Shown here piece after piece: positions 1-64,000 of a stretch of 64,000 nucleotides of DNA. Position numbers and translations under genes: made by a program. The stretch covers positions 62,001 to 126,000 of the forward strand of contig NZ_CP130613.1 in assembly GCF_030623445.1 (NCBI RefSeq). Direction: 5' to 3'. The notes under the pieces are model-generated. The model had not been told where the DNA came from. It saw only the letters and a list, made by a program, of their open reading frames with translations, and did not search any database. Each line of letters begins with the position of its first letter. Within the stretch, counting starts at the first letter, position 1. This stretch comes from Pseudogemmatithrix spongiicola (GTDB taxonomy: Bacteria > Gemmatimonadota > Gemmatimonadetes > Gemmatimonadales > Gemmatimonadaceae).

Positions 1-844
1 GGGCGTCACGCTCGACACCTGGGAGGTCGCGCTCACGCGCGACAACGCGCGCGGCATCGTCGCGGACTACGACATCGTCCTCGACGGCACCGACACGTTC
101 ACGACGCGCTATCTCCTCAACGATGCCTGCGTCCTGGAACGGAAGCCGTTGGTGCACGCGAGCGTGCATCGCTTCGAAGGCCAGGTGTCGGTCTTCGCCA
201 CGGCGGACGGTCCTTGCTATCGCTGCCTGCATCCCGAGCCGCCGCCGGCCGGGAGCGTGCCAAGCTGCGCCGAGGGTGGCGTGTTGGGCGTACTGCCGGG
301 TTTGCTCGGCACGCTGCAGGCGACCGAGGCGCTCAAGTGGCTGCTCGGCATCGGCGAGCCGCTGGTGGGGCGCCTGCTGGCGGTCGACGCGCTGAGCATG
401 CGCATGACGCAGATGCGCTTCGCGCGCGATCCGTCCTGTGCGTGGTGTGCGACGCGCACGGCGACGGCGCTGCTCGCAGACTACGCGGCGTTCTGCGGCG
501 AGGCCGGGGCGCCGACCTGGGACGTGACGCTGCGCGACATCGATCCCCGCGATGCGGCGGCTGCGCTTGCCCGCGGTGAGCTCTACGTGCTCGACGTGCG
601 CGAGGACTGGGAAGTCGACGCCGCGGCCGTGCGCGGCGCGATGCATGTCGCGATGGGGTTGATCCCGGCGCAGCAGGCGCTGCTGCCGCGTGACAAGCCG
701 ATCGCCGTGCTGTGCCACCACGGCATGCGCAGCGCGATGGTGGCCGACTACCTGCGTGCGGCCGGGCATGCGCGCGTCCTCAACATCCGCGGTGGCATCG
801 ATCGCTGGAGCGTCGAGGCAGATCCGCAGGTCCCGCGCTACTGA
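1..844 (+). CDS. moeB: MoeB/ThiF-type adenylyltransferase with C-terminal rhodanese domain (5' partial)
   Basis: The protein adenylates the C-terminal glycine of a MoaD- or ThiS-like sulfur carrier; its rhodanese domain would then supply persulfide sulfur (MoeZ/MoeB-R architecture). The reading frame is open to the left edge, so the Rossmann nucleotide site is missing; about 280 residues remain. Visible are the E1-like stretch DYDIVLDGTDTF, two zinc-site CxxC pairs (CYRC and CAWC), and a C-terminal rhodanese domain whose active-site loop is CHHGMRS, followed by GGIDRW. The stop sits 2 bases before the next gene's GTG, which suggests one operon. It could serve molybdopterin, thiamine or tRNA thiolation; the sequence does not decide between them. 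Confidence 0.85.
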   Translation, partial: GVTLDTWEVALTRDNARGIVADYDIVLDGTDTFTTRYLLNDACVLERKPLVHASVHRFEGQVSVFATADGPCYRCLHPEPPPAGSVPSCAEGGVLGVLPGLLGTLQATEALKWLLGIGEPLVGRLLAVDALSMRMTQMRFARDPSCAWCATRTATALLADYAAFCGEAGAPTWDVTLRDIDPRDAAAALARGELYVLDVREDWEVDAAAVRGAMHVAMGLIPAQQALLPRDKPIAVLCHHGMRSAMVADYLRAAGHARVLNIRGGIDRWSVEADPQVPRY

Positions 845-846
845 CG

Positions 847-1755
847 GTGGCGGCCGCCCTGGCGTTCGCGTTGGCAGCGACCGTGCTGCTGTGGGCCCAG
901 CGGGCCTGGCGCGCGACGCGACGCGCGCAGCGGTTCCGCCGACGTTTTCCCGCCGACGTCGAGGGCGTCGTAATCGGGGCGCAGGCGCGCACGTATGTCG
1001 GCGACCCGCATCGCGCGCTCTTGCTCATCCACGGCTACAACGACTCTCCGGCCTCGCTCGACGACATGGCGCGGGCCATCCATGCGTCCGGGTGGACGGT
1101 GCGCCTGCCCCTGCTGCCCGGGCACGGTCGTTCCCTCGAAGCCTGGGATGCCTGGCGCGGCGAGGAGGCCGTGGCGGCGGTCCGCGCGGAGTATGCCGCG
1201 CTGCGCGCGCGGCACGGGACGGTCGTCGTCGGTGGCCTTTCCATGGGTGGCGCACTGGCCACGTGGGTGGCCGCGGAAGCGGATGTGGATGGGCTCTTGC
1301 TGTTCGCCCCGATGCTCTTCGTGCCACGGCCGATGCAGGTGGCGGTCAGCACGGCGCGCATGTGGTCGTTGGTGACGCAGCACGTGAGCGGTGGCGGCGC
1401 GCGTTCGCTGTGGGATCCCGAAGCCCAGCGGCGGAGCATCAGCTACGGCTGCTCGACGCGGCGCTCGCTGGAGGCGCTGGAGTACGTGGCCGAGGGCGTG
1501 ATTCCCCGGTTGGGATTCGTGCACGCCCCGACGCTGGTGTGCCAGTCGCGCCAAGACAACCGATTGCCCGAGGACCAGAGCCGTCGGGCGATCGCGCGCA
1601 TCGGCGCGGCGGACAAGACGGTGCACTGGGTCGAGGGCGCGGGCCATGTGCTGACGATGGACTTCGGCTGGCCCGCGTTGGCCGCGACGGTGGTGGCGTG
1701 GCTCGAGGCGCGATGGCCGGCCGCGCCGGCCGGCCGCGTCTCCGGCGCGCGCTGA
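847..1755 (+). CDS. Alpha/beta hydrolase (carboxylesterase / monoacylglycerol-lipase type), membrane-anchored
   Basis: Predicted serine esterase of about 302 residues. A hydrophobic N-terminal segment rich in Ala, Leu and Val (first ~20 residues) looks like an uncleaved anchor or signal. The core has the oxyanion-side motif LIHGYNDSP, the nucleophile elbow GLSMGG, a late acidic residue in SRQDNRLPE and the catalytic His in GAGHVL, in the usual order. The GTG start is chosen because it follows the upstream stop by 2 bases and keeps the hydrophobic segment whole; longer in-frame extensions run back into the rhodanese gene. The substrate is unknown. The pairing with a sulfur-carrier enzyme looks positional rather than functional. 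Confidence 0.75.
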   Translation: MAAALAFALAATVLLWAQRAWRATRRAQRFRRRFPADVEGVVIGAQARTYVGDPHRALLLIHGYNDSPASLDDMARAIHASGWTVRLPLLPGHGRSLEAWDAWRGEEAVAAVRAEYAALRARHGTVVVGGLSMGGALATWVAAEADVDGLLLFAPMLFVPRPMQVAVSTARMWSLVTQHVSGGGARSLWDPEAQRRSISYGCSTRRSLEALEYVAEGVIPRLGFVHAPTLVCQSRQDNRLPEDQSRRAIARIGAADKTVHWVEGAGHVLTMDFGWPALAATVVAWLEARWPAAPAGRVSGAR

Positions 1756-1794
1756 CTAGATTTCGGCAGCGATTCCCCGATTCGTACGGAGCAC

Positions 1795-2076
1795 ATGATG
1801 GCGGACATCACCTGCGCGCGCTGCGGCGCGACCAAGCCTGGGTTCGAGCGCGCCCCGTTTCCGGGTGCGATCGGCGCGCGCGTCCTCGAGGGCATCTGCC
1901 CCGATTGCTGGGGCCAGTGGCTCAAGCAGCAGACGATGCTGATCAACCACTACGGCCTCAACGTGATGGATCCGCAGGCGCGCCAGTTCCTGACGCGGAA
2001 CATGGAGGCCTTCCTGTTCAAGACCGGCCAGCAGGACGACGTCGACACGTCGAAGCAAGGGACGATCGCGCACTGA
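1795..2076 (+). CDS. YggX-like Fe(II)-trafficking / oxidative damage protection protein with extra CxxC pairs
   Basis: A 92-93 residue protein whose second half follows the YggX pattern: WGQWLKQQTMLINHYGLN, then a helix ending in FLF. YggX proteins protect labile Fe-S clusters and handle intracellular iron. E. coli YggX has a single N-terminal Cys; this protein has two pairs, CARC near residue 7 and CPDC near residue 37, so it resembles a YggX core rebuilt around a zinc or iron knuckle. Two ATGs stand in tandem at 1795 and 1798, preceded by GGAG. It stands alone, 39 bases after the hydrolase. Confidence 0.8.
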   Translation: MMADITCARCGATKPGFERAPFPGAIGARVLEGICPDCWGQWLKQQTMLINHYGLNVMDPQARQFLTRNMEAFLFKTGQQDDVDTSKQGTIAH

Positions 2077-2115
2077 GCCGCCGTCGTCCGCGTCGCGACT
2101 GCGGCGTCGGTTGAC

Positions 2116-2138
2116 TTTAGTTACAGATTGATACTTAT
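2116..2138. promoter_or_regulatory. Operator-like imperfect palindrome upstream of NrtR-like gene
   Basis: TTTAGTT, nine bases, then TACTTAT; the AGT and ACT cores are inverted. A near copy (TTTAGTT, eight bases, TACTTAA) lies at 2810-2831 before the next gene. TTGACT at 2111-2116 could be a -35 element, so the palindrome would cover the promoter of the regulator gene. Autoregulation is inference. Confidence 0.4.
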
Positions 2139-2145
2139 TGGGCGG

Positions 2146-2754
2146 ATGGCTTCGACCCCCGCCCCGCGCCTCGTCCTCGCCTGTGTCAGCTGGCGCGACG
2201 GCGACCTCGTAGTGCTCGGCGCGGCGACGCGTGGCGCTGAGCTACCGGCGGCGGTGTTGGCGGCGTCGCAGGCACCCGCGGACGCGGCCGACGCCTTGGC
2301 GCGGCGCACGCTGGGACGGGCGCCCGCGTGGCGCTCGCAGGTGGGAGCGCTGCGTGACGAGACTGGGCTCGCGATCCTCTACGTGGCGGTGCTGCCGACC
2401 GGCACCGACGTCGGCGACGCCTATCTCTGGCGTCCCGTGCCACGCGGCGGCGGAGGCGCCATGCTGCGGGCGGCGCTCGTCCACCTTCGGGAGCGCATCG
2501 ATCGGGAGCCAGTGGCGTTCCGGCTGCTCGGACCGACCTTCACGCTGTCCGACCTGCAGGCGGTCTACGAGCTCCTGCTGGAGCGGCGGGTGCACAAGGC
2601 GAGCTTCCGGCGTTCGCTGATGGCGGCCCACCTGATCGAGCCGACGGACGCCTGGCGCTCGGAGGGTCGGGGTCGCCCGGCACAGCTCTTCCGGTACGCG
2701 CCGCGCCGCCGCCGGGGGCTGCAACGCGCCGTCCGATTCGACCTGTTGGGCTGA
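2146..2754 (+). CDS. NrtR-like transcriptional regulator (degenerate Nudix fold plus winged helix)
   Basis: About 202 residues. The C-terminal third matches the winged-helix half of NrtR/Nudix-related regulators: FTLSDLQAVYELL, then HKASFRRSLM and GRGRPAQLFRYAP. The N-terminal part has the beta-rich start of a Nudix fold but no Nudix box (GX5EX7REUXEEXGU), so catalysis is unlikely. In known NrtR proteins such a domain senses ADP-ribose and controls NAD metabolism; no NAD gene is adjacent here. The ATG at 2146 is preferred over a TTG at 2128, which lies inside the operator-like palindrome. That palindrome recurs before the gene at 2850, a candidate target. Confidence 0.65.
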   Translation: MASTPAPRLVLACVSWRDGDLVVLGAATRGAELPAAVLAASQAPADAADALARRTLGRAPAWRSQVGALRDETGLAILYVAVLPTGTDVGDAYLWRPVPRGGGGAMLRAALVHLRERIDREPVAFRLLGPTFTLSDLQAVYELLLERRVHKASFRRSLMAAHLIEPTDAWRSEGRGRPAQLFRYAPRRRRGLQRAVRFDLLG

Positions 2755-2809
2755 TTCGGTCACGATAGCGTTACGATGCTGGCGGCTCCTCCCCTTGCCG
2801 AGGGAACCT

Positions 2810-2831
2810 TTTAGTTGCAAAGTGTACTTAA
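2810..2831. promoter_or_regulatory. Second copy of the TTTAGTT...TACTTA operator
   Basis: TTTAGTT, GCAAAGTG, TACTTAA. It matches the site at 2116-2138 except for a spacer one base shorter. It ends 18 bases before the ATG of the 2850 gene and just upstream of its ribosome-binding site. A looser relative, TTAGTTTGTATGTAAC, is on the minus strand at 3761-3776 before the zinc-ribbon gene. Confidence 0.4.
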
Positions 2832-2849
2832 CGGCAAAAGGAGGAGTCC

Positions 2850-3179
2850 ATGCTCGGCTACCTCGATGCGCTGATTGCCGCGTTGTCCGTCCGGGACGGC
2901 GCCGAAGTCGATCGCCTGCTGGCACACCCGCTCGGACGGCTCTTGCCGCTCGAAGTGCGGGAGGAGGCCGGCACCTTCCAGTCCGGCGCGCGCGATGCCT
3001 TGGCGGCACCGCTCCGGGCGATGCAACTCCGCCACCAAACCGCCGAGCTCCTGCGCGATGCGGCCGTCGCCGACCGACCCGAGGTGTTGCCCGACGCGTC
3101 GCGGGTCGCCGTGCCGCCCACGGTGCGGAGCCGACGCGCGACACGGCCGCAGCAGATGGAACTGCCGCTCTCCGCATAA
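2850..3179 (+). CDS. Small hypothetical protein (109 aa), putative target of the NrtR-like regulator
   Basis: I do not recognise the family. The gene has a strong ribosome-binding site (AAAGGAGGAG, about 8 bases before ATG) and an operator-like element just upstream, and it is closed by a strong hairpin, so it is probably real. The first half is helical and amphipathic (LGYLDALIAALSVRDGAEVD); the tail is Arg- and Pro-rich and ends in MELPLSA. There is no signal peptide, membrane segment or cysteine. It probably forms a separate transcript from the regulator because 95 bases, including the operator copy, separate them. Confidence 0.55.
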   Translation: MLGYLDALIAALSVRDGAEVDRLLAHPLGRLLPLEVREEAGTFQSGARDALAAPLRAMQLRHQTAELLRDAAVADRPEVLPDASRVAVPPTVRSRRATRPQQMELPLSA

Positions 3180-3192
3180 TCCCGCTGATGCA

Positions 3193-3229
3193 CGAAGCGC
3201 CCCCGACCGCGATGGTCGGGGGCGCTTCG
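3193..3229. terminator. Bidirectional hairpin between small gene and csp
   Basis: A perfect 16-bp stem (CGAAGCGCCCCCGACC and its complement) around a five-base loop, GCGAT. It lies between two convergent genes and could end both transcripts; neither side has a long T run. Confidence 0.7.
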
Positions 3230-3249
3230 CATGTGTGCGGACGCTGCCG

Positions 3250-3456
3250 TTAGATCCTGTTGACGTTCGCCGCCTGCGGACCCTTCTGTCCGTCGACGAT
3301 TTCGAACTCGACCTTATCGCCTTCGGCGAGCGACTTGAAGCCGTTGCCCTGGATGGCGCTGAAATGGACGAAGACGTCAGCCCCTCCCTCGCGCTGGATG
3401 AAACCGAAGCCCTTCGCGTCGTTGAACCACTTCACGGTGCCGGTGATGCGAGCCAT
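3250..3456 (-). CDS. Cold-shock protein, CspA family
   Basis: A 68-residue single OB-fold nucleic-acid chaperone. It carries both RNA-binding motifs: KGFGFI (RNP1) and VFVHFSAI (RNP2), with the usual GTVKWFN start and the conserved end KGPQAANV. The length is typical of CspA. AGGAG precedes the ATG. The gene lies 37 bases downstream of a zinc-ribbon gene on the same strand, so the two may be cotranscribed. It binds single-stranded RNA/DNA in the cytoplasm; no cold-box can be claimed by eye. Confidence 0.95.
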
Positions 3457-3493
3457 CGCGTACGTACTCCTGCGGGGTGGACGGGGAACTTGA

Positions 3494-3703
3494 TCAGGCT
3501 GCGCCGGCGATGTACCGAGCGACGCGCCCGCAGCCGATGCACTTCAGCGTCACGTGCGAACGCGGCGGCGGCGGCGCGGATCCCGGCTCGCGTTCGATGG
3601 AGCCGGAACACGACGGGCAGCTGAGCGGATCGCCGTTGCGATCGCTCGCGATCAAGTGGAGGGCCTGCGCGGGGTTGTACGAGTTGGGTCGTGGCTTCCG
3701 CAT
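3494..3703 (-). CDS. Small zinc-ribbon protein (69 aa)
   Basis: A small basic protein with two cysteine pairs, CPSC near residue 29 and CIGC near residue 56, forming a likely zinc ribbon. A Pro-rich linker separates them. GGAG precedes the ATG. Its stop is 37 bases before csp, so it may be the first gene of a csp transcript. The function is unknown; short zinc ribbons of this sort often bind RNA or act as adaptor domains, but nothing here fixes the role. Confidence 0.6.
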
Positions 3704-3775
3704 GTGGTCTCCGATAAGTGGTCGGCGAAGCCGCTGGCCGAGGGCCAGCAGTTCGTTGCCGTTACATACAAACTA

Positions 3776-3806
3776 ATGCGCCACTTCGTAAATCAAAGTG
3801 GCGCAT
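3776..3806. repeat. Inverted repeat in the intergenic region 3704-3968
   Basis: ATGCGCCACTT and its perfect complement AAGTGGCGCAT enclose nine bases. On the minus strand it is followed by TAGTTTGT, so it may end the lemA-linked transcript arriving from 3969; it also lies just upstream of the promoter area of the zinc-ribbon gene. The rest of this 265-base gap shows no gene. Confidence 0.45.
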
Positions 3807-3968
3807 AGAGTTGCACGTAACATTCAAGTAAGGACCATGCGGTCCTATTACCCGGCTCCTCCTAAGATGTTGCGGGAGAGGGATTTCCTGACAACGCCCT
3901 AGGTCGCCAGTCCAACTCGTGCGCGACTGCCCGAACTTGGACGGTGTCCGGCGCTCGAGAACGCGAGT

Positions 3969-4433
3969 TCAGCGCACCGGAGCGGGCGAGCAGCCTTCGC
4001 GCTGCCGTGTATCGGCGACAGAAAGAATGCGCCACGTGCCAGCCGTCCGGGCAAGCACGAAGGCGTCGAAGCCACAGTGCGAGAAGCGCTCACCGGCATA
4101 GAACCAATACTCCACCCACACCGTCGCGAGATTCCCGTTCACTTGGACAACGGGCGTGCCCAGTCGTTCGTCCAAGACGACACCCGCCGGCGCCGATGCC
4201 ACCGAGCCGATCCAGGCATCGATGGCATCGCTGCGCACCTGCCCGCTGGCGGCAACGCTCTGCAGTGATGCGCCCGGCGCGAACGCCGTGCGCATCGCTG
4301 CCGTATCGCGCGTGCGCATGCCGTCGAAGAGCTTCGTGATGACCGCGTAGGCCGCCTCGTGGTCCGGCGACTGCGCCGTCGCCGCCCCGACCGGCACGAG
4401 GAGCGCGGCGAGCAGCAAGACGGTACGCCGCAT
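3969..4433 (-). CDS. Secreted SnoaL/NTF2-like (DUF4440-type) protein
   Basis: 154 residues with a signal peptide (MRRTVLLLAALLVPVGAATAQ, cleavage after AQ). The mature part has the NTF2-like pattern: helix AAYAVITKLFDGMRTRD, then FAPGASLQSV, and later strands VNGNLATVWVEYWFYAG and FVLARTAGTWRILSVADTR. Such cone folds serve as enzymes or ligand-binding modules; no catalytic pair is evident. The ATG overlaps the lemA stop by one base (ATGA), so the two genes are translationally coupled. Confidence 0.7.
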   Translation of the reverse strand: MRRTVLLLAALLVPVGAATAQSPDHEAAYAVITKLFDGMRTRDTAAMRTAFAPGASLQSVAASGQVRSDAIDAWIGSVASAPAGVVLDERLGTPVVQVNGNLATVWVEYWFYAGERFSHCGFDAFVLARTAGTWRILSVADTRQREGCSPAPVR

Positions 4434-4987
4434 CAGAAGCTCACCTTGGGCGCTTCGCGGTTCGCGGCGTTCGTGACCTCGAAGTACTCGCGGGCCTTCG
4501 CGCCGGTCACCTTGGCGGTGAGCACGGCCGGGAAGCGACGGATGTACGCGTTGTAGTCCCGCACCGCGTTGTTGTAGTCGGTGCGCGACACCGCGATGCG
4601 GTTCTCGGTCCCGGTGAGCTCATCCTGCAGCCGCAGGAAGTTCTGGTCGCTCTTCAGCTGCGGGTAGTTCTCCGAGATGGCGAGCAGGCGCCCCAGCGCC
4701 CCGGTGAGCTCCTGGTTGGCATTCGCCATCTCGCCGATGTTGCCACCGCTGCGCGCGCCGAGCAACGCCGAGCGCGCTTGGGCGACTTCGGTGAAGATGC
4801 GCTCTTCCTGGGCCGCGTAGCCCTTCACGGTCTCGACCAGGTTCGGCACGAGGTCGGCGCGGCGCTGCAGCTGCACTTCGATCTGCTGACGCGCGGCGGC
4901 CGCGGTCTCATCCATGGTCTGGATCGTGTTGTAGCCGCAGGCAGAGAGGAACAGGGTGAGGACAGGGAGCAACCACTTGGCCTTCAT
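4433..4987 (-). CDS. lemA: LemA family lipoprotein
   Basis: 184 residues. A lipoprotein signal ends in the lipobox LSAC (Cys 17). The rest matches LemA: a helical bundle with QLQRRADLVPNLVETVKGYA, then YPQLKSDQNFLRLQDELTGTENRIAVSRTDYN, and the typical end of AREYF. LemA proteins are of uncertain function and are often encoded near TPM-domain proteins; here a TPM protein lies 0.8 kb upstream on the same strand, a known family association. A 61-base gap separates it from the nucleotidyltransferase-like gene. Confidence 0.9.
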   Translation of the reverse strand: MKAKWLLPVLTLFLSACGYNTIQTMDETAAAARQQIEVQLQRRADLVPNLVETVKGYAAQEERIFTEVAQARSALLGARSGGNIGEMANANQELTGALGRLLAISENYPQLKSDQNFLRLQDELTGTENRIAVSRTDYNNAVRDYNAYIRRFPAVLTAKVTGAKAREYFEVTNAANREAPKVSF

Positions 4988-5048
4988 CGACGACTCCGGG
5001 TGAATGTCAGGTCAGCAAGAACACTACGCGCATCGTGCGGTACGCGTG

Positions 5049-5771
5049 TCAGTCGACGGCCGGCGCGTCGGGATGCCACATGGCGTCCACGTGCGCGACC
5101 AAAGTCTTCAGCATCCGGTGCACGCCGTCGAGGACATCGGCGGCGCGCGCCGGCGGGATGGAGCGCGTGCCCTGGGCGTGCGCCACGACCTCGGCGAGCG
5201 CCGTCGTGTCGAGGCTGGCGAGCGGTGCCGCGGCCGCCAGCACCGCGCTGGCGCCGGCCGGTACATCGCGGCCGTGCACGCGCAGCAGCGAGCGCAGCAG
5301 CGTGACGACGGTGCCCTTGGCGGCCACGAGGAAGTCAAGCGTGCGCAGCGGATCGTGGCCGACGGCGAGCACGCCGCGGCGCAGGTGCAGCAGCGCGCCC
5401 ATCGCCTCGAACTCCAGTTGCCGGCGGAGGTCGTCGCTGGCGACGGGCGGGAGGGCGGGCAGCGCACCGTGCAGAACGCGGTGGCGCGCGGCGATGTCGG
5501 CGTGTTCCATCGCGAACACATCGCGGCTCGAACGCCACTCGGCGTCGGTCAAGATGAGCGGCGGCCGATGGCCGAGCTCCTGCCACTGCCGCACCGGAGC
5601 CGCCGCCGCGCGCAGGGCGTCCGCCTTCAGGCTGCGCACGATGACCAGCACGTTGAAATCGACGCCCTTGGTCGCAGGCGCCGCCGCGGCGGCGCTGCCG
5701 TACAGCACCACGGCCGTGCAATCGCCGCCGAAGGCCGAGGCAAGCGCGGCCGAGAATTGTTCGATCGTCAT
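5049..5771 (-). CDS. Nucleotidyltransferase-fold protein (degenerate)
   Basis: About 240 residues. The N-terminal third carries LYGSA followed by VDFNVLVIV, the layout of the Pol-beta nucleotidyltransferase GS...DxD motif, but the second Asp is Asn. The rest is helical and Ala/Leu-rich, like the HEPN or substrate-binding halves of such proteins. An upstream extension to 5951 is rejected because it would read through the TPM gene's glycine repeat; the ATG at 5771 has GGGAGAG before it. The gene starts 10 bases after the TPM stop, so it is probably cotranscribed. The function is unknown; it may be a non-catalytic or weak nucleotidyltransferase. Confidence 0.55.
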   Translation of the reverse strand: MTIEQFSAALASAFGGDCTAVVLYGSAAAAAPATKGVDFNVLVIVRSLKADALRAAAAPVRQWQELGHRPPLILTDAEWRSSRDVFAMEHADIAARHRVLHGALPALPPVASDDLRRQLEFEAMGALLHLRRGVLAVGHDPLRTLDFLVAAKGTVVTLLRSLLRVHGRDVPAGASAVLAAAAPLASLDTTALAEVVAHAQGTRSIPPARAADVLDGVHRMLKTLVAHVDAMWHPDAPAVD

Positions 5772-5781
5772 GGATCTCTCC

Positions 5782-6594
5782 CTAGAACCGTCCGCCGGAG
5801 CCGCCGCCGGAGAATCCGCCGCCGCCCCCGAACCCGCCGAAGCCTCCACCACCGAAGCCGCCGCCCCCGAACCCACCCCCGCCGAATCCACCGCCCATCG
5901 GGAACGGGAGGATCGCGACACCGCCGCGGCGGCGTCGGCCCCCGCGTCCACCCCCGCCGCCCGAGTTCAGCAGCGAGATGAGGAGCATGATCGCGATGAC
6001 GATGACGATCGGCGGAATCTGGAACTCACGCGGACGCTGGCGCGGGACCAACGTGGAGTCGAGCGCAAAGCCGAACTCCGCGCTGTAGCGCTGCGCGAGC
6101 CGTGCCGTGATGAGCGCCAGGCCATCGCCGTAGTTGCCGGCGGCGAGCAGCGGCGTCGCTTCGCGGCGCATGTCGCCGGCCACACCGTCGGTGATGAAGC
6201 CTTCTGCCCCTTGGCCGACGCTGATGGCGATCTGGCCGCTGCCGTCGCTGCTCGTTTCCTTCGGGATGAGCAAGACGACCACGCCGGCGTTGCGGGCGCG
6301 GTCGCCGATGTCGGCGCGCGCGCCGACTCCCCACGCGCGTCCGATCTGCAGTGCGACATCGAGCGCCTCGCGGCCGCCGATGTCGCGCAGCGTCACGACG
6401 GCGATCTCGCCCTGCGAACCGGCGCGCACGATCTCGATGAGGCGCGTGATCTGCGCTTCGGTGGCGTCGGGAATGATGCCGGCGAAATCGCTGACGAGCC
6501 CGGTGGGACGGGCGGGAAACAGCGCCTCCTGCGCACCGGCGCTGACGAGCGCGGCAGGCAGGAGGCAGAGCCCTGCGAGGAGGTGGCGAATCAC
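5782..6594 (-). CDS. TPM-domain (YgcG-like) membrane protein with Gly-rich tail
   Basis: 270 residues starting at GTG. A signal peptide (IRHLLAGLCLLPAALVSAGAQ) leads into a TPM domain: VSDFAGIIPDATEAQITRLI, then GEIAVVTLRDIGG and a GVVVLLIPKE strand. A membrane segment (IPPIVIVIAIMLLISLL) follows. The last ~60 residues are a Gly/Phe repeat (GGGFGGGGF units) ending GGSGGRF. TPM proteins act outside the membrane, some in photosystem II repair or peptidoglycan-associated roles; the bacterial function is unsettled. It follows fumarase by 8 bases and probably shares its transcript. A GTG two codons upstream is an equally possible start. Confidence 0.85.
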   Translation of the reverse strand: MIRHLLAGLCLLPAALVSAGAQEALFPARPTGLVSDFAGIIPDATEAQITRLIEIVRAGSQGEIAVVTLRDIGGREALDVALQIGRAWGVGARADIGDRARNAGVVVLLIPKETSSDGSGQIAISVGQGAEGFITDGVAGDMRREATPLLAAGNYGDGLALITARLAQRYSAEFGFALDSTLVPRQRPREFQIPPIVIVIAIMLLISLLNSGGGGGRGGRRRRGGVAILPFPMGGGFGGGGFGGGGFGGGGFGGFGGGGGFSGGGSGGRF

Positions 6595-6602
6595 ATCCAC
6601 TA

Positions 6603-8129
6603 CTACGCCGAGAGCACGGGAAGGTTGCGGATCTTCTCCTGCCATTCCTTGGGGCCACTCTCGTGCACGTTGTGGCCCGCCGCGTCGACGGCGACGGTCA
6701 CCGGCATCTCCTCGACCTCGAACTCGTAGATCGCCTCCATGCCGAGATCTTCGAAGGCGACGACACGCGAGGAACGGATGGCCTTGGAGACGAGATACGC
6801 CGCGCCGCCGACGGCCATCAGGTAGGCTGCCTTGTGCTTGCGGATGGCTTCGAGGCCCGTCGGACCGCGCTCGGCCTTGCCGATCATCGCGATGAGGCCG
6901 GTCTTCTCGAGCATCATCTCGGTGAACTTGTCCATGCGCGTCGCGGTAGTCGGGCCGGCGGGGCCGACGGCTTCGTCGCGCACGGGATCCACGGGGCCGA
7001 CGTAGTAGATCACGCGATTCGTGAAGTCGACGCCCGGCGGGAGCGACTCGCCCTTGGCGAAGAGATCGGCGATGCGCTTGTGTGCCGCGTCGCGCCCCGT
7101 GAGCAGCTTGCCGTTGAGCAACAGGCGATCGCCGGCCTTCCAGCTCGCGACGACTTCGGGCGTGAGCGTGTCGAGGTCGACACGCTTCGCGTTCGCGTCC
7201 GGCATCCAGGTGACGTTCGGCCAATCCGCGAGCGAGGGCACCGGCAGCTTGGCGACGCCGGAGCCGTCGAGATGGAAGTGCGCGTGCCGCGTGGCGGCGC
7301 AGTTCGGGATCATCGCGATGGGCTTCGACGCGGCGTGCGTGGGGAAGTCGAAGATCTTCACGTCGAGCACGGTGGAGAGACCGCCCAAGCCCTGCGCGCC
7401 GATGCCGAGGGCGTTGATCTTGTCGTGCAGCTCGATGCGCAACTCCTCGAGCTTGTTCTGCGGACCGCGCTGCTTGAGCTGGGCCATGTCGATGGGCTCC
7501 ATGAGCGACTCTTTCGCCATGAGCATCGCCTTCTCGGCCGATCCCCCGATGCCGATGCCGAGCATGCCTGGCGGACACCAGCCGGCGCCCATCGTCGGGA
7601 CGGTCTTCATGACCCAGTCCACGATGGAATCGGACGGGTTGAGCATCGCGAACTTCGACTTGTTCTCGGAGCCGCCGCCCTTCGCGGCGAGCTTCACCTC
7701 GACGTGATGGCCGGGCACCACCTCGTAGTGCACGACGGCCGGCGTGTTGTCGCGCGTGTTCTTGCGGGAGAAGGCCGGGTCGCTGACGATCGAGGCGCGC
7801 AGCGTGTTGTCGGGGTGCAGATAGGCGCGGCGCACGCCTTCGTTGACCATCTCCTGGATAGACAGCGTGGCATCCCAGCGGACGTCCATGCCGATCTTGA
7901 GGAAGACGACGACGATGCCCGTGTCCTGGCAGATGGGCCGATGGCCCTCGGCGCACATCCGCGAGTTCGTGAGGATCTGCGCGATGGCGTCCTTTGCGGC
8001 CGGGGACTGCTCGAGTTCGTAGGCCTCGGCGAGCGCGCGGATGTAATCCAGCGGGTGATAGTAGCTGATGTGCTGGAGCGCGTCGGCGATGGACTGGATG
8101 AAATCGTCTTGGCGGATCGTCGTGGTCAT
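6603..8129 (-). CDS. Fumarate hydratase, class I (Fe-S type, fused subunits)
   Basis: 508 residues; reversible hydration of fumarate to malate in the TCA cycle, cytoplasmic. The length fits the fused FumA/FumB type. The N-terminal domain has the cluster-binding cysteines in NSRMCAEGHRPICQDTG, in GAGWCPPGMLGIGIGG and in IPNCAATRHAHF. The C-terminal beta domain contains VGPAGPTTATRMDKF, typical of the swivelling half. The enzyme holds an oxygen-labile [4Fe-4S] cluster. It is the first gene of a likely operon with the TPM and nucleotidyltransferase-like genes, and is divergent from the PepSY gene across 115 bases. Confidence 0.95.
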   Translation of the reverse strand: MTTTIRQDDFIQSIADALQHISYYHPLDYIRALAEAYELEQSPAAKDAIAQILTNSRMCAEGHRPICQDTGIVVVFLKIGMDVRWDATLSIQEMVNEGVRRAYLHPDNTLRASIVSDPAFSRKNTRDNTPAVVHYEVVPGHHVEVKLAAKGGGSENKSKFAMLNPSDSIVDWVMKTVPTMGAGWCPPGMLGIGIGGSAEKAMLMAKESLMEPIDMAQLKQRGPQNKLEELRIELHDKINALGIGAQGLGGLSTVLDVKIFDFPTHAASKPIAMIPNCAATRHAHFHLDGSGVAKLPVPSLADWPNVTWMPDANAKRVDLDTLTPEVVASWKAGDRLLLNGKLLTGRDAAHKRIADLFAKGESLPPGVDFTNRVIYYVGPVDPVRDEAVGPAGPTTATRMDKFTEMMLEKTGLIAMIGKAERGPTGLEAIRKHKAAYLMAVGGAAYLVSKAIRSSRVVAFEDLGMEAIYEFEVEEMPVTVAVDAAGHNVHESGPKEWQEKIRNLPVLSA

Positions 8130-8215
8130 GGTTTCAATCTAAGCCCTTTGGCTGGAGGGAGTTCGACAAAACCTAGCGAAACTATCGGAGATGGATTAGC
8201 CTGAATTCTCGCTAT

Positions 8216-8232
8216 TTGAGAAGCGTTCTCAA
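8216..8232. promoter_or_regulatory. Fur-box-like palindrome before PepSY gene
   Basis: TTGAGAA GCG TTCTCAA, a perfect 7-3-7 palindrome of 17 bases. The TGAGAA...TTCTCA core resembles Fur operators. TATACT at 8235-8240 follows, with the ATG only five bases later at 8245, so the transcript may be leaderless. A second inverted pair, TTCTC...GAGAA, overlaps on the left. Confidence 0.55.
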
Positions 8233-8244
8233 CCTATACTCGTC

Positions 8245-9519
8245 ATGTCCGCCCGCCGAGCCATCCGCACCGTGTTCTTCTGGACTCACCTCAGCATCGG
8301 ATTGCTGGCGGGTGGGCTCATCCTGTTGATGAGCGTGACGGGTGTGCTGCTTGGATTCGAGCGGCAGATGATCGCGTGGATCGACGGCGCGCCGCGCGTG
8401 GAGGCGAATGGTGCCGCGCCGCTTCCCCTCGATACGCTGCTCGCGCGCGCGGGCGTTGCGCGGGCGGACGTCGCCAGTGTGCTGATCAAGCGCGACCCGA
8501 CGCAGCCCGTGACGATTCGCCAGCGCGAACGCGGTGCGGCTCCGATCCTCGCACACCCCACGACCGGCGCCGTGCTCACGCCCTCGGGAGATGGATCGGG
8601 CCAGCGCTTCTTCTCGGCACTGCGCCGGTGGCACCGTTATGTCGGTGCGGAGGCGGGAGCGCTGCGCGCGCAGATGAAAGTGCTGAATGGCGTGGCGAAC
8701 CTGATCTTCCTCGCGCTCGTGCTCTCAGGGCTGTATCTCTGGTGGCCGCGGCGCTGGAGCGTCGCGCGACTCCGGGCGACGGCGTGGCCGCAGTGGAAGC
8801 ATCGCGCCGGACAGGCGCGCGACTTCAACTGGCACAACAGCCTTGGCTTCTGGTTCGCGCTGCCGCTGGCGATCATCATCGCGACGGCCGCGTTCTTCTC
8901 GTTCCGCTGGCCGGGGCAGTATCTCGATCTCGCACTCGGAAGCGACCAGGAACGCGCGGCGGCCCGAGTGGCGATCGCCGAGGCGCGCGCTGCCCGTCAG
9001 GACGCTCCAGCGGCTGCAGAGTCGCGCCGCGACGCGGCGACCGAGGAACCGCCGCCGCATCCCGTCCGAGCGGAGGACGCTGCGTTGGCGACGTACATCG
9101 CGGCCGCGGCGAGCGCCCGTCCGGATTGGGCGCAGCTCACCCTCACGCTGCCCGACGCGAAGGCATCCGTCGTCCGGATCGCGGTCGCCGAAGGCAACAC
9201 GTATCGCCCGGACCTGCGGTGGACGCTCGACGTGGACCGTGCGAGCGCGACGGTCGCGACGTCGTCAGGTTACGACGACCTCAGCACGGCCCGCAAGCTG
9301 CGTGCGTGGGTGCGCTTCGGCCACACGGGCGAAGTGTTCGGGATTCCCGGGCAGATCGTCGCGACGCTTGCGAGCGCCGTGGGCGTGCTGCTGGTCTGGA
9401 CCGGCTTCGCCTTGGCGTGGCGGCGACTGCGCCAGGCACTGCGCCGCCGGAGGCGCTCAGTCCCAGCGGTGGCTGCGCTTCCAGACCCGTCGCTCGAGTC
9501 GCCAGCTGCGCTTGGCTGA
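8245..9519 (+). CDS. PepSY-associated transmembrane protein (iron-uptake related)
   Basis: 424 residues. Four membrane segments are visible: about 13-37 (THLSIGLLAGGLILLMSVTG), 148-168 (before WWPRRWS), 198-218 (FWFALPLAIIIATAAFF) and 370-392. This is the PepSY_TM layout with the early Trp-Thr-His motif and WHNSLGFW. Family members are commonly encoded beside TonB-dependent siderophore receptors and act in iron reduction or release in the inner membrane; no receptor is adjacent here. A Fur-like palindrome sits over the promoter. The 3' end overlaps the convergent OB-HD gene by 63 bases. Confidence 0.85.
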   Translation: MSARRAIRTVFFWTHLSIGLLAGGLILLMSVTGVLLGFERQMIAWIDGAPRVEANGAAPLPLDTLLARAGVARADVASVLIKRDPTQPVTIRQRERGAAPILAHPTTGAVLTPSGDGSGQRFFSALRRWHRYVGAEAGALRAQMKVLNGVANLIFLALVLSGLYLWWPRRWSVARLRATAWPQWKHRAGQARDFNWHNSLGFWFALPLAIIIATAAFFSFRWPGQYLDLALGSDQERAAARVAIAEARAARQDAPAAAESRRDAATEEPPPHPVRAEDAALATYIAAAASARPDWAQLTLTLPDAKASVVRIAVAEGNTYRPDLRWTLDVDRASATVATSSGYDDLSTARKLRAWVRFGHTGEVFGIPGQIVATLASAVGVLLVWTGFALAWRRLRQALRRRRRSVPAVAALPDPSLESPAALG

Positions 9520-10437
9520 GAACTCCAGCTCGGCGCTGGGAAACAACTCGGCATCCTCCACCGCCTCGGTGAAATCGTTGCCCTTCGCCGAGGTGTTGTC
9601 GGCGAAGTGCAGGATCTCGGCCTCGAGCGTCATCGGGCGCACGGCCGCGCCGAACTCGAGCTGGCCATGATGCGACTGGATGAAGTGATGCAGCTCGAGA
9701 CGCTGTTCGTCGCTGAGCTGATCCTGCGGAGGTAGCGTGCGCAAGCGCTCTTCGAGCATGAGCGAGCCCAGCACGATGTGCTGGAGCAGCATGCCGGCGC
9801 GGGTGTAGTCGAAGCCCGCCAGATCCACCGTGTAGGTCTTGGTCTTGCCGATGTCGTGCAGCAGCGCGCCGGCGGTGACCAGCGTGACGTTGCCACCCAT
9901 GGTCTGCGCGGAGGCGCGCGCGATGTCGGCGACTTCGCAGGTGTGCAACAGCAGTCCGCCCACGAGCGCATGGTGGCCACGCGTCGCGCCCGGCGTACGG
10001 GCGAACTCGGCGCGGAACGATTCGTCGGCGAAGAAGAGATCGACCGCGCGCCGCAGGGGCCCGTGCATCTCGGCGCGCCAGGCGTCGATCTTGGCCCAGA
10101 GCCGTTCCTCGGGTACGGTGATCCGCGGCAGGAACTGCTCGATGTCGGCGCCGCCCATCGGGACGACACGCGGCGGCGCGGTGAGCTTGAGCTGCCGCCG
10201 CCCCGCGTACTCCTCGACGACGCCGATGACCTGCACGACCTGACCGGGCCGCACGCCCTGCACCTGCGGCACCATCTCCTTCCACACGTTGGCGCCGAGT
10301 ACGCCGGTGGCGTTGCCGAGCTTGAGGGTCAGGAAGGGATCGCCAGCCTTGGTGACCTTGTCCTCGCGTTCGCGCACGAGCAGTTCGTGCTGCACGCGGT
10401 CACCGACCGCCAGCTTGGGAATCTCGAGGGGCGCCAT
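9457..10437 (-). CDS. OB-fold plus HD-domain protein (YhaM-like 3'-5' exoribonuclease family)
   Basis: 326 residues. An N-terminal OB-fold (LAVGDRVQHELLVREREDKVTKAGDPFLTLKLGN, then GQVVQVIGVVEEY) is followed by an HD phosphohydrolase domain: HHALVGGLLLHTCEVADIA, HDIGK, HIVLGSLML and the late HFADN. This is the order of YhaM/CBF1 exoribonucleases; all four metal-ligand positions look intact. It likely trims RNA or single-stranded DNA 3' ends. The ATG lies directly beside the stop of the upstream zinc-ribbon gene (10438), so the genes are coupled. Confidence 0.8.
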   Translation of the reverse strand: MAPLEIPKLAVGDRVQHELLVREREDKVTKAGDPFLTLKLGNATGVLGANVWKEMVPQVQGVRPGQVVQVIGVVEEYAGRRQLKLTAPPRVVPMGGADIEQFLPRITVPEERLWAKIDAWRAEMHGPLRRAVDLFFADESFRAEFARTPGATRGHHALVGGLLLHTCEVADIARASAQTMGGNVTLVTAGALLHDIGKTKTYTVDLAGFDYTRAGMLLQHIVLGSLMLEERLRTLPPQDQLSDEQRLELHHFIQSHHGQLEFGAAVRPMTLEAEILHFADNTSAKGNDFTEAVEDAELFPSAELEFSAKRSWRLERRVWKRSHRWD

Positions 10438-10659
10438 TCAGGAAGCGTACACGATGTCGCCGTCCTCGGCGATACCGATTTCTTCCTTGTAGTCGCAAAC
10501 CCCGCAGGTCTTGTTCGCGACCCAGACGGCGCCGAGTTCCTCGGTGATGGCCTTCGGCGCCGCCTTCACGGTCAAGCGGCGGTAGGTGTATTCCTTGCAG
10601 TGCGAGCAGGCGTGCGCGCGGGCGATCTTCTCTGCCTTCTCCTTCGTGAGCTTGGGCAC
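10438..10659 (-). CDS. Small zinc-ribbon protein (73 aa)
   Basis: Begins at GTG (VPKLTKEKAEKIARAHAC) 8 bases after the SPFH stop. Two pairs, CSHC near residue 19 and CGVC near residue 52, form a likely zinc ribbon; the end is acidic (IGIAEDGDIVYAS). The frame stays open upstream through the SPFH gene, but that extension is Ser/Pro/Arg-rich noise. The ribosome-binding site is poor, so translation may depend on coupling to the SPFH gene. The function is unknown; the neighbour downstream is a nuclease-like OB-HD protein. Confidence 0.65.
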   Translation of the reverse strand: MPKLTKEKAEKIARAHACSHCKEYTYRRLTVKAAPKAITEELGAVWVANKTCGVCDYKEEIGIAEDGDIVYAS

Positions 10660-10666
10660 GTGGAGC

Positions 10667-11698
10667 TTACGGTACGAAGGGACCGCTGCCGAGCGCGCCG
10701 CTGGGACGCTGTGGCTGCGGTTCCGACGAACTGCCGCCGGCCTTGAGCAGCTCCTTGATCCCGCCGATCGCGCCGAGCACGCCCGTGGCTTCGCTGGGCA
10801 GGAACACGGTGGTTCCCTTGCCCTGGGCGAGCGCCGGGAGGGCCTCGAGGTACTTGAGGCCGAGCAGATAGGTGGCGGCTTCGCCGGGCGGCAGCGCGGC
10901 GGCGATGCGGCGCACGGCTTCCGCCTCGGCGTCGGCCATGGCGAGCCGCGCCTCGGCGAGACCTTGGGCGCGCAGGATGGCGGCTTCCTTCTCGCCCTCG
11001 GCCTTGCGGATCTGCGACTCCCGGAGGCCTTCGGCCTCGAGCACCGCGGCGCGCTTGCTGGCTTCGGCGTTGGTGACGGCGGCGCGGCGCTCACGCTCGG
11101 CGCGCATCTGCAGTTCCATGGACTGCTGGATGTCGCGCGGGGGCTCGATGCTCTGCAGCTCGACGCGCGTGACGTCGACGCCCCAGCCGATCGAGGCTTC
11201 CTCGATGACCTCGCGCATCTTCTTGTTGATCATGTCGCGCGAGGCCAGCGTCTGGTCGAGTTCGATCTCGCCGACGATGTTGCGCAGCGTGGTGCGCGTG
11301 AGCGTCTCGAGCGCGAAGGGCAGGTTCTGCACCGCGTAGGTGGCCTTCTGCGGATCGGCGACGCGGTAGTAGAGCACCGCGTCGATGTCGATCGTGACGT
11401 TGTCCTTCGTGATGACCGGTTGCGACGGGAAGTTCAGCACCTGCTCGCGCAGGTCGATGCGCGAGACGGTGCTGGCGATCATCTTCTTGAGGCCGGTGAC
11501 GTCCGCCTCGAAGTAGCGCACGTCGATGCTGCGCGGCCGTTCGATGAACGGGATCAGGATGTTGAGGCCCGAGCGCGCGACGCGATTGAAGCGGCCGAGG
11601 CGCTCGACGACCATGACCTCGGCCTGCCCGATGATGCGGATGCTCTTGGCGAGGACGACGCCGATGCCAAGGGCAACTATGCCAACGAAGTACTCCAA
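10667..11698 (-). CDS. SPFH/Band 7 (stomatin-like, QmcA-type) membrane protein
   Basis: 343 residues. An N-terminal membrane anchor (FVGIVALGIGVVLAKSIRII) is followed by the Band 7 domain (VVERLGRFNRVARSGLNIL, then RIDLREQVLNFPSQPVITKDNV and the long DPQKATYAVQNL region), then a coiled coil rich in Ala, Glu and Arg (ERRAAVTNAEASKRAAVLEA). The C-terminus is low-complexity. Such proteins form ring scaffolds in the inner membrane and often partner with NfeD or FtsH proteases; no NfeD gene is adjacent. It leads a three-gene run with the zinc-ribbon and OB-HD genes. Confidence 0.93.
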   Translation of the reverse strand: MEYFVGIVALGIGVVLAKSIRIIGQAEVMVVERLGRFNRVARSGLNILIPFIERPRSIDVRYFEADVTGLKKMIASTVSRIDLREQVLNFPSQPVITKDNVTIDIDAVLYYRVADPQKATYAVQNLPFALETLTRTTLRNIVGEIELDQTLASRDMINKKMREVIEEASIGWGVDVTRVELQSIEPPRDIQQSMELQMRAERERRAAVTNAEASKRAAVLEAEGLRESQIRKAEGEKEAAILRAQGLAEARLAMADAEAEAVRRIAAALPPGEAATYLLGLKYLEALPALAQGKGTTVFLPSEATGVLGAIGGIKELLKAGGSSSEPQPQRPSGALGSGPFVP

Positions 11699-11728
11699 GG
11701 GGCTCCTCCGGGGAGAGACGCCCCTAAT

Positions 11729-12799
11729 CTACCACCGGAAATCGGCGACGAAGAGGTTGGTCTCGCCTTCCTTGGCGGCGAAGCGGTTGCTGGCCCACAG
11801 GAGCTGCTTGCCGTTGGGGTGGAAGATCGGGAAGCCGTCGAAGACGCCGTCGAAGGTGATCTGCTCCACCTGGTCGGGGCCGGCCATCGAGGCGTTGGCG
11901 TCGACCAGGTAGAGGTCGAAGTTGCCCGAGCGCGGCGCGACGAAGTTGGTGGAGAAGATGATCTTGGTGCCGTCCGGGCTCCACGAGGGCCCGAAGTTGG
12001 CGCCGCCGAGCGCGGTCACCTGGCGTTGGTCGCTGCCGTCGGCGTTCATGACGAAGAGCTCGACCTTGCTGGGGCGGATGAGGCCCTGGGCGAGCAGCTC
12101 GCGATACTGCGCGAGTTCGGTGCTGTCCTTCGGGTGATGCGCGCGGTAGACGATCTTCGTGCCGTCGGGCGACCACCACGGCCCGCCGTCGTACCCGGGC
12201 GTGTTGGTGAGGCGGCGCACGTCGCTGCCGTCGGCGTTCATGGTGTAGATCTCGAGGTCGCCGTCCTTCATGGACGTGAAGACGATCTTCGAGCCGTCCG
12301 GCGAGAGGATGCCCTCGGCCGTGTACACGTCGTAGTTCGTGAGGCGGCGCATGTCGCTGCCGTCACGGTTGGCGGTGTAGATGTCGTAGCGATCCAGCGG
12401 CCAGACGTATCCCTTGGACGGGTCCGGGCGCACGGGGCAGCCTTCATCATGCGCCGTGGTCGAGGCGAAGAAGAGGCGTTCGCCGCCCGGGAAGAACCAG
12501 CCGCAGGTGGTCTTGCCACGGCCGTCGGAGACGCGCGTCAGGCCCGTGCCGTCGGCCTTGATGACGTACTGCTGGTCGCAGGTGCGGCCGTCGCGCGTGG
12601 ACTGGAAGGTGATGTACTCGCCATCCTGGCTCCAGTACGCCTCGGCGTTCTCGCCGCCGAAGGTGATCTGCCGGAGATTGGAGAGCCGGGACTCACGGGC
12701 ATCGCCTTCGCGGGCGACGATGGGCGATTGTTCGGCGGCAGTGCCGCCGCAGGCCGCCGCGCCAAGCAGCGCGGCGGCGATCATGACACGGTAGGACAT
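11729..12799 (-). CDS. TolB-like beta-propeller (PD40) lipoprotein
   Basis: 356 residues. The signal ends in a lipobox, AAAC at residue 17. The rest is a series of PD40/TolB blades with the signature SPDGSKIVFTS, MNADGSDVRRLTN, WSPDGTKIVY and ADGSDQRQV, about six repeats. TolB-type propellers bind peptides or sugars in the periplasm. No tol/pal genes are near, so it is not the Tol-Pal TolB. Two Cys pairs in the early blades (TCDQQ, TCGWF and GCPV) could form disulfides. It lies 18 bases downstream of the S41 protease start region on the same strand. Confidence 0.85.
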   Translation of the reverse strand: MSYRVMIAAALLGAAACGGTAAEQSPIVAREGDARESRLSNLRQITFGGENAEAYWSQDGEYITFQSTRDGRTCDQQYVIKADGTGLTRVSDGRGKTTCGWFFPGGERLFFASTTAHDEGCPVRPDPSKGYVWPLDRYDIYTANRDGSDMRRLTNYDVYTAEGILSPDGSKIVFTSMKDGDLEIYTMNADGSDVRRLTNTPGYDGGPWWSPDGTKIVYRAHHPKDSTELAQYRELLAQGLIRPSKVELFVMNADGSDQRQVTALGGANFGPSWSPDGTKIIFSTNFVAPRSGNFDLYLVDANASMAGPDQVEQITFDGVFDGFPIFHPNGKQLLWASNRFAAKEGETNLFVADFRW

Positions 12800-12817
12800 C
12801 GGGGGAAGCTGGAGGGG

Positions 12818-14428
12818 TTAGTCGGGTCGCCGCGCCGACGCCGCGGCCGGGACGGGCGCGGAAGCGGGAGCGAGGGCGAGCAGTTCCTGCGTGGTCTTCG
12901 CGCGGCGCAGGAGGTCCATCGCCCGCTGGAGCTGCACGTCTTCCGGGATTTCGCGGCGCTTGGCCGTCGAGTCGCCGAAGGCGAGGCGGGCAATGCGGTT
13001 GAGCAGGAGGCGATCGACATACGCACGACCGGCGTCCCACTCGGCGCGGTCGACGGTCACGCCCTTGGCTTCGAGCTTCTGCCGGAAGCCGTCGCGCATG
13101 GCGGCCGTGACGGTGAAGTCCGGACGCACCTGGTCCTTGAGCCCGAACGCGTAGTCGTACAGCGCGAGATAGACGTCCTGCTGCCGCGGCACGAGCGCCC
13201 GCGCGAGGCGAAGCTCGGCAGCCGTGAGCGTGTCGTAGGGCACGACGATGTCGGGCGTGACACCGCCGCCGCCGAACACCGCGCGCCCGCTGGTCGAGCG
13301 GAACATGGGCCGTGCGGCGCGTGCGCTATCGCTCTCCGAGGAATCGGGGTTCACCTCGACGAGGCGTCCCGAGGCATCGAGCACGCGCTCACGCTGGATC
13401 GTGCGACCGCTGGGGGTGAACCACTTGCCGGTGGTGAGCTTGATGGCGTAGCCCCCGTCGAGGCGATACACCGACTGCACGAGTCCCTTGCCGAAGGTCG
13501 TCTGGCCGACGACGAGCGCGCGGTCCTGGTCCTGCAGGGCGCCGGCGACGATCTCGGAGGCCGAGGCGGAGTAGCCGTCGGTGAGGACGACCACCGGCAT
13601 GTTGGGGATGAGCGGCGAGCGTTCGGCGACGTAGCGCTCGACCTGCCCGCTGCGGCTGCGGACCGATGCGAGCTCGCGGCCGCGCGCGAGGAAGAAGTTC
13701 GTCATCTCGAGGGCTTGGTCGAGGAAGCCGCCCGAGTTGCCGCGGAGGTCGATGACGAGGCCCTTCACGTCTTCATTGACGAAGCGCGCATAGACCTCGG
13801 CGAACTCGCGCGTGGTCGTCTCGTTGAACTGCTGCACCGGGATGTAGCCGATGCCGCCGTCGAGCACGAGGCCGAAGGGGATCGCGGGGATGCGGATGGT
13901 GCGCCGGGTGAACTCGACTTCGAAGGCCTGGGCGACGCCCGGCCGCTGGAAGCGTGCCTTCACGCGCGAGCCGGGCTGGCCGCGGAGGGCGCCGGAGACT
14001 TGATCGAGACGCCAGCCGCGCGTGGACGAGGTGTCGACACCGACGATGCGGTCGCCCTCGCGGATGCCCGCTTCCTCGGCCGGCGTGTGCGGATACACCT
14101 TGCTGATGATGATCGTGCCTTCCTGGTCCTCGATCAGCATGCCCACGCCGCCGTAGAAGCCGCCGGTCGTGGTGTTGAAGGCCTCGAGCTGCGCGGGCGT
14201 GTAGAGCTCGGAGTACGGATCGCGCAACTGCTCGACGAGTCCGCGAGCGGCGCGCTCATAGAGCTCGCGCGTGCCGATGGAATCGACATAGCGATCGCCG
14301 ACGAGCGAGAGCACTTGGTCGAAGAGCGTGGCGCTGGCCGTGGCGGCGCGTTCCTGCACGACGAAAGCGCCGGCCGCGAGCGGCAGGGCGAGAACAGCGG
14401 CGAGCGCAAAGATCCGGCGACGGGGCAT
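12818..14428 (-). CDS. C-terminal processing peptidase, S41 family (CtpA/Prc type)
   Basis: About 536 residues. A signal or anchor (RIFALAAVLALPLAAGAFVV) precedes a leader helix region (YVDSIGTRELYERAARGLVEQL with DPYSELYT), a PDZ domain (GVGMLIEDQEGTIIISKVYPHTPAEEAGIREGD) and the S41 catalytic core: DLRGNSGGFL, then GYSASASEIVAGALQD carrying the Ser nucleophile and GQTTFGKGLVQ carrying the Lys base. A C-terminal extension after VTPDIVVPYD is longer than usual. It cleaves periplasmic proteins near their C-termini. The inner ATG at 14428 is preferred; an ATG at 14467 would only add a charged stretch before the signal. Confidence 0.93.
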   Translation of the reverse strand: MPRRRIFALAAVLALPLAAGAFVVQERAATASATLFDQVLSLVGDRYVDSIGTRELYERAARGLVEQLRDPYSELYTPAQLEAFNTTTGGFYGGVGMLIEDQEGTIIISKVYPHTPAEEAGIREGDRIVGVDTSSTRGWRLDQVSGALRGQPGSRVKARFQRPGVAQAFEVEFTRRTIRIPAIPFGLVLDGGIGYIPVQQFNETTTREFAEVYARFVNEDVKGLVIDLRGNSGGFLDQALEMTNFFLARGRELASVRSRSGQVERYVAERSPLIPNMPVVVLTDGYSASASEIVAGALQDQDRALVVGQTTFGKGLVQSVYRLDGGYAIKLTTGKWFTPSGRTIQRERVLDASGRLVEVNPDSSESDSARAARPMFRSTSGRAVFGGGGVTPDIVVPYDTLTAAELRLARALVPRQQDVYLALYDYAFGLKDQVRPDFTVTAAMRDGFRQKLEAKGVTVDRAEWDAGRAYVDRLLLNRIARLAFGDSTAKRREIPEDVQLQRAMDLLRRAKTTQELLALAPASAPVPAAASARRPD

Positions 14429-14544
14429 GCGATATCCCTGAGGGAAAGGCTCTCGGAACCTACTCACCCAATACTCGGTGGGCTACGGAGGGTTCCGTCA
14501 GGAAACCATGACGGAGCGCCGCCGGCGCTTGGCGGCGCGCGGCC

Positions 14545-15387
14545 TCAGAAACGGTACTCGACGCTCCAGAGGCGACCGTCCTGGACGAAGCGTGCGCCGC
14601 GGACGAGCCCGGCCGCGAGCAGCATCTCGTGGGCCGGCTGCAGGACGCGCTGGAGATGCGAGGGAAAGCGCTGCGTGAGCGGCAGGCGCTCGGCCAACTG
14701 GTCGAGGGGCAGCAGCCACGTCGCATCGCCGTCGCCGGCGCGCTCCGCCTCGAGCACGCGATACAGCCGTCGGGCCACCGGCGACGACAGCGCGGCGTAC
14801 TTCTGGGCATTGAGGGTGCTCACGTGCCCGGCCGCGATGTTGTCGCGCAGCTGGTGGGCCAACGTGACGCGCGCGTCGCCGGGTTCGTTGCTTGCGAGCG
14901 CGGGAAAGAGCGCCAGCTGGTCGCGGTCCGTGAAACGGCGGCGATCGATCGCCACGGCCGCGAGCAGGGTGAAGCGGGCGTGCGGGCGTGCCTGGGCCGC
15001 CGCGTCGTACCACGCCCCGTCACTCTCGAGGACGGTGCGCTCGAGTCGCGCGAGCGCCGCTCGCAGCTGCTCGTAGGTGCGGCCGTCGACGCGCCGTCCC
15101 ATGGCGCGAAGGAAGGCGTGCAGCGTGAACGACAGCGTCCCGTCGCTCGGCGCGCCGGCTTCATGGAAGCGGCGCAGCAACTCGACGTAGACGTCTTGAT
15201 CGAAGGTGCCGGGCAAGCGCTCGCCGGGGGCGGGCAGTACGCGCCAGCGTCCACCATCGGGCGTGGTGTATGCGACTGCCGCGTCGTCCGAACTGTCGGA
15301 CAGCCGGAAGAGCGGAAAGGCCTCGATCACGCGGTCGAGCAGCACCGTGCGCGACTGGGGGCGGCGTCGCGGGGCGGCAGCCATCAC
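14545..15387 (-). CDS. RPA-type (plasmid RepA-like) replication initiator protein
   Basis: 280 residues resembling the replication initiator protein A family (Pfam RPA) of Roseobacter and other plasmids. The points of resemblance are a Pro-Leu-Phe-Arg-Leu start block, a winged-helix stretch RRVDGRTYEQLRAALARLERT, and the mid-protein LNAQKYAALSSPVARRLYRVLEA, followed by LPLDQLAERLPLTQRFPSHLQRVL. Such proteins bind iterons and start plasmid replication. No iterons, parA/parB or other plasmid genes are near, so here it may be a domesticated chromosomal copy or a DNA-binding regulator. Two start codons are in tandem (MM). The family call is by eye and should be read as probable. Confidence 0.65.
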   Translation of the reverse strand: MMAAAPRRRPQSRTVLLDRVIEAFPLFRLSDSSDDAAVAYTTPDGGRWRVLPAPGERLPGTFDQDVYVELLRRFHEAGAPSDGTLSFTLHAFLRAMGRRVDGRTYEQLRAALARLERTVLESDGAWYDAAAQARPHARFTLLAAVAIDRRRFTDRDQLALFPALASNEPGDARVTLAHQLRDNIAAGHVSTLNAQKYAALSSPVARRLYRVLEAERAGDGDATWLLPLDQLAERLPLTQRFPSHLQRVLQPAHEMLLAAGLVRGARFVQDGRLWSVEYRF

Positions 15388-15463
15388 CGGAGAATGTCGT
15401 GTCGCTCGTGATTGCGGGCAAGCATCACGGGTAGGACGAGCGAGGGCCGTCCTGCGTCAGCGC

Positions 15464-16012
15464 TCAGCGAATGTCTTCGCGGCCCAGCGCGGCGCGCACG
15501 GCCTCCCGCAGCGCGACCAGTGCACCATCGGTCGCGGCGGGCGAATCGCTACGCACGTGCAGCTCGATGCCATCGGCGACGCCGATGCGCCGCCAGGCGG
15601 CATCGCTGGCGTCGTCCGCAGGCGCGTTCGTACCGCCGAGGCCGGCGCCGAGCGCCGGGGCGAGCGAGGCGGCGACGCGCTTCTCGAGCTGGTCGCCGTG
15701 GATGCCGGCGATCTCCTGCTTGATGACGTCGAGCGTCTGCCCCTCGCGCTGGCGGATCTTGATCGCGAGCAGCTGCAGGAGGTGCTTGTAGTGATACGTG
15801 GCGGCGGTGCCTTTGCCTTCCGGGTGGTCGAGCAGGCCGTTCGCGACGTAGAAGCGGATCGCGCGCGCGCTCGGCGTCGCGCGCGCCGAGGTATTGGTGG
15901 GACGCATGCCGGCAGCATCCACCAAGGCGGTGGCGTGGGACGCGAGGCCCCGCGCATTCCACGGGGCGTGCCGCGCATGGGCGCGGAGCAAGGCGACGGG
16001 CGAGTCCGACAT
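15464..16012 (-). CDS. MerR-family-like DNA-binding regulator
   Basis: About 182 residues. The central part reads as a MerR helix-turn-helix with wing: SARAIRFYVANGLLDHPEGKGTAATYHYKHLLQLLAIKIRQREGQTLDVIKQEI, matching the R-YY-GL-P......-Y-..L pattern. It lacks the very N-terminal start of the motif (a low-complexity stretch replaces it) and has no Cys for metal. The C-terminal half includes a strand segment with VADGIELHVRSD, possibly an effector or dimerisation part. The ATG at 16012 is preferred to a TTG at 16021. It may regulate the adjacent RPA-like or efflux genes; there is no direct evidence. Confidence 0.7.
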   Translation of the reverse strand: MSDSPVALLRAHARHAPWNARGLASHATALVDAAGMRPTNTSARATPSARAIRFYVANGLLDHPEGKGTAATYHYKHLLQLLAIKIRQREGQTLDVIKQEIAGIHGDQLEKRVAASLAPALGAGLGGTNAPADDASDAAWRRIGVADGIELHVRSDSPAATDGALVALREAVRAALGREDIR

Positions 16013-16075
16013 CGTCCGCAAAGACTAACGCGGAATGGGCGGCGCGGATAGCTCGCCCGTTGCCTTTTACAACGA

Positions 16076-16804
16076 CTACTTCTTCTTCGCGGCCTTGACG
16101 GCTTTCTTCGCCGCCTTCGTCACGCTCTTCTTCGCCGCCTTGGCCTTCGTTGCGGCCTTCTTGATCACCTTCTTCGCCGCGGCCTTGCCCTTCTTCTGCA
16201 CGGCCTTGGCCTTGGAGACGGCCTTCTTCGCGGCGCCCTTGGCGCTCTTCTGCGCCTTGGCGGCCGACTTCGTGGCCGACTTCTTGGCGACCGCGACCTT
16301 CTTCTTCGCGTCCTTCACGACGGCCTTCGCCGTCTTCTCGGCAGCCTTGGCGCCCTTCTGCACCTCGACCTTCGCCTTGGCGGCGACGTCGGCGACGGCC
16401 TTGGCCGCCTTCTGCTGCACGTCCTTAGCGGCCTTCACGACCGGAGCGACAACCTCGGCGGCATCCGGCGCCTGGAACTCACCGGTGACCTCGAAGATGC
16501 TGCGCACGATCGGCTTGGGCGCCGGCTTGCGGCCACGACGGCGCGGCGCGATCGAGTCGCCGAAGAGATCGCCGTCCTCTTCGTCTTCCTCGGCAGCGAG
16601 CGGGGCGATGCCACCCTCTTCCTCGTCCTCGTCCGTCTCCTCGGTGGAATCCCACAGCGAGTCGGACTGGTCCTTGGTCACCGCCCAGCCGCCGTCCTCG
16701 TCGTCGTCATCATCATAGGAGGAGGAACGGCCACCGCCATAACCCGCTTCTTCCTCGTCGTCTCCATCCGAGAACAGGCTATCGAAGAGCTCCCTGCCAG
16801 GCAT
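16076..16804 (-). CDS. Two-part protein: acidic N-terminus and histone H1-like Lys/Ala-rich C-terminus
   Basis: 242 residues. Residues ~1-90 are strongly acidic (runs of Asp and Glu, GDDEEEAGY, YDDDDDEDGG) with some Ser and Trp. A short basic patch follows (RRRGRKPAPKP). From ~115 to the end the protein is Ala/Lys-rich with repeated AAKK/KAAKK units, like bacterial H1-type proteins and AlgP/Hc1 tails, which bind DNA or RNA. The acidic half could regulate or autoinhibit the basic half, or bind other basic proteins. The gene is isolated between the MerR-like and RND genes. The function is inferred from composition only. Confidence 0.65.
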   Translation of the reverse strand: MPGRELFDSLFSDGDDEEEAGYGGGRSSSYDDDDDEDGGWAVTKDQSDSLWDSTEETDEDEEEGGIAPLAAEEDEEDGDLFGDSIAPRRRGRKPAPKPIVRSIFEVTGEFQAPDAAEVVAPVVKAAKDVQQKAAKAVADVAAKAKVEVQKGAKAAEKTAKAVVKDAKKKVAVAKKSATKSAAKAQKSAKGAAKKAVSKAKAVQKKGKAAAKKVIKKAATKAKAAKKSVTKAAKKAVKAAKKK

Positions 16805-16873
16805 CGTTGCCTCCTAAGTCCGAAAATTGGCCCTGCGTGATGACCGCTGAATACACTGGGCAACCCCCTCGCG

Positions 16874-19800
16874 TCAAGCCGGGTTCCCGGCCTGCGTGGC
16901 GGCCAGCGCCGGGGCCTCCGGCGATTCGACGGCGGCCTCCTCCGTCCGGGCCTGCCGGCGGCGCGCCAGGCCCCCGGAAAGGTCATCGAGAATCGTGTAC
17001 ACCGCGGGCACCACGAACAGGGTGAGCAGGGTGGAGGTGATCAGCCCGCCGATGACCGCGTGGGCCATCGGCGCGCGCTGCTCGGCCCCTTCGCCGATGG
17101 CGAGGGCGAGGGGCAGCATGCCGAAGATCATCGCGGCGGTGGTCATGACGATCGGCCGCAGGCGGATGCGTCCGGCTTCGAGGATGGCGGTGAGGCGATC
17201 CTTGCCCTCGCCGCGGGCCTGGTTCACGAAGTCGATGAGCAGGATGCCGTTCTTGGTCACCAGGCCCATGAGCATGATGATGCCGATCATCGACATGACG
17301 TTGATCGTGCCCTTCGTCCACCACAGGGCGAGCGAGACGCCGAGCAGGGAGAGCGGCAGCGAGAACATGATCGCCAGCGGCTGCAGGAAGCTGCCGAAGA
17401 GCGACGCGAGGATCAGATAGATGAAGATGACGGCGAGGACGATGGCTTCGAGGACGAAGCCCTTGGTCTCGTTGAGGTTCTGGACGTCGCCCGTGAACAC
17501 CGTGCGGTAGCCGGCAGGCAGCACGAGCGAATCCAGCGCGGCGAGCGTGGCGTCGGCGACGTCGCCGACGGCATAGCCGGGCAGGACGCCGGCGGAGATG
17601 GAGATCTGCCGCTCGAGCTGGCGGCGTTCGATCTGCTGCGGTCCGACGCCGGCGCGCACGTCGGCGACCTGGTTGAGCGGGATGGCGACGGGGAGCCCAC
17701 GCGCGTCGATGGCGGGTGCGGCGACGGGGATGTTCGCCACATCCTCGGCGGAGGCGCGCAGCGAGTCGGGGTAGACGACGCGCACGTCGTGCGAGTAGCC
17801 CTGCTCATCCTGCCAGCGCGTGGCGCGCGTGCCGGTGAAGAGCGGCTGCAGCGTGCCGGCGATGGCGCCGATGCCGAGGCCGGCCGCCCAGGCTTGCTGG
17901 CGGTCGACGCGGACGTCGAGCTGCGGGATGTCGCCTTCGTCGGACGAGAACGGCTCGGCCATGCCCGGCACGGCGCGCATGATCTCGTTGACCTCGCCGG
18001 CGATGAGCTTGAGGCGCGCCGGTTCGGGACCCTGCACGTTCACGACGATCGGCTGGCGATACCCACCGAAGATGGAGCGCGTGCCGTCGATGCTGGCGCG
18101 CGTGCCGCTGACGTTGCGCAGCTGCGGGCGCAGCGCGTTCTGGATCTCGGCCATCGAGCGCTCGCGGTCGTGCACCGGCTTGAGCTTGACGAAGAGCTGG
18201 CCGTTGGACACGCCGCCGCGGAAGCCCGAGCCCACCGTGAGGTAGGTGAACTCGACTTCGGGAATGCGGCGGATGATCGTGTCGAGCGACATCCCCTTGC
18301 CGACGGTGTACTCGACGCGCGCGCCGGGCGGCACACGGTACGAGACGTTGAACTCGCCGGCGTCGTAATCGGGCATCCAGGTGAAGCCGAGGCGGGCCGC
18401 GATGATCACGGCGATGACGACCGACACGCCGCCGCCGGCGAGCACCAGCCAGCGGTGCTTGAGCGAGGCGAGCAGCAGCGGCGGGTAGCGGTCGGCCATG
18501 CGCTCGAACCAGCCGTCGAAGGCGAGGGCGAGCCGGCGCACCGGACCGCTGTTGGCGCGGGCGACCGGATCGTGGTGCTCGGCCTCCGGATCGTGCCAGA
18601 TGGACGAGAGCATCGGGTCGAGCGTGAAGCTCACGAACAGCGACACCGACACGGCGAACGCGACGGTCACGCCGAACTGGAAGAAGATCTTGCCGATCAT
18701 GCCGCCCATGAAGGCGACGGGAATGAACACGGCGATCACGGCGAGCGTCGTCGCGAACACGGCGAGACCGATCTCGCTGGTGCCCTCGCGGGCGGCCGTG
18801 TAGTGGTCTTTGCCCATCGCGACGTGGCGCACGATGTTCTCGCGCACGACGATCGCGTCGTCGATGAGCAGGCCGATCGACAGCGACAGCGCGAGCAGCG
18901 TCATCGTGTTGAGCGTGAAGCCGAAGGCCCACATCGCGAAGAAGCTCGAGACGATGGCCACCGGGAGCGTGAGGCCGGTGATGACGGTCGAGCGCCACGA
19001 CGCGAGGAAGAAGTAGATGATGAGCACCGTGAGGATCGCGCCGAGCACGAGCGTGAGCTCCACGTCCCAGAGCGCCTCGCGGATCTTCGCGGAGTCGTCG
19101 CGGATGATGGTGAGCTTGATGTCCTCGGGCAGCTGCCGCTGCAGCTCGGCGACGACGACCTGCACCTGGTCGGCGACGTCCACGGTATTGGCGCCGCTGA
19201 TCTTGAGCACGTCGAGGGACAGCGCGGGGTCCGTGCCCATGAACGAGGCCGAGCGCGCTTCGGCGACGCCGTCCCGCACGGAGGCGACATCCCGCACGCG
19301 CACCGGCGCGCCGTTGCGCACGGCGACGGTGACGTCGCGGAAGGCCATCGGGTCGACGATGCGGCCCGTGACGCGCACGAGCCGTTCGGAGTCGCCGCGC
19401 TGGATGCGGCCGGCGGGCACTTCCTGGTTCTCGCGTTCGAGCGCCGCAACGACGTTGGCCGGCGAGAGGCCGTAGGCGCGCAGCGCGTTCGGGTCCAGCT
19501 CGACACGGATCTCGCGCGTGGCGCCGCCGACCAAGGTGACGCCGCCGACGCCCGGAATGGCCTCGATGCGCGGCTTGATGACCTCGCGGCCGAGGTCGGT
19601 GACCTCGCGCATCGGCCGCGCCTCCGACTGCAGCGCGATGCTCATGATCGGCCGGTCGTTGGGGTCGAAGCGGATGATGACGGGCTCTTCGATGTCGCGC
19701 GGCAACTGGCGGCGGATGCGGCCGATCTTGCCCTGCACCTCGGGCTGCATCTTCTGCACGTCGACGCCGAGGTTGAACTGCAGGCGCACCAGCGAGGCGC

Positions 19801-20059
19801 CTTCCGTACTGGTGGAGCTGATCTCCTTCAGGCCCTCGGTGGTGTTGAGCGCTTCCTCGAGCGGCTTGGAGACTTCGCGTTCGACCACGTCCGGCGAGGC
19901 GCCGGGATACACCGTCTGCGCGATGATCACGGGATACGTGACGTCGGGATACTCGTCGACGGAGAGGCGCGCGAACCCCACCGCGCCGATGACGACGAGC
20001 GCGACCATCATCATGGTCGCGAAGACCGGACGCTTGATGGAGATGTCGGAGAGGAACAT
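16874..20059 (-). CDS. RND efflux permease, HAE1/AcrB family
   Basis: 1061 residues, the usual RND length. The first membrane helix starts at [23 protein letters not shown]; the porter domain has the repeated beta-alpha layout; the proton-relay region has [21 protein letters not shown] (TM4) with the conserved Asp-Asp; and the second half ends with helices including [17 protein letters not shown]. It exports drugs, solvents or metabolites from the inner membrane through a TolC channel. The stop/start overlap with the adaptor (ATGA at 20059) shows one operon: TolC-adaptor-permease. Confidence 0.96.
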
Positions 20060-21207
20060 CAGCGCGCTCCCACGGCGGCGGGCTGCTCGCCGCCGATCAG
20101 TTGGACCTGCATGCCGGCCCCGAGCATGCCGACGTTGCCGACGACCACCTGGTCACCGGCTGCGAGGCCGTCGAGCACCTGTACGACGCCGCGGCCTTCG
20201 TCGACCACGCCGAGCTTCACGACGGCGCGTTCGAGCACGCCGCCCTTGAGGCGCCACACGAAGGGCGCGGCGCCGGCACCCGCGGCGGGCTGGCGGACGG
20301 CCTGCTGCGGCACGAGCAGCTGGTTGTCGAAGGCACTGGCGACGATCTGGCCCGTGGCGAAGCTGTTGCCCTTGAGCGTGCCGTCGCCATTGGGGACCTG
20401 CACGTAGACGGTGACCGACTGCGAGGCCGGGTCGACCGTGGGGCTGACCCGGGCGACGCGCCCGTCGAAGCGGCGCGCGTCGGCGACGAAGCGCACCGGC
20501 TGGCCGATGCGGACCTCGTCAGCGAGCCGTGCGGGCACGGCGGCCGTGAGCTCGAGGATGTCCGTGCGGACGAGCGTGAAGAGCTCGCCGCCGCGCAGGG
20601 CGCGCACGCCGGACTGGATGATCCGGCGCTCGATGGTGCCGGCGACCGGCGCGACGACGCGCGTATCCCGCTCGACCAGGGCGGCGGCGCGCAGACGGGC
20701 CTCCGAGGCGGCGAGCCGTGCCGCCGACGTCGCGGCCGCCTGTTCGGCGGCGCGGAACTCGCGCTCCGGGACGGCGCCGGCCCGGAAGAGGTCGCGCGTC
20801 TGCTCGAAGTTCCACTGGGCCGTCTTCGCTTCGGTCTCGGCGGCCAGCTTGTCGGCTTCCGCCGAGCGCAGCGCCGCCTCCTGCTCGGTGCTCTCGAAGC
20901 GCGCGAGCAGCGCGCCTTGCGCGACGCGGTCGCCCTCACGCGCGATGACTTCGACGACATCGCCCTCGAGGCGCGCGCGGATCACGATGGACTCGATGGG
21001 CCGCAGCCCCCCCGAGATGGCGATGCCGACCTCGATGCGGTCCGGGGCGAGCGTGTAGAGGTCGGCGCCGGAGAGCACGACCGATCCCGCCGCACGCGGC
21101 GCCGCAGGACCGCCCGTCGCCGGGGGCGCAGCGGCGGCGGAGTCGGACTTGTCACAACCGGCAGCCGCAGCCGCCAGCACGAGGAGGAAGAACGCGGGGC
21201 GTCGCAT
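20059..21207 (-). CDS. RND periplasmic adaptor (membrane fusion protein, HlyD/AcrA type) lipoprotein
   Basis: About 382 residues. A signal with lipobox AAGC near residue 18 is followed by a lipoyl-like hairpin region (RLEGDVVEVIAREGDRVAQGALLARF), a long coiled coil (DKLAAETEAKTAQWNFEQTRD with Ala/Arg-rich helices), then the second lipoyl half (VVAPVAGTIERRIIQSG) and the beta-barrel (VGQPV-like RFVADARRFDGRVARVSP). It links the permease at 16874 to TolC. Start and stop overlap both neighbours by the ATGA pattern, so the three are translationally coupled. Confidence 0.95.
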   Translation of the reverse strand: MRRPAFFLLVLAAAAAGCDKSDSAAAAPPATGGPAAPRAAGSVVLSGADLYTLAPDRIEVGIAISGGLRPIESIVIRARLEGDVVEVIAREGDRVAQGALLARFESTEQEAALRSAEADKLAAETEAKTAQWNFEQTRDLFRAGAVPEREFRAAEQAAATSAARLAASEARLRAAALVERDTRVVAPVAGTIERRIIQSGVRALRGGELFTLVRTDILELTAAVPARLADEVRIGQPVRFVADARRFDGRVARVSPTVDPASQSVTVYVQVPNGDGTLKGNSFATGQIVASAFDNQLLVPQQAVRQPAAGAGAAPFVWRLKGGVLERAVVKLGVVDEGRGVVQVLDGLAAGDQVVVGNVGMLGAGMQVQLIGGEQPAAVGAR

Positions 21208-22634
21208 CAATGGGTCGGCCGGATGGAGACTGAGCCACCGTCGGGCAGCGGGATGGGTTCGGCGCGCACACGCGCCAGCTCCGCGACGGCGAGGTAGAGG
21301 TCGAACACCGCGCGCGCGTCGGTCGTGCGCGCGCGGAGCAAGGCGAGTTGGGCGTCGGAGACCTCGAGCTGCGTGCCGACGCCCCGGGCGAGGCGCAGCG
21401 TGGCGAGCTCGAAGGCTTCCTGGGCTTCGCGCACCGTGGTCTCGCGGGCGCTGGCCACGGCTTGTGCGCGCGCGAGTTCGGCGCGCGCCTGCTCGACCTC
21501 GATGGACGCCGACTCGCGCGCCTGCCGGGCCTGCAGTTCGGCGATGCGCGCCTGCGCCTGCGCGAGGTCGATCTGGCCCTTGGCGCGGAGGCCGTCGAAG
21601 AGCGGCCAGCTCATCTGGATCGAGAAGTTGCGGTCGGGGAACCAGCCGCTGTTCTGGCACTGCTGGGCGGGCGGCGCGCCCGGTGGGCAGAACTCGTTGC
21701 CGCGGTCGCCGAGCACCGTCGGGATTCCGGGCGACGTGGGGAACGCGAGGTATCCGTAGGTGAAGCCGGCGGTGAACGTCGGCAGCAGATCGGCACGCGC
21801 CACCCGGATGCCGGCGCGTCGCGCCGCTGCGGTGAGTTCCGCCGCGCGGACCGCCGCACGCTCGCTGGCCGGTCCGGCATCGGCCGTGGTCGCCAGGGTG
21901 CGCACACGCTCGCCGTCGAGCGCGGTGACGAGGGCGACGGGCTGCGTGGCGGGAAGGTCAAGCAAGCGCCGCAGCTCGAGGTCGGCGAGCGTGCGCGCCG
22001 CGACGGCGGCGCGGAGCTCCGGTTCGAGATTGTCGCGCTCGACGCGGGCGCGGAGGACATCATAACGCGAGGCGCGGCCCGCGCGTTCGAGCTGTTCCGC
22101 CTGGGTCACGCGCTCCTCGGCGAGCTGGCGGTTCGTCGCCTGGATCTCGGCGATGCGCGCCGTGAAGACGGCGTTGAGGTACACGGCCTGGATCTGCACG
22201 GCGAGCTGGGCACGCGTCTCGTCGCGCGTGAGCGCCGCGGCCTGCTCGGCGCGAGACGCCGCCTGTGCAGCCGCGAACACGCGACCCCCCTGGAACACGG
22301 CCTGCTGGAGATTGAGGTTCGCCGTGTAGACGTAGTTCTGGTTGAACACCGCGCCGACGATGGCCGCGCGGGCGTTCTTGAGGACCTGTTGGTTGGAGCC
22401 GCTGAGGCGCAGCTGCGGCAGGCCGGCGGCGCGCGCCGAGAGGACGGCGGCATCGGCGAGCTCGAGCTGCGCGTCGGCAATGCGCGACTCGTCGGAGGCG
22501 CGGAGCACGCGCGCGACGGCGTCCTCCACCGTGAGGCGAAGCGTGTCGGAGGCTTGTTGCGCCCCGAGCGGCTGTGCGAAGACGGCAACGGCGGCGACCC
22601 AGCGAAGGGCGCCGCGGAAAGTCAGGGATTGCAT
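21207..22634 (-). CDS. TolC-family outer membrane efflux protein
   Basis: 475 residues with a signal peptide ending AQPLGAQ. Two TolC repeats are visible, each with Ala-rich coiled coils (LELADAAVLSARAAGLPQLRLSG and AARRAGIRVARADLLPTFTAGFTYGYLAF). A loop with two Cys (CPPGAPPAQQC) could form a disulfide, uncommon in this family. It forms the outer-membrane exit duct for the adaptor and permease that follow. It is the promoter-proximal gene of the efflux operon, 54 bases downstream of the HD-GYP gene, which may belong to the same transcript. Confidence 0.94.
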   Translation of the reverse strand: MQSLTFRGALRWVAAVAVFAQPLGAQQASDTLRLTVEDAVARVLRASDESRIADAQLELADAAVLSARAAGLPQLRLSGSNQQVLKNARAAIVGAVFNQNYVYTANLNLQQAVFQGGRVFAAAQAASRAEQAAALTRDETRAQLAVQIQAVYLNAVFTARIAEIQATNRQLAEERVTQAEQLERAGRASRYDVLRARVERDNLEPELRAAVAARTLADLELRRLLDLPATQPVALVTALDGERVRTLATTADAGPASERAAVRAAELTAAARRAGIRVARADLLPTFTAGFTYGYLAFPTSPGIPTVLGDRGNEFCPPGAPPAQQCQNSGWFPDRNFSIQMSWPLFDGLRAKGQIDLAQAQARIAELQARQARESASIEVEQARAELARAQAVASARETTVREAQEAFELATLRLARGVGTQLEVSDAQLALLRARTTDARAVFDLYLAVAELARVRAEPIPLPDGGSVSIRPTH

Positions 22635-22688
22635 CGTCTACGATGTACGCGCAGTGCGGCCCGTCCGTTCACGACGGACCGCCGCGCG

Positions 22689-23804
22689 TCAGGCCGGTTC
22701 GGGGTCGAGGAACGAGAGCGTCTTCCGGCGGGTCACGATGGCGCGCAGGGCGGCAAAGACCTTGGGGTCGAGCAAGGTCCCGCTCCGCTCCTCGAGGAAG
22801 GCGATGGCGTCGGGCGGGGTCATCGGTTCGCGCCAGGCCCGGACGGACGTCAGCGCATCGTAGGTATCGGCGGCGGCGAGGATGCGTCCGCCGAGGGAGA
22901 TCCGCTCGCCGGAAAGGCCGGCCGGATACCCGGAGCCGTCGAAGTGCTCGTGATGGTGTCGCACGGGGTCGAGCGTCGCGGCGAGCGGCTTGATCGCGGA
23001 CAGGATCTCGACCCCGATCGTCACGTGACTCTTCACATGCTCGAACTCGTCGGCGCTGAGGGCGCCGGGCTTGTTGAGCACGGACTCGCGGATGCCGATC
23101 TTGCCGACGTCCATGACGCGCGCCGCCATGCGGATCGCATCGACGTCATCGTCGGTAAGGCCGAGCGCGGAGGCGATGGATCCGGCGAGATCGGCGACGC
23201 GGTCGGAGTGGCCGCGGAGGAATGGGTCCTTCGCTTCCTGCGCGCGGACCAGCGCCTGCACGGTCTCGATGACCATCGAGTGCAGGCGTTGGCGCTCGTG
23301 GCGCAGCTCCTCGGTCTGCGCGGCGACTTCCTCGCGGATCAGGCGCTCGACCTTGCGCTGCTCGATGGCGAGGGCGCGCTTGTGCAGTGCACGCTCGAGC
23401 GCCGTCGCGAGATCGCCGAGCTCGACGGGCTTCATGAGGTAGTCCATCGCCCCCATGCCCAACGCCTCGGTGGCGGTGGGCGCGTCGTTCACGGCCGTGA
23501 GCATGATGATGGCGAGGTCCGGATCGAGCCCGTGCGCCTTGGGCACCAGCTCGAGTCCCGTCATCTCCGGCATGCGGATGTCGGAGAGCATCGCGACGAA
23601 TCGTTCCTGCTGCAGGGCCGTGAGCGCGGCGGCGCCGGACTCCGCGGTGGTGACGTCGAATCCGCGCGCGCGCAGGAAGCGCGCGAGCGACGTGCGAATC
23701 ACCTCTTCGTCGTCGACCACGAGGACGTGCCGCGCGGACGGCTCGACCACGGCGCGCATCGCCGTGGTGAGTCTGCCGGGAGTAGCGGATCGCGGAGCCG
23801 TCAT
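22689..23804 (-). CDS. Response regulator with a degenerate HD-GYP domain
   Basis: 371 residues. Receiver domain ~26-140 with the acidic pair VVDDEEV, phospho-acceptor Asp in LSDIRMPEMTG, the Thr of IIMLTAV and Lys in MKPVELGD. A coiled linker leads to an HD-GYP domain (~190-350) with HSDRVADLA, HVTIGVEIL, HHHEHFDGSGYP and DTYDALTSVR. The central HD pair reads MD (VMDVGKIGI instead of HDIGK), so the metal-ligand His is lost. Such proteins normally hydrolyse cyclic-di-GMP; this one may bind it or act as an adaptor. It lies just upstream of the efflux operon on the same strand and could control it. No cognate histidine kinase is adjacent. Confidence 0.92.
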   Translation of the reverse strand: MTAPRSATPGRLTTAMRAVVEPSARHVLVVDDEEVIRTSLARFLRARGFDVTTAESGAAALTALQQERFVAMLSDIRMPEMTGLELVPKAHGLDPDLAIIMLTAVNDAPTATEALGMGAMDYLMKPVELGDLATALERALHKRALAIEQRKVERLIREEVAAQTEELRHERQRLHSMVIETVQALVRAQEAKDPFLRGHSDRVADLAGSIASALGLTDDDVDAIRMAARVMDVGKIGIRESVLNKPGALSADEFEHVKSHVTIGVEILSAIKPLAATLDPVRHHHEHFDGSGYPAGLSGERISLGGRILAAADTYDALTSVRAWREPMTPPDAIAFLEERSGTLLDPKVFAALRAIVTRRKTLSFLDPEPA

Positions 23805-23992
23805 GCCACGTGGGAGAAGGGGACGCGCAGAATGTGCGACGATGTGCGAGGGAAATCCACTATGGAACGCATCGACCGCGGTGCGCGCTGCTTGTAGGGC
23901 TCGCGTCGCTGCGGCTGACTGCCCGCGTTCGCGCGCGGCTCCGGGCTACACCCGGCTCACGAAGCGACCGCTGAAATGCAGTTAATGGCTCG

Positions 23993-24712
23993 TTACTGAC
24001 TTCTAACTGGCGCCATACCGTCTGCTTCTCGCACCGCGGCATCGATATCTACCGCGTGATCCACGTACTCCTGCAACCCCTTCGCGCGCTCGCTGGCCAA
24101 CGCACGCCGCAGGCGGCCCGCGTAGTCCGCGAAGGCCGCGGTGTCGGTGCGCAGTCCTGCGGCCCGCATGCCGAGAATCAGCCCGAGGAGGTGCGTCGGT
24201 TGCGCGGCGAGAATCGTGTCGGACTGTGCGGCCGCCAGCGAGCCATCACCGGTGAACACGCCGAGGAGGCCAAGGTCGTAGCGCCCGTGGGCGTCGAGTG
24301 GCTGCAGGGCCTCGAAGGCTTGGATCGCCATCGGGGCGAAGAACTGCACCGAGTCGCCTTCCCCGCGCGACGCGAGGCGCATGACGCGATCGAACAGGCG
24401 GTCGGCGCGCTCCTGCGGCGACATCGAGGTGATGTCGACCGCGCGGCTTCCGGTCGCCGCGGCTGGAGGGGCGGCGGTCGCCGCCGCACTCCCCGAGCCG
24501 CCGAACTTCTGCCCGGCGATGAACGCCACGAGCGCGAGTACGGAGATGCCGGCGATGGCCCACGGCAGCAGGGCGGCCGGTCGCGCCGCTCCCGCTGCGC
24601 CCGCGCCCGTCGCCGTGTCCGCCGCGCCGCCCTCCCGCGGGGCGCCGCAGCGATGACAGAACTTGCCGCGCTCGCCGAGCGCCGCTCCACAGTGTGCGCA
24701 GTGCTTTGCCAT
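23993..24712 (-). CDS. Zinc-ribbon membrane protein of unknown function
   Basis: 239 residues. The N-terminus has a double-Cys zinc ribbon (CAHCG and CHRCG), then a Gly/Ala linker, one membrane helix (AALLPWAIAGISVLALVAFIAG) and a soluble helical domain of ~150 residues (SPQERADRLFDRVMRLASRGEGDSVQFFAPMAIQAFEAL, then YDLGLLGVFTGD), resembling a TPR-like array. The ATG at 24712 is chosen because it starts the ribbon. It is divergent from glnA across 81 bases. I do not recognise a named family; zinc-ribbon plus TM plus TPR-like proteins are widespread and uncharacterised. Confidence 0.7.
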   Translation of the reverse strand: MAKHCAHCGAALGERGKFCHRCGAPREGGAADTATGAGAAGAARPAALLPWAIAGISVLALVAFIAGQKFGGSGSAAATAAPPAAATGSRAVDITSMSPQERADRLFDRVMRLASRGEGDSVQFFAPMAIQAFEALQPLDAHGRYDLGLLGVFTGDGSLAAAQSDTILAAQPTHLLGLILGMRAAGLRTDTAAFADYAGRLRRALASERAKGLQEYVDHAVDIDAAVREADGMAPVRSQ

Positions 24713-24793
24713 GCGCAGAAAGCTAAACGCCCCCGTGGCGCAACGATGGCGCGGCAATGGCGCGCGCGCCCTCGGAGGACGGATATTACCCGG

Positions 24794-26155
24794 ATGCCCA
24801 AGCCCTCGACCGTCCCCGCCGACCTCAGCGGCGCGACCGCCAAGGACATTCTCGCCCTCGCGGAGTCGCAGGGGGTGCGATTCCTGCGCCTGCAGTTCAC
24901 CGACATCCTCGGCATCAACAAGAACGTCGAGGTGCCGGCGTCGCAATTCCCGAAGGCGCTGGCGGGCGACATGCTCTTCGACGGCTCGTCGATCGAGGGA
25001 TTCGTGCGCGTCGAGGAGTCGGATATGCTGCTCAAGCCCGACTTCTCGACCTTCCGCGTGTTTCCCTGGGGCGATCCGCAGCAGCGCGTCGCGCGCGTGA
25101 TCTGCGACGTGACGATGTTCGACGGCTCGCCGTTCGCCGGCGATCCGCGGCAGGTGCTCAAGCGCCAGGTGGCGCGCGCCGCCGAGATGGGCTTCGTGAT
25201 GAACGCCGGCATGGAAGCCGAGTTCTTCCTGTTCCGGCCCGCGGTGGACGGCGGCGCGGGGACGCTCACGCACGACGTGGGCGGCTACTTCGACCTCGCG
25301 CCGATGGACCGCGGCGAGGATGCACGCCGCGCGATCGTCGCGACGCTGGAGCAGATGGGCTTCGAGGTGGAAGGTGCGCACCATGAGGTCGCGCACGGCC
25401 AGCACGAGATCGACTTCCGCTACGCCGACGCCCTGACCACGGCGGACAACATCGCGACGTTTCGCTTCGTCGTGAAGCACGTGGCGCAGCAGTTCGGCCT
25501 GGTCGCCTCGTTCATGCCGAAGCCGGTGTTCGGGCAGAACGGCAGCGGCATGCACACGCACCAGTCGCTGTTCGCCAAGGGCGAGAACGCGTTCTTCGAC
25601 GCGAAGGCCGAGTACCAGCTTTCGAAGGTCGCGCACCATTACATCGGCGGGCTGCTCAAGCATGCGCGCGGCATGAGTGCGATCACCAACCCGCTGGTGA
25701 ACTCGTACAAGCGGCTCGTGCCGGGCTACGAGGCGCCGGTGAACGTGGCGTGGTCGCTGCACAACCGCTCGCCGCTGATCCGCGTGCCCTCGCGCCGCGG
25801 GGCGGGGACGCGCGTGGAACTGCGCTCGCCGGACCCCTCGGCCAACCCCTACCTGGCGCTGGCCGTCATGCTCGCCGCGGGACTCGACGGCATCGCGACC
25901 GAGGCGACCTCGCGCGAGCCGGTGAACGAGAACATCTGGGAGATGAGCTTCCGCGAGCGCCGTCGCCTGCGCATCGACGACCTGCCGCACGACCTCAACG
26001 AGGCCTGCGACGAGCTCGAGAAGGATGCAGACATCTGCGAGGCGCTGGGGCCGCACGTGACCCAGCAGTTCCTCGCCGCGAAGCGCGAAGAGTGGCGCGA
26101 GTACATCTCGCAGGTCTCGGCCTGGGAGCTGGACCGCTACCTGGCGAAGTACTGA
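24794..26155 (+). CDS. glnA: Glutamine synthetase, type I (GSI-alpha-like)
   Basis: 453 residues; ATP-dependent glutamate plus ammonium to glutamine, a cytoplasmic dodecamer. Motifs: MLFDGSSIEGF, GMEAEFFLF, GQNGSGMHTHQSLF and NPLVNSYKRLVPGYEAPV, with NRSPLIRVP later. The adenylylation loop of the beta subtype (NLYDLP) is absent: the matching region reads RLRIDDLP, so control by adenylylation is unlikely and feedback control of the Bacillus type is more plausible. The ATG follows GGAGGA at a somewhat long spacing. It is coupled to the FKBP gene by an overlapping stop/start. A type III enzyme is also encoded at 35313. Confidence 0.95.
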   Translation: MPKPSTVPADLSGATAKDILALAESQGVRFLRLQFTDILGINKNVEVPASQFPKALAGDMLFDGSSIEGFVRVEESDMLLKPDFSTFRVFPWGDPQQRVARVICDVTMFDGSPFAGDPRQVLKRQVARAAEMGFVMNAGMEAEFFLFRPAVDGGAGTLTHDVGGYFDLAPMDRGEDARRAIVATLEQMGFEVEGAHHEVAHGQHEIDFRYADALTTADNIATFRFVVKHVAQQFGLVASFMPKPVFGQNGSGMHTHQSLFAKGENAFFDAKAEYQLSKVAHHYIGGLLKHARGMSAITNPLVNSYKRLVPGYEAPVNVAWSLHNRSPLIRVPSRRGAGTRVELRSPDPSANPYLALAVMLAAGLDGIATEATSREPVNENIWEMSFRERRRLRIDDLPHDLNEACDELEKDADICEALGPHVTQQFLAAKREEWREYISQVSAWELDRYLAKY

Positions 26156-26643
26156 TGGGCCGCCGCCGCGAAGTGTGCGCGCTCCGTCGGGCGGTGCTGC
26201 TGCTGCTCGCGGTCGTAGGCGCGGCCTGTGCCCCGGCGCCCGCCGCCGCGCCGCCGCAGCCCATCACGCAGGAGCTGTTCTCTCCGGAAGCGGAAGTCGA
26301 GCTCGCGCAGCTGCAGTTGCACGAGCGCGGCTTCTACTGGCGTGACATCGTGGTCGGACAGGGCCGCCAGGCGGCACCGGGCCTGACGGTGCACATCGCC
26401 TACGTGGTGCGCATGCCCAACGGCGCGGAAGTGGACCGCGCCGAGCCCGAGGCGCCGCTGATGTTCAAGCTCGGCGAGCGGCAGTCGATCGTCGCCATGG
26501 AGCTCGGCCTCCGCGGCATGAACACGGGTGGCGTGCGCCAGCTGGTGATCCCGCCGCACCTGGCCTACGGCGCGCGTGGGCGTGGACGCGTGCCGCCGAA
26601 CGCGACGCTGGTGATGATCGTGCGCCTCGTGAAGGTCGACTGA
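26155..26643 (+). CDS. FKBP-type peptidyl-prolyl isomerase lipoprotein
   Basis: 162 residues. The lipobox is AAC near residue 25 (VGAACAPAP). The mature region is an FKBP domain with VGQGRQAAPGLTVHIAYVVR, VDRAEP, FKLGERQSIVAMELGLRGMNTGGVRQLVIPPHLAYG and the final strand ATLVMIVRLVKV. Several usual active-site aromatics (FD and IIPAW-type) are altered, so activity is likely reduced or its specificity shifted. It would act in the periplasm on folding proteins. The ATG overlaps the glnA stop (TGATG), and the MATE gene begins two bases after its stop. Confidence 0.85.
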   Translation: MGRRREVCALRRAVLLLLAVVGAACAPAPAAAPPQPITQELFSPEAEVELAQLQLHERGFYWRDIVVGQGRQAAPGLTVHIAYVVRMPNGAEVDRAEPEAPLMFKLGERQSIVAMELGLRGMNTGGVRQLVIPPHLAYGARGRGRVPPNATLVMIVRLVKVD

Positions 26644-26644
26644 C

Positions 26645-28045
26645 GTGGCGGCCCCCGGCACGAAGCGCTTCGACCGCTCGATCGTCGAGGGCCCCATCAG
26701 CGGCGCCGTGTGGAAGCTCGCGTGGCCGACCGTGCTCCAGAACGTCATCGGGGGCCTGCAGGGCGTGGTGGACCATGCGATGGTCGGCCACTACGTGGGC
26801 TACGCCGGCAACGCCGCGGTCGGCGTGTCGCTGCAGATCTTCATCGTCGTCATCGTCTTCGTGATGTCGCTCTACACGGGCATGGGCGTGCTGGTCGCGC
26901 GGCATGCCGGCGCCGATGACCACGACGGCGTGAATCACGTGGTGTACCAGGCGTTCCTGGCGACGATGCTGCTGTCACTGCTCGTGCTGGCGCCCATCGG
27001 GTGGTTCGCGGCGCCCTGGCTGCTCGATCTCGTGCGGGCGGCGCCCGAGGTGAAGGCGCAGGCGCTGCAGTACCTGCGCATCTCGTTCCTGGGCTGTGCC
27101 GGCACGATGACGTTCTTCCTGCTCGGCGGTGCGCTGCGCGCGGCGGGCGACGCGAAGACGCCGCTCCGCCTCGGCCTGGCGATGACCGCGCTGAACGTGC
27201 TGCTCAACGTGCTGCTGATCCGCGGCGTGGGCCCGTTCCCCGCGCTCGGCGTGGCCGGTGCGGCGCTGGGCACCGTGATCGCCGGGCTCACGGTCTCGGG
27301 CGTCGGCCTCTGGCTGCTGCTCAGCGGTCGCCTCGTGGTGCACTGGCCGACGTCGCAGTCGCGACGCATCGACTGGGCGACGGTGCGGCAGCTCTTCCGT
27401 TTCGGGTTGCCCGCCGGGTTGCAGGGCATCGCCATGAACGTCGCGGGCGTGCTGCTGCTGCGGTACATCGGTTCGCTGGCCCAGAGCGCGGAGGCGCAGG
27501 CGGCGTACGCGATCGGCTACACCGAGCTGTTCTCGCTGGTGACGTGGACGTCGGTGGGCTTGATGGGCGCGGCGGCGGCCGTTGCGGGCCAGAACCTCGG
27601 GGCCGGCAAGCCCGAGCGTTCCGCCGCGGCGGTCCAGACGGCGGCAGGATACGGCATCGGCATCGCGCTGTTCGTCGGCGCGCTGTTCCTCACGGTGCCG
27701 CGGCTCCTGCTCGGCCTGTTCGGGATGCAGGACGAGACGGTGCTCGCACTCGGGACGCAGCTGCTGCGCTGGCTGGCGGTCTCTGGGATGTTCGTCTCCG
27801 TCGCACTGACGTTCACGGGCGGCTTGCAGGGCACCGGCGACACGAAGGGGCCGCTCTACATCTCCCTGGTCTCGCAGATCGGCATTCCGTTGGGACTGCT
27901 CGCGGTGCTGCAGGCGATGCGGCCGCTGCAGCCCAGCGATATCTGGCTGGCGATCCTGTGCGGCCACGTGACGCGCTGCACGCTGAGTGTATGGCGTTTC
28001 CGGCGCGGGGCATGGCGAAGCATCCAGGTCGCGCCGGCGCGCTGA
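26645..28045 (+). CDS. MATE family multidrug/metabolite exporter
   Basis: 466 residues from GTG. About twelve membrane helices in two pseudo-repeats; the first has VWKLAWPTVLQNVIGGLQGVVDHAMVG, typical of MATE TM1-2, and the second half has LFRFGLPAGLQGIAMNVAG. It probably exports cationic drugs or a natural product by Na+ or H+ antiport. It begins two bases after the FKBP stop, in the glnA operon. A weak hairpin follows it, then a pair of ATP-grasp genes; whether it exports their product is open. Confidence 0.92.
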   Translation: MAAPGTKRFDRSIVEGPISGAVWKLAWPTVLQNVIGGLQGVVDHAMVGHYVGYAGNAAVGVSLQIFIVVIVFVMSLYTGMGVLVARHAGADDHDGVNHVVYQAFLATMLLSLLVLAPIGWFAAPWLLDLVRAAPEVKAQALQYLRISFLGCAGTMTFFLLGGALRAAGDAKTPLRLGLAMTALNVLLNVLLIRGVGPFPALGVAGAALGTVIAGLTVSGVGLWLLLSGRLVVHWPTSQSRRIDWATVRQLFRFGLPAGLQGIAMNVAGVLLLRYIGSLAQSAEAQAAYAIGYTELFSLVTWTSVGLMGAAAAVAGQNLGAGKPERSAAAVQTAAGYGIGIALFVGALFLTVPRLLLGLFGMQDETVLALGTQLLRWLAVSGMFVSVALTFTGGLQGTGDTKGPLYISLVSQIGIPLGLLAVLQAMRPLQPSDIWLAILCGHVTRCTLSVWRFRRGAWRSIQVAPAR

Positions 28046-28054
28046 CGCTGCATC

Positions 28055-28083
28055 GGGCGAATAGACGCCCTGTGTTCCTTTTT
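28055..28083 (+). terminator. Weak intrinsic terminator after MATE gene
   Basis: A short GGGCG...CGCCC stem (28055-28070) followed after TGTG by a T-rich run TTCCTTTTT. The stem is only five pairs, so it may be partial; it separates the glnA-FKBP-MATE transcript from the ATP-grasp pair. Confidence 0.4.
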
Positions 28084-28130
28084 CGCCGGTTGCACTACAT
28101 TCCACTACCGATGCTCTTCGTATTCCGGCG

Positions 28131-29282
28131 ATGAGTCTGGCCGCAGGCGTCCGGGCGCCGCGTCCCCAAGTCCCCCGCACGCGCGATCCGCTCGTGTGGG
28201 TGTTGGTGCCGCATCTCGAGACGGCGGACGAGAATCTCGCCTGGTACTGCGACTTCAAGCAGAGTCGCGCCGAGTTCCGCCGCGCCTTCGCGATCCTTGG
28301 CATCCCGTGGCGCTGGCAGCGGATCACGCTCACCGACCGCGACGCCGTCGTCGCGCGCATCGCCCGCAGCGCGGAGAAGCGCGACGTCACCGTGTTCAAC
28401 CTCTGCGACGGTGACGAGACGAACGGCGTACCCGGCCTGTCGGTGATCCACGCGTTGGAACGCCACGGCCTGCGCTACACCGGCGCCGACGGTGCCTTCT
28501 ATGAAGGCACGACGTCGAAGATCGACATGAAGCGCGCGTTCGACCGCGCCGGCGTGCCGACCTCGCCGTGGGAAGTGGTGCCGCGCGACGGCAAGGGTGC
28601 CGCACAGCTCCTCGCCCGCCTCGGCGGCGGGCCGGTCATCATCAAGCCGGCGATCTCCGCGGGCTCGATGGGCGTGACGACCAAGAGCGTGGTGCGCACG
28701 GCCGCCGAGCTGCGGGAGCAGATGCAGCGTCTCCGGATGGGCTATCACGGCTGGGACCTCACGGGCGGCGGCGTGATCGCCGAGCGCTTCGTGACCGGGC
28801 GCGAGTTCACGACGTTCATCGTCGGCAACCACGATGCCGCGTCGCGGCGCCTGGTCTACCCGCCGGTGGAGCGCAGCTTCAACCCGCGCCTGCCGATGGA
28901 GGAGCGCTTCCTCTCGTTCGATCGCCTGTGGGGGATGTACGAGACGGAGGATCCGGTGGGCGGCTTCGAGCGCGACGAGGACCTGTGGCGCTACGCGCCG
29001 GTCTCCCGGACCGAGGCGACGCGCATCCGCGAGGTGAGCTGGGCGGCGTACGCCGCGGTCGGCGGTCGCGGCTACGGCCGCGTGGACCTGCGGCAGGACG
29101 CCGAGACGGGCGAGCTGGCCGTACTCGAGGTCAATGCGCAGTGCGGGCTGTCGGAAGACGAGCTGTACACCAGCATCGGGGCCATCCTCAAGTTCGCGCG
29201 CCGGCCGTACGCGCACGCCGTCGCCGCGATCCTCGCCGCCGCGCGCCAACGGGTCCGCCAGGCCGCTCGCCGCGCCGCGTGA
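28131..29282 (+). CDS. ATP-grasp ligase (D-Ala-D-Ala-ligase-like), first of a tandem
   Basis: 383 residues. An ATP-grasp fold: an N-terminal substrate domain containing VFNLCDGDETNGVPG, then IIKPAISAGSMGV (ATP Lys), GREFTTFIVG, and the metal-binding end GRVDLRQD...LAVLEVNAQCGLSED. The order matches D-Ala-D-Ala ligase relatives, which join a carboxylate to an amine through an acyl-phosphate. It is not a standard Ddl: the overall length and the N-terminal extension differ, and no mur genes are near. The last four bases overlap the next gene, a related ATP-grasp fused to a SET domain. Its substrate is unknown. Confidence 0.85.
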   Translation: MSLAAGVRAPRPQVPRTRDPLVWVLVPHLETADENLAWYCDFKQSRAEFRRAFAILGIPWRWQRITLTDRDAVVARIARSAEKRDVTVFNLCDGDETNGVPGLSVIHALERHGLRYTGADGAFYEGTTSKIDMKRAFDRAGVPTSPWEVVPRDGKGAAQLLARLGGGPVIIKPAISAGSMGVTTKSVVRTAAELREQMQRLRMGYHGWDLTGGGVIAERFVTGREFTTFIVGNHDAASRRLVYPPVERSFNPRLPMEERFLSFDRLWGMYETEDPVGGFERDEDLWRYAPVSRTEATRIREVSWAAYAAVGGRGYGRVDLRQDAETGELAVLEVNAQCGLSEDELYTSIGAILKFARRPYAHAVAAILAAARQRVRQAARRAA

Positions 29283-30727
29283 AGATCTGCGTGTTGCAGC
29301 CGGACTACTCCACCTCCACGGTGGACTACCGGCACTACGATCCGCCGCGGGACCTCGCCGCGCTCGCGCCCGGCCACACGGTGCACCACGAGTTCCTGCA
29401 CAAGCTCACGACGTACAAGCAGCTGCAGGCGCTCAAGCCGCAGGGCTTCGACATCTACGTGAACCTCTGCGAGGGCTATCTCGAGTGGGATGTCCCCAGC
29501 GTGGACGTGATCCACGCGCTCGAGCAGCTCGGGTTGCCCTACACCGGGCCGACGCCGCAGCTCTACGACCCGTCGAAGCCGCTCATGAAGTACGTCGCGC
29601 ACTCGGCGGGCATCACCACGCCCCGTCATGTAGTGCTCGCGCCCGGCGACGATGCCGTCGCGGCAGTGGCGCGTGCCAGGCTCCGGTATCCGTTGTTCGT
29701 GAAGCCGGCGAAGGCGGGCGATTCGCTCGGCGTCGATGAGTCGGCGCGCATCGCGGACGCGGCGGCGCTTCAGGCGCAGGTGGCGCGTATCCAACCCGAG
29801 TACCCTGACCTGCTCGTCGAGGAGTTCATCGAGGGGCGGGAGTTCACGGTGCTCGTGATCGGCGATCCGGAGGGCCATGGGCGCAGCACGGCGCTCACGC
29901 CGGTGGAGTATCGCTTTCCCGAGGGGCGGAGCTACAAGAGCTACGCGCTCAAGACCAGCGAGTTGCACCCGGACGCGAACGTGCCGGTGCGCGACGAGCC
30001 ACTGGCGTCGCAGCTCAAGGACGCCGCGCGCACGGTGTTCCGCAGCTTCGACGCGACGGGCTATGCGCGCATGGACTTCCGCATGGATGCGGCGGGCCGG
30101 CTGTACTTCCTCGAGATCAACTTCACCTGCAGCGTGTTCTACCCCGAGGGATGGGAAGGCTCGGCGGACCACATCCTCAGGCTCGACGGATTGGGGCAGG
30201 CGGGATTCCTCGAGCGCATCATCGCCGAAGGCCGGGCGCGGCACGCGCGCCGGCGGAAGGCATACGCGATGCGCGGCGACGCCATCGCCGGCTACGGCAT
30301 CGTCGCGACGCGAGACCTCGCGGCCGGTGAGGTGATCTTCCGCGGGGAGGAGCGTCCGTTCCGGCTGGTGACGCGGCGCCACGTGGAGACGCGCTGGAGC
30401 GCCAGCGAGCAGGAGCTGTTCCGCCGCTACGCCTACCCGATGAGCGCCGAGGTGTACGCGATCTGGGACAGCGAACCGTCCGCATGGGCGCCGCAGAACC
30501 ACTCCTGCGAGCCGAACACGGTGTATCTCGGGTTGGACGTGGTCGCCGCGCGGGCAGTCAGCGCGGGCGAGGAGTTGACGCTCGACTACGCGCAGTTCCT
30601 CGACACCGCGGCGGAGCCGTTCGAGTGCGCCTGCGGCGCCGCGCGCTGCCGCGGCCTCGTGACGGGGACCGCCGGCAACTCGGTGACCGCACGCGAGGCC
30701 GCCGCGCGCTCACCACTCTCGGCCTAG
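29279..30727 (+). CDS. ATP-grasp ligase fused to a SET/post-SET lysine methyltransferase domain
   Basis: 482 residues from GTG. Residues ~1-310 form a second ATP-grasp related to its neighbour: VNLCEGYLEWDVPS, LFVKPAKAGDSLGV, GREFTVLVIGD, ARMDFRMDAAGRLYFLEINFTCS. Residues ~325-470 are a full SET domain: GYGIVATRDLAAGEVIF, NHSCEPNT, GEELTLDY, then a Cys-rich post-SET, CACGAARCRG, that would bind zinc. SET enzymes methylate lysine with S-adenosylmethionine. Joining a carboxylate-amine ligase to a protein-lysine methyltransferase in one chain is unusual; it may make and modify a lysine-containing peptide or protein tail. GTG overlaps the upstream stop by four bases. Confidence 0.85.
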   Translation: MKICVLQPDYSTSTVDYRHYDPPRDLAALAPGHTVHHEFLHKLTTYKQLQALKPQGFDIYVNLCEGYLEWDVPSVDVIHALEQLGLPYTGPTPQLYDPSKPLMKYVAHSAGITTPRHVVLAPGDDAVAAVARARLRYPLFVKPAKAGDSLGVDESARIADAAALQAQVARIQPEYPDLLVEEFIEGREFTVLVIGDPEGHGRSTALTPVEYRFPEGRSYKSYALKTSELHPDANVPVRDEPLASQLKDAARTVFRSFDATGYARMDFRMDAAGRLYFLEINFTCSVFYPEGWEGSADHILRLDGLGQAGFLERIIAEGRARHARRRKAYAMRGDAIAGYGIVATRDLAAGEVIFRGEERPFRLVTRRHVETRWSASEQELFRRYAYPMSAEVYAIWDSEPSAWAPQNHSCEPNTVYLGLDVVAARAVSAGEELTLDYAQFLDTAAEPFECACGAARCRGLVTGTAGNSVTAREAAARSPLSA

Positions 30728-30733
30728 CGTCCG

Positions 30734-31126
30734 ATGGCGGACGGCGCGCTGGCGAAGTTGCGCGAGATCTGCCTCGCGCTGCCCGGCGCGACGGAAGTGC
30801 CCGCGTGGGAGACCTCCACGTTCCGCGTCGGCAAGATCTTCGCGATGTATGCGCAGCCGAGCGACAGCAAGCACAGCGGCGGGCGACCCGGCGTGTGGCT
30901 CAAGGTCGCGCCGGGGGTGCAATCGCTGATGCTCGCCGACCGACCGGATCGCTTCTACTTCCCGCCGTATGTGGGCAAGAGTGGGTGGATCGGCGTGTGG
31001 CTCGACAAGCGCGTGAGTTGGAAGGAGGTGGCGCTGCTCGTCGAGGAGAGCTGGCGGCTCATGGCACCGGCGAAGCTCCGCAAGGCGTACGACGATCCCA
31101 CACGCACGAAGGGCCGCGCGAGGTAG
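30734..31126 (+). CDS. MmcQ/YjbR family protein
   Basis: 130 residues. The family is recognised by CLALPGATEVPAWETSTFRVGKIFAMY, VWLKVAPG and the C-terminal VALLVEESWRLMAPAKLRKAY, the YjbR helix. These small cytoplasmic proteins have a CyaY-like fold and are called DNA-binding, but their role is unclear. It starts six bases after the SET fusion gene and probably shares its transcript. It is followed at once by a strong hairpin that uses its own last codons. Confidence 0.9.
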   Translation: MADGALAKLREICLALPGATEVPAWETSTFRVGKIFAMYAQPSDSKHSGGRPGVWLKVAPGVQSLMLADRPDRFYFPPYVGKSGWIGVWLDKRVSWKEVALLVEESWRLMAPAKLRKAYDDPTRTKGRAR

Positions 31127-31140
31127 CGCGGCCCTTCGTG
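31105..31140. terminator. Terminator hairpin after MmcQ/YjbR gene
   Basis: A 15-bp stem (CACGAAGGGCCGCGC and its complement) around GAGGTA; the stop codon of the upstream gene is in the loop. It separates two convergent genes and could act in both directions. Confidence 0.7.
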
Positions 31141-31158
31141 TCTGCGCCCGACGCGGGC

Positions 31159-34140
31159 TCAGCGTCCGGCGTCGAGGTCGTTCCAGTGCAGGATGGCGTT
31201 GAAGCCGAGGAAGAACGTGCCGTGCGTCTGCCAGCGCCAGAAGGGGCGGATGCCGAACATGACGACGTGGCCGTCGCCGATCGGCGCGTCGACGACCTGC
31301 GCGCGATTGGCGAGCGCCTGTCCGCCGGCGAGCGTGCCGGAGAGCAGCATCTCGGCGGGGTTCGCGGGGAAGCTCAGCACGGCGCGCGGCCGCGTGTCGC
31401 GCATGGCGGGACGCGGAGCCGCCGCCGTCGCGGCGTTGGCGCCGGCCGCAGCGCCGCCGGCCGCAGCGCCGCTCGCGGCACCACCACGTGCACCGCCCGC
31501 GGCCGCGCCTCCACGTCCAGCGGCGGCGGGAGCCGCTGCCGCGTCGGCCGGCGCGATGCCTTCGATGGCGTTCCAGTCCCACGAGGAGACCGTCACGCGC
31601 GTAGCCATCGGCGTGGTGTTCTGCTGCTGGCTGTTGCCGGCCGCTCCGCCGAAGCCGCCGCCGCCGCCCGGCGTGGCGCCCTGCACGGCGAGTACCGGCG
31701 CTTGGCTGAAGTACACCGGTACCTTCGCGTTGAAGCCGTAGGCGATGGGGCTGCGGCGATCGGTGACGATGCCGCGGTACACCGAGCCACGCGCGAAGAG
31801 CGAGTCCGGCTCCTCGACCGTGATGCCCGTGGTGAGGTTGTACTCGGGGAAGATGGTGCTCGTCGCGCCTTCGACGATCAGCGTGCCGCCGGCCTTCACG
31901 AACTCATACAGCGCCATGAGCCCTTCGATGCCCATGCCGCCACGGATGTCGTCCGAGGAATCGTTGGCGCCGAGGTTGGGCGTCTGCTCGGTCTTCTTGT
32001 AGGGCAGCGGCAAGGTGCCGGTCATCGCGAGGCCATTGACCTGTGCCTGCGCGGTGCCGCCGACGTGCGGGAAGACGATCACGTCGTACTTGCTGCGCAG
32101 GTTGCCTTCGCGCAGGCGCTGGTCGGCGAAGTACTCGTACGGCACGCCGTAGGTATCGAAGGCGGCGCGCACCCAGCCTTCATCCTGCGTGCGCTGCCAG
32201 GAGTGGACGTAGCCGATACGCGGGACGTCGAGGTCATGCGTCGCGACGCTCGGCGCCGCGGCCACGGCGTAACCCTGGAGCCCGAGTTCGGTGAGCGTCG
32301 CGCCGACGCGCGCGAGGTCCGCGTCGGGGATGATGAACGCCCCGGCGCGATAGCGGCGGCCACCGGCCTCGAAGTCCGCCTGCGCGGCGCGCATCGGCAC
32401 GTCCCTGAGGCGGAAGCGCATGCTGACGAGCGCGTTGTCGGTGGTGTGGTCGACGATGACCACGCGGCCGCTGCCGCTGATGCCGCCCGTGGCGCGGGCC
32501 GGCGCCGTGAGCGGTGTCATGCGGCGCGTGAGCACGCTCGAATCCGTGACCGGGGTGACGACGACGTTGCGCATCAGCTGGAAGGTCCAGCCGGTGTCGT
32601 CGTATGGGCGCGGGTTGGCCGGCGAGAAGTTCTGCACGCTGAAGTACATGTCGGCCAGCGTGCGGTAGGGCTGGTCGGCGCGGACGATCCAGTCGCCGCG
32701 CTGCACGCGGGTGCCGTTCAGTGTGTAGTCGGCGTCGGCGACGTGGATCTCAAGGCCCTGGCGCTGCAGTTCGTTGATGGCGTCGACGGCGTCGACGCGC
32801 CGGCGCTGGTTGGCGGGCACGTGCCACGCGTAGGTCGGGCCGGCGCGGCCCTTCTCGACCGAGCGCTTGTTCTTGAGCCAGTAGTTCTCGAGGTAGAGCC
32901 GGCGGTTGCTGGCGAAGTGGTCGAGCGAGAACAGCAGGCCCGACTGGCCGATGTTCACCGAGTTGCGCGGGCCCCACTTGATCTCGGGCAGCGGCGGATT
33001 CGGACGGAACCACTCGCGCGAGGTCGTCTGCGGCCCGACGCGCAGCGAGGGATTGTTGTCGGGCCCGTAGCTCTGCACCTCGTAGAAGCGCCCGATGGCG
33101 TTGTGCGCGTGCGCGGCGAAGAACAGGTAGTTGGGTGTCCAGCCGTCGTAGAAGCCGTAGGTCCACACGCCCGGCACGCCGCGCTTGGTCATCTCCATCA
33201 CGTCCACCTGCGCCATCGTCCACCACTCGGTGACGGTGATGGGGTCGAGCCACTCGTTGTACGGGCCCGTGCCGGTGGAGGTGTAGAGGTAGGACACGGA
33301 CTCATGCAGGTCGTGCATCACCTGCGGCGTCCACTCGAGGAAGAACCTGTTGGTGTGGCGCGTGAGCGCGAGGAACTGGCCCATGCCGTCGCGGTTGTTG
33401 TCGTGCGCGACATACTTGCCCCAGTACATCAGGGGCAGGCGGGACTCGCCGGTGGGACGCGTCTTGTTGAAGTAGTAGGTGTCGACCTGCCGTTCGCGGC
33501 CGTCCACCTCGAGCACCGGCGTGATGAACGTGATGGCGTTCTCGCGGATGTTCTTGATCAGCGCCTGGTCGCTCACCGCGAGGCGGTAGGCGAGTTCCAT
33601 GACCATCTCGGGTCCGCCCGTCTCGCCGGAATGCAGGCCGGTCGTGACCCAATAGATGGGCTTGGCGGTCTGGATCAGTTCGCGCGCGCGCGCTTCGCTG
33701 GTGCGCCGCGGATCGGTGAGTTCCTTGAGGTAGCCGCGGTAGCGATCGAGGTCGCGGATGGTGGCTTCGTCGGCGACGGCAAGCACGTACATGTCGCGGC
33801 CTTCCTCCGACGTACCGATCTTCCAGACCTTCACGCGGTCGGACGCTGCGTCGAGGGCCTGGTAGTATCGATGGATGTCGGCGGCGTAGGTGAGCTCGCC
33901 CGGCGTGCCGACGATGCGCCCGAAGAACTTGAGCGGCGTGGGAATCGTCGGATGCGCCGGCAGGTGGTCGACGAGCTCCGTCGAGATGCGCGGATCCTGG
34001 AGGTATTCGCGGATCTTCGCGGTGTACTCCTGGTCGATCGGCTGTTGCTGCTGCGCGGCCAGCGGGGCCGCGATGAGCAGCAGGGCGAGGGTGTGCGCGG
34101 CGATGTGCGGCATGCGGCGCGGGCGGACGATGGGGGCCAT
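31159..34140 (-). CDS. Secreted M14-family zinc carboxypeptidase, large
   Basis: 993 residues with a signal peptide ending AAPLAAQ. The catalytic M14 domain is near residues 50-400: HSGETGGPEM supplies two zinc ligands, VMHDLHES the third, and downstream FYDGWTPNYLF and related blocks follow the M14 family. The C-terminal two-thirds includes a class I amidotransferase-like or lyase-like stretch (SKYDVIVFPHVGGT, GTLIVEGATSTIFP) and an Ala/Gly-rich region (near residues 820-920). The ATG at 34140 has GGAGA upstream; longer extensions run into an upstream region with no signal peptide. It degrades exported peptides or proteins, as in other soil bacteria. Confidence 0.88.
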   Translation of the reverse strand: MAPIVRPRRMPHIAAHTLALLLIAAPLAAQQQQPIDQEYTAKIREYLQDPRISTELVDHLPAHPTIPTPLKFFGRIVGTPGELTYAADIHRYYQALDAASDRVKVWKIGTSEEGRDMYVLAVADEATIRDLDRYRGYLKELTDPRRTSEARARELIQTAKPIYWVTTGLHSGETGGPEMVMELAYRLAVSDQALIKNIRENAITFITPVLEVDGRERQVDTYYFNKTRPTGESRLPLMYWGKYVAHDNNRDGMGQFLALTRHTNRFFLEWTPQVMHDLHESVSYLYTSTGTGPYNEWLDPITVTEWWTMAQVDVMEMTKRGVPGVWTYGFYDGWTPNYLFFAAHAHNAIGRFYEVQSYGPDNNPSLRVGPQTTSREWFRPNPPLPEIKWGPRNSVNIGQSGLLFSLDHFASNRRLYLENYWLKNKRSVEKGRAGPTYAWHVPANQRRRVDAVDAINELQRQGLEIHVADADYTLNGTRVQRGDWIVRADQPYRTLADMYFSVQNFSPANPRPYDDTGWTFQLMRNVVVTPVTDSSVLTRRMTPLTAPARATGGISGSGRVVIVDHTTDNALVSMRFRLRDVPMRAAQADFEAGGRRYRAGAFIIPDADLARVGATLTELGLQGYAVAAAPSVATHDLDVPRIGYVHSWQRTQDEGWVRAAFDTYGVPYEYFADQRLREGNLRSKYDVIVFPHVGGTAQAQVNGLAMTGTLPLPYKKTEQTPNLGANDSSDDIRGGMGIEGLMALYEFVKAGGTLIVEGATSTIFPEYNLTTGITVEEPDSLFARGSVYRGIVTDRRSPIAYGFNAKVPVYFSQAPVLAVQGATPGGGGGFGGAAGNSQQQNTTPMATRVTVSSWDWNAIEGIAPADAAAAPAAAGRGGAAAGGARGGAASGAAAGGAAAGANAATAAAPRPAMRDTRPRAVLSFPANPAEMLLSGTLAGGQALANRAQVVDAPIGDGHVVMFGIRPFWRWQTHGTFFLGFNAILHWNDLDAGR

Positions 34141-34291
34141 CGGGTCTCCGTCGAAGCGAGTGGTGGACGAGAAGCTACGTGTGACGCGGCTCACGCGCTG
34201 GACGCTCGTGTCAGGGGTGGGAGGACTATCCGCCGATACGGCGCGGCGGTAGCTTCCGCGCGCATCACCCCCACCCCAGCGGAGACCCGAG

Positions 34292-34729
34292 ATGTTCACC
34301 CGTTCGTTGCGTCGCGCCCTGCCGGTCCTTGCCGCCCTCCTCGCGACGGTTCTGGCCCCCGGTACCCTGCGGGCCCAGAATGTGATCGACCAACAGGCCT
34401 CCAAGGTCACGGAGCTGATGCGAGACAACGGGCTCACCAAGCGCGCCGAGCGCGACGGGCAGTTGCACGAGTCTGAGGCGATCGAGCTCGTGATGGACAT
34501 CTCCGCCGGCAGCGACATCGTGATCGCCGGATTCTGTGACCAAGACTGCTCGGACCTGGACATGCGCGTCACGCGAAACGGCACCCTGCTCGGCGAGGAC
34601 ATCCTCGACGACGACGCGCCGATGGTACGCCTGCAGGGCTACGGCGGCGGCGTGGTGCGCGTGCGCGTGGAGATGCCTGCCTGCTCGGTGGCGCCGTGCG
34701 CGTTCCGCGTGATGGTCTTCGGGAAGTAA
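34292..34729 (+). CDS. Small secreted protein, paralog A
   Basis: 145 residues with a signal peptide ending GTLRAQ. The mature part has a helix, an acidic centre (CDQDCSDLDMRVT) and the end CSVAPCAFRVMVFGK. It shares with the next gene the C-D-x-x-C pattern and the closing C-x4-PC-x-FRV-x-V block, so the pair arose by duplication. Two CxxC-like pairs suggest disulfides or metal binding outside the cell. I do not recognise the family. It is divergent from the M14 peptidase. Confidence 0.65.
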   Translation: MFTRSLRRALPVLAALLATVLAPGTLRAQNVIDQQASKVTELMRDNGLTKRAERDGQLHESEAIELVMDISAGSDIVIAGFCDQDCSDLDMRVTRNGTLLGEDILDDDAPMVRLQGYGGGVVRVRVEMPACSVAPCAFRVMVFGK

Positions 34730-34735
34730 TCGCCG

Positions 34736-35239
34736 ATGCGCGCGATGCTTGCCCGGCGATCATGGCTCGTGCTGCTGGCCTTGGTGGCGTCACCGCTGGT
34801 GGTGGCGCCGCTCGCCGCGCAAAGTGCGACTTCGGCGGCCCCCGCGGCGCCGACGGGTGCGCGGCTCACGGCAATCCGCACCGCGTTGATCCGCCGCGCG
34901 ACAGAAGTGCAGCAGCGCTGGACGGACAGCTTGCCGGATCTGCACGCGACGGCGTCGGAGACCGGCTTCGCCTCCGCGGGTGATGAAGCGGACGTCGTGC
35001 TCTCGCTGCGCGGTGAGGGGCTCGTCTATGCCGTCTGCGACGATGCCTGCTCCGGCGTCACGTTCCGGCTGCTCGATACCCAGGGGCGCGAGCTCGCGAA
35101 GTCAGCGGTGATGGATGGCGTGCCGGCGGTCGCGTTCGACGGCGGCCACAACTGGGGCCCTGGCACGATTGCGCGCGTGCGGATGCTCGGCTGTCGGCAA
35201 GCCCCGTGCGGCTTTCGCGTGACGGTGATGCTCAAGTAG
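34736..35239 (+). CDS. Small secreted protein, paralog B
   Basis: 167 residues with a signal peptide ending APLAAQ. It follows paralog A by six bases and has the same skeleton: a helical stretch, CDDACSGVTFRLLD, and the end CRQAPCGFRVTVML. The core beta region (VVLSLRGEGLVYAVC) is better conserved than the N-terminus. Probably cotranscribed with paralog A; the transcript ends in the strong hairpin at 35248-35301. The function is unknown. Confidence 0.65.
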   Translation: MRAMLARRSWLVLLALVASPLVVAPLAAQSATSAAPAAPTGARLTAIRTALIRRATEVQQRWTDSLPDLHATASETGFASAGDEADVVLSLRGEGLVYAVCDDACSGVTFRLLDTQGRELAKSAVMDGVPAVAFDGGHNWGPGTIARVRMLGCRQAPCGFRVTVMLK

Positions 35240-35247
35240 TCAGGATC

Positions 35248-35301
35248 GCCCGAACGGAAACGGGGGGACGGCATCGCGCCGTCCCCCCGTTTCGTTCGGG
35301 C
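35248..35301. terminator. Strong hairpin between paralog B and the type III glutamine synthetase
   Basis: A stem of about 24 pairs with one bulge (GCCCGAACG then GAAACGGGGGGACGGC, and the complement) around ATCGC. It ends both convergent transcripts. Confidence 0.75.
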
Positions 35302-35312
35302 CGTGAACCCAC

Positions 35313-37532
35313 TCAGACCGGGAACAGCATCTCGCGGTAGCGCGGCAGCGGCCAGTGCGCGTCGCCGACGCTGACCTCGAGCTTGTCCGAGATCTCGCGG
35401 CAGGCGAGCATGGTGCTGGCCCCAGTGCCGGTGAGGAACGCCGCGCACTTGCTGATGTCGCCATGCAGCGTGTGCGCCTTGTGGATCGCCGTATGCAGCG
35501 CGGCGGTCTTGCCCTGCAGCGCGGTGACGAGCTTGCCCACCGAGGCCAGCGCGGCCTTCTGCGGAATACTCTTGATGCCCACGGCCTTCGCCTTGGCGGC
35601 GCCCTCGGCCAGGTCGCCGAGGTAGCTGTACGCCGCCGGCAGGATCATCGTGTCGAGCATCTCGGCCAGCGTCTCCATCTCGATGAGCAGGTCCTTCACG
35701 TAGCGTTCGACGCGGACGTGGTAGCGGCTCTCGAGCTCGGCTTCGGTGAGGATGCCCGTGCCCTTGAAGAGCGCCTTGGCCTCCTTGGTGGTGAGCTGCG
35801 CGAGCGCCTCGGGCGCGCGGCGCAGGTTGAGCAGGCCGCGCTTCTTGGCCTCCTTCACCCACTCCTCGCTGTAGCCGTTGCCCTCGAAGCGGATCGGGCT
35901 GGTCTCCTTGAAGATCCTGCGCACCACCTTGAGCGCGGCATCGTCCACGGGCGTGCCGTTGGCGAGTTCCTTCTTGAGCGCCGCCACGATCTCGGTGAGC
36001 GCCTCGGCGACCACGGCATTCACGATCATCACCGGGAAGGCGATCGACTGCGACGAGCCCACGGCGCGGAACTCGAACTTCGCGCCGGTGAAGGCGAAGG
36101 GCGAGGTGCGGTTGCGGTCCGTGTTGTCCTGCTCGATCTCCGGCAGCTTGGCGACGCCGAGCTGCAGCATCGCCTGCTCGGCCTTGGTGCCCGCGCGGCC
36201 GGCGATGATGTCCTCGATCATCTTCGTGAGCGCATTGCCCATGAAGACGGAGATGATGGCCGGCGGCGCCTCGTTGGCGCCGAGGCGATGCTCATTGCCG
36301 CTGGTACCGATGCCGGCGCGCAGCAGGCCCTGGTGGCGGTGCACGCCACGCAGCACCGCGGCCAGGAACATCAGGAAGCGGATGTTCTGGTGCGGCGTCT
36401 TGCCCGGCTTGAGCAGGTTGATGCCGTTGAGCTCGTTATCCGAGGCGATCGACAGCGACCAGTTGCAGTGCTTGCCCGAGCCGTTGATGCCGGCGAAGGG
36501 CTTCTCGTTGAGCAGCACCTGCAGGCCATGGCGCAGCGCCACGTCCTTGAGGACGGACATCACGAGCTGGTTGTGGTCGGTGGCGATGTCGGTTTCCTCG
36601 AACATCGGCGCCATCTCGAACTGGCAGGGCGCGACCTCGTTGTGGCGCGTGACGATCGGCACGCCGAGCTTGTAGAGCTCGAACTCCACCTCGGCGAGGA
36701 AGGCCTGGACGCGCTCGGGGATGCCCCCGAAGTAGTGGTCCTCGAGCTGCTGGCCGCGCGGCGGGGCCGCGCCGACGAGCGTGCGGCCGCCCATCACGAG
36801 GTCGGGGCGCATCGCGAAGTGCGTGCGGTCGATGACGAAGAACTCCTGCTCCGTGCCCATCGTGGTGTAGACGCGCAGCGCGCCCTTGTCGCCGATCAGG
36901 TCGAGCAGCTCACGCGCGGCGTTGGAGAGGATCTCGCTCGAACGGAACAGCGGGGCGACCTCGTCGAGGGCCTCGCCGTTGTAGCCGATGAACACCGACG
37001 GGATGCAGAGCGTCTTGGTGCCGGCCGCTTCCATGATGAAGAGCGGCGAGGCCGGGTTCCACGCCGTGTAGCCGCGGGCTTCCCAGGTCGCGCGGAGGCC
37101 GCCCGACGGGAACGACGACGCGTCCGGCTCAGACTGGATCAGCTGCTCGGCCGTGAACTTCTCGATCGCGTTGCCATTGGCGTCGAGCGTGAGGAAGGCG
37201 TCGTGCTTCTCGGCGGTGAGGCCGGTCTGCGGCTGGAACCAGTGGCAGAAGTGCGTCACGCCCTGCGTGATCGCCCACTCCTTCACCGCGCTGGCGACGG
37301 CCGGCGCGATCGACGGATCGAGCTTCCTCCCAAGACGGATGGCCTCGACGAGCCTTGCGTGCACGTCCTTCGGCAGCTTGTCCTTCATCTGCTTGGCGCC
37401 GAAGGTGTGGCTGCCGAAGTACGCGGAGGTCGGCTTGGGGTTCGGCAGCATCGACGGCACGTTCGGCACGATCGGCGTGCGCGTGGCGATGGCGCGGATG
37501 GCCGAGAGGCGGGGCGTATCTGAGGCGGACAT
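35313..37532 (-). CDS. glnN: Glutamine synthetase, type III (GlnN)
   Basis: 739 residues, the length of type III enzymes. Motifs of the family: FGSHTFGAKQMKDKLPK near the N-terminus, THFCHWFQPQTGLTAEKHD, TMGTEQEFFVID, the long ATP-binding segment LNEKPFAGINGSGKHCNWSLS and, near the end, helical repeats. It makes glutamine from glutamate and ammonium as a dodecamer and is regulated by nitrogen in cyanobacteria and Bacteroidetes; it complements the type I enzyme at 24794. The ATG at 37532 is preferred over 37574 because it lies next to the conserved start and leaves room for an upstream operator. Confidence 0.95.
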   Translation of the reverse strand: MSASDTPRLSAIRAIATRTPIVPNVPSMLPNPKPTSAYFGSHTFGAKQMKDKLPKDVHARLVEAIRLGRKLDPSIAPAVASAVKEWAITQGVTHFCHWFQPQTGLTAEKHDAFLTLDANGNAIEKFTAEQLIQSEPDASSFPSGGLRATWEARGYTAWNPASPLFIMEAAGTKTLCIPSVFIGYNGEALDEVAPLFRSSEILSNAARELLDLIGDKGALRVYTTMGTEQEFFVIDRTHFAMRPDLVMGGRTLVGAAPPRGQQLEDHYFGGIPERVQAFLAEVEFELYKLGVPIVTRHNEVAPCQFEMAPMFEETDIATDHNQLVMSVLKDVALRHGLQVLLNEKPFAGINGSGKHCNWSLSIASDNELNGINLLKPGKTPHQNIRFLMFLAAVLRGVHRHQGLLRAGIGTSGNEHRLGANEAPPAIISVFMGNALTKMIEDIIAGRAGTKAEQAMLQLGVAKLPEIEQDNTDRNRTSPFAFTGAKFEFRAVGSSQSIAFPVMIVNAVVAEALTEIVAALKKELANGTPVDDAALKVVRRIFKETSPIRFEGNGYSEEWVKEAKKRGLLNLRRAPEALAQLTTKEAKALFKGTGILTEAELESRYHVRVERYVKDLLIEMETLAEMLDTMILPAAYSYLGDLAEGAAKAKAVGIKSIPQKAALASVGKLVTALQGKTAALHTAIHKAHTLHGDISKCAAFLTGTGASTMLACREISDKLEVSVGDAHWPLPRYREMLFPV

Positions 37533-37587
37533 GGAAATGCGCGTGGTGGGATGGGATTGCTGCAGAAGTTGCAAAATTTAGCGGACA

Positions 37588-37609
37588 TTTGGCACAACGC
37601 AACGCCAAA
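37588..37609. promoter_or_regulatory. Possible operator upstream of glnN
   Basis: TTTGGC, ten bases, GCCAAA: an inverted repeat in an AT-rich stretch about 55 bases before glnN. On the minus strand TTGCGT and TAAATT, 16 bases apart, form a plausible promoter beside it. A regulator cannot be named. Confidence 0.35.
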
Positions 37610-37681
37610 ATTGACAAACTGTCACCGCAAAATCGCAGAATCTGCACAAAACACGGTCCACCAAGCCGATAAATCAGCAAA

Positions 37682-37711
37682 AATGGCGACGGGTCAAAGC
37701 CCGTCGCCATT
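37682..37711 (-). terminator. Intrinsic terminator for the cupredoxin operon
   Basis: A 12-bp stem (AATGGCGACGGG and its complement) around TCAAAG, followed on the minus strand by TTTTTGCTGATTT: a clear intrinsic terminator for the transcript arriving from 37738. Confidence 0.8.
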
Positions 37712-37737
37712 CTCGTAACTTGTTGCTGTGTATGACG

Positions 37738-38079
37738 TTACTTCGCCGGACGAACCAGAAGCTCACCGCGCATGCGCTGGTGAATGGTGCAACGGTACTC
37801 AATGAGACCGGTGTCGGCGGCGACCCAGGCGAACGACTCGCCCCCGCGCAGCTCGCCGGAATCGAACAGTCCAGGCTTTACGGCATCGTGGCGCACGATG
37901 TCCCGGTTCACCCAGACCACCGTGTCGCCGACGAGGATCTCTGCACGTCGCGGACGGAACGAGTTCCCGCGCATCGCGATTTCCGTGCGACCGCTCGTGC
38001 GCATCGACGCCGCCGCCGCGCCGCAGGCGACGGCGGCCACGAGCGCGAGGGCCGCGATAACGACGCGCGCGCGTGACAT
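37738..38079 (-). CDS. Cupredoxin (plastocyanin-like) protein, exported
   Basis: 113 residues. A lipoprotein-like signal (AALALVAAVAC) is followed by a cupredoxin fold. The type 1 copper ligands are in place: His in DIVRHDAVKP and the C-terminal YRCTIHQRM (Cys, His, Met), with strands MRGNSFRPRRAEILVGDTVVWVN before. It probably carries electrons in the periplasm. The ATG overlaps the stop of the DUF4142 gene, so they are coupled. A small copper protein in a phototroph could feed a cytochrome oxidase or a photosynthetic chain, but this is not established. Confidence 0.85.
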   Translation of the reverse strand: MSRARVVIAALALVAAVACGAAAASMRTSGRTEIAMRGNSFRPRRAEILVGDTVVWVNRDIVRHDAVKPGLFDSGELRGGESFAWVAADTGLIEYRCTIHQRMRGELLVRPAK

Positions 38080-38615
38080 CAGCGCCGCGCGACCTTTGCG
38101 GCGAGCTCGCGGGCGTGATCCAGGTGCGCGGCGACGGCGGGACGCACGGCCACCAGCAGCGCCTTCAGCTCCGCGTTCTGCGCCGACGGGATCAACGCGT
38201 TGTCGATCGCGCCGAGCACCGTGGTGTGATACGTGATCTCGTTTGCCGCATACGCGCTGTCGAACGCCACGCCCTCGAGGTCGCGCAGGGTGAGCCGCTT
38301 CGTCTCGGCGTCATCGCGCAGGTCGAAGGCCACGCCGTTCATCTCCGGCGTCACGCCGAGCCGCGTCACGAGCGCGCCGGCGGCTTCGTTCACCGACTGG
38401 TGGTCCTTCTTCACCATCTCGGCGAAGCTGCGGACCTCTGCGTGCTGACTCTTGGCGAGCGCGAGGTCGGCGTACTGGATGTCGATCGTGTTCGCCGTGA
38501 CGACGATGGCCGCGATGTTGGCATCGCTGATGGTCGGTGCCGGCGCTTCGGCGGCGGGGCGGGCACAGGCGGCGACCGCAACGACCGCGGTGGCGACGAG
38601 GAGACGCTGGATCAT
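38079..38615 (-). CDS. DUF4142 lipoprotein (ferritin-like helical)
   Basis: 178 residues with a lipobox near residue 17 (AVAAC). The DUF4142 pattern is visible: NIDAYALAK-like NTIDIQYADLALAKSQHAEVRSFAEMVKKDHQSV, then the helical repeat with TYHTTVLGAIDNALIPSAQNAELKALL. DUF4142 proteins have a ferritin-like four-helix layout and stay outside the membrane; their function is unknown. The ATGA overlap ties it to the cupredoxin, which suggests a shared metal or redox role. Confidence 0.85.
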   Translation of the reverse strand: MIQRLLVATAVVAVAACARPAAEAPAPTISDANIAAIVVTANTIDIQYADLALAKSQHAEVRSFAEMVKKDHQSVNEAAGALVTRLGVTPEMNGVAFDLRDDAETKRLTLRDLEGVAFDSAYAANEITYHTTVLGAIDNALIPSAQNAELKALLVAVRPAVAAHLDHARELAAKVARR

Positions 38616-38773
38616 GGGGGACTCGAGAGGCTGAAGAGAAATTGGATTGCGCGAGACTGCTGCGATGCCGTAATCAATGCACGGCGCAGGCTCGCGGTGC
38701 CCGTATCATCAACCTGTGACGGCACCTGTGATGGATGCATCGCTGCGCGTGCGACATACATCACCAAACGCCG

Positions 38774-40216
38774 TCAGCGTGCGAGGAGAAACTGCAGCGC
38801 GCGGCCCAACTCCACGCCGACGACGTGCGTGTGTCCCCAACCCTCGGCCATGGCGAACTCCACGGGGTTGCCCCGCGCGCGCAACGCATCGTACGCCGCG
38901 CGCACCCGCGCCGCCGGAATGATGAGATCGCGCTCGGCGGCGATGAACAGCGTCGGCACGACGCGTTGGTCGGCGGCGACGGCACCGGCGCCAGCGATCA
39001 ACGCCGTCGCGCGCAACACGTCACCGCGCTGCGCCGCGAAACGCTGCGTGATGCCGGCCCCGAGCGAATGGCCGAGCATGTAGACGCGCGTGCGATCGAA
39101 GGCCTGCGTGCGCGCGACGACGGCGAGCATGGAGTCGAGCGTCGCGGGGTGCCGGGCGAAGTCCACCGTCGCCGGGGAGATGGCGATGAAGCCCAGTGAA
39201 TCGGCGAGCGTGCGCAGGCGGCCGTGCCCGTAGCCCTCCAGGAACATGTTCTCGTCCGCGCCGGCACCATGCAGCGCGATGACCACCGGGAGCGCCTGCT
39301 GCGCACGGGCCTGCGGCGGGATGTAGAGGCGGAAGGGCACGCGCGCATCGGGCATCTGCAGCACCCGCCAGGTGTCGCCGGTGCGGCGGTAGGGATCGCG
39401 CCCTGCGGCCACCGCGGCAATCTCCTCCTGGAGCAGCGCGGCGAGCGCGACGGGATCGGCGAGGAACTGTGCCGAGTTGGATTCGTCGGGCACGTCCGCG
39501 ATGAGCGTCGTGCGGGCGCGCAGCGAGGCGAGCACCTGCGCATCGACAGGCGCCGTGAGCGCGGTAATCTCCGCGTCCAACGCGGCGCGGATGCTGTCGG
39601 CTGGCGCTTCGAGTGCAAACAACGGCGCGCGGAGCGCCGTCGCCGCGCCGTCGAGCTCGGCGATGACGGTGAGCCGCGCATTGCTGCCGGGCAGTGCACG
39701 ACGCGGAAGCTCCACGGCGAACACCTCCCCCGCCCGCGCCGCGGCGGCCACGCGGAGCGCGGCCGTGGCCACGGTCGTGCCCGCCGCGTCCACGACGCGC
39801 AGGCGGAGCGTCCGCGCCGCTTCGCCGCTGTCGGCGTACATGACCGTGACGCCGATGCGGACTGCGGGCGCCTGCGGCGTCACCACGCGGGGCTGCGGCC
39901 GCAACCGCAGCGCGAGCAAGCGTCGCGTCGGGCTCGCCGCGGCGCTGTCGCCCAGCATGCGCGCCGCAAGGTCGTGCATGTCCCGCAGGACTTTCGCGAA
40001 GTCGCCCCCGAAGAACGCCAGCGTCGTGCGGTCGAAGTCCTCGTTCCAGCGCACGCGTGCCGTGGCCGGCATGCCGCGCTCGGCGACGATGCGGTCCACG
40101 AGGAGGTATGCGTCCGCAAGATCGCGACGGGAGACCGGCTGCGCGGCGGCCTCCTCGCCGGCGAGGGCCGAGAGCACGAGCGCAAGGGCAGGCAGCATGA
40201 GGCGGAAGGGTCGCAT
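38774..40216 (-). CDS. Secreted alpha/beta-hydrolase (PHB-depolymerase-like esterase)
   Basis: 480 residues. A signal peptide ends in EEAAAQ. The first ~230 residues form a helical and beta-sandwich-like extension without a recognised family; the C-terminal half is an esterase with the oxyanion motif IALHGAGADENMFLEGYG, the elbow GHSLGAG, acid residue AERDLIIP and His in GWGHTHV. The closest relatives by motif are poly(3-hydroxybutyrate) depolymerase-like or acyl-peptide esterases. The ATG at 40216 is chosen because it begins the signal; longer extensions are rejected. It is divergent from the amidase across 64 bases. Confidence 0.8.
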   Translation of the reverse strand: MRPFRLMLPALALVLSALAGEEAAAQPVSRRDLADAYLLVDRIVAERGMPATARVRWNEDFDRTTLAFFGGDFAKVLRDMHDLAARMLGDSAAASPTRRLLALRLRPQPRVVTPQAPAVRIGVTVMYADSGEAARTLRLRVVDAAGTTVATAALRVAAAARAGEVFAVELPRRALPGSNARLTVIAELDGAATALRAPLFALEAPADSIRAALDAEITALTAPVDAQVLASLRARTTLIADVPDESNSAQFLADPVALAALLQEEIAAVAAGRDPYRRTGDTWRVLQMPDARVPFRLYIPPQARAQQALPVVIALHGAGADENMFLEGYGHGRLRTLADSLGFIAISPATVDFARHPATLDSMLAVVARTQAFDRTRVYMLGHSLGAGITQRFAAQRGDVLRATALIAGAGAVAADQRVVPTLFIAAERDLIIPAARVRAAYDALRARGNPVEFAMAEGWGHTHVVGVELGRALQFLLAR

Positions 40217-40280
40217 CGCGAGAATATCGCGCACGGCGCGCGGAGCGACCAGATTTCGGCGACCCCAGCCCCATGCCTCC

Positions 40281-41972
40281 ATGACCGAATCGTCGAACGC
40301 ATCGCGCCGGAACTTCCTCGCCACCTGTTCCGCCTTGGGACTCGGCGGCACGCTCCTGCCCGGTGTCCTCTGGGCCAAGATCGCCGACGGTGCCGAGATC
40401 ACCACGGCGACGGTTGCCGCCGCCGAGGAGATCGCCGGCGTGCAGTACGCGGACGCCGAGCGTGAACAGATCGTCGCGGCGCTGCGCCGCCAAGCGGTGC
40501 AGATCACGGAGCTGCATGCGGTGCAGCTGCCGAACGCCGTGTCGCCCGCGATCTCGTTCTCGCCGCTGCCGCGGCCAAGTGCGTTACCGAAGGGGGAGAG
40601 TCGGCCGCCGGTCATGACGCGTCGGCCCGCCGCGGCGTTGCCGCCGACGGACGCGGACCTCGCCTTCGCCTCGCTGACCACGCAGGCCGACTTGCTGCGC
40701 CGCCGCGTCGTGACCTCCGAGCGGCTGACGACGCTGTACCTCGACCGCCTCGAGCGGCACAATCCGCGCCTGCTGTTCGCGACGAGTGTGCTGCGCGAGC
40801 GGGCGCTGGCCAAGGCGCGTGCAGCGGACGCCGAGATCGCGCGCGGACGCTATCGCGGGCCGCTGCACGGCATCCCATGGGGTGCGAAGGATCTCCTCGC
40901 TGTCGCCGGCGCACCGACCACTTGGGGTGCGGCGCCGTACAAGGACCAGCGCTTCGAGACGGACGCCACGGTGGTGAAGCGTCTCGACGAAGCCGGTGCC
41001 GTCCTCGTCGCGAAGCTCACCCTCGGCGAGCTCGCCATGGGTGACGTGTGGTTCGGCGGCATGACGCGGAATCCCTGGAATCTCGAGCAAGGCTCGAGCG
41101 GTTCGTCGGCGGGCTCGGCGTCGGCCGCCGCGGCGGGTTGCGTCACGTTTGCGATTGGCTCCGAGACCCTCGGATCGATTTCCTCGCCGAGCACGCGCTG
41201 CGGCGCCACGGGGCTGCGTCCGACCTTCGGCCGCGTGCCGCGCACCGGCGCGATGGCGTTGAGCTGGACGATGGACAAGCTTGGCCCCATCGGGCGCTCG
41301 GTCGAAGACTGCGCGCTGGTGTTCAGTGCGCTGCACGGACCGGACGATCAAGACGCGACGGTGCATGCCGCACCGTTCCGCTGGGACGGGAATGCCAGCG
41401 TGCGCGGACTCCGCGTGGGCGTGATGCGCGCCGACTTCGAACGGCAGACGATTACCAAGCCCTTCGATACCGCGGCGCTGGCGGTGCTCGCCGAGCTCGG
41501 CGTGACGTTCGTGGATGTCGAGGTGCCGGAGCAGCCGTACAACGCGATGCGCCTGATCCTCAACGCGGAAGCCGGTGCCGCATTCGACGAACTCGTGCGC
41601 AGCGGGCGCGCCGCGGAGTTGGTGAGCCAAGGCCCGAACGCGTGGCCGGCGACATTCCGGTCGGCGCACTTCATTCCGGCTACCGAGTACATCAATGCGA
41701 ACCGCGCGCGCACGCAGGCCATGCAGGCCTGGGACGCGTTGATGCAACGCGTGGACGTGATTGTTGCGCCGACGAATTCGGGCCAGTTGCTCGCGACGAA
41801 CCTGACGGGGCATCCGGCGGTCATCCTGCCGCACGGATTCCGCGAGAACGGCACGCCGGTGTCGCTCACGTTCGTGGGGCGGCTCTTCGACGAGGAGACG
41901 TTGCTGCGGGTGGCGCATGCATACCAGCAGCGGACGGACTTCCACCTGAAGCGTCCGCCCGCGCTCGACTGA
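40281..41972 (+). CDS. Amidase signature enzyme exported by the Tat pathway
   Basis: 563 residues. The N-terminus carries a twin-arginine signal, SRRNFLATCSALGLGGTLLPG. The amidase-signature triad is visible: Lys in WGAKDLLAV, then the Gly/Ser-rich stretch GSSGSSAGSASAAAAG with the cis-Ser and nucleophile Ser. GatA-like relatives hydrolyse amides; being exported, it is not the tRNA amidotransferase subunit. The first ~120 residues contain extra helices before the catalytic domain. The gene is divergent from the esterase and ends against the VTT gene on the other strand. Confidence 0.88.
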   Translation: MTESSNASRRNFLATCSALGLGGTLLPGVLWAKIADGAEITTATVAAAEEIAGVQYADAEREQIVAALRRQAVQITELHAVQLPNAVSPAISFSPLPRPSALPKGESRPPVMTRRPAAALPPTDADLAFASLTTQADLLRRRVVTSERLTTLYLDRLERHNPRLLFATSVLRERALAKARAADAEIARGRYRGPLHGIPWGAKDLLAVAGAPTTWGAAPYKDQRFETDATVVKRLDEAGAVLVAKLTLGELAMGDVWFGGMTRNPWNLEQGSSGSSAGSASAAAAGCVTFAIGSETLGSISSPSTRCGATGLRPTFGRVPRTGAMALSWTMDKLGPIGRSVEDCALVFSALHGPDDQDATVHAAPFRWDGNASVRGLRVGVMRADFERQTITKPFDTAALAVLAELGVTFVDVEVPEQPYNAMRLILNAEAGAAFDELVRSGRAAELVSQGPNAWPATFRSAHFIPATEYINANRARTQAMQAWDALMQRVDVIVAPTNSGQLLATNLTGHPAVILPHGFRENGTPVSLTFVGRLFDEETLLRVAHAYQQRTDFHLKRPPALD

Positions 41973-41996
41973 TCGACGCGCGGAACACCGCAGACG

Positions 41997-42028
41997 ACGG
42001 CGCGTGGCCTCGCGGGGCTACGCGCCGT
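41997..42028. terminator. Hairpin at the amidase/VTT convergence
   Basis: A nine-bp stem, ACGGCGCGT with ACGCGCCGT, around 14 bases, followed by TTTCGC on the plus strand. It lies at the amidase 3' side and inside the last codons of the VTT gene, and could end the amidase transcript. Confidence 0.5.
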
Positions 42029-42698
42029 TTCGCTTGCGCAGCGCCTGGGCGATGATGGCCAGCGCGACGGCGCCGACAAGGCACACCGCGAGCAACGTGG
42101 CCGTGTCGCGCTGTACGAAGCCGACGCCCAGCAGCACCGTGCCCACGGCATACGGCAGCTCCGCGAGCATCAACGCGGCGAGATAGCGCGGCAACGGATA
42201 GCGCGCGAGCCCGAGCAGGTACCCGGGAATCTCCGAGGGCAACGCGAGTTGGAACAGCAGCACCGACGAGAAGCGCGGTCGCTTGTCGAGCAAGTGTTGG
42301 TAGCGTCTCAACGTCTCGCTGGCGACGATCCACCGCAGGACCGGGCGGCCGAAGAGCGCGGCGAGGGTCCACGCCGTGAGGCCGCCGAGGGTCCAGCCAA
42401 TCCACAGCATGAGCGCCGTGAGGGTCGCGCCCCAGGCGTAGACGGCCGCGGGCACGAGCACGGCGCTGGAAACGAAGCCGAGCATGGCCGAGAGCGCTGA
42501 CAGGCCGATGAAGGCCAGCGGTCCGCCGACGGGATGAGCGGCGATGACGCGCTTGGCCGCCTCGAGGACGTCGAGGAGCTCCGCGTGCAGCGCGTCGGAG
42601 CGACCGAGGGCAATCAGGCCACCGACGAGGAGGACGAGCAACAGCGCGCGCGTGGCGAGGGGGCGGAGCCGCTCAACCGTGAGGCGTAATCGGTGCAC
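42018..42698 (-). CDS. VTT-domain (DedA/TVP38-like) membrane protein
   Basis: 226 residues with about five or six membrane segments. The VTT/SNARE-associated signature is near residues 85-165: FVSSAVLVPAAVYAWGATLTALMLWIGWTLGGLTAW, then FSSVLLFQLALPSEIPGYLLGLARYPLPRYLAAL, with the characteristic P-x-E-x-P-x-Y. Family members act in membrane-lipid flipping or polar-lipid homeostasis in the inner membrane. The gene lies alone upstream of the tRNA-Cys gene on the other strand. Confidence 0.88.
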   Translation of the reverse strand: MHRLRLTVERLRPLATRALLLVLLVGGLIALGRSDALHAELLDVLEAAKRVIAAHPVGGPLAFIGLSALSAMLGFVSSAVLVPAAVYAWGATLTALMLWIGWTLGGLTAWTLAALFGRPVLRWIVASETLRRYQHLLDKRPRFSSVLLFQLALPSEIPGYLLGLARYPLPRYLAALMLAELPYAVGTVLLGVGFVQRDTATLLAVCLVGAVALAIIAQALRKRNGA

Positions 42699-42791
42699 CC
42701 CTCAAGGTACGCGGCCGGGAGGGCGTTGCCCACCGCCCGGGGCCCGTTCGGTTGAGGTCGGGAAGCCACCCCGTTAGCTTCCAAGGACTTA

Positions 42792-42863
42792 GGCGCCGTG
42801 GCCAAGTGGTAAGGCGGCAGACTGCAAATCTGCTATTCGTCGGTTCGATTCCGACCGGCGCCT
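42792..42863 (+). tRNA. tRNA-Cys (anticodon GCA)
   Basis: A 72-base cloverleaf: acceptor stem GGCGCCG with CGGCGCC (42856-42862), D-arm GGCCAAGTGGTAAGGC, anticodon stem GCAGA/TCTGC around CTGCAAA with anticodon GCA at 42824-42826, a T-arm with GGTTCGATTCC, and discriminator T as in bacterial tRNA-Cys. CCA is not encoded. Confidence 0.95.
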
Positions 42864-42900
42864 CTATACTACAGTGGGAAGTTGGGAGTTGTGAGTAATC

Positions 42901-42938
42901 AGAGGGGCGCGCCGAGTGATCGGCACGCCCCTCTTTCT
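42901..42938. terminator. Terminator after tRNA-Cys with extended imperfect stem
   Basis: AGAGGGGCG pairs with CGCCCCTCT (42926-42934), with an inner GCCGA/TCGGC stem; TTCT follows on the plus strand. Outer arms around 42881-42896 and 42946-42963 (AGTTGGGAGTTGTGAGT against GACTCGCAACTTCCAACTG) extend the pairing with few mismatches. It lies between the tRNA gene and the converging hemL. Confidence 0.75.
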
Positions 42939-42974
42939 ACTGCCGACTCGCAACTTCCAACTGCACTAGGCAGT

Positions 42975-44279
42975 TCAAACCGAAATGCGCCCCAGTGCCG
43001 CCGTCACCAACCCGAGCACCTCATCCGTGTGCTCCGCCGACGTGAACGCCGCCTCGAACTGACTCGGCGCCAGGTACACGCCCTGGGCGAGCATCGCGTG
43101 GAAGAAGCGCGCGTAGCGCTGCGTGTCCGCGGTCTTCGCGGTCTCGTAATCCACCATCGGCGTGTTGGTGAAGAAGCTGCCCCACATCGTGCCGGCGTGC
43201 GCGGCCTGGAAGGGATAGCCGTGCCCGCGCGCCCAGGCGCTGAGCATCTTCACGGTCTGCGATGCGGCGCGCTCGGCCTTCTCGAAGGTGCCGGGGCGCG
43301 TGAGCACCTCGAGGGTCTTCAGGCCACTCACCATGGCGACGGGATTCCCGCTCAGCGTACCGGCCTGATACATCTTGCCGGCCGGCGCGACCTGTTCCAT
43401 GAGGTCCTTGCGCCCACCGTATGCGCCGACGGGCATGCCGCCGCCGATCACCTTGCCGAGCGTCGTGAGGTCGGGCATCACGTTGTACTTCTGCTGCGCG
43501 CCGCCGAGCGAGACGCGGAAGCCGGTCATCACTTCGTCGAAGATCAAGACAATGCCGGCCTTGGTGCAGAGCGCGCGCAGACCTTCCAAGAAGCCCGGCT
43601 TCGGCTGGATGAAGCCCGCGTTGCCGACCACGGGCTCGACGATCACCGCGGCGACCTGTCCGGGGTTCGCATCGACGAGCGTCTGCACGGCGGCCACATC
43701 GTTGTACGGCGCGGTGAGCGTGTCGGCGGCGGTCGTCGGCGTCACGCCGGGAGAATCCGGAAGTCCGAGCGTCGCGACGCCCGAGCCCGCCTGCACCAAG
43801 AACGAATCGCCGTGGCCGTGATAGCAGCCGGCGAACTTGATGATCTTCGCCCGGCCGGTGGCGGCGCGCGCGAGGCGCACGGCGCTGATCGTCGCCTCGG
43901 TGCCGCTGGAGACGAAGCGCAGCATCTCCACGCTTGGCACCATCGCGATGACCTTCTCGGCCAACTGCGCCTCGAGGTCCGACGGCGCGCCGAAGCTCAT
44001 CGCCGTGCCGACCTGCTCGCGCACGGCTTCCACGACTTCCGGATGGCAGTGTCCGAGGATCATCGGGCCCCAGGAGAGCACGTAGTCCACGTAGCGATTG
44101 CCGTCGGCATCCCACATGAAGGGGCCCTTGGCCTTCGTCATGAAGCGCGGTGTGCCACCCACGGAACGGAAGGCGCGCACGGGCGAGCTGACGCCGCCCG
44201 GCATGACCGCGCGTGCGCGTGCGAAGAGCTTCTCGGATTCGCTGCTGGTGGAGCTGATCATCGGGGCAGTGGTGGTCAT
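42975..44279 (-). CDS. hemL: Glutamate-1-semialdehyde 2,1-aminomutase
   Basis: 434 residues; PLP enzyme of the C5 route that turns glutamate-1-semialdehyde into 5-aminolevulinate. Motifs: the [21 protein letters not shown] start, [31 protein letters not shown] and the PLP lysine region [19 protein letters not shown]. Length is typical. The ATG at 44279 is three bases from the hemB stop, so translation is coupled. It is the last gene of hemC-D-B-L, the early tetrapyrrole operon on this strand. Because hemA (glutamyl-tRNA reductase) is also in the cluster, ALA arises from glutamate, not glycine. Confidence 0.97.
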
Positions 44280-44281
44280 GG

Positions 44282-45283
44282 TCAGGCCTGCGCCAACCAG
44301 CGCGCGGCTTCCTTGGCGTAGTAGGTGATGATGCGTTCGGCGCCGGCGCGCTTGATGGCGAGCAGCGATTCCAGCGCGGCACGGGGTTCGTCGAGCCAGC
44401 CTCGTTCGGCGGCGGCCTTGAGCATCGCATACTCGCCGCTCACTTGATACGCGACGAGCGGATGCGGGAAGTGCGCACGCACCTGATGGATGATGTCGAG
44501 GGCCGATCCGGCCGGCTTCACCATGAGGAGGTCCGCGCCTTCGTCGACGTCGAGCTGCACTTCGCGCAGCGCCTCGCGCGCGTTGGCGGGATCCATCTGG
44601 TACGCGCGGCGATCGCCGAAGCTGGGCGTGCTCTCGGCCGCACCGCGAAACGGTCCATAGAACGCCGAGGCGTGCTTCGCCGCGTAGCTGAGGATCGGCA
44701 TGTCGGTGAAGCCGGCGTCGTCGAGTGCGTGGCGGATCGCGATCACCTGGCCGTCCATCATCGCGCTCGGGGCGACGATATCCACGCCGGCCTCGGCGTA
44801 GCACACGGCGGCCTTGCCGAGTAGCGGGATGGTCTCGTCGTTGACGACGACGCCTGACTGGTCGCGCACGACGCCGCAGTGGCCGTGCGCCGTGTATTCG
44901 CAGAGGCAGACATCCGCGATGACGAGCAGCTCGGGGGCGAGCCGCTTGAGTTCACGGATGGCCTGCGGCACCGGGCCCTTCGCGTCCCAGGCACCGCTGC
45001 CCGTGTCGTCCTTGCGCTTCGGAATGCCGAAGAGCAGCACGCTGGTGATGCCGAGCGCCTTGAGCTCCGCGACTTCCGCGGCGAGTTGGTCGACGCTGAG
45101 CTGCGCGTGGCCGGGCATGGTGTCGATCGGCTTCCGCACGCCGTTGCCCTCGGCGATGAACAGCGGATGGATGAAATCGCGGACGTGCAGGTCGGTCTCG
45201 CGCACGAAGGCACGCAGCGCGGCGCTGCGGCGCGTGCGGCGGGGACGGTCGTGGGAGAGCAGGGGCGAGGCGTCGTCGGACAC
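44282..45283 (-). CDS. hemB: Porphobilinogen synthase (ALA dehydratase), zinc-type
   Basis: 333 residues from GTG; condenses two ALA into porphobilinogen. The active-site metal cysteines are in [12 protein letters not shown], the zinc-type pattern, and the two Schiff-base lysines are in [17 protein letters not shown] and [12 protein letters not shown]. The GTG is chosen because it stands eight bases from the hemD stop; the frame extends upstream through hemD without homology. It lies between hemD and hemL in the early tetrapyrrole operon. Confidence 0.96.
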
Positions 45284-45290
45284 AGGGAGC

Positions 45291-46085
45291 TCAGGCGTGG
45301 GCTGGACGTTCGGAGAAGATGCGGACGAGCGCGGCGACGAGGCCGCTGTCGTCGTGTGGTTCGGCGATGGCATCCACCGTGAGGCCGCATTCACGCGCCG
45401 CGGCGGCGGAGACGGGCCCGATGCAGACGACGCGCGGGCGCTCATGCTCGGGCAGGCGATGCATGCGCACGCCGGCGGCGGCGAGGCCGTCGACGAAATG
45501 CCGCACCGTGCTCGGACTGGTGAACGTCACCGCGTCGACGCGCCGGTCGCGCATGGCATCGACGATGCCGAGGAGATCGAGGTTCGTGACGGTGCGGTAG
45601 GCGATGGGCGCATCGACCGTGGCACCGCGTTCGCGCAGGATGTCGGCCACGGTGTCGGGCGCCAACGAGCCACGCGGCCAGAGCACGCGCTGTCCCGCGT
45701 CGAGCGGGAGTTCGCGGGCCAAGGTCTCGCCGAGCGCCGTGCTCGGCTGGAAGTGCACGGGGATACCCTTCGACGCGCAGGCCGACGCCGTGCCGGCACC
45801 GACGACGGCGACGCGGCAGGTGTCCGGGATGTGTGCGTCGACGGCCTGCGCCGTGAAGGTCACGGCGTTCGCACTGGTGAAGACGATCCACGCATAGCGC
45901 CCAAGCCCTGCGACGCACTCGAGCAACGGCGTTTCGTCGTCAGCGGGCAGGATCTCGATGGCCGGCGCGGCGACGGGCACTGCACCCACGGAGCGGAGCC
46001 GTTCCATCAGCTCGGCGCTCTGCGCGGCCGGGCGCGTCACGACGACGCGCACGGCTGCGAGTGGGCGATCGTCACCCACCGACAT
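45291..46085 (-). CDS. hemD: Uroporphyrinogen-III synthase
   Basis: About 264 residues; cyclises hydroxymethylbilane to uroporphyrinogen III with inversion of ring D. The family diverges fast; the recognisable parts are VVVTRPAAQSAELMERL at the start, WIVFTSANAVTF in the middle and VTFTSPSTVRHF, with CIGPVSAAAARECGL near the end, the two-domain layout. The ATG at 46085 overlaps the end of hemC by 14 bases; a GTG a few codons later is possible. Confidence 0.9.
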   Translation of the reverse strand: MSVGDDRPLAAVRVVVTRPAAQSAELMERLRSVGAVPVAAPAIEILPADDETPLLECVAGLGRYAWIVFTSANAVTFTAQAVDAHIPDTCRVAVVGAGTASACASKGIPVHFQPSTALGETLARELPLDAGQRVLWPRGSLAPDTVADILRERGATVDAPIAYRTVTNLDLLGIVDAMRDRRVDAVTFTSPSTVRHFVDGLAAAGVRMHRLPEHERPRVVCIGPVSAAAARECGLTVDAIAEPHDDSGLVAALVRIFSERPAHA

Positions 46086-47010
46086 TGCCGCCGATGGCGG
46101 CAGCGAGGAGTTCGGCGCCGCCTTCGGCGCGCAGCGCATCGGCCACGTCGACGCCAAGCGTCGCAGCGGCGGACGTGGGCGCGCGTCGCGTGACCTTCAC
46201 GTGGCGTCCATCGGGCGCACCGACGAGCGCCGAGAGCGACAGCGTGTCGCCGTCCAACGTGGCGAAACCGGCGAGTGGCGCGTTGCAACCGGCCCCCATC
46301 GCGGCGAGGAACGCGCGTTCGGCGACGGCGCAGGCGCGCGCGACGGGATCTTCCAGCGCGGCACAGAGCGTGGCCATCGCCGCATCGTCGGCGCGGGCCT
46401 CGACCGCGAGAATGCCCTGCGCCACGGCGGGCAGCATCACGTCCGGTTCGAGCCGCTCGGTCGCGACGTGCGACCACCCCAGGCGATCGAGTCCGGCGGC
46501 GGCAAGCACGATGGCGTCGTAATCCCCGCGCTCGAGCTTGGCGAGGCGCGTGTCGACGTTGCCGCGGATGTCGAGGCAGACGATGTCCGGGCGGATCGCC
46601 TTGAGTTGGCAGGCGCGACGCGGCGAGCTCGTGCCGACGCGCGCGCTCTGCGGGAGCTGCATCAGCGTCCCGTGCTTGCTCACCAACACATCGCGCGGAT
46701 CGGCGCGCGTGGTGAACGCCACGATCGCGAACTCCGCCGGCAGCGTGGACGGGAGGTCCTTGGCGCTGTGCACGGCAATCCGGATCCGGCCGGAGCGCAG
46801 CGCGTCCTCGATCTCCGCGACGAACAGCGAGTTGCGTCCGATGGCGGCGAGGGGACGGTCCTGTACCTCGTCCCCGCGCGTCGAGATGCGCTCGAGCGAG
46901 ATGTCGAGCGAGGGATCCAGGCCCAAGAGGCGGTCGCGGATATGGTGCGACTGCCACAGCGCGAGCTTGCTCGCCCGCGTGCCGATGACGATTCGGGTGG
47001 GTTCTGCCAA
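46072..47010 (-). CDS. hemC: Hydroxymethylbilane synthase (porphobilinogen deaminase)
   Basis: 312 residues from TTG; polymerises four porphobilinogens on a dipyrromethane cofactor. Motifs: GTRASKLALWQ, DRPLAAIGRNSLFVAEIEDAL, HSAKDLPS, GTSSPRRACQLK and the cofactor cysteine in MGAGCNAPLAG. The TTG is chosen because GGAGG lies five bases upstream and because the protein then starts just before the conserved block. The preceding ~220 bases contain a GC-rich inverted repeat and the PpsR-like operator at 47094-47124. It leads the hemC-D-B-L operon. Confidence 0.96.
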   Translation of the reverse strand: MAEPTRIVIGTRASKLALWQSHHIRDRLLGLDPSLDISLERISTRGDEVQDRPLAAIGRNSLFVAEIEDALRSGRIRIAVHSAKDLPSTLPAEFAIVAFTTRADPRDVLVSKHGTLMQLPQSARVGTSSPRRACQLKAIRPDIVCLDIRGNVDTRLAKLERGDYDAIVLAAAGLDRLGWSHVATERLEPDVMLPAVAQGILAVEARADDAAMATLCAALEDPVARACAVAERAFLAAMGAGCNAPLAGFATLDGDTLSLSALVGAPDGRHVKVTRRAPTSAAATLGVDVADALRAEGGAELLAAAIGGNVGG

Positions 47011-47093
47011 CCTGCCTCCATCTATATGAAGGGGGAGGGCGGCGGGGGGCCGCCCCCAGGGCCCTCGGGGAATGTATGGATGGTGCATCGGCC

Positions 47094-47124
47094 TGTCACG
47101 CCGGGGTGTCAAGGACTTCTGACG
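47094..47124. promoter_or_regulatory. PpsR-like operator with three half-sites (hemC/bphP)
   Basis: TGTCA at 47094 and 47107, TGACG at 47120, spaced 13 bases apart. The right pair, TGTCAAGGACTTCTGACG (47107-47124), is one base from the TGT-N12-ACA palindrome of PpsR/CrtJ and shares 13 fixed positions with the site at 61131-61148. It lies between divergent hemC and bphP. Confidence 0.55.
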
Positions 47125-47228
47125 GACCTGTCGGAATAATTCCCGAGTGCGGATTCCCGTGTTTGGTGCTACGATAGAGGACTCTGTGTCCCCCCAGTCC
47201 GGGTCATCCCGGGCGCCACTGAGTCCCA

Positions 47229-49436
47229 ATGGGCGCATCGCCAGCGGAACCCCGATTCGGGGAAGCCGACCTCAGCAATTGTGAACGCGAGCTGATTCAC
47301 CTCAGTGGCTCGATCCAGCCGCACGGGGTGCTCCTCGTGCTGTCGGAGCCGCGGTTCGTGGTCGTTCAGCTGAGCGCGAACGTCGACCAGATGCTTGGGA
47401 TGGCGCCCGATGTCCTGCTCGGGTCGCCGATCGAGGCGCTGGGCTTCGCGGCAGCCGAGCAGGTGCGCGCGCTCGCGGCGGAACCGTCGCTGGTCGCTCC
47501 GCAGCCGTTGCGCCTCGTGCTCGAGACGCCACGTGGTCGCCTGAGCTGCAGCGCGATGCTGCATCGCCCCCCGGCCGGCGGCCTCATCCTCGAGCTCGAG
47601 GAGATCGTTGTCGCGGCCCGCCGCCGCACGACCCCCGCCCTCACGCAGCGCCTCACGCAGACCGTCACGCGCCTCTCGGCCGCGCATTCGATCCCCGCGC
47701 TCGCCGACCTCGTCGTCCGCGACATGCGCGACCTCATCGGCTATGACCGCGTGATGGTGTATCGCTTCGATGCCGACGGCCACGGCGAGATCATCGCCGA
47801 GGAGAAGCGCGACGGGCTCGAGTCGTTCCTGCACCGGCACTACCCGGCGACCGACATTCCGCAGCGTGCACGCGAGCTGTACCTGCGCAACAAGGTGCGC
47901 CTGCTCGTCGACGCGCGGTACGTCCCGGTGCCGCTCGTGCCGCGCGAGAATCCGCTCATCGGCGACGACATCGACCTGTCGATGGCCGGGCTGCGCAGCA
48001 TCTCGCCGATGCACACGCAGTACCTGCAGAACATGGGCGTGACGGGCACGGTGGTCGCATCGCTGATCCACGAGGGCAAGCTGTGGGGCCTGATCTCCTG
48101 CCACCACTACTCGGCGAAGTACCTGCCGTATGATCTGCGCGCCGCCGTGGAGCTCGTGGCGGAAGTCGTGTCCACGCGCATTTCGGCGCTGGAGCATTTC
48201 GCGGAGGCGCAGGCGGAGGTCCTGGTCCGGCGGCTCGAGCATCGGCTCATCGAGGCGACCTCCACCGACGGTGATTGGCGCCGCGCGCTGTTCGATACGC
48301 CGCGGCAGCTGCTGCAGCCCGTGGGCGCCACGGGAGCGGCATTGCTCTTCGACGGCGAAGTCGAGACGACGGGTGAAGTGCCGTCGACGCCGGACCTCCG
48401 CGCCCTGTTCGCGTTCCTCGACCAGCAGGACGCGCAGCCGCTGTTCGCCTGCTCGAGCATCGCGAAGCTCGCGCCGTCGCTCGCCGCCATCACCCCGGTC
48501 GCGGCCGGCGTCCTCGCCGTGCGACTTGGCGGCGGGCCGGGTGAGTATCTCGTCTGGTTCCGCCGCGAGCAGGTGCAGGACGTCACCTGGGGCGGCGATC
48601 CCAAGAAGGCCGTGGTGTTCAACGCGAAGATGGAACTCTCGCCGCGTCGGTCCTTCGCGGCCTGGCACGAACTCGTGCGCGAGACGTCCATCCCGTGGAC
48701 GCCGCGCGAGACGGCGATCGCGCGGGCCATCGGCCAGTCGCTGGGCGACATCGTCCTGCAGATCCGCGCGGTGCGCGTGCTGATCGCCGAGGCGCAGCTC
48801 GACCGCATGCGCCGCGCGGTCGTGGGCGCCGCCGAGCCGATCGTCATCGCGGACGAATCGGGCCGCGTCCTGCTCGCGAACGACGCGTTGGCGCACCTGA
48901 TGGGCGGTCCGTTCCGCGCCCTGGAGACGGTGCAGGATTTCGCGCAGCAGTTCGAGCAGCCGCAGCGCGTGCACGAGCTCATCGAGCGCCTGCGCAGCGA
49001 CCGGCGGCCGTGGCGCGGCGAACTCCGGCTGGCGCGCGGCGACCGCAGCGGCACGCCCGTGGCGATGCGCGCCGATCCGATCCCGCAGCTCCACGGCGGC
49101 CTCTTCGGGTTCATCTTCGTCATCAACGACCTCACGGCCCGCGAAGCCGCGGACCATGCGCGCGAGCGCCTGCAGCGCGCCATCTATGCCGCGCAGCGTC
49201 CGACGACGGTGAGTGAACTCGAGGCGATGCAGGGCCCGTTGGCACCCGACGTCCAGGCGCTCGTCTCGGCGGTGTGGGCCAACGCCGGCGTGGCGGTCAG
49301 CGAGATCGCGGACAGCGCGGACTTGGTGGCGATCGCGCCGCTGCTGCGCGAGGTCGAGGCGGCGACGCGCCAGGCGGCCAGGCTCTCGACCCTGCTGGGG
49401 CGCTACGCCTCGGAAGACGAGTCGGCCGCGTCCTGA
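47229..49436 (+). CDS. bphP: Bacteriophytochrome without kinase domain (BphP1-type, PpsR-partner candidate)
   Basis: 735 residues. Photosensory core PAS-GAF-PHY: the biliverdin-binding Cys is residue 18 in LSNCERELIHLSGSIQPHG, the GAF domain has GYDRVMVYRF and the PASDIP-like YPATDIPQRAR, and the PHY tongue has SPRRSF. After it comes a PAS domain (AVVGAAEPIVIADESGRVLLAN) and a helical tail; no histidine-kinase H or ATP box is present. From memory this architecture and many blocks match Rhodopseudomonas palustris BphP1, which releases PpsR2 repression in far-red light. Bilin comes from bphO, encoded tail to tail; ppsR is in the next operon. It starts with an ATG lacking a clear ribosome site. 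Confidence 0.94.
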   Translation: MGASPAEPRFGEADLSNCERELIHLSGSIQPHGVLLVLSEPRFVVVQLSANVDQMLGMAPDVLLGSPIEALGFAAAEQVRALAAEPSLVAPQPLRLVLETPRGRLSCSAMLHRPPAGGLILELEEIVVAARRRTTPALTQRLTQTVTRLSAAHSIPALADLVVRDMRDLIGYDRVMVYRFDADGHGEIIAEEKRDGLESFLHRHYPATDIPQRARELYLRNKVRLLVDARYVPVPLVPRENPLIGDDIDLSMAGLRSISPMHTQYLQNMGVTGTVVASLIHEGKLWGLISCHHYSAKYLPYDLRAAVELVAEVVSTRISALEHFAEAQAEVLVRRLEHRLIEATSTDGDWRRALFDTPRQLLQPVGATGAALLFDGEVETTGEVPSTPDLRALFAFLDQQDAQPLFACSSIAKLAPSLAAITPVAAGVLAVRLGGGPGEYLVWFRREQVQDVTWGGDPKKAVVFNAKMELSPRRSFAAWHELVRETSIPWTPRETAIARAIGQSLGDIVLQIRAVRVLIAEAQLDRMRRAVVGAAEPIVIADESGRVLLANDALAHLMGGPFRALETVQDFAQQFEQPQRVHELIERLRSDRRPWRGELRLARGDRSGTPVAMRADPIPQLHGGLFGFIFVINDLTAREAADHARERLQRAIYAAQRPTTVSELEAMQGPLAPDVQALVSAVWANAGVAVSEIADSADLVAIAPLLREVEAATRQAARLSTLLGRYASEDESAAS

Positions 49437-50062
49437 GCGGGGGCTAACGCCTCGAACAAGGCGATGTGCCGCCGGAAACCGTCGCGAGCCTCTTCGACGA
49501 GCCGCGACTGCAGCGCCGGATCCGCATCGATCGCATCCAGTGACAGGCGCCAGGCCACGGCCGCGGCCGCGGGGTCGGCGATCGCCGGAAAGCGATAGAA
49601 CGCCATCGCGCCCTCGGGCACGCCGAGCCGATCGCGCACGACCTTTGCCAGCACGCGGCCGCCGTTGAGATCGCCGAGGTAGCGCAACCACGCATGCGCG
49701 ACGAGCAGCACCGGGTCCGTGCCCGCCAGCCCGCGCAGGTGATCGGCGTAGTCCCGGGCTTCAGCGATTGGCGCGAGCGGCGCCATGCCCAACCGCCGCA
49801 AGACGGCGAGATCGCTCTCCAGCGCCGCGCGCCGCGCGAGCCCCGGGTGCCGCAGGGCGGCAATGGCCGGATGCGCCGCATTGCGTTCGAGGCCTTCCTC
49901 CAGCCCCGCGTAGATCTCGTGCAAGGCGGCGATCATCGCGCCGTAGCCGGCCAGCGAGAGCTGGCCACGCAGCAACGCGGCCATCGCGCCGCTGCGCTCG
50001 GCCCGCACGTGCAGCTCGCGCGTCTCGGTGCGCAGCGCGGTGGAGAGCGCGGTCTCGATCAC
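49403..50062 (-). CDS. bphO: Heme oxygenase (biliverdin-producing)
   Basis: 219 residues from GTG; oxygenative opening of heme to biliverdin, the chromophore of the convergent phytochrome. The proximal heme His is residue 18 in RTETRELHVRAERSG, and the later GYGAMIAALHEIYAGLE and the helix with AHAWLRYLGDLNGGRVL correspond to the distal G-x-x-x-G area. It is the last gene of the long hem operon; its GTG overlaps the hemY stop. The last 34 bases overlap the end of bphP on the other strand. Confidence 0.92.
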   Translation of the reverse strand: MIETALSTALRTETRELHVRAERSGAMAALLRGQLSLAGYGAMIAALHEIYAGLEEGLERNAAHPAIAALRHPGLARRAALESDLAVLRRLGMAPLAPIAEARDYADHLRGLAGTDPVLLVAHAWLRYLGDLNGGRVLAKVVRDRLGVPEGAMAFYRFPAIADPAAAAVAWRLSLDAIDADPALQSRLVEEARDGFRRHIALFEALAPAQDAADSSSEA

Positions 50063-51402
50063 CGCTCCGCCATGATGCGCGCCGCGGCTTGCTGGCCCTG
50101 CGCCAGGCAATCCCCGAGCGAGACGCCGTGCCGCCACTGCCCGCTGAAGTACAGGCCGGGCAGCGCCGCCTCGATGTTCGCCGCCGCGGTGAGCACGCCG
50201 CCGTGGCCGAGTTCGTACTGCGGAATCGCGCGGTCCCAGCGCTGGTGGTTGGTGAACACCGGATCGCGCCGGATGCCGAGCAGCGGACGCAGGTCGGCGA
50301 GCACGCGCGGCAGCACTTCGGCGACGTCGGCGCGGCCGTCGGCCGGGCTGCGCATGCCGCCGAGGAAGCAGGTGATCAGCACATGCCCGTCCGGTGCGCG
50401 TCCCGCGAACACGCTCGACGAGAACAGCGCACCGAGCACGGTACGACGCTCGACCGCTGGCATGAGCACGCCGAAGCCGTCGAGCGGATGCTCGACGTCC
50501 TCGCGGCGGAAGCCCAACGCAAGCGTCGCGACCGGCGGATGCGGCAATCGCGTGATGTTGCCCAGCGCCGCGCTCACTTCGCCCGGCAAGCCAAGGCTGT
50601 CGAGGGCATAGGCCGGCGTGGCGCAGAGCACCGCATCCACGGGAATCGTCGGCATGCCCGCCGCGGTGACCTGCCACGTCGACCCCACGCGCTCGACGCG
50701 CGTGACGCGCGCCGCGGTCTTCACCGCCGCGCCGAGCGTCGAGGCAATGGCGTCCGGCAGGCTGCCGAGCCCCGTGGTGAACGAGGTGATGCCTTTCTGC
50801 CGCACGACGCCGCGCTTGCCCTTCATTTCCTTCATCGCGCCGACGATCAGCGACCCATGCTTGCGCTCGCCGTCGTGCAACATCGGCATCGCGTACTTCA
50901 CCGAGAGCCGATCGGGATCGCCCGCGTAGATGCCGGCGATGAGCGGATTCACGAGATAATCGAGGATCTCGCCATTCAGGCGGCGTCGCACCAGCGCGGC
51001 GAGCGACTCTTCGCCGTCGTCGCGCCGCGGCGTCACGAAGGGCTCGCGCAGCAGCGCGAACTTGGCACCGGCGGAGATGGCATCCGTGGACGCGAGCGAC
51101 CCCGGTCCGTCGGGCAGCGCCACGAGCTGGCCGCCGCGCACGATGAAGCGCCGCTTGGCCGCCGGCTGCGTGGCGATGCGCGCGGCACCCAGCGACGTGC
51201 GGTCGATCAAGGACTCGAGCGCGGCCGTGGCCGTGAGTGAGGTAGGGCCGGCCTCGACCAGCCATCCGTCGCGCCGGATCGTGGTGATGACGCCGCCCAC
51301 GCGGTCGGACGCTTCCAGCACCGTCACCTGCGCCCCACGGTCACGCAGCTCGATGGCGGCGGACAGGCCGGTGATGCCGGCACCGATCACCGCGACGCGC
51401 AT
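50059..51402 (-). CDS. hemY: Protoporphyrinogen oxidase, HemY type (oxygen-dependent)
   Basis: 447 residues; FAD oxidase for coproporphyrinogen or protoporphyrinogen. It has an N-terminal GAGITGLSAAIEL dinucleotide fold with LEASDRVGGVI and the C-terminal FSGQWRHGVSLGDCLAQGQQAA motif of the HemY/Ppox family. A substrate-side stretch near GITSFTTGLGSLPDAIA is present. Oxygen-dependent HemY fits the paired aerobic hemF. It starts one base after the hemF stop and overlaps bphO. It is distinct from HemG (flavodoxin-like) and HemJ. Confidence 0.94.
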   Translation of the reverse strand: MRVAVIGAGITGLSAAIELRDRGAQVTVLEASDRVGGVITTIRRDGWLVEAGPTSLTATAALESLIDRTSLGAARIATQPAAKRRFIVRGGQLVALPDGPGSLASTDAISAGAKFALLREPFVTPRRDDGEESLAALVRRRLNGEILDYLVNPLIAGIYAGDPDRLSVKYAMPMLHDGERKHGSLIVGAMKEMKGKRGVVRQKGITSFTTGLGSLPDAIASTLGAAVKTAARVTRVERVGSTWQVTAAGMPTIPVDAVLCATPAYALDSLGLPGEVSAALGNITRLPHPPVATLALGFRREDVEHPLDGFGVLMPAVERRTVLGALFSSSVFAGRAPDGHVLITCFLGGMRSPADGRADVAEVLPRVLADLRPLLGIRRDPVFTNHQRWDRAIPQYELGHGGVLTAAANIEAALPGLYFSGQWRHGVSLGDCLAQGQQAAARIMAER

Positions 51403-51403
51403 C

Positions 51404-52369
51404 TCAGCTCCCAGCCGCCCAGTCGCGAGGGACCAGCATCTCCGCGAGCTGCGCCTCGATGCTGCCCGGCTCGGGCTCCACCGGCGCCGGCCATGCCGCC
51501 ACGGGCGGCATCGACATCAGCACGCTTTCCGTTCGCGCGCCCGTCTGCAGTCCGAACAAGGTGCCGCGGTCATGCAGCAGGTTGAACTCCACGTAGCGCG
51601 AGCGGCGGAAGAGCTGCAGGCGCTTGTCGCGCTCGGTATACGACAGGTCGCGACGGCGCTCGACGAGCGGCGCATAGGCCTCCTCGAGCACGCGGCCGAT
51701 GGAGTCCACAAAGCGATGCAGCGATGCGGCATCGAAGCCGAACGGCGCATCGTCGGGGCGCACGTGGTCGAAGAAGATCCCGCCGACGCCGCGCGCCTCG
51801 TTCTCGCGGTGCGTGTTGCGGAAGTACTCGTCGCACCAGCGCTTGTACGCGGGGAAGATCGCCGGATTGAACTTGTCGCAGGCGGACTTGAGCACGCGAT
51901 GGAAATGCACCGCGTCCTCGGGGAACGGGTGCATCGGCGTGAGGTCCGTGCCGCCGCCGTACCACGCATCGTGGCGATTGCCGTCGGCATCCGACAGCTC
52001 GAAGTAGCGCACGTTGAGGTGCACGGTGGGCACCATCGGCGAGCGCGGGTGCGCGACGACACTGACGCCCGTCGCAAAGAAGTGCGGCGTCGTGCCGGCC
52101 GGGATGTTGCCGCCGAGCCGCGCCGCCGCGTCAGGCGGCAGGATGCCCTCGACCAGCGCGCGGTTCACGCCCGCCTTCTCGAACACCTTGCCCTCGGCGA
52201 GCAGGCGCGCTTGCCCGCCACCGCCGCCCTTGCGCTGCCACGAGGCCTCTTCGAAGCGCGCGCCGTCGAGCCGCTCGAACATCGCGGTCACGGCGTCGTG
52301 CAAGCCGGAGGTCCACTGCGCCATCGCTTCCCGACTCGCGGCGCCGATGCGTGCCGGCGCCGCGGTCAT
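51404..52369 (-). CDS. hemF: Coproporphyrinogen-III oxidase, aerobic
   Basis: 321 residues; oxygen-dependent decarboxylation of coproporphyrinogen III. HemF signatures are present: TVHLNVRYFEL, DAWYGGGTDLTPMHPF, HFHRVLKSACD, GVGGIFFDH and RSRYVEFNLLHDRGTLFGLQTGARTESVLMSMPP. Its ATG overlaps the hemE stop by four bases. The oxygen-independent enzyme HemN is not in this window, so this step appears tied to air, as in aerobic anoxygenic phototrophs. Confidence 0.97.
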   Translation of the reverse strand: MTAAPARIGAASREAMAQWTSGLHDAVTAMFERLDGARFEEASWQRKGGGGGQARLLAEGKVFEKAGVNRALVEGILPPDAAARLGGNIPAGTTPHFFATGVSVVAHPRSPMVPTVHLNVRYFELSDADGNRHDAWYGGGTDLTPMHPFPEDAVHFHRVLKSACDKFNPAIFPAYKRWCDEYFRNTHRENEARGVGGIFFDHVRPDDAPFGFDAASLHRFVDSIGRVLEEAYAPLVERRRDLSYTERDKRLQLFRRSRYVEFNLLHDRGTLFGLQTGARTESVLMSMPPVAAWPAPVEPEPGSIEAQLAEMLVPRDWAAGS

Positions 52370-53436
52370 CGCGCGGCCTCCGCCGACATCGCGCGCTGGT
52401 GCGCGGCACGCGAATCCCAGGCCTGCACGGTGTCGATGAACATGCGCGCGTGATCGACGGGGATGTCCGGCAGGATGCCGTGGCCGAGGTTGGCGATGTA
52501 GCCGGGCCCGTCGATCGCCGAGAGCATGGCCTCGGTGCGTTCCTTGATGGTCGCCGGCGCGGCGTAGAGCGTCGTCGGATCGAGATTGCCCTGGATGCCG
52601 CGACCCGTGGCATCGGCGACGCCGCGCGCCCACGAGGCATCCGTGTGCCAATCCACGCCCAGCGTGTCGCAGCCCGTCGCCTCGGCGATCTCACCCAACG
52701 CCCAGCCCGCGCCCGGTGCGAAGGCAATCACCGGCACCCCGGCGGTCTTCGCGATCTTGATGGTGCGGGCCATGTACGGCAGCGCGAACTCGCGATACTC
52801 GCGCGGACCGAGCGAGCCGGCCCACGAATCAAAGACCTGCAGGGCCTGTGCACCGGCGGCGGCCTGCGCGACCAAGAAGCGCCCGACATTGTCGGCCAAC
52901 TTGCCCAGCAGCGCATGCGAGAACGCGGGATCGGCGAACAGCGCCTTCTTGGCGATCGAGAAGCTCTTCGTGCCCTTACCCTCGGTCATGTAGGCGAAGA
53001 GCGTCCAGGGCGCACCGGCGAAGCCGATGAGCGGCACGCGGCCATTGAGCGCGCGGCGCGTCATGCGCAGCGCATCGAGATGGTACTTGAGGCCATCTTC
53101 CGGCTCGACGTCGCGCAGGCGCTTGAGTTCGGCCATCGTGCGCACGGGATCGGAGAACTGCGGCCCGATGCCTTCGTCGACCGTGAGGTCCATGCCCATC
53201 GCGTGCGGCACGACCAGGATGTCGGAGAAGATGATCGCCGCGTCCACGCCGAGGATGTCCACGGGCTGCAACGTGACTTCCGTCGCGAGCTCCGGCGTAT
53301 GGCACATGGTGAGGAAGTCGGCCTTCTTGCGCACCGCCCGGTACTCCGGAAGGTAGCGCCCGGCCTGACGCATCATCCAGACCGGCGGGCGGTCGACGGG
53401 CTCGCGCTTGAGGGCGCGGAGAAAACGATCGTTCAC
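52366..53436 (-). CDS. hemE: Uroporphyrinogen decarboxylase
   Basis: 356 residues from GTG; converts uroporphyrinogen III to coproporphyrinogen III. It has PVWMMRQAGRYLPEYRAVR near the start, the GFAGAPWTLFAYM active-site region, and the conserved Asp in IIFSDIL. GAGG stands six bases before GTG. A small space separates it from hemA upstream. Part of the hemA-E-F-Y block. Confidence 0.97.
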   Translation of the reverse strand: MNDRFLRALKREPVDRPPVWMMRQAGRYLPEYRAVRKKADFLTMCHTPELATEVTLQPVDILGVDAAIIFSDILVVPHAMGMDLTVDEGIGPQFSDPVRTMAELKRLRDVEPEDGLKYHLDALRMTRRALNGRVPLIGFAGAPWTLFAYMTEGKGTKSFSIAKKALFADPAFSHALLGKLADNVGRFLVAQAAAGAQALQVFDSWAGSLGPREYREFALPYMARTIKIAKTAGVPVIAFAPGAGWALGEIAEATGCDTLGVDWHTDASWARGVADATGRGIQGNLDPTTLYAAPATIKERTEAMLSAIDGPGYIANLGHGILPDIPVDHARMFIDTVQAWDSRAAHQRAMSAEAAR

Positions 53437-53462
53437 GGGGGGCCTCAGAACAGCGGGTGGAG

Positions 53463-54767
53463 CTACGGAGCGCGGCGCTTGGCGCGCGGCGCCTTCACGG
53501 GCACCGGGGCCGGCCCCGCAAAGAGGGAATCTAGGGTCATGGTGAACGCATGCAGAGCCTCGCCATGCGCCACCGCCGTCCGGAGCTTGGTCATCGGGCG
53601 CGCCAGCAGCTTCGCCACGATGCGGCTCGTCGCATGCTCGGCTACTTCATCACCTGCCGCGAAGGTCAGTTCGCGACGGCAAATCTCGGTGAGCGCCTCG
53701 GCCAGCGGGCGGATCGCCTCGCGGGCGGCCGCGGCACTCACCCACTCCACGAAGCTCTCGAGTTCGGCTTCGACGAGCGCTTCGGCGGCCGGCACCGCCG
53801 CCTTGCGCAGCTCCTCGGCGGCCAGCACGGGGATGTGCAGGGCATCGAGGTCGGCGATGGTCACCCCTGGTACGCCGCCGAGCGCCGGATCGACGTTGCG
53901 GGGCATCGAGAGATCGAGCAGGAGCAGCGGATACGTGGCCGTGCCGCAGTTCTCGCGCGCGGTACGCAGCTGTTGGTACATCACGACGGGTTCGCTGGCC
54001 GCCGTCGCGGCGATGGCGACGTCGGACATCGCGACTTCCACGTGCAGCGCTTCATACGGCGCGGCGCGCCCGCCCACTTCGTCGGCGAGCGTCAGCGCGC
54101 GTGGCATCGAACGATTGATGAGCACGATGTCGCGTGCGCCGAGCTTCTGGAGCTGGCGCGCGACCGATTGCCCGGTCTTGCCGCAGCCGACGACGACCAC
54201 GCGCGCATGCGCGAGATTGCCGAAGCGTTGGTGCGCATGCGCGGCGGCTTCGGCGCCGACGGAGCGGCGGCCCGCGTGCAATCCCGTTTCCGCGGCGACG
54301 CGCTTGCCGGTGCGCATCGCCGTATCGAAGAGCCGGTGCAACACCGAGCCCGCCGTGCCCGCCGCATCGGCCTGCCGGTACGACTCGCGCAGCTGCCCGA
54401 GGATCTGTCCGTCGCCCATCACCTGCGAGTCGAGGCCCGAGGAGATACGCAGGATGCGGCGTGCGACGTCGAGGCCGCCGCGCTTCTTGGCCACGGCGAG
54501 CAGCGCGCGGGCTTCCGTCTTGGAGCCCATCCAGGCGCGCGCCAGCGCAGTGATGGCGTGGTCAAAGCCCGCCGGTGTGGCCGGGTCGGCGCCGCCGGCC
54601 CAGGCGTAGATCTCGCTGCGATTGCAGGTGGAGACGCAGACGAGTTCGCGGATGACGGAGTTCGGCTCGCGCGCATACAGCTTCGCGATGCGCGCATCGC
54701 TCAAGTGAAAGCGTTCGCGTGTCGCGACGTTGGCGTGCCGGTAGTCCACGGCAAGGGAGATCAGCAT
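53463..54767 (-). CDS. hemA: Glutamyl-tRNA reductase
   Basis: 434 residues; first committed enzyme of the C5 path, reducing Glu-tRNA to glutamate-1-semialdehyde with NADPH. The catalytic Cys 48 is in VSTCNRSEIYAW; ISSGLDSQVMGDGQILGQLRESY and the NADPH region VVVVGCGKTGQSVARQL are present. A C-terminal Pro/Lys/Arg-rich tail extends the protein. Purple alphaproteobacteria use ALA synthase instead, so this gene marks a different origin for the hem portion of the cluster. It is seven bases from tspO. Confidence 0.97.
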   Translation of the reverse strand: MLISLAVDYRHANVATRERFHLSDARIAKLYAREPNSVIRELVCVSTCNRSEIYAWAGGADPATPAGFDHAITALARAWMGSKTEARALLAVAKKRGGLDVARRILRISSGLDSQVMGDGQILGQLRESYRQADAAGTAGSVLHRLFDTAMRTGKRVAAETGLHAGRRSVGAEAAAHAHQRFGNLAHARVVVVGCGKTGQSVARQLQKLGARDIVLINRSMPRALTLADEVGGRAAPYEALHVEVAMSDVAIAATAASEPVVMYQQLRTARENCGTATYPLLLLDLSMPRNVDPALGGVPGVTIADLDALHIPVLAAEELRKAAVPAAEALVEAELESFVEWVSAAAAREAIRPLAEALTEICRRELTFAAGDEVAEHATSRIVAKLLARPMTKLRTAVAHGEALHAFTMTLDSLFAGPAPVPVKAPRAKRRAP

Positions 54768-54774
54768 GGGCCGT

Positions 54775-55275
54775 TCACCCCTTGGGAGTTCCAGCGAAGG
54801 GACCGTTGAGCTTCACGACGTCCCAATTGAGCTTGATGGCCGCCGTGACCCAGGCGATGTACGGGGCGAACCAGATGCCCGCCTCGTACGCCAGTGGACG
54901 CGACGTCCAATACATGAAGAGGATCGAGAGATAGAAGAACGGCACTTGCACCAGCGCGTGATCCGGCCGGCGCGTGCGGAAGAACAGGTACGACCAATGG
55001 ACGTTGCCGATGGCATTCACGAGACAGGCCAGCAGAAAGAGCTTGCGCTCCATCGGCGTGCCACCGTCCCCGCGCCAGGCGATGACGCCGCCCGTGCCCG
55101 CGCCGATGAACACGGTCGTCCAGATGGGACCGAACAGCGCATCGCGCGGCTTCCACGCCGGCATCTTCAAGCCCTTGTACCACGGGCCGATGTCCGTGAC
55201 CAGCGCCCCCGCCACCGCGACCGTCGCCCAGAAGGCGACGGCCGCGGTGATCGGGCCCCACAGCGAGCCGTCCAT
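54775..55275 (-). CDS. tspO: TspO/MBR family membrane protein
   Basis: 166 residues with five membrane helices. The family is recognised by WYKGLKMPAWKPRDALFGPIWTTVF and the conserved WSYLFF of helix four. In Rhodobacter TspO is an outer-membrane or membrane-associated tetrapyrrole-binding regulator that tunes photosynthesis genes with oxygen. Its ATG overlaps the stop of bchP (ATGA). Its place between bchP and hemA fits a role in moving or sensing porphyrins. Confidence 0.92.
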   Translation of the reverse strand: MDGSLWGPITAAVAFWATVAVAGALVTDIGPWYKGLKMPAWKPRDALFGPIWTTVFIGAGTGGVIAWRGDGGTPMERKLFLLACLVNAIGNVHWSYLFFRTRRPDHALVQVPFFYLSILFMYWTSRPLAYEAGIWFAPYIAWVTAAIKLNWDVVKLNGPFAGTPKG

Positions 55276-56468
55276 CAAGCGGTGGCCAAGCCAGTGAGAT
55301 GCGCAAGGTTCTTGAAGAAGATGCGGGCATGCGACAACGGCTTCGCGCGCACGAGCTTCTTCTGCATGTACGCGTCGAAGGTGAGTTGCTGTACGTCCTT
55401 GTCACGACAGATCGCCACGAAGCGTTCGCGGCGGTCGTCGTTGGAATACCAGAACTTCTGCATCACGTCGAGCACGAAGAACACCTGGCCGTGATCCCAG
55501 AGGAAGCGCCGCCGCGCCTTCGCCAGCGACTTCGCCTTGCCCGTCGCCAGGAACTCCTCGACGGCATCGGCGGCATAGCGGCCACCAGTCATCGCGTAGA
55601 AGATCCCTTCGCCACTGGCCGGTGCGACGACGCCCGCGGCATCGCCGGCCAGCACCACCTCGCGGCCGTCGTCCCAGCGCGGCAGCGGGTGCAGCGGGAT
55701 CGGCGCGCCTTCCTTGCGGATCGTCTCGAGGGTATCGAGCCCCGTAGCCGCCCGCAGTTGCGCGACGCTCTCCTTGAGGCCGAAGCCCTTCTGCAGCGAG
55801 CCCGTGCCGACGCTGGTCGTCGCGCCGTGCGGGAAGATCCAGGCGTAGAAGTCCGGCGAGAGCGGGCCTTGGTAGTACACGTCGCAACGGTCATGCGCAA
55901 AGAGCTCGCTGTTCTGCGTCGGGCTCTTGATGATCTCGTGATACGCAAAGACGAACTTGCCTTCGTCCGCGCGCGGCACGCACTGGCGCGCCACCTGCGA
56001 GAGCGCGCCATCGGCGCCGATGATCGCGCGGGCACGCACGGACTTCTCCGCCCCGTGCCGCGAGCGTCCGTCGGTGAACACCACGCGCGCCACGCCGTCG
56101 GCATCGCGATCGCGACGCACGAAGGCTCCCGTCATGCGCTCCGCGCCGGCAGTCGCCGCCCGGGCGCGCAGCCACTCGTCGAACACCTCGCGGTCCACCA
56201 TGCCCACGAAGCCCTTGCCGACGGGGATGTCGACCGTCTTGCCCTTGGGCGAGATCATGCGCGCTTCGTTGATGCGCGCCACCAACAGCGACTCCGGCAC
56301 GTCGAAGTCCTTGAGCAGCTGCGGCGGCACCGCACCCCCGCAGGGCTTCACGCGCCAGGCGCGGTCGAGCAGCAACACGGAGCGCCCCGCGCGCGCTAGG
56401 TCATGCGCCGCCGTGGATCCCGCCGGTCCGCCGCCAATCACGACGACGTCATACGTCTGCTCCGCCAC
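55275..56468 (-). CDS. bchP: Geranylgeranyl (bacterio)chlorophyll reductase
   Basis: 397 residues; reduces the geranylgeranyl tail of bacteriochlorophyll a to phytyl. It has the FAD-binding start DVVVIGGGPAGSTAAHDLARAG, the family motif KPCGGAVPPQLLKDF and the GDAAGVVAPASGEGIFYAMTGGR block near residue 270. It sits between the PucC-like gene and tspO, with start and stop codons overlapping or nearly so. Confidence 0.95.
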   Translation of the reverse strand: MAEQTYDVVVIGGGPAGSTAAHDLARAGRSVLLLDRAWRVKPCGGAVPPQLLKDFDVPESLLVARINEARMISPKGKTVDIPVGKGFVGMVDREVFDEWLRARAATAGAERMTGAFVRRDRDADGVARVVFTDGRSRHGAEKSVRARAIIGADGALSQVARQCVPRADEGKFVFAYHEIIKSPTQNSELFAHDRCDVYYQGPLSPDFYAWIFPHGATTSVGTGSLQKGFGLKESVAQLRAATGLDTLETIRKEGAPIPLHPLPRWDDGREVVLAGDAAGVVAPASGEGIFYAMTGGRYAADAVEEFLATGKAKSLAKARRRFLWDHGQVFFVLDVMQKFWYSNDDRRERFVAICRDKDVQQLTFDAYMQKKLVRAKPLSHARIFFKNLAHLTGLATA

Positions 56469-56470
56469 GC

Positions 56471-57820
56471 TTACCTCATCGCTCCAAGGATGACATCACC
56501 CGTCGCCTGCTCCCGCATCACCCGCGCCGAGACCGACGGCGTGCTCGCCAGCGCCATGAACGCCGCCACGATGAACAGCACGGCCTCGACGCCGAACACG
56601 GCCACATACCCACGCGCCGCATCGCCCATCGCGGCAATCGTGAGGTCGCTGGCGACACCGCCGCCCAACGAGCCCACGCCGTACGCGATCGCCTGCGCCG
56701 CGCCATACACGCCTAGCCGGATGCCCGTGCCGCGCGTGGTATCCGCAGCCGTCATCGCCATCATCGAGCCGATGGCACCCACGGCGAACACGCCGTTCGC
56801 CACGCCCAGCGCGAACACCGTGCCCTTGAGCAGCGCCACGCCGCCCCACCAGGGCGCGTTGGCCAACACCAGTAGCGCCACCGCCGATGCCACGCAGCCC
56901 GCCGCGGCCCACACGCGCAGCGATCCCATGCGCGCCGAGAGGATCGCCGCGCCGAGCATGCCGAGCATCACGCCGCCGTGCTGCAGGCCACCGAGCTTCG
57001 TGCTCTCGCCCGGCGTCATCGCGAACACGCGACCGGCGAAGGGTTCGAGGATCAGGTCCTGCGCGGAGTACGCGAGCATCGCCGCAAACACGAAGAACGC
57101 GAAGCGCCGAGTCACGGGGTCGCGCAGGGCGTCGAGGATCGTCGTGCGGAAGCTGGCGTCCGCCGCAACGGCCGGTTTCTCGAGAGCGGGTCGCTGCATA
57201 CCCCAGGATCCCCAGGCCGCAATCGCGGCGAGGATCGCCGCGATCAGGCAGACCACCGCCGTCACCGTGATGAGGCGCGGGAACGTGAAGGGATCGAGCA
57301 TCTGGCCCGACACGCCGGCCGTCACCGCGATCCCGAAGATCATCATGATCCAGAGCAGCGCCGCCGCCCCGCCGAGCTTGCGCGGCTCCACCTGTTCGGC
57401 CACGTGCGCGAGCAGCGCCGTGCCGGCCGCGCTCATGCCGACGCCGATGAGGGCGTAGGCGAAGAACGCCAGCGTGAGCCCGAGCATGAGCTGCCTGCTG
57501 GCGACGGAGACGGCCATCGCCGCGAGCGTGCCGCCCACGGCGAGCACGATGGCGCCGCCAAGGATCCATGGGGCCCGCGACGCCGAGCGATCGGAGTCGA
57601 AGCCGAACTTCGCGCGCGACATCTGGATGGCGAAGTGCAGCGCGACGAGCACGCTGGGAATTGTCGCCGGGAGCGCGAGTTCGACGACCATCACGCGGTT
57701 GAGCGTGGAGGTCATGATGGCCGCGACGGCGCCGATGGCGATCTGCGCGAGGCCGAGGCGGGCGATGCCGCCCCATTCCATGTAGGTCCGCGTGGCGGCG
57801 ATGCGTGCGGTCCCCGTCAT
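56471..57820 (-). CDS. PucC/LhaA-type bacteriochlorophyll-delivery (BCD) carrier, MFS fold
   Basis: 449 residues with about twelve membrane helices. It begins IARLGLAQIAIGAVAAIMTSTLNRVMVVELALPATIPS, the BCD-family signature near TM1-2, and has IQMSRAKFGFDSDRS between helices 2 and 3. Known PucC and LhaA proteins deliver pigment to light-harvesting or reaction-centre assemblies. It is coded between bchG and bchP by overlapping ends, as in several purple bacteria. Confidence 0.9.
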   Translation of the reverse strand: MTGTARIAATRTYMEWGGIARLGLAQIAIGAVAAIMTSTLNRVMVVELALPATIPSVLVALHFAIQMSRAKFGFDSDRSASRAPWILGGAIVLAVGGTLAAMAVSVASRQLMLGLTLAFFAYALIGVGMSAAGTALLAHVAEQVEPRKLGGAAALLWIMMIFGIAVTAGVSGQMLDPFTFPRLITVTAVVCLIAAILAAIAAWGSWGMQRPALEKPAVAADASFRTTILDALRDPVTRRFAFFVFAAMLAYSAQDLILEPFAGRVFAMTPGESTKLGGLQHGGVMLGMLGAAILSARMGSLRVWAAAGCVASAVALLVLANAPWWGGVALLKGTVFALGVANGVFAVGAIGSMMAMTAADTTRGTGIRLGVYGAAQAIAYGVGSLGGGVASDLTIAAMGDAARGYVAVFGVEAVLFIVAAFMALASTPSVSARVMREQATGDVILGAMR

Positions 57821-58731
57821 CAGAGTCCCCGCAGGGCGAAGGCCGCGACCATCATCCCGGACACATAGAACGGGACGCCGGCCGCCGAGAGGAACAGCGC
57901 ACGCTGCCGCGGCGCGGCGAGGAAGCTCGCCATCATCATCGTCTGCACGACGACGAGTCCGCCGATGGCGCTCGCATGCACGGGCTTGCCCCAGCTGGCG
58001 AGCAGCAGCATCACCACGAACTGCGGCACGAGCATCAGGAGGCAGGCCACCCACGCCGCCACGTGTTCGCCGTGAGCCGCCGGGAGCGACTTGATGCCCA
58101 TCTGGCGATCGCCGTCGATCGCCTTGAAGTCGTTGAGCGTCATGATGCCGTGCGTCCCGAGCGAGTAGAGCGCGGCCATCGCGAGGACCTTGCCGTTGGG
58201 AATCGCGCCGCCGAGGAGCACGATGGCGCCGGTGATCCAGGCGAGGCCTTCGTAGGTGACACCGACGGCGGCGTTGCCGACCCAGCCATTCTGCTTGAAG
58301 CGGAACGGCGGGGCGGAGTAGGCCCACGCGAACGCGAGGGCGACGGCGACGGCGACGATGCCGGCGACGCCGAGTGGAACGGCCGCGAGCAGCGAGAGCG
58401 CGGTCCAGATGATCGCGACGCGAAAGCCCCAGGTACCCGGCATGCGGCCAGACGGAATGGGGCGATGCGGTTCGTTGATTGCGTCGACGTGACGGTCGTA
58501 CCAATCGTTGGCGGCCTGCGAGGTCGCGCAGACCAGCGGCCCCGTGATGAGCAGGCCGAGCGCGAGCTGCGGCCATCGATCCCCGAGCAGGACGCCCGAC
58601 GAGATGGCGCCGCAGGCGAACGCCCACATCGGCGGGAACCAGGTGATCGGTTTGAGCAACTCGAGCACAGCCCCGGGCGCGGGGAGCGTCCGAGGGTGCT
58701 GTAGCTGTTCATTGACACCGATTGATGCCAT
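57820..58731 (-). CDS. bchG: Bacteriochlorophyll a synthase (BchG)
   Basis: 303 residues with about eight membrane helices; attaches the polyprenyl tail to bacteriochlorophyllide a. The UbiA-family motif NDWYDRHVDAINEPHRPIPSGR holds the metal-binding Asp residues, and a second motif, TLNDFKAIDGDRQMGIKSLP, follows. It starts with ATG 27 bases after the ppsR terminator stem. The ATGA overlap with the PucC-like gene puts them on one transcript. Confidence 0.95.
   Translation of the reverse strand: MASIGVNEQLQHPRTLPAPGAVLELLKPITWFPPMWAFACGAISSGVLLGDRWPQLALGLLITGPLVCATSQAANDWYDRHVDAINEPHRPIPSGRMPGTWGFRVAIIWTALSLLAAVPLGVAGIVAVAVALAFAWAYSAPPFRFKQNGWVGNAAVGVTYEGLAWITGAIVLLGGAIPNGKVLAMAALYSLGTHGIMTLNDFKAIDGDRQMGIKSLPAAHGEHVAAWVACLLMLVPQFVVMLLLASWGKPVHASAIGGLVVVQTMMMASFLAAPRQRALFLSAAGVPFYVSGMMVAAFALRGL
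58700..58717. promoter_or_regulatory. TGT-N12-ACA site inside the bchG start
   Basis: TGTAGCTGTTCATTGACA: an exact PpsR/CrtJ-type TGT-N12-ACA match, with half TGACA. It lies 15-32 bases inside bchG. Exact matches to this pattern are expected by chance about once in 4 kb, so this one is weak on its own. Confidence 0.35.
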
Positions 58732-58754
58732 GATAGCCTGACACTGGGGGGAGA

Positions 58755-58798
58755 CAAAACCGCCGACACGGACTGAGACCTCAGCCCGCGTCGGCGGT
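58755..58798 (-). terminator. Terminator or attenuator between ppsR and bchG
   Basis: ACCGCCGAC (58759-58767) pairs with GTCGGCGGT (58790-58798), with an inner CTGAG/CTCAG pair; on the minus strand TTTTGTC follows. The arm uses the last codons of ppsR. It would reduce readthrough from ppsR into bchG. Confidence 0.65.
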
Positions 58799-60250
58799 GT
58801 CGACTTCGCCGGAGGACGACAGTCCGTGGCGACGCAACTTCACATACAAGGTCTGACGCGAAAGCCCGAGCACTTCGGCGGCGGTCGTGCGATTGTCGCC
58901 GGTGAGCTCGAGTGCGGCTTCGATGAAATGACGTTCGACGAGATCGGTCGTATCGCGCACCAGCGTCGGCAGCGACACGCGGCCGACGAGCGTGGTGAGC
59001 TCTTCCACGGCCTTCGTGAGATCGCGCGCGCCGTGCGGCACCGTCGTCACGCGACGTCCGACATCGCGCATGACGAAGCCGACGCCCGCGCCGTGCTCGG
59101 CGGGCAACGATACTGCGGAGAGTTCGATCTCGGTGGCCAGGCCCAAGTCGCCGCGAATGGAACTCGCCGCGACGCGGACCACGCCGTGCTTGCGCACGGT
59201 CGAGAGGAACACGCTCAGGTCCGCGCCCGGACGTCCCACCCAGTTGCCGAGCGAGCGACCCTTGGCCTGCTCTTCGCTCGCGAGCTGCGCGAGGTCGAGG
59301 AAGCTGCGGTTCGCCGTGAGGATGTCGCCTTCGGCGTCGGTGACGACCAATGCCTCGGGCGTGCGATCGATCAACTCGAGCAGACGCTGGCGGTGCGAGG
59401 TGTTCGCCGCCGACGGGGTCGCGTGCCGCGAGAGGCGGACGAGCAACAGCGTGAGATTGTCTTGGCGGAAGCACGACGCCGAAGCGAGGACGTCGCCGCG
59501 ATCCCCGGTGAGCTTGAGCCGGACATCCGTGGCGTGGCCGGTCGTGCGCGCCGTCGCGAGCAAATCATCGACCGCCCGCACATGCTCGGCGGCGACGCCG
59601 AGCGGGAATCCCTTGCCGACCAACTTGTCGGCCGGCACGTCGAAGAGCCGCGCCGCCGCGCCCGAGGCATCGACGATGCGCATCGTGTCGGCGTCGACGA
59701 CGATGATCGCGTCGGTGGAGAGCTGGAAGAGCAGGCGGTAGCGCGTCTCGACGTGGCGCAGGCGCCAGTAGTCGCGCTCCATCGCCTGCTGCGTGTCGAC
59801 GAGTCGCTGCTGCAGCATCGAGATCGTGCGCAGGTCGCGCCCGACCGCGATCACCGCGCCGTTCTCGGCGCGCACCGCGTTGTAGGCCACCGGAATGTCA
59901 GCACCGGTGCGCGCCGGGTGGTTCACCTGGCGGCGTCGCGTGGTGCCGGTGGTGGCGGCTTCCTTCAATAGAAGGTCGATCTTACCGCGCGAATCGGCGG
60001 TGACCGTCTCGACCCACGGCTTGCCGACCCATTCATCGGCGCCTTCGATCGGCGGTTCGGCGCCGGAGAATGAGACATGTCGAATCACGCCATCACGGTC
60101 GACGACGAGTGCGACTTCGCTCGTGGCCGTGATGAGCTTCGCGGCCCAATCCGGCGCAAGGTCGGAGAGGGTGGGGCGGGAGGCGTCTGTGTGGCGATCG
60201 CCGGGTTCCATCGATGCTTGCCCCGATGGGAGTAATGCTCGAGAGCCCAT
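58781..60250 (-). CDS. ppsR: PpsR/CrtJ photosynthesis repressor
   Basis: About 489 residues from ATG 60250 (a start at 60211 would lose 13). Three PAS domains: ~35-140 (EVALVVDRDGVIRHV), ~170-285 (STDAIIVVDADTMRIVDASG) and ~305-415 (TPEALVVTDAEGDILTANRS), then a Fis-type helix-turn-helix at the end (GDNRTTAAEVLGLSRQTLYVKLRRHGL). This is the PpsR architecture. The residue where Rhodobacter PpsR/CrtJ has its redox cysteine (pattern LCIEAAL) is His here (HFIEAALEL); one other Cys remains in PAS2 (SASCFRQD). It probably represses bch, hem and puf genes through the shared operator. Confidence 0.93.
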   Translation of the reverse strand: MGSRALLPSGQASMEPGDRHTDASRPTLSDLAPDWAAKLITATSEVALVVDRDGVIRHVSFSGAEPPIEGADEWVGKPWVETVTADSRGKIDLLLKEAATTGTTRRRQVNHPARTGADIPVAYNAVRAENGAVIAVGRDLRTISMLQQRLVDTQQAMERDYWRLRHVETRYRLLFQLSTDAIIVVDADTMRIVDASGAAARLFDVPADKLVGKGFPLGVAAEHVRAVDDLLATARTTGHATDVRLKLTGDRGDVLASASCFRQDNLTLLLVRLSRHATPSAANTSHRQRLLELIDRTPEALVVTDAEGDILTANRSFLDLAQLASEEQAKGRSLGNWVGRPGADLSVFLSTVRKHGVVRVAASSIRGDLGLATEIELSAVSLPAEHGAGVGFVMRDVGRRVTTVPHGARDLTKAVEELTTLVGRVSLPTLVRDTTDLVERHFIEAALELTGDNRTTAAEVLGLSRQTLYVKLRRHGLSSSGEVDTADAG

Positions 60251-60254
60251 TGCC

Positions 60255-61055
60255 TCAGGCAGTGAGAAGCCGCCGCGCGGCTGCAATCGCAGACGCAGCG
60301 TCGTTGGCATATCCATCGGCACCGATACGCTCGGCGAGCGATGGATCTTCGGTGATGAGGGAACCGCCGAGCATGATCCGGATGTCGCGATTGCGAGACA
60401 CCTGGCGCACGCGTCGTATGTCCTGCTGCAGCTTGGCGATACGGGAAGTCACCGCCACCGAGAAGCCGATTATATGATAGTCGGTTTCTCGGACCTTGTC
60501 TAACAAAGCTTCGGACCCGAGGCCCGGGCCCACGTGAACATCCCACCCGTCCCGTACAAAAAACTCGGCCAACACGGCCAAGCCGAGGGAGTGCTGCTCG
60601 TCGGAGGCGCTGCAGAGCAGCAGCCGACCGGTCGAGCCCGGATAGACATTATCGGCCAGAAACTGATGGGAAAACTCGCGCACCAGACGTTGGATCCGGC
60701 CGGTGCCGAGGGTCACGTCATAGAAGCTGCAGTCGTCGCAGGTCCACATGTCCCCGAGCTTCCGGGCGGCCTCGGCGAAAAGCTGCTCGTAGAGCTGCTC
60801 GGCCGAGATGCCCCGATCGAGCATCTCGTTGGCGAAGGCATGGGCAGCCTGTTCGTCGTAGGAGAGCAGGATCTTGATGAAGCGGGCGACGTCGAGCTCC
60901 CCGATGTGCGGGCGCTCCTGCTGCACCGTGCCGGGCGATTCGCCGCGGTGGTGCTGTGCTCGCGTACTGCTATGGTGCCCACGGACGTGCGAGCCGCTTC
61001 CTATGGAAGCGGCCACATCAGCCATCGGCTGCGAGCGAGGTTGAGGACCTGACAT
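60255..61055 (-). CDS. aerR: AerR/PpaA cobalamin-binding photosynthesis regulator
   Basis: 266 residues; antagonist or coregulator of PpsR/CrtJ. The N-terminal ~50 residues are loosely ordered. The SCHIC-type motif WTCDDCSFYDVTLGTGRIQRL is clear, then the B12-fold with ASDEQHSLGLAVLAEFF (cobalamin His), HVGPGLGSEALL and IIGFSVAVTSR. In Rhodobacter, light-sensitive cobalamin binding changes its effect on CrtJ. GGAGG lies six bases before ATG. ppsR begins five bases after its stop (TGAGGCAATG), so the two are coupled. Confidence 0.92.
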   Translation of the reverse strand: MSGPQPRSQPMADVAASIGSGSHVRGHHSSTRAQHHRGESPGTVQQERPHIGELDVARFIKILLSYDEQAAHAFANEMLDRGISAEQLYEQLFAEAARKLGDMWTCDDCSFYDVTLGTGRIQRLVREFSHQFLADNVYPGSTGRLLLCSASDEQHSLGLAVLAEFFVRDGWDVHVGPGLGSEALLDKVRETDYHIIGFSVAVTSRIAKLQQDIRRVRQVSRNRDIRIMLGGSLITEDPSLAERIGADGYANDAASAIAAARRLLTA

Positions 61056-61130
61056 CTTCGGCCTCCAGCGGAGCTGGTTGGGGGGTTACCCACGCACCAC
61101 GCGTACAATGGTCGCGCTGGGGCCGTCTGC

Positions 61131-61148
61131 TGTCAAGAGAGCCTGACG
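61131..61148. promoter_or_regulatory. PpsR-like operator between aerR and bchF
   Basis: TGTCAAGAGAGCCTGACG, one base from the TGT-N12-ACA palindrome. It agrees with the hemC/bphP site at TGTCAAG and CTGACG. On the minus strand TTGACA at 61136-61131 is a likely -35 for aerR, so the operator overlaps that promoter; the bchF promoter begins 10 bases to the right. Confidence 0.6.
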
Positions 61149-61158
61149 TAAACTTCTA

Positions 61159-61187
61159 TTGACAACCTCTGGGCCGTCTGCCAATAT
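61159..61187 (+). promoter_or_regulatory. Candidate bchF promoter
   Basis: TTGACA (61159-61164), 17 bases, CAATAT (61182-61187). The -35 is canonical and the -10 is fair. It starts just after the PpsR-like operator and would drive bchF-bchN-bchB. Confidence 0.5.
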
Positions 61188-61243
61188 CTGGGTGGCGCAG
61201 GCCGTCGGTCTGCGACGTCGAGGTCTGCCAACTCCCCCCAAGT

Positions 61244-63027
<1,784 letters not shown>

Positions 63028-63031
63028 AGCG

Positions 63032-64000
63032 ATGCAACTCACGCTCTGGACCTACGAGGGCCCGCCGCACGTCGGCGCGATGCGCATCGCCACGTCGATG
63101 CGCGAGGTGCACTACGTGCTGCACGCGCCGCAGGGCGACACCTACGCGGACCTGCTGTTCACGATGATCGAGCGCCGCGACAAGCGCCCGCCCGTGACGT
63201 ACACGACGTTCCAGGCCCGCGACCTGGGCGGCGACACCGCGAACCTCGTGGTGAGTGCCGTGCGCGATGCCTACGAGCGCTTCAAGCCGCAGGCGCTGCT
63301 GGTCGGCGATTCCTGCACGGCCGAACTGATCCAGGATCAATCGGGCGCGCTGGCGATGGGGATGAATCTCCCCGTGCCGGTGGTGCCGCTTGAACTGCCG
63401 GCGTACTCCAAGAAGGAGAACTGGGGCGCGTCGGAGACGTTCTACCATCTCGTGCGCGCGATGGTCGGCAGCGCGAAGCGCGAGCGTCCCCAGCGGTCGG
63501 CGGGGCAGCGCCCCAAGGCCAACCTGCTGGGCCCCACGGCGCTCGGCTTCCGCAGCCGCGATGACGTGCGCGAGGTACGCGCCCTGCTCGAAAGCGTTGG
63601 CGTGGACGTGCACGTCGTCGCGCCCTGGGACGCGACGCCGGCGCAGCTGCAGTCGCTTACCGACGCGGACTTCAACATCTGCCTGTATCCGGAGATCGCC
63701 CTCACGACGGCGAGCTGGCTGCAGCGCACGCAGGGCATGCCGTTCGTGAAGACGGTGCCGATCGGCGTCGGCGCCACGCGCGACTTCCTCACCGAAGTGG
63801 GCCAGCTCGCCGGTGTCGATGTCAGCGACGCCCTCGACGCCGCGCAGAGCCGCCTGCCTTGGTACTCGCGCTCGGTGGACTCGACCTACCTCACGGGCAA
63901 GCGCGTGTTCATCTTCGCCGACGGCACGCATGCGATCGCCGCGGCGCGCATCGCCCGCGACGAACTCGGCTTCACCGTGGTCGGGCTCGGCACCTACTCG
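63032..64000 (+). CDS. bchB: Dark-operative protochlorophyllide reductase, B subunit (3' partial)
   Basis: The first 323 residues; the gene leaves the window. [23 protein letters not shown] is the standard start; the Asp of [11 protein letters not shown] is the unusual cluster ligand that completes the BchN cysteines. [15 protein letters not shown] and [21 protein letters not shown] follow the family. AAGGTG is placed before the ATG. The next genes outside the window would be expected to include bchH, bchL and bchM. Confidence 0.97.

Follow-up and report, generated by a model that had tools for sequence, protein, structure and literature searches.

Why should an enzyme that makes amide bonds carry a SET methyltransferase domain on the same polypeptide? 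The question arises from two co-directional ATP-grasp genes in the window, the whole stretch of 64,000 nucleotides that was analysed. As the earlier note on this DNA had described, the genes overlap by four bases, and the second continues beyond its ligase part into SET and post-SET regions (Table 1). The first is referred to here as AG1 and the second as the fusion.

Table 1 Features of the ligase–SET locus and its immediate neighbours, in window positions
Feature	Position	Strand	Remarks
MATE-family exporter	26645..28045	+	matE 203 bits, above its cut-off; 5' of the ligase pair
ATP-grasp ligase 1 (AG1)	28131..29282	+	383 aa; Ddl-like; immediately 5' of the fusion in 77/80 loci
ATP-grasp-SET fusion	29279..30727	+	482 aa; GTG start within the 4-bp GTGA overlap with AG1
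Ddl-like ATP-grasp part of fusion	29279..30208	+	about residues 1-310
SET domain of fusion	30290..30589	+	residues 338-437; W403, NHSC 407-410, aliphatic L435, catalytic-type Y437
Post-SET CxC-x4-C zinc motif of fusion	30626..30649	+	residues 450-457; cysteines 450/452/457 invariant
YjbR/MmcQ-fold protein	30734..31126	+	neighbour downstream of the fusion

The fusion is a real gene. A frameshift, which the earlier note had kept in view, or an assembly artefact is ruled out by the recurrence of full-length fusions in more than 80 independent contigs and by a low dN/dS. Measured against the two nearest relatives, dN/dS is 0.07 and 0.09, and it is similarly low in the ligase and SET parts (range 0.06-0.11), indicating purifying selection on both. 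The cross-genome search for the fusion and its neighbours that had been proposed was run, and it recovered full-length fusions, 53-93% identical overall, from Gemmatimonadota and Bacteroidota. Scanning species genomes yielded 565 confirmed relatives, of which the best 80, covering essentially the full fusion at 53-70% identity, were taken for locus analysis; within the window genus, identity is 64-93%. Among sampled genomes, the fusion is present in 47 of 150 Chitinophagaceae (the family of Lacibacter), in 22 of 200 across the phylum Gemmatimonadota and in 2 of 198 across the class Bacteroidia. It is absent from the plasmid records searched, and the window genome itself is a single contig of 3.26 Mb.

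Six of the 22 fusions from the Gemmatimonadota sample form a divergent branch in two other families of the same class. They are 36-39% identical to the window protein and 49-76% identical to one member of the branch. None of the six has an adjacent AG1 gene, and genome-wide their hosts give only weak generic ATP-grasp matches besides the fusion itself; a scheme with two ligases is therefore not universal. At these solo loci (L163-L168), the fusion shares a 4-base overlap with a radical SAM gene in L164, whereas in L166 there are overlaps with two genes, one of cytochrome c type and one for an S9 peptidase.

Both active sites of the fusion look intact as judged from their residues. The protein matches the Pfam families Dala_Dala_lig_C (1e-20) and SET (2.2e-10 at residues 338-437). 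Every motif that had been quoted for the SET and post-SET regions is present, namely NHSCEPNT (407-414), ELTLDY (432-437) and CxC-x4-C, and an alignment of 46 orthologues, with a mean column identity of 65%, shows little or no variation at the key residues. In the ligase part, K142, E188, K225, R264, D266, E279 and N281 are invariant, and E181 is nearly so. In the SET part, W403, N407, H408, C410 and the three post-SET cysteines are kept, and Y437 occurs in 45 of the 46 orthologues. An AlphaFold model of the whole chain, computed with 46 sequences, has a mean pLDDT of 90.8 and a pTM of 0.87; in it the domains are predicted to pack together in a defined way, as a single well-packed protein.

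The ligase parts are of Ddl type. Foldseek returned only Ddl structures as best matches for both, and AG1 matches Dala_Dala_lig_C at 1.3e-13; its annotated start is perhaps too early, with a GTG at 28194 as the alternative. AG1 and the ligase part of the fusion fall into two separate, well supported clades. With E. coli DdlB (1iow) the window ligases have in common the fold and the ATP- and Mg-binding residues (equivalents of Lys144, Glu270, Asn272 and Arg255/Asp257), which AG1 retains, and acyl-phosphate chemistry would be expected of them too. The difference lies where Ser281 of DdlB holds the second D-Ala. AG1 has Glu344 at this position, invariant in 23 sequences, whereas the second ligase has a different, longer loop (GSAD) in this region and carries the SET fusion. 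The glutamate makes D-alanine an unlikely acceptor for AG1, and a basic group may lie close to the Glu344 site.

A known Ddl or cyanophycin function, which the earlier note had named as a refutation, is not borne out, as both ligases miss the curated cut-offs. On TIGR01205, the fusion scores 87.4 and AG1 55.9 bits against a cut-off of 245.65, and the genome encodes a genuine Ddl elsewhere (C1:3237115-3238017, 299.2 bits). Matches to cyanophycin synthetase reach 19-29 bits against cut-offs of 850-877, and the Mur ligase domain is absent. Two adjacent Ddl-like ATP-grasp genes are also found in other Gemmatimonadota loci (L110:4927-8994, L111, L112 and L113), together with a GNAT gene and a KamA-family gene whose best match is the lysine 2,3-aminomutase AblA (438 bits, below the cut-off of 525). 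Like the fusion loci, these operons place two Ddl-like ligases beside amino-acid tailoring enzymes; they differ in that their ligases form separate clades and in having GNAT and KamA-family enzymes in place of SET. Such SET-less relatives indicate that ligase pairs of this kind do accompany amino-acid tailoring enzymes.

What, then, might the SET domain methylate? Profile comparison ranks BurB first among SET structures for the fusion (1.1e-11), in a near tie with the histone methyltransferase KMT2A (2.7e-11, over 128 residues). The fusion shares with KMT2A/MLL1 and its kin the core of protein-lysine SET enzymes, comprising NHSCxPN, the catalytic Tyr and the post-SET zinc cysteines (CxC-x4-C), and differs from them in its aliphatic switch residue, its attached ligase and the lack of a histone context. 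Most protein-lysine SET enzymes have Phe or Tyr at the switch position before the catalytic Tyr, a feature that is common but not universal. The fusions lack this hallmark: position 435 is Leu in 44 of the 46 orthologues and Met and Ile in one each, and a broader search for the motif, with the solo branch included, found Leu, Val, Met and Ala. Elsewhere, the two generic SET proteins of the window genome have Tyr and three small Bacteroidota SET proteins have Cys, while BurB aligns with Met at this position.

BurB, the sole characterised small-molecule SET enzyme that we found in the literature searched, shares its post-SET part with the fusion SET. It catalyses the SAM-dependent methylation of free methionine to S-methylmethionine (PMC12542666) and belongs to the DMSP/malleicyprol pathway, without an ATP-grasp fusion. 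BurB binds Met mainly via main chains, so that side chains are not diagnostic for a methionine substrate, and in the crystal its Ser88 sits between substrate and SAM (PMC12542666). Judged by its spacing to the HSC motif, the invariant W403 of the fusion appears to align with Ser88. Together, the aliphatic switch residue and W403 favour a small or unusual substrate.

The genes that accompany the ligase pair bear on the same question. Gaps between AG1 and the fusion are mostly of -30 to +150 bases in the loci analysed (neighbour genes in high-GC genomes were called by codon usage). In Bacteroidota, the co-directional order is standalone SET, ATP-grasp, ATP-grasp-SET and a membrane-only ABC protein. 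The standalone SET protein (~165 aa) is encoded upstream in 50 of the 80 loci and the ABC membrane protein (~300 aa) downstream in 43. The latter belongs to ABC_membrane_3 (PF13748; 2e-42 to 2e-37), a transmembrane unit without an ATPase domain of its own (at Bacteroidota loci, e.g. L046:7566-8456). In Gemmatimonadota, locus L170 has the order AG1, fusion, ABC, SET, with the genes overlapping by 4 bp, and in L032, L088 and L171 the ABC gene follows the fusion. That these four genes keep together in both phyla, though arranged in two ways, argues for one pathway.

The standalone SET protein resembles BurB more clearly than does the fusion. Its best structural match is BurB (9l4t, E 6.8e-13), with histone methyltransferases next at 2e-5, and the two have in common Y-x-S-T-E after the catalytic Tyr, FxCxCG, an IxGAKEL tail and similar length. 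In the window genome, the homologue (E 6.5e-51) lies away from the operon, at C1:1434858-1435361 (L116:6353-6943); sensor kinase-like and asparaginyl-tRNA synthetase-like genes, read from sequence, are found nearby. Among 99 relatives, nine have both the standalone SET and the fusion, two the SET only and nine the fusion only, a distribution confounded by one genus. The window genome encodes no PF13748 protein.

Two other neighbours had been singled out in the earlier note, a MATE exporter upstream and a MmcQ/YjbR protein downstream. Both are present (Table 1), but neither is generally conserved. Besides the window species, just three close relatives (G002, G005 and G015) have the MATE gene adjacent, which argues against a general role, although the exporter is a possible functional partner of the ligase pair in the window's relatives. 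The YjbR adjacency is not conserved, and this protein is probably an incidental neighbour outside the system. The conserved partners are the standalone SET protein and the ABC membrane domain without ATPase, neither of which is encoded in the window. Further out, two different glutamine synthetase-like genes flank the ligase pair within 10 kb (24794-26155 and 35313-37532, by sequence reading), and a large gene on the minus strand (31159-34140) resembles a secreted M14-type zinc carboxypeptidase.

Our preferred reading, to which we assign a probability of roughly 0.55, is that of a compact operon for the biosynthesis of a small methylated metabolite with amide linkages, akin to a di- or tripeptide. 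Each ATP-grasp enzyme would use ATP to activate a carboxylate as an acyl-phosphate and then couple it to an amine, joining units of amino-acid type. Beside the ligation site, the SET domain of the fusion would methylate one of these units or the product as it forms, in a SAM-dependent reaction. In Bacteroidota and some Gemmatimonadota, the BurB-like standalone SET may carry out a second methylation, for which methionine or another free amino acid is a possible acceptor. The product would probably be exported, by the orphan ABC membrane domain or, in the window's relatives, by the MATE protein; because the ABC protein has no ATPase, export is a guess. We infer the small-molecule rather than protein nature of the substrate, the order of the steps and the export alike. 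Transport genes of two unrelated types adjoining the ligase pair speak for such a pathway; against it are the 37 of 80 loci without the ABC protein, the many Gemmatimonadota without an adjacent exporter, and a fusion SET nearly as close to KMT2A as to BurB. More specifically, the fusions may constitute a bifunctional family in which the polypeptide that forms the amide bond also carries a SET domain acting on amino acids or short peptides rather than proteins, so that SET serves as a tailoring domain of non-ribosomal, peptide-like synthesis; this we regard as plausible at somewhat less than even odds. Of the earlier proposal that amide ligation and SET methylation form a pathway acting on a lysine-containing chain or protein tail, the dedicated pathway, distinct from Ddl and cyanophycin synthesis, thus finds support. 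The lysine chain or protein tail does not, given the near tie between BurB and KMT2A, the aliphatic switch residue and the BurB-like standalone SET.

In a system that modifies protein tails, the ligases would extend a side chain or C-terminus by amino acids, in the manner of tubulin tyrosine ligase-like enzymes, and the SET domain would methylate a lysine there. The classical SET and post-SET motifs and the profile similarity to KMT2A are consistent with this, and one eukaryotic protein, TTLL12 (present in humans), likewise joins SET-like and ligase-like domains in a single polypeptide (PMC3520985). Its domains are in the opposite order to those of the window fusion, with an N-terminal SETD3/4/6-like SET and a C-terminal TTL-like ligase. 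Both lack critical residues and were inactive in vitro (PMC3520985); TTLL12 is a degenerate analogue, with the domains of the fusion intact by their residues. The nearest ligase folds here are Ddl enzymes, which act on free amino acids; no conserved gene for a target protein lies beside the operon, aliphatic residues occupy the aromatic switch position, and a transporter-like partner is present in about half of the loci. We therefore consider protein-tail modification unlikely. An intracellular compatible solute, a methylated, betaine-like dipeptide that is not exported, would apparently need only primary metabolites, and the loci where related ligase pairs are accompanied by acetyltransferase and lysine 2,3-aminomutase-like genes bring N-acetyl-beta-lysine solutes to mind. 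Yet transport genes adjoin in many loci, and the apparent sources of the relatives (such as lakes and groundwater) are for the most part not saline, which leaves this solute a rather unlikely product.

Some ATP-grasp enzymes elsewhere attach the amino acids of peptidoglycan side chains. With this precedent and the Ddl-like fold, the window enzymes could be imagined to extend peptidoglycan or lipid precursors by an unusual amino acid, with the SET domains methylating it. This is improbable, as no mur, fts or ddl genes were seen beside the operon, the true Ddl is encoded elsewhere, and the patchy spread (exemplified by the Bacteroidia sample, 2/198) is unlike that of wall synthesis. With its ATP-grasp genes in tandem and a membrane protein of ABC type, the operon also resembles those of microviridins, which raises the prospect of a graspetide-like pathway in which the ligases cyclise or extend a ribosomal precursor. 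Graspetide pathways combine RimK-type ligases with a precursor gene, whereas the ligases here are of Ddl type. A search of 77 loci up to 1 kb from the operon found no conserved ORF of 20-90 aa, the conserved-looking small downstream ORFs being antisense shadows of the ABC gene and rejected as RiPP precursors. A graspetide is accordingly a highly improbable product.

The proposed biosynthetic operon would resemble, in its mode of action, a short-peptide ATP-grasp pathway that includes a methyltransferase. The earlier note knew of no characterised system with this layout, and the open-licence literature searched describes none; apart from TTLL12 and an unrelated paper on drug side effects, nothing in it joins ATP-grasp and SET, a bacterial ATP-grasp-SET fusion is nowhere described there, and a bacterial SET review mentions neither a ligase nor a fusion. 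A mention in a subscription genome survey is possible. In the cystargolide/belactosin pathway (PMC11427300), a SAM methyltransferase helps to build a short peptide with amide linkages, as proposed here, but that enzyme is not of the SET type and the carboxyl methyl ester it forms is transient.

The probable product of the operon is a small, peptide-like methylated compound, apparently an undescribed one. SET domains are usually regarded as methyltransferases for protein lysines, and those of bacteria often as effectors that target host chromatin. There is a real chance that the fusion opens SET chemistry to peptide-like small molecules. If our reading is true, the combination of a Ddl-like ligase–SET fusion with a BurB-like SET would extend SET chemistry to peptide-like metabolites, and a new pathway of only three to four genes would be at work in little-studied bacteria of soil and fresh water from two phyla.
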